Assembly (NCBI GenBank): GCA_031257715.1
Contig: JAIROE010000140.1
Location: 1 to 5,894 of the forward strand
Length of the DNA: 5,894 nucleotides
Direction: 5' to 3'
From: Treponema sp.
GTDB taxonomy: Bacteria; Spirochaetota; Spirochaetia; Treponematales; Breznakiellaceae
Shown here piece after piece: positions 1 through 5,894 of the stretch. The notes beneath the pieces were generated by a model. The model was not told the origin of the DNA and did no database searches. It was given only the letters and a program-made list of their open reading frames with translations. A program made the translations under genes and the position numbers. Positions within the stretch are counted from its first letter, which is position 1; each line of letters begins with the position of its first letter.

Positions 1-1
1 C

Positions 2-1630
2 ATCGTCAGGGACGCGGAACCCGGGCCTTTCCCCATCCGGGGCATAAGCTCCATGAGCGGCATTGCCCTGGTTCGGGTCCAGGGGCCGGGCATGGTGGGA
101 GTAACGGGATTTTCTTCCCGGCTTTTCGGCGCCCTGGCCCGGCGGGAGGTCAACATCATCCTCATTACCCAGAACTCAAGCGAATACTCTATCTGCTTTG
201 CCATCCTGCCTTCCGACACCGCCGCCGCGGAGGCCGCGGTTAAAGAAGAATTCGGCAGGGAAATCGCCGCGGCCCTTATCGATCCTCCGGTCATCGAAAC
301 AGGGCTGTCCATCATCGCGGTGGTAGGCGCCAGAATGAAAAAAACTTTCGGGATCTCCGGCAAGGTTTTTCATGCCCTGGGACGGAACGGGATCAACGTG
401 GTGGCTATTGCCCAGGGTTCCTCGGAGATCAATATCTCCGCCATCGTTGCCAGCCAGGACGAGGCCAAGGCCCTCAACGCGATTCACGAGGCCTTCTTCC
501 TTTCCGGGGTGAGATCGGTCAATCTTTTCCTCATGGGGATAGGTCTTATCGGCGGAACCCTGGTCGAACAGTTTGCCGGCCACCGGGAGATCCTGGCCGA
601 CAGGCACCAGATCCGCGTCAACCTGGCCGCGGCGGCGGATTCCAAAAAGATGATTTTCAGGGCCGAAGGACTGGACCCCAAAACAGTCAAAAACCGTTTA
701 AAGGATCCCGGCTCCGGTACAAGCGGCGCTGATAACGCGGGCGGCGCTGACGGCGCGGTCATTGAGGATTTTAACCTTGAGGGTTTCATCAAAAAAATGA
801 AGTCCTTCAACCTGCCCAACACCTGCTTCTGCGACTGCACGTCGGGGGACGATGTGGCGGGCCACTACGCCGATATTCTTAAGTCCTCCATTCCCATCGT
901 GACCCCCAACAAGCGGGCCAACGCGGGTTCCCTGGAATACTACAAGACCATCACCGGCTTTTCCCGGGATCGCGGGATTCCCTACCTCTACGAGACAACG
1001 GTCTGCGCGGGGCTGCCCGTCATATCCACCCTGAGGGATCTCTTTCTTTCGGGCGACAGGGTACGCCGCATAGAGGCGGTGCTGTCGGGAACCCTGAGCT
1101 ATATTTTCAATAATTTTGACGGAACCAAGGTTTTTTCCGCCCTAGTGAGGGAGGCCAGGGTCAAAGGCTATACCGAGCCTGACCCGCGGGACGATCTCAA
1201 CGCCATGGACGCCGCCCGCAAGGCCCTGATCCTGGCCAGGGAATGTGGTATTCCCCTGGAATTTTCTTCCGTGGTGGTGGAACCCCTGATGCCTCCGGCC
1301 TGCTTTGAGGCATCCGGTGTGGAGGCTTTTTTCGCGGAACTTGAAAAATCGGACGATGATTTCGAAAAACGCCGCGCAAAGGCCGCCTCGGAAGGCAGGG
1401 TACTGCGCTATGTGGCGGTTATCGAGGAAGGCTCGGCCAGGCTTTCCCTCAGGGCCGAAGATCCCGGCAGCCCCTTCCTTTCGCTGGTAGACTCGGACAA
1501 CATCGTGGTGATAACCAGCGACCGGTATTCGAAGCTCCCCATGGTCATCAAGGGCCCCGGCGCGGGCGCCCAGGTGACCGCCGGCGGGGTTTTCGCGGAC
1601 ATCGTGAGGATTGCGAGGACGCTGGTGTGA
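2..1630 (+). CDS. thrA: Bifunctional aspartokinase / homoserine dehydrogenase (ThrA type), 5'-truncated by window edge
   Basis: This is the C-terminal part of the fused enzyme that phosphorylates aspartate and reduces aspartate semialdehyde to homoserine, in the cytosolic threonine/methionine pathway. The frame is open from base 2, so the Met at base 53 (numbered 1 here) is internal. Two ACT regulatory repeats come first (about residues 1-50 and 85-135), with paired TQNSSE and AQGSSE motifs like those that bind threonine in this family. The homoserine dehydrogenase part starts with the nucleotide-binding GIGLIGG (162-168). It continues with DCTSGDDVA (261-269), VTPNKRAN (283-290) and GYTEPDPRDDLNAMDAARK (372-390). 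The last motif contains the equivalents of the yeast enzyme's catalytic Glu, Asp and Lys residues (E375, D386, K390), with K287 as the second lysine. The C-terminus (GAGAQVTAGGVFADIVR) is complete. About 280 residues of kinase domain should lie upstream. A short Gly/Ala/Ser-rich insertion sits at 219-236. Feedback inhibition by threonine is inferred from the ACT domains. Confidence 0.96.
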   Translation: MVRDAEPGPFPIRGISSMSGIALVRVQGPGMVGVTGFSSRLFGALARREVNIILITQNSSEYSICFAILPSDTAAAEAAVKEEFGREIAAALIDPPVIETGLSIIAVVGARMKKTFGISGKVFHALGRNGINVVAIAQGSSEINISAIVASQDEAKALNAIHEAFFLSGVRSVNLFLMGIGLIGGTLVEQFAGHREILADRHQIRVNLAAAADSKKMIFRAEGLDPKTVKNRLKDPGSGTSGADNAGGADGAVIEDFNLEGFIKKMKSFNLPNTCFCDCTSGDDVAGHYADILKSSIPIVTPNKRANAGSLEYYKTITGFSRDRGIPYLYETTVCAGLPVISTLRDLFLSGDRVRRIEAVLSGTLSYIFNNFDGTKVFSALVREARVKGYTEPDPRDDLNAMDAARKALILARECGIPLEFSSVVVEPLMPPACFEASGVEAFFAELEKSDDDFEKRRAKAASEGRVLRYVAVIEEGSARLSLRAEDPGSPFLSLVDSDNIVVITSDRYSKLPMVIKGPGAGAQVTAGGVFADIVRIARTLV

Positions 1631-1676
1631 GGGGGTTAAATGAAGAGAATACAGGTAAAGATCAGGGTTACTCATT

Positions 1677-2732
1677 TCATGATTTTTTATCGTTTTCGAC
1701 GTATCTTTCAACGGCTGTTTTCTTTGTAGCTTCGACCTTTTCCATCGCAGTCCGCGCCAGATCCTCTTTGGCTGCTTTTTCGGCCGCGGATTTTTGGTCA
1801 TCCGCCTCCGCCTGTTTTCGCAGCAACGGTGCAAGCGTTTTTACCGCTTCCATATCGATGATTCCGGCAATACTAGTGTCGTCTCCTTTGCCTTTGGTAG
1901 CGAAGGAGTTCGCAAGGTCTTTTAACTGGCCGCAGGTGGAGTCAAAACCGTCTTCGGCAAAGGTGAGCGCGATGGTCCGGTAGAGCTTGTACAGGTGTTT
2001 CTCGTTTTCCTCGACAGGATAGTTGTCGTCTATGCCATCGCTGCATAAAAAAACGGCAACAGGTAAATTTTTGGATTCGGGAACGTACCGTATACGAGCG
2101 CTTTCAAGAGCGTCATCATCGCAGATTGATGTGGTAACGTTCAAGTAACATCGTTCATCCCAGGGAACGGGCTGGGCAAATGTGCCGTCCTTATAGAGCG
2201 CGGTAAACCTGCCGTCCCCGATGTGAATGCCAAACCAGTAATTTTTGGTTATGGCTGCCGCTATCAACGTAGTTCCATAGGCGTGATGCAAATCCTGTCC
2301 GGCGGTATAGCGTTTTTGATATTTTTCCTCAACATGGACCAGTTCTTCAGCGGTAACAGGATTATCGGTATAATCCTGTTCGACTTTTCCATGCCATTCC
2401 GCTATGATATGTTTAACGAGGTCCCGAATGTATTTTTCAAATATATCCTTTGAAGGCCATTGTTTCAACTTGACTATTTGCATAAGCCGCGGTTTCAAGC
2501 GGTCCACAAATTCAACAACCGCGTCTTTTGTAACGGTGGCGGCGAATTCCGCTCCCTTCGCGCTACGGAAACAGTTGTCGTCCCCGTGCCCATCGGCGAC
2601 CACGGTAAGGACAAGCGGAACGCCGGATTTATTCTGATAGGGCGGGTAATGGAGGGAAAAATCCTCGCAGCCTTTTCCGCGTTTTGAGTGGCTTATGCCG
2701 GTAGCCGTGGCGGAAAATGATTTATAGGGCAT
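1677..2732 (-). CDS. PP2C-family Ser/Thr protein phosphatase of a TerY-type phosphorylation triad
   Basis: This is a predicted cytosolic metal-dependent phosphatase of 351 residues that would reverse phosphorylation by the kinase encoded two genes upstream. PP2C motifs occur in the usual order: the N-terminal GKGCEDFS (E23-D24), VVADGHG (44-50; metal ligand D47), GTTLIAAAI (153-161), HIGDGRF (170-176), LCSDGIDDNY (229-238; D232) and GKGDDTSIAGI (281-291; D284/D285). All expected acidic metal ligands are therefore present. After the catalytic domain, about residues 303-351 form a Lys/Glu/Ala-rich, probably helical tail of unknown role. The start chosen (MPYKSF) lies 4 bases after the stop codon of the VWA gene and has AAGGGGA upstream. 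A longer frame from base 2786 would overlap the VWA gene by about 50 bases and adds only a basic stretch with no family features. It is the last gene of the run and faces thrA tail to tail. Confidence 0.93.
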   Translation of the reverse strand: MPYKSFSATATGISHSKRGKGCEDFSLHYPPYQNKSGVPLVLTVVADGHGDDNCFRSAKGAEFAATVTKDAVVEFVDRLKPRLMQIVKLKQWPSKDIFEKYIRDLVKHIIAEWHGKVEQDYTDNPVTAEELVHVEEKYQKRYTAGQDLHHAYGTTLIAAAITKNYWFGIHIGDGRFTALYKDGTFAQPVPWDERCYLNVTTSICDDDALESARIRYVPESKNLPVAVFLCSDGIDDNYPVEENEKHLYKLYRTIALTFAEDGFDSTCGQLKDLANSFATKGKGDDTSIAGIIDMEAVKTLAPLLRKQAEADDQKSAAEKAAKEDLARTAMEKVEATKKTAVERYVENDKKS

Positions 2733-2736
2733 AGGA

Positions 2737-3474
2737 TTACCAGTCCCCTTGATCGTTTTCCGGCGCGGAGGCAGCGTCTTCCGCAAACTCCTGTAGAGAG
2801 GCGTTTAATTCTTCCTGTTTCTGTTCATCCCCCATATCCGCCGGTGAATCGCTGACGTTGGAACTCTTGCTTGCCACCTGTGAAGCCCGGACGCTGACAA
2901 ACTTTATCATCTTCTTGAGCATCGCGGCGCTATGGGTCTCCAAAACCGCTTCCATGGTACCGGTAAACGCCTTGAGTATCTCTTTGTTCGCATCGTCCCC
3001 TATGGCAATGGCGACTTTTACCCCCGCTTTGAACCATTTGTTTTGTTTTAAAAGATCGAGACCGCCCTGCCAGTCATCGGTAGGTTCGCCGTCGGACATT
3101 AGAAAGATTGCCGGGGCAAAAGAACCGGTGGCTTCCTGCATAAAGGCCCTGGTCGAAAGTTTTTCGTTTAACGCTTTACAGGCCGCGCCCAAATCGGTAA
3201 CACCTCCGGCATCCAAGTAATTCCAATAAAACTGATCGGCTTCTACCGGCCCATTGGCGGTGATCCACCGCGCTCCGCTAGAAAATTCCAGAACCGCTAT
3301 CTTGATCCGGGCGTCCGCGTTTTCATCGGACAATTCTTTTAAGGCGGGAATAACTTCTTCAATCGCGGTATTCACCGCGCCAATCTTCTGACCGTCCATG
3401 CTGCCGGAAGCGTCTATCACAAAAAACAACACCATCGTTCTTCTGGGAATTTCCACTTTGTCTGTCAATGACAT
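2737..3474 (-). CDS. VWA-domain protein of TerY type
   Basis: This 245-residue protein has no signal peptide or membrane segment, so it is probably cytosolic. The VWA fold is recognised by a complete MIDAS metal site: DASGSM (21-26), the Thr in GGVTDLG (T93) and the Asp in LMSDGEPTDDW (D128). The opening RRTMVLFFVIDASGSMDGQKI resembles TerY, the VWA member of tellurite-resistance and stress loci. The VWA core ends near residue 195. The remaining 50 or so residues are Ser/Asp/Glu/Gln-rich and probably disordered, and they contain no cysteine cluster. Many TerY proteins carry a C-terminal metal-binding domain; here a similar domain is encoded by a separate gene at 4791-5165. The start is supported by AAGGAG at 3481-3486, 6 bases upstream of the ATG. 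The gene follows the kinase after 17 bases and precedes the phosphatase by 4, the layout of a TerY/kinase/PP2C triad. It is probably a scaffold or a phosphorylation target; this role is inferred. Confidence 0.92.
   Translation of the reverse strand: MSLTDKVEIPRRTMVLFFVIDASGSMDGQKIGAVNTAIEEVIPALKELSDENADARIKIAVLEFSSGARWITANGPVEADQFYWNYLDAGGVTDLGAACKALNEKLSTRAFMQEATGSFAPAIFLMSDGEPTDDWQGGLDLLKQNKWFKAGVKVAIAIGDDANKEILKAFTGTMEAVLETHSAAMLKKMIKFVSVRASQVASKSSNVSDSPADMGDEQKQEELNASLQEFAEDAASAPENDQGDW
2744..2750 (-). promoter_or_regulatory. Ribosome binding site of the PP2C gene
   Basis: On the minus strand AAGGGGA lies 11 bases before the ATG at 2732, inside the last codons of the VWA gene. It supports the shorter start of the phosphatase over the ATG at 2786. 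The spacing is longer than optimal. Because the VWA stop codon falls between this site and the ATG, translation of the two genes is probably coupled. Confidence 0.5.
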
Positions 3475-3491
3475 TTCATGCTCCTTGTAAT

Positions 3492-4769
3492 TTATTTTAT
3501 TTCGGCGGTATCGGCGCCAAAATTGATTGTTATATTTTTTCTGAGCACAAGGGAAGCGCCGGGGGCAAGCGGGTTTGTACTTTCTTCTTCCGTTATCGTC
3601 CAGGTTTTATCCGACACATTTTTGAGTTCAAAACCGCCGTCCTTTAACGCCGCGGCTTCCCCGGCAAGGGTCTCAAAATCGTCCGAGTCCCTTTCCGTGT
3701 GGCAGGCATACAGTTTTGTACGCTGATGTACCGGGAGGTTGTACCGGCGGGTTTTTATGTAGAACGGGAAGGCTGCGGCCTTTTTACATTTGGGGCAGGG
3801 ATTCGGATTCTCCGGATCGGCAAAATACACTTCCCCGCAGGAACATTTGTAAATCTCGCCCCGCATACGAATAAAGAGCCGGAGCCACTCCTGGTCTATG
3901 ATTCGTTTTGGCGGTTCGTTCATCAACTCTTTGCTAAAGGCTTTGATGAATTCCTGGCGCAGGTATTCCGGCAGGAAAGGCCAGCGGCTTATGGCGCCTT
4001 TATGGAGAGTCTGTACGGGCCGGTTGGAATCGTCGGCGGGATCAAAAATGAATACAGGGTTTGTACCGTAAATCCTTTTTTCGTGTTCCGCGTCCATGCA
4101 GACGGGGCAGCCGTTCTTGCCTTCCAAAGGATGGTTGTTTGTCCACAGCAAAAACAGCACCACCGAAAGGGAAAAACTGTCGGTCTTAATGCCGGGCTTT
4201 GCCTTTTTTGCGACGATCTCCGGCGCCATGTAGCGGGCCTTTCCGGCAATACCGGAATTTTTGCCGTATTCCGATACGTTATCGTTATCGCAGATAAGCA
4301 CATCGCCGTTCTTGGGGTTGATAAAAAAATTGCCGTCGTTCAAGTCCTGGTAGCTGTAGCCGCTGTTATGGAGGGCGCGGAAACCGGCGGTAATATGCAG
4401 CGCGGTATTGACCATCGCGGTTACGCTGGCAAATACTTCTTTACCGATGAGAAATTTGGAAAAATCCTTATACTCAGGAGGCCGCAGGTCCATGATGTAG
4501 CCGAAGGCTTCGCCGTCGCGTCCGGTAAGGTCTTCCGGCCAGAGGAACGCCCTGGTGGGCTTTCCTTTCCTGATATTGTTTTCAAGATTTTCGTAAAACT
4601 TATCAGGGTTCTTAAATTTTTTTCCTGAATACCACTTGAGCGCCTTGGACCGGCCGTCATAGTTTACTTTATAAACCGCGCCCTGGCCGCCTTCGCCAAG
4701 TTTTTCCTCAACGGCTGCCTTTTTGAAGTCTTTAGTCTGAATTGAGTAACCCTTGGGTAAATCCGTCAT
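3492..4769 (-). CDS. Atypical Ser/Thr protein kinase with C-terminal zinc ribbon and beta-rich tail (TerY-associated)
   Basis: This 425-residue predicted kinase has a glycine loop LGEGGQGAVYKV (24-35), the ATP-anchoring lysine in ALKW (K45), a catalytic loop SYQDLNDGNFF (139-149; D142, N147), a metal-binding CDNDN (160-164; D161) in place of DFG, and MAPEI (181-185) in place of APE. HRDxK is replaced by YQDLN, so the usual catalytic-loop lysine is Asn144. The essential Asp and Asn residues remain, so activity is likely. A segment with CPVC (221-224) and YGTNPVFIFDPADDSNRP (234-251) follows, typical of kinases in TerY triads as I recall them. A CxC...CxxC zinc ribbon (C309, C311, C325, C328) comes next. 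The last 45 residues (LKNVSDKTWT...LAPGASLVLRKNITINFG) look like a short beta-sandwich, possibly FHA-like. No membrane segment is seen. The start has GGGGAGGAA (4776-4784) upstream at good spacing. It lies 21 bases after the cysteine-rich gene. Confidence 0.92.
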   Translation of the reverse strand: MTDLPKGYSIQTKDFKKAAVEEKLGEGGQGAVYKVNYDGRSKALKWYSGKKFKNPDKFYENLENNIRKGKPTRAFLWPEDLTGRDGEAFGYIMDLRPPEYKDFSKFLIGKEVFASVTAMVNTALHITAGFRALHNSGYSYQDLNDGNFFINPKNGDVLICDNDNVSEYGKNSGIAGKARYMAPEIVAKKAKPGIKTDSFSLSVVLFLLWTNNHPLEGKNGCPVCMDAEHEKRIYGTNPVFIFDPADDSNRPVQTLHKGAISRWPFLPEYLRQEFIKAFSKELMNEPPKRIIDQEWLRLFIRMRGEIYKCSCGEVYFADPENPNPCPKCKKAAAFPFYIKTRRYNLPVHQRTKLYACHTERDSDDFETLAGEAAALKDGGFELKNVSDKTWTITEEESTNPLAPGASLVLRKNITINFGADTAEIK

Positions 4770-4790
4770 TTATTGTTCCTCCCCTGTTGA

Positions 4791-5165
4791 TTAAAAACCG
4801 CCGCCTTTAACATCAAAACTGCCGGCGGCGCTGTATATACTTGTTTCACCGCACCAGGGGCAAGTCATCTCCGCCGTGCCGTCCCCATTATCGATAATAC
4901 CGCCCCCGCAGCCTGTTTTCCCGCAACCGCACTGCGCAAATCCAATGTTGCCGCAATGGGGACAGCCGGGGTATTCGTCGCCGGCATTCATGGAACCGCT
5001 GATGGTATTCGCGTCAAAACCCTCTCGTTTTGCCTTGCGTTCGTCAATGGGAAACGCCCATGTCCGTACCCAATCCCTGCCGCGTTGTTCAATCCGAATG
5101 CCAAAGGCTTTCTTGGTACTCGAACATTTCGCCATGATAACCTTGGCGTTTAACGGTCCCGCCAT
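4791..5165 (-). CDS. Stand-alone TerY-C-like metal-binding protein
   Basis: This 124-residue protein appears to consist of a single cysteine-rich domain. It has eight cysteines: C14, C68 and C71 (YPGCPHCGN), C79 and C81 (AQCGCGK), C86, and C102 and C105 (TCPWCGE). Two or more zinc ions are likely bound. The N-terminal half has a KKAFGIRIEQ...WVRTWAFPI strand-rich block followed by DERKAKREGFD, the pattern I associate with the TerY-C domain that is fused behind the VWA domain in many TerY proteins. Here it is a separate protein three genes upstream of the VWA gene, counting itself. The start codon lies 3 bases after the upstream stop, with AAGGGGG (5174-5180) 8 bases before it. A second Met at residue 11 is possible but has no better site. 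The C-terminus is a Gly-rich tail. Domain naming is from memory of the family; the metal-binding cysteines are directly visible. Confidence 0.82.
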   Translation of the reverse strand: MAGPLNAKVIMAKCSSTKKAFGIRIEQRGRDWVRTWAFPIDERKAKREGFDANTISGSMNAGDEYPGCPHCGNIGFAQCGCGKTGCGGGIIDNGDGTAEMTCPWCGETSIYSAAGSFDVKGGGF

Positions 5166-5168
5166 TGG

Positions 5169-5690
5169 TTAGACCCCCTTATCCTCATTCTTATGATCTG
5201 CTAAATCACTATCTATTGTTCCTTTTATATTGATGTCAAAACTCTTTTGCAAGGAATCGCAAGATTCTTTTTGAATTTTTCTTTTTGACAGGCCCAAAAA
5301 CCTATAGTTATAACGCAGCATAGCCATATCGGAATAAAATTGAGCCAACTGCCGCCTTTGAAAATGCAAAGTCCTGGAGAAATCAATCAAATCAATCTTT
5401 TCAGACAGTCGAGCGGTTACCTGTTTTTTATACTTGTCAATATATGCGCGGTGAATATTTGAAACGTTGTTGTTACAATCGTGAGCAAAGAAATAAAATA
5501 TTGCCAGTATTGCGGTCCCCATTTCCGCAGTGCGATATTCTTGAACCAGGTTAGCATACATCTGATTAACCATAATCCGGCGCGGTATAAACCATGCAAA
5601 ACCTAATGCAAAGAGCGAAAGGACAATACCTATCGCATCAAGCGGAGTACATTTCGCTTGTTTTACCAGATTACAAAGCCATTGTTCCAT
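5169..5690 (-). CDS. Small membrane-anchored protein, function unknown
   Basis: This 173-residue protein is not assigned to a named family with confidence. One clear transmembrane helix spans about residues 17-36 (LDAIGIVLSLFALGFAWFIP), followed by basic RR. A second hydrophobic stretch, AILAIFYFFA (60-69), is short and may be part of a soluble helix. The motif QMYANLVQEYRTAEMGTAI just after the membrane segment, and the Arg/Tyr-rich helices at 105-135, recall a widespread group of hypothetical proteins with one N-terminal helix and a helical cytosolic part (DUF4760-like); this is a weak resemblance. GC content is clearly lower than in neighbouring genes (39 of 120 bases, about 33%, in 5221-5340). 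The start is supported by GGGGGTGGAG just upstream, overlapping the end of the WD40 gene, 12 bases away. Position inside the operon suggests it anchors or senses for the phosphorylation module. Confidence 0.75.
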   Translation of the reverse strand: MEQWLCNLVKQAKCTPLDAIGIVLSLFALGFAWFIPRRIMVNQMYANLVQEYRTAEMGTAILAIFYFFAHDCNNNVSNIHRAYIDKYKKQVTARLSEKIDLIDFSRTLHFQRRQLAQFYSDMAMLRYNYRFLGLSKRKIQKESCDSLQKSFDINIKGTIDSDLADHKNEDKGV

Positions 5691-5702
5691 TCTCCACCCC
5701 CT

Positions 5703-5894
5703 TTAGTCCATGCCCCAAACTTTGACGGTATGGTCGTATGAACCGGAAACGATGCGCCGCCCGTCGGGACTGTACGCCACGGAAAGGACACGGTGCCTAT
5801 GCCCGCTGAGGGTCATGATTTCCCGCCCGCTCTCCGCGTCCCAGACTTTGACGGTATGGTCCCATGAACCGGAAACGATGCGCCGCCCGTCGGG
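5703..5894 (-). CDS. WD40-repeat protein, C-terminal end only (5' part beyond window)
   Basis: The frame is open from the right edge of the window to a TAA at 5703-5705 and encodes 63 residues. They form the end of one WD40 repeat, one complete repeat and a three-residue tail: PDGRRIVSGSWDHTVKVWDA, then ESGREIMTLSGHRHRVLSVAYS, then a second PDGRRIVSGSYDHTVKVW ending in GMD. The GH and W(D) landmarks of WD40 blades are present, with a spacing of 42 residues. WD40 propellers are protein-interaction platforms, usually of seven blades, so several hundred residues should lie upstream. In bacteria such repeats are often fused behind a Ser/Thr kinase or another effector domain, which cannot be judged here. 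The stop is 12 bases before the membrane-protein gene, so it belongs to the same transcription unit. Confidence 0.93.
   Translation of the reverse strand, partial: PDGRRIVSGSWDHTVKVWDAESGREIMTLSGHRHRVLSVAYSPDGRRIVSGSYDHTVKVWGMD
5719..5768 (-). repeat. WD40-coding direct repeat, copy 2 (last blade)
   Basis: This 50-base stretch matches 5845-5894 with two mismatches, both at 5736-5737 (gt here, cc in the other copy), which change the encoded Tyr to Trp. The period is 126 bases, or 42 codons. The match is at the DNA level and includes third codon positions. Confidence 0.95.
5845..5894 (-). repeat. WD40-coding direct repeat, copy 1 (continues past the window edge)
   Basis: This partner of 5719-5768 is 48 of 50 bases identical. 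The copy reaches the last base of the window, so the repeat unit is longer than seen here and more copies probably follow outside. Confidence 0.95.

Follow-up and report, generated by a model that had tools for sequence, protein, structure and literature searches.

A TerY-P-like phosphorylation operon of Treponema sp. and a candidate adaptor domain on proteins encoded beside its relatives

The TerY-P phosphorylation triad was reportedly described by Anantharaman et al. in 2012. In the passages on it in PMC11090510, TerY-P is composed of a TerY-like VWA protein, a PP2C phosphatase and a Ser/Thr kinase with a C-terminal zinc ribbon, and is associated with CoCoNuT systems. A TerY-P anti-phage system is attributed to Gao et al. 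2020, as cited in passages of PMC11090510 and PMC7699616. A similar module occurs in GAP1-N2 systems, where, according to excerpts of Kaur et al. 2020 (PMC7159879), an active kinase that is often fused to a zinc ribbon and a beta-rich domain is accompanied by PP2C and stand-alone vWA genes; in the same excerpts this theme is restricted to actinobacteria. The EADs, as outlined in parts of PMC7159879 and PMC8195603, are small, mostly helical and non-enzymatic domains that are found on diverse partners, both in the operon and elsewhere, and are tied to a core system.

The window analyzed here is a stretch of 5,894 nucleotides from Treponema sp. (contig JAIROE010000140.1). It probably spans its contig from end to end, since the sole 100% match of the membrane protein was located on a contig of 5894 bases. 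All six minus-strand genes listed by a sequence-only reading of this DNA were recovered by Pfam domain searches and ORF coordinates:

53 to 1630, plus strand: fused aspartokinase/homoserine dehydrogenase, C-terminal part; neighbour of the operon
1677 to 2732, minus strand: PP2C-type Ser/Thr phosphatase (PF13672, 3e-29)
2737 to 3474, minus strand: stand-alone VWA protein (PF00092, 1.1e-8)
3492 to 4769, minus strand: protein kinase with a zinc ribbon and a beta-rich C-terminal domain (PF00069, 4.9e-17)
4791 to 5165, minus strand: free-standing TerY-C-like zinc protein (PF15616, 1.6e-10)
5169 to 5690, minus strand: small membrane protein (no Pfam family; membrane helix read by eye)
5703 to 5894, minus strand: WD40 repeat protein, C-terminal end (PF00400, 3.8e-21, two repeats)

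The gaps from the WD40 gene through the membrane protein, TerY-C and kinase genes to the VWA gene measure 12, 3, 21 and 17 bp. The VWA and PP2C genes are 4 bp apart, counted from the PP2C start codon at 2732; searches with this protein were run on positions 1677-2726, two residues short of that ATG. The 5' end of the WD40 gene is missing, as its ORF runs off the contig end. A scan for promoters and terminators gave counts little over those of shuffled sequence. The best-matching proteins of the operon are from Treponema-type genomes.

The catalytic residues of the kinase are identical across 48 of 48 kinases and its zinc ribbon cysteines (C309, C311, C325 and C328) are kept in 47-48 of the 48; judged by its sequence, the protein is probably an active kinase. 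By eye, DGHG, GDG, SDG and GDD motifs were read in the PP2C protein and a MIDAS-type DASGS motif in the VWA protein. Fold matches listed for the kinase lie mostly over the kinase part. The C-terminal domain looks, by eye, like the second half of an FHA domain; its profile retrieved nothing convincing from PDB sequences (best E 0.82) and no FHA family was matched in a Pfam search with the whole kinase.

The window thus harbors what the sequence-only reading had proposed, a TerY-P-type triad of adjacent VWA, PP2C and Ser/Thr kinase genes with a free TerY-C protein. Both the C-terminal zinc ribbon of the kinase and the metal-binding domain of TerY-C are present, as in TerY-P, and the kinase, PP2C and VWA genes resemble the module of GAP1-N2 systems. 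TerY-C is a separate protein in the window, whereas it is fused to VWA on a Klebsiella plasmid (L005). Kinases of Klebsiella plasmids share about 25% identity with that of the window over half its length. The TerY model of PADLOC, which represents the phage-defence version, did not match the VWA protein of the window. This model seems narrow, because it detects a Methylomonas relative only weakly (0.0016) and none of the Klebsiella proteins. Therefore, the operon is filed as TerY-P-like and not as the TerY defence system of PADLOC.

Conservation was assessed in 80 related loci, which were kept out of 585 confirmed ones, with the neighbourhood defined as 8 kb around the kinase. VWA was close to the kinase in 76 loci, PP2C in 73 and TerY-C in 25, and 10 of 21 clustered TerY-C copies were located directly upstream of the kinase. 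The triad recurs across phyla. The recurring unit is therefore the triad, sometimes complemented by TerY-C.

Many proteins encoded beside these kinases have a helical domain of about 105 residues in common, which we label AD. It is mostly N-terminal and joined to a variable module, shows no real match in Pfam or NCBIfam, and is predicted with confidence to adopt a helical fold (pLDDT 93.6, pTM 0.84). A profile of AD matched 97 of 1312 real ORFs, a count that takes in its own members, versus 0 of 26240 shuffled ORFs. AD proteins accompany the core on the same strand in 58 of the 80 loci; at the other 22, some but not all of them on short contigs, AD was absent within 8 kb. All 91 AD domains of these loci lie on the kinase strand, compared with 426 of 587 other ORFs (Fisher 3e-12). 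In a sample of 195 genomes of one family AD was present in 34 of the 38 genomes with the kinase and in 15 of the 157 without it (Fisher 7e-22). Both P values overstate independence since genomes and sequences are related, and some sampled genomes supplied seed rows of the profiles. The same linkage was seen in a Lachnospiraceae-like sample (6 of 7 kinase-positive, 0 of 193 kinase-negative genomes) and a Bacteroidales-like one (1 of 2 and 0 of 196). It was weaker in a phylum-wide spirochaete sample, where AD was detectable in one of the 4 genomes with the kinase and in one of the 194 without it. Other observations speak against the linkage: 15 genomes of the family sample carry AD without a detected kinase, and one genome harbors 16 AD matches, all on contigs other than that of the kinase.

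The modules joined to AD are diverse. Among the 97 AD proteins LRR_5 was found in 23, FGE in 10, Sel1 in 9, WG and DUF6273 in 6 each, TPR in 4 and WD40 in 2; further partners are helicase, FtsK and ankyrin domains. Even kinases that are 71-86% identical to that of the window have differing neighbours, namely TPR-like repeats (read by eye; L006), WD40 (L007 and L013), LRR (L009), FGE (L012) and Sel1 (L014). The WD40 protein of the window is 63% identical over 60 amino acids to the AD-WD40 protein of L007, which contains a zinc ribbon (read by eye) and whose gene lies shortly upstream of one for a kinase with 84% identity to that of the window. From this likeness, the WD40 protein is most likely a client of AD-zinc ribbon-WD40 architecture, whose AD part would fall beyond the contig end that cuts the gene. 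The sequence-only reading had counted WD40 among the members of the operon. WD40 does recur with the triad, but as one of many payloads on a shared domain. WD40 as a fixed component was rejected, as it was carried by only 2 of the 97 AD proteins and by 5 of 96 matches with WD40-type propeller models.

We consider it fairly probable that the TerY-P-type phosphorylation switch serves as a hub for swappable sensor or effector clients that dock via AD. The core would consist of the zinc-ribbon kinase, the PP2C phosphatase, the VWA protein and the free TerY-C zinc protein. A client would combine AD with recognition repeats (WD40, LRR, TPR/Sel1, FGE, WG or ankyrin) or, more rarely, with a DNA-acting ATPase (FtsK or a DEAD/ResIII helicase), and would dock through AD onto the VWA/TerY-C/kinase core. 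Its variable module may sense a signal, possibly stress or phage, upon which the kinase would phosphorylate either the VWA protein or the client. This phosphorylation might alter assembly or effector activity, and PP2C would reset the switch.

AD resembles the EADs in its size, helicity, diverse partners, in-operon and dispersed copies and tie to a core. It differs in that its hub is a kinase system and that fusion to a core-type domain was seen only once, as an AD-VWA protein in L030 that is an extra VWA and not the core one. No Pfam EAD model was matched (E<=1) by the 10 AD members listed in full; a separate search with 52 members covered the 25 commonest of 53 families. A more remote relationship to EADs may exist. 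AD was described nowhere in the titles, abstract openings and passages listed by the literature searches. Our broader proposal is a tentative one: AD could be an undescribed adaptor-domain family, and TerY-P a hub-and-spoke phospho-signalling network, probably immune, with one core per genome, up to 19 AD proteins of which some are dispersed, and swappable sensors as well as DNA-acting effectors. Such a network would parallel the EAD and Death-domain adaptor systems, but be built around a kinase. In any genome, AD would point to probable clients of the triad and provide a candidate list of its inputs and outputs. It ties WD40, LRR, FGE, FtsK and helicase proteins of no known role to one core in several phyla. 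As TerY-P triads are found at a number of loci for defence and stress, AD clients would bear on what these triads sense or act on.

A role in defence is plausible, and the link that the sequence-only reading drew to phage defence is reasonable in view of the literature on related triads and of one relative, in which the four-gene set of TerY-C, kinase, VWA and PP2C directly follows pglX-pglZ-brxL of BREX (L001; L002 is an overlapping contig). The window shares this set with L001, but contains no BREX gene. The same evidence would suit a TerY-P operon of the usual kind, directed against phage or stress, at which WD40 and other repeat proteins gather as unrelated cargo, since passages of PMC11090510 and PMC7699616 already present the triad as a stand-alone anti-phage system and companion of CoCoNuT. 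In PADLOC, the kinase was also matched modestly by two defence kinases, PD-T4-6 (2.3e-14) and MAD6 (2.2e-10), which may reflect just general kinase similarity. However, the repeat proteins share AD, which is absent from shuffled sequences, nearly absent from kinase-negative genomes in two samples and, in all 91 copies at the 80 loci, on the kinase strand, and unrelated cargo is an unlikely explanation. We regard it as doubtful that the operon is a Ter system regulating metal- or tellurite-type stress, with its TerD genes lost in spirochaetes. TerD-like genes do lie no more than 8 kb from the kinase at 18 of the 80 loci (one was checked with Pfam; PF02342, 9.1e-74), and 13 loci have a related large protein, which in L032 is a cation P-type ATPase. 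TerD was, however, not found near the remaining 62 kinases, some of them on short contigs, nor in any of 20 spirochaete-labelled loci. It therefore looks like an add-on. A TerD cluster directly beyond the cut end of the window would have no counterpart in those 20 loci. The lack of Ter core genes pointed out by the sequence-only reading thus applies to the window (Pfam search) and sets the spirochaete loci, like the AD proteins do, apart from described TerY-P, but it depends on the lineage.

It is highly improbable that all six genes form one functional unit in which the membrane protein serves as a membrane anchor for the kinase complex. The gaps of 3 and 12 bp that flank its gene suggest co-transcription in this strain. 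However, the membrane protein was absent from all 85 fetched loci, and only eight homologues besides itself were retrieved from 5.8 billion proteins, which rules it out as a conserved component. Twelve of 195 related genomes carry it; the kinase is present in just two of the twelve, on other contigs, and no copy was seen beside a kinase. The membrane protein, which had been taken for a part of the system, is probably a local insertion outside of it, and its gene region is AT-rich, with a GC content of 0.40 compared to 0.485-0.520 for the core.

All six genes of the operon described in the sequence-only reading are present on the minus strand of the window and are almost contiguous, in this order of transcription:

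WD40 gene, terminal part, minus strand, first
5169-5690, minus strand, second: protein of 173 residues, hydrophobic helix at its N terminus (by eye)
TerY-C-like zinc protein, 124 residues, minus strand, third
Kinase, 425 residues, minus strand, fourth
VWA protein, 245 residues, minus strand, fifth
PP2C phosphatase, ATG at 2732, minus strand, last

An aspartokinase/homoserine dehydrogenase housekeeping gene is convergent to the operon, and the window probably ends where the contig ends. Among the matches bearing names, the closest kinases belong mostly to metagenome genomes of Treponema, Spirochaetaceae and Termitinemataceae. Kinase residues 330-425 (3495-3782) form a beta-rich C-terminal domain that is FHA-like by eye and had no PDB sequence match.

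Relatives were scanned with one genome per species, and the best 80 of at least 585 confirmed loci were fetched. Within 8 kb of the kinase and on the same strand, VWA was located in 76, PP2C in 73, TerY-C in 25 and TerD in 18 of the 80 loci; in 72 of them the arrangement is tight, with VWA at most 1.5 kb and PP2C at most 4.5 kb from the kinase. Going by their record titles, the loci come from Spirochaetes, Clostridia, Bacteroidetes, Planctomycetia, Riflebacteria, Synergistales and some Proteobacteria. The core of kinase, VWA and PP2C is a TerY-P-like system and as such of a known kind. The earlier interpretation is supported in part. The new element is a domain shared by core-adjacent proteins, here termed AD. 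In the related loci L001 (1293-9559) and L002, BREX pglX, pglZ and brxL lie immediately 5' of the TerY-C/kinase/VWA/PP2C genes; on the 3' side of these come genes for AD proteins and for a UvrD/DEDDh helicase. In-frame stops interrupt the kinase of a Spirochaetia locus (L022, about 10010-11262), indicating a decaying copy or a sequencing error. Kinases 62-64% identical to that of the window occur under the labels Helicobacteraceae, Prevotellaceae and Zoogloeaceae (L018, L023, L024), reflecting gene transfer or mis-binned contigs.

By Pfam, the neighbors of the core (WD40, LRR_5, Sel1, FGE, WG, DUF6273) seemed unrelated. The N-terminal parts of four proteins were aligned, and an iterated profile search recovered AD, about 86-105 residues long, in 97 ORFs from 59 of 85 loci. 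Of the 99 domain matches, 89 are close to the N terminus. The profile matched 97 of 1312 real ORFs, its own members counted, but none of 26240 shuffled ORFs. In the 80 genome loci all 91 domains share the strand of the kinase, at a median distance of 2.3 kb, whereas 426 of 587 other ORFs of at least 150 residues do so. No Pfam or NCBIfam family matched more than three of 52 members (best E-value 3.9e-4, one member). AlphaFold2 predicted a confident, all-helical fold (pLDDT 93.6, pTM 0.84) without a convincing PDB match, and no description of AD was found in the literature searched.

AD is present in 32 of the 34 genomes behind 35 chosen loci, and 60 of its 89 matches there are no more than 15 kb away from a kinase; one genome, G009, accounts for 16 of the remaining 29. 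Four wider samples, in which some genomes supplied profile rows, genomes are non-independent and many contigs are short, gave the following: in the family of G007 (195 genomes) the kinase occurs in 38, AD in 49 and both in 34 (Fisher 7e-22); in the family of G017 (200 genomes) the kinase occurs in seven and AD in six, all of them kinase genomes with AD on the kinase contig; in the order of G029 (198 genomes) the kinase occurs in two and AD in one of these; and the phylum-level sample around G007 (198 genomes) is the weakest of the four, with the kinase in four genomes, AD in two and both in one. The rank names of the samples (Lachnospiraceae-like, Bacteroidales-like, Treponema-like) are borrowed from the labelled loci leading to the sampled genomes. 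G009 (locus L017) and G401 (L086, G007 family) each harbor one kinase, with 16 and 19 AD matches, respectively, on several contigs and partly in tandem, and resemble a hub with many spokes.

Among the 25 commonest of 101 families, the 97 AD proteins carry LRR_5 (23), FGE (10), Sel1 (9), WG (6), DUF6273 (6), TPR (4), zinc ribbon (4) and WD40 (2) as payloads. Others are DEAD/ResIII helicase (L065, L071), FtsK translocase (L003), ankyrin (L068) and NPCBM/Big_2 (L029); AD is fused once to a VWA domain (L030), and some AD proteins, e.g. in L008, L012 and L013, contain no Pfam family. RES domains are NAD-consuming toxins; a weak match to RES, below threshold (8.8e-4), was obtained for one protein with a C-terminal AD (L072, 14732-16222). 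A search of 5.8 billion proteins that used the AD from a single WD40 protein as query gave 96 matches with an overlapping partner range, five of them with WD40-type propeller models. A Methylomonas plasmid (L004, 14867-19403) encodes five consecutive AD proteins 3' of PP2C. Their AD copies are very similar; the partners differ and look Sel1-like, Clp N-domain-like and ClpX zinc-finger-like by eye. Kinases 71-86% identical to that of the window adjoin WD40 (L007, L013), LRR (L009), FGE (L012), Sel1 (L014) and TPR-like repeats (L006, where the contig start truncates the gene and no AD is visible). Thus, the core remains constant while the payload swaps.

The kinase of L007 is 84% identical to that of the window, and the genes for this kinase and a split TerY-C are immediately preceded by one for an AD-WD40 protein with an intervening zinc ribbon (by eye). 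The WD40 fragment of the window shares 63% identity over 60 residues with the WD40 end of this protein. Based on this likeness, we infer that the window protein is the same kind of AD client, its N terminus lying outside the window. The TerY-C gene of L007 (9758-9970) is apparently in two pieces.

Together with the MIDAS-type VWA protein, the kinase and phosphatase would form a reversible phosphorylation switch, as hypothesized for TerY-P in PMC11090510. Clients that vary in recognition modules yet share one domain suggest that AD docks them on the core. This putative role follows the same docking rule that PMC7159879 and PMC8195603 describe for EADs. TerD neighbors in part of the other loci favor stress signaling as the putative role of the system.

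The membrane protein (5169-5690) has no counterpart in any of the 85 fetched loci. It has eight homologs besides itself among 5.8 billion proteins. Of 195 genomes from the related family, 12 have it; the eight fetched as loci contain no core gene within the flanks examined (at most 1.5 kb each side), and in the two genomes that also harbor the kinase the genes are on separate contigs. Its gene is located where the AT content of the window peaks (lowest GC, 0.40 at 5101-5700) and looks like a local insertion into an otherwise conserved operon.
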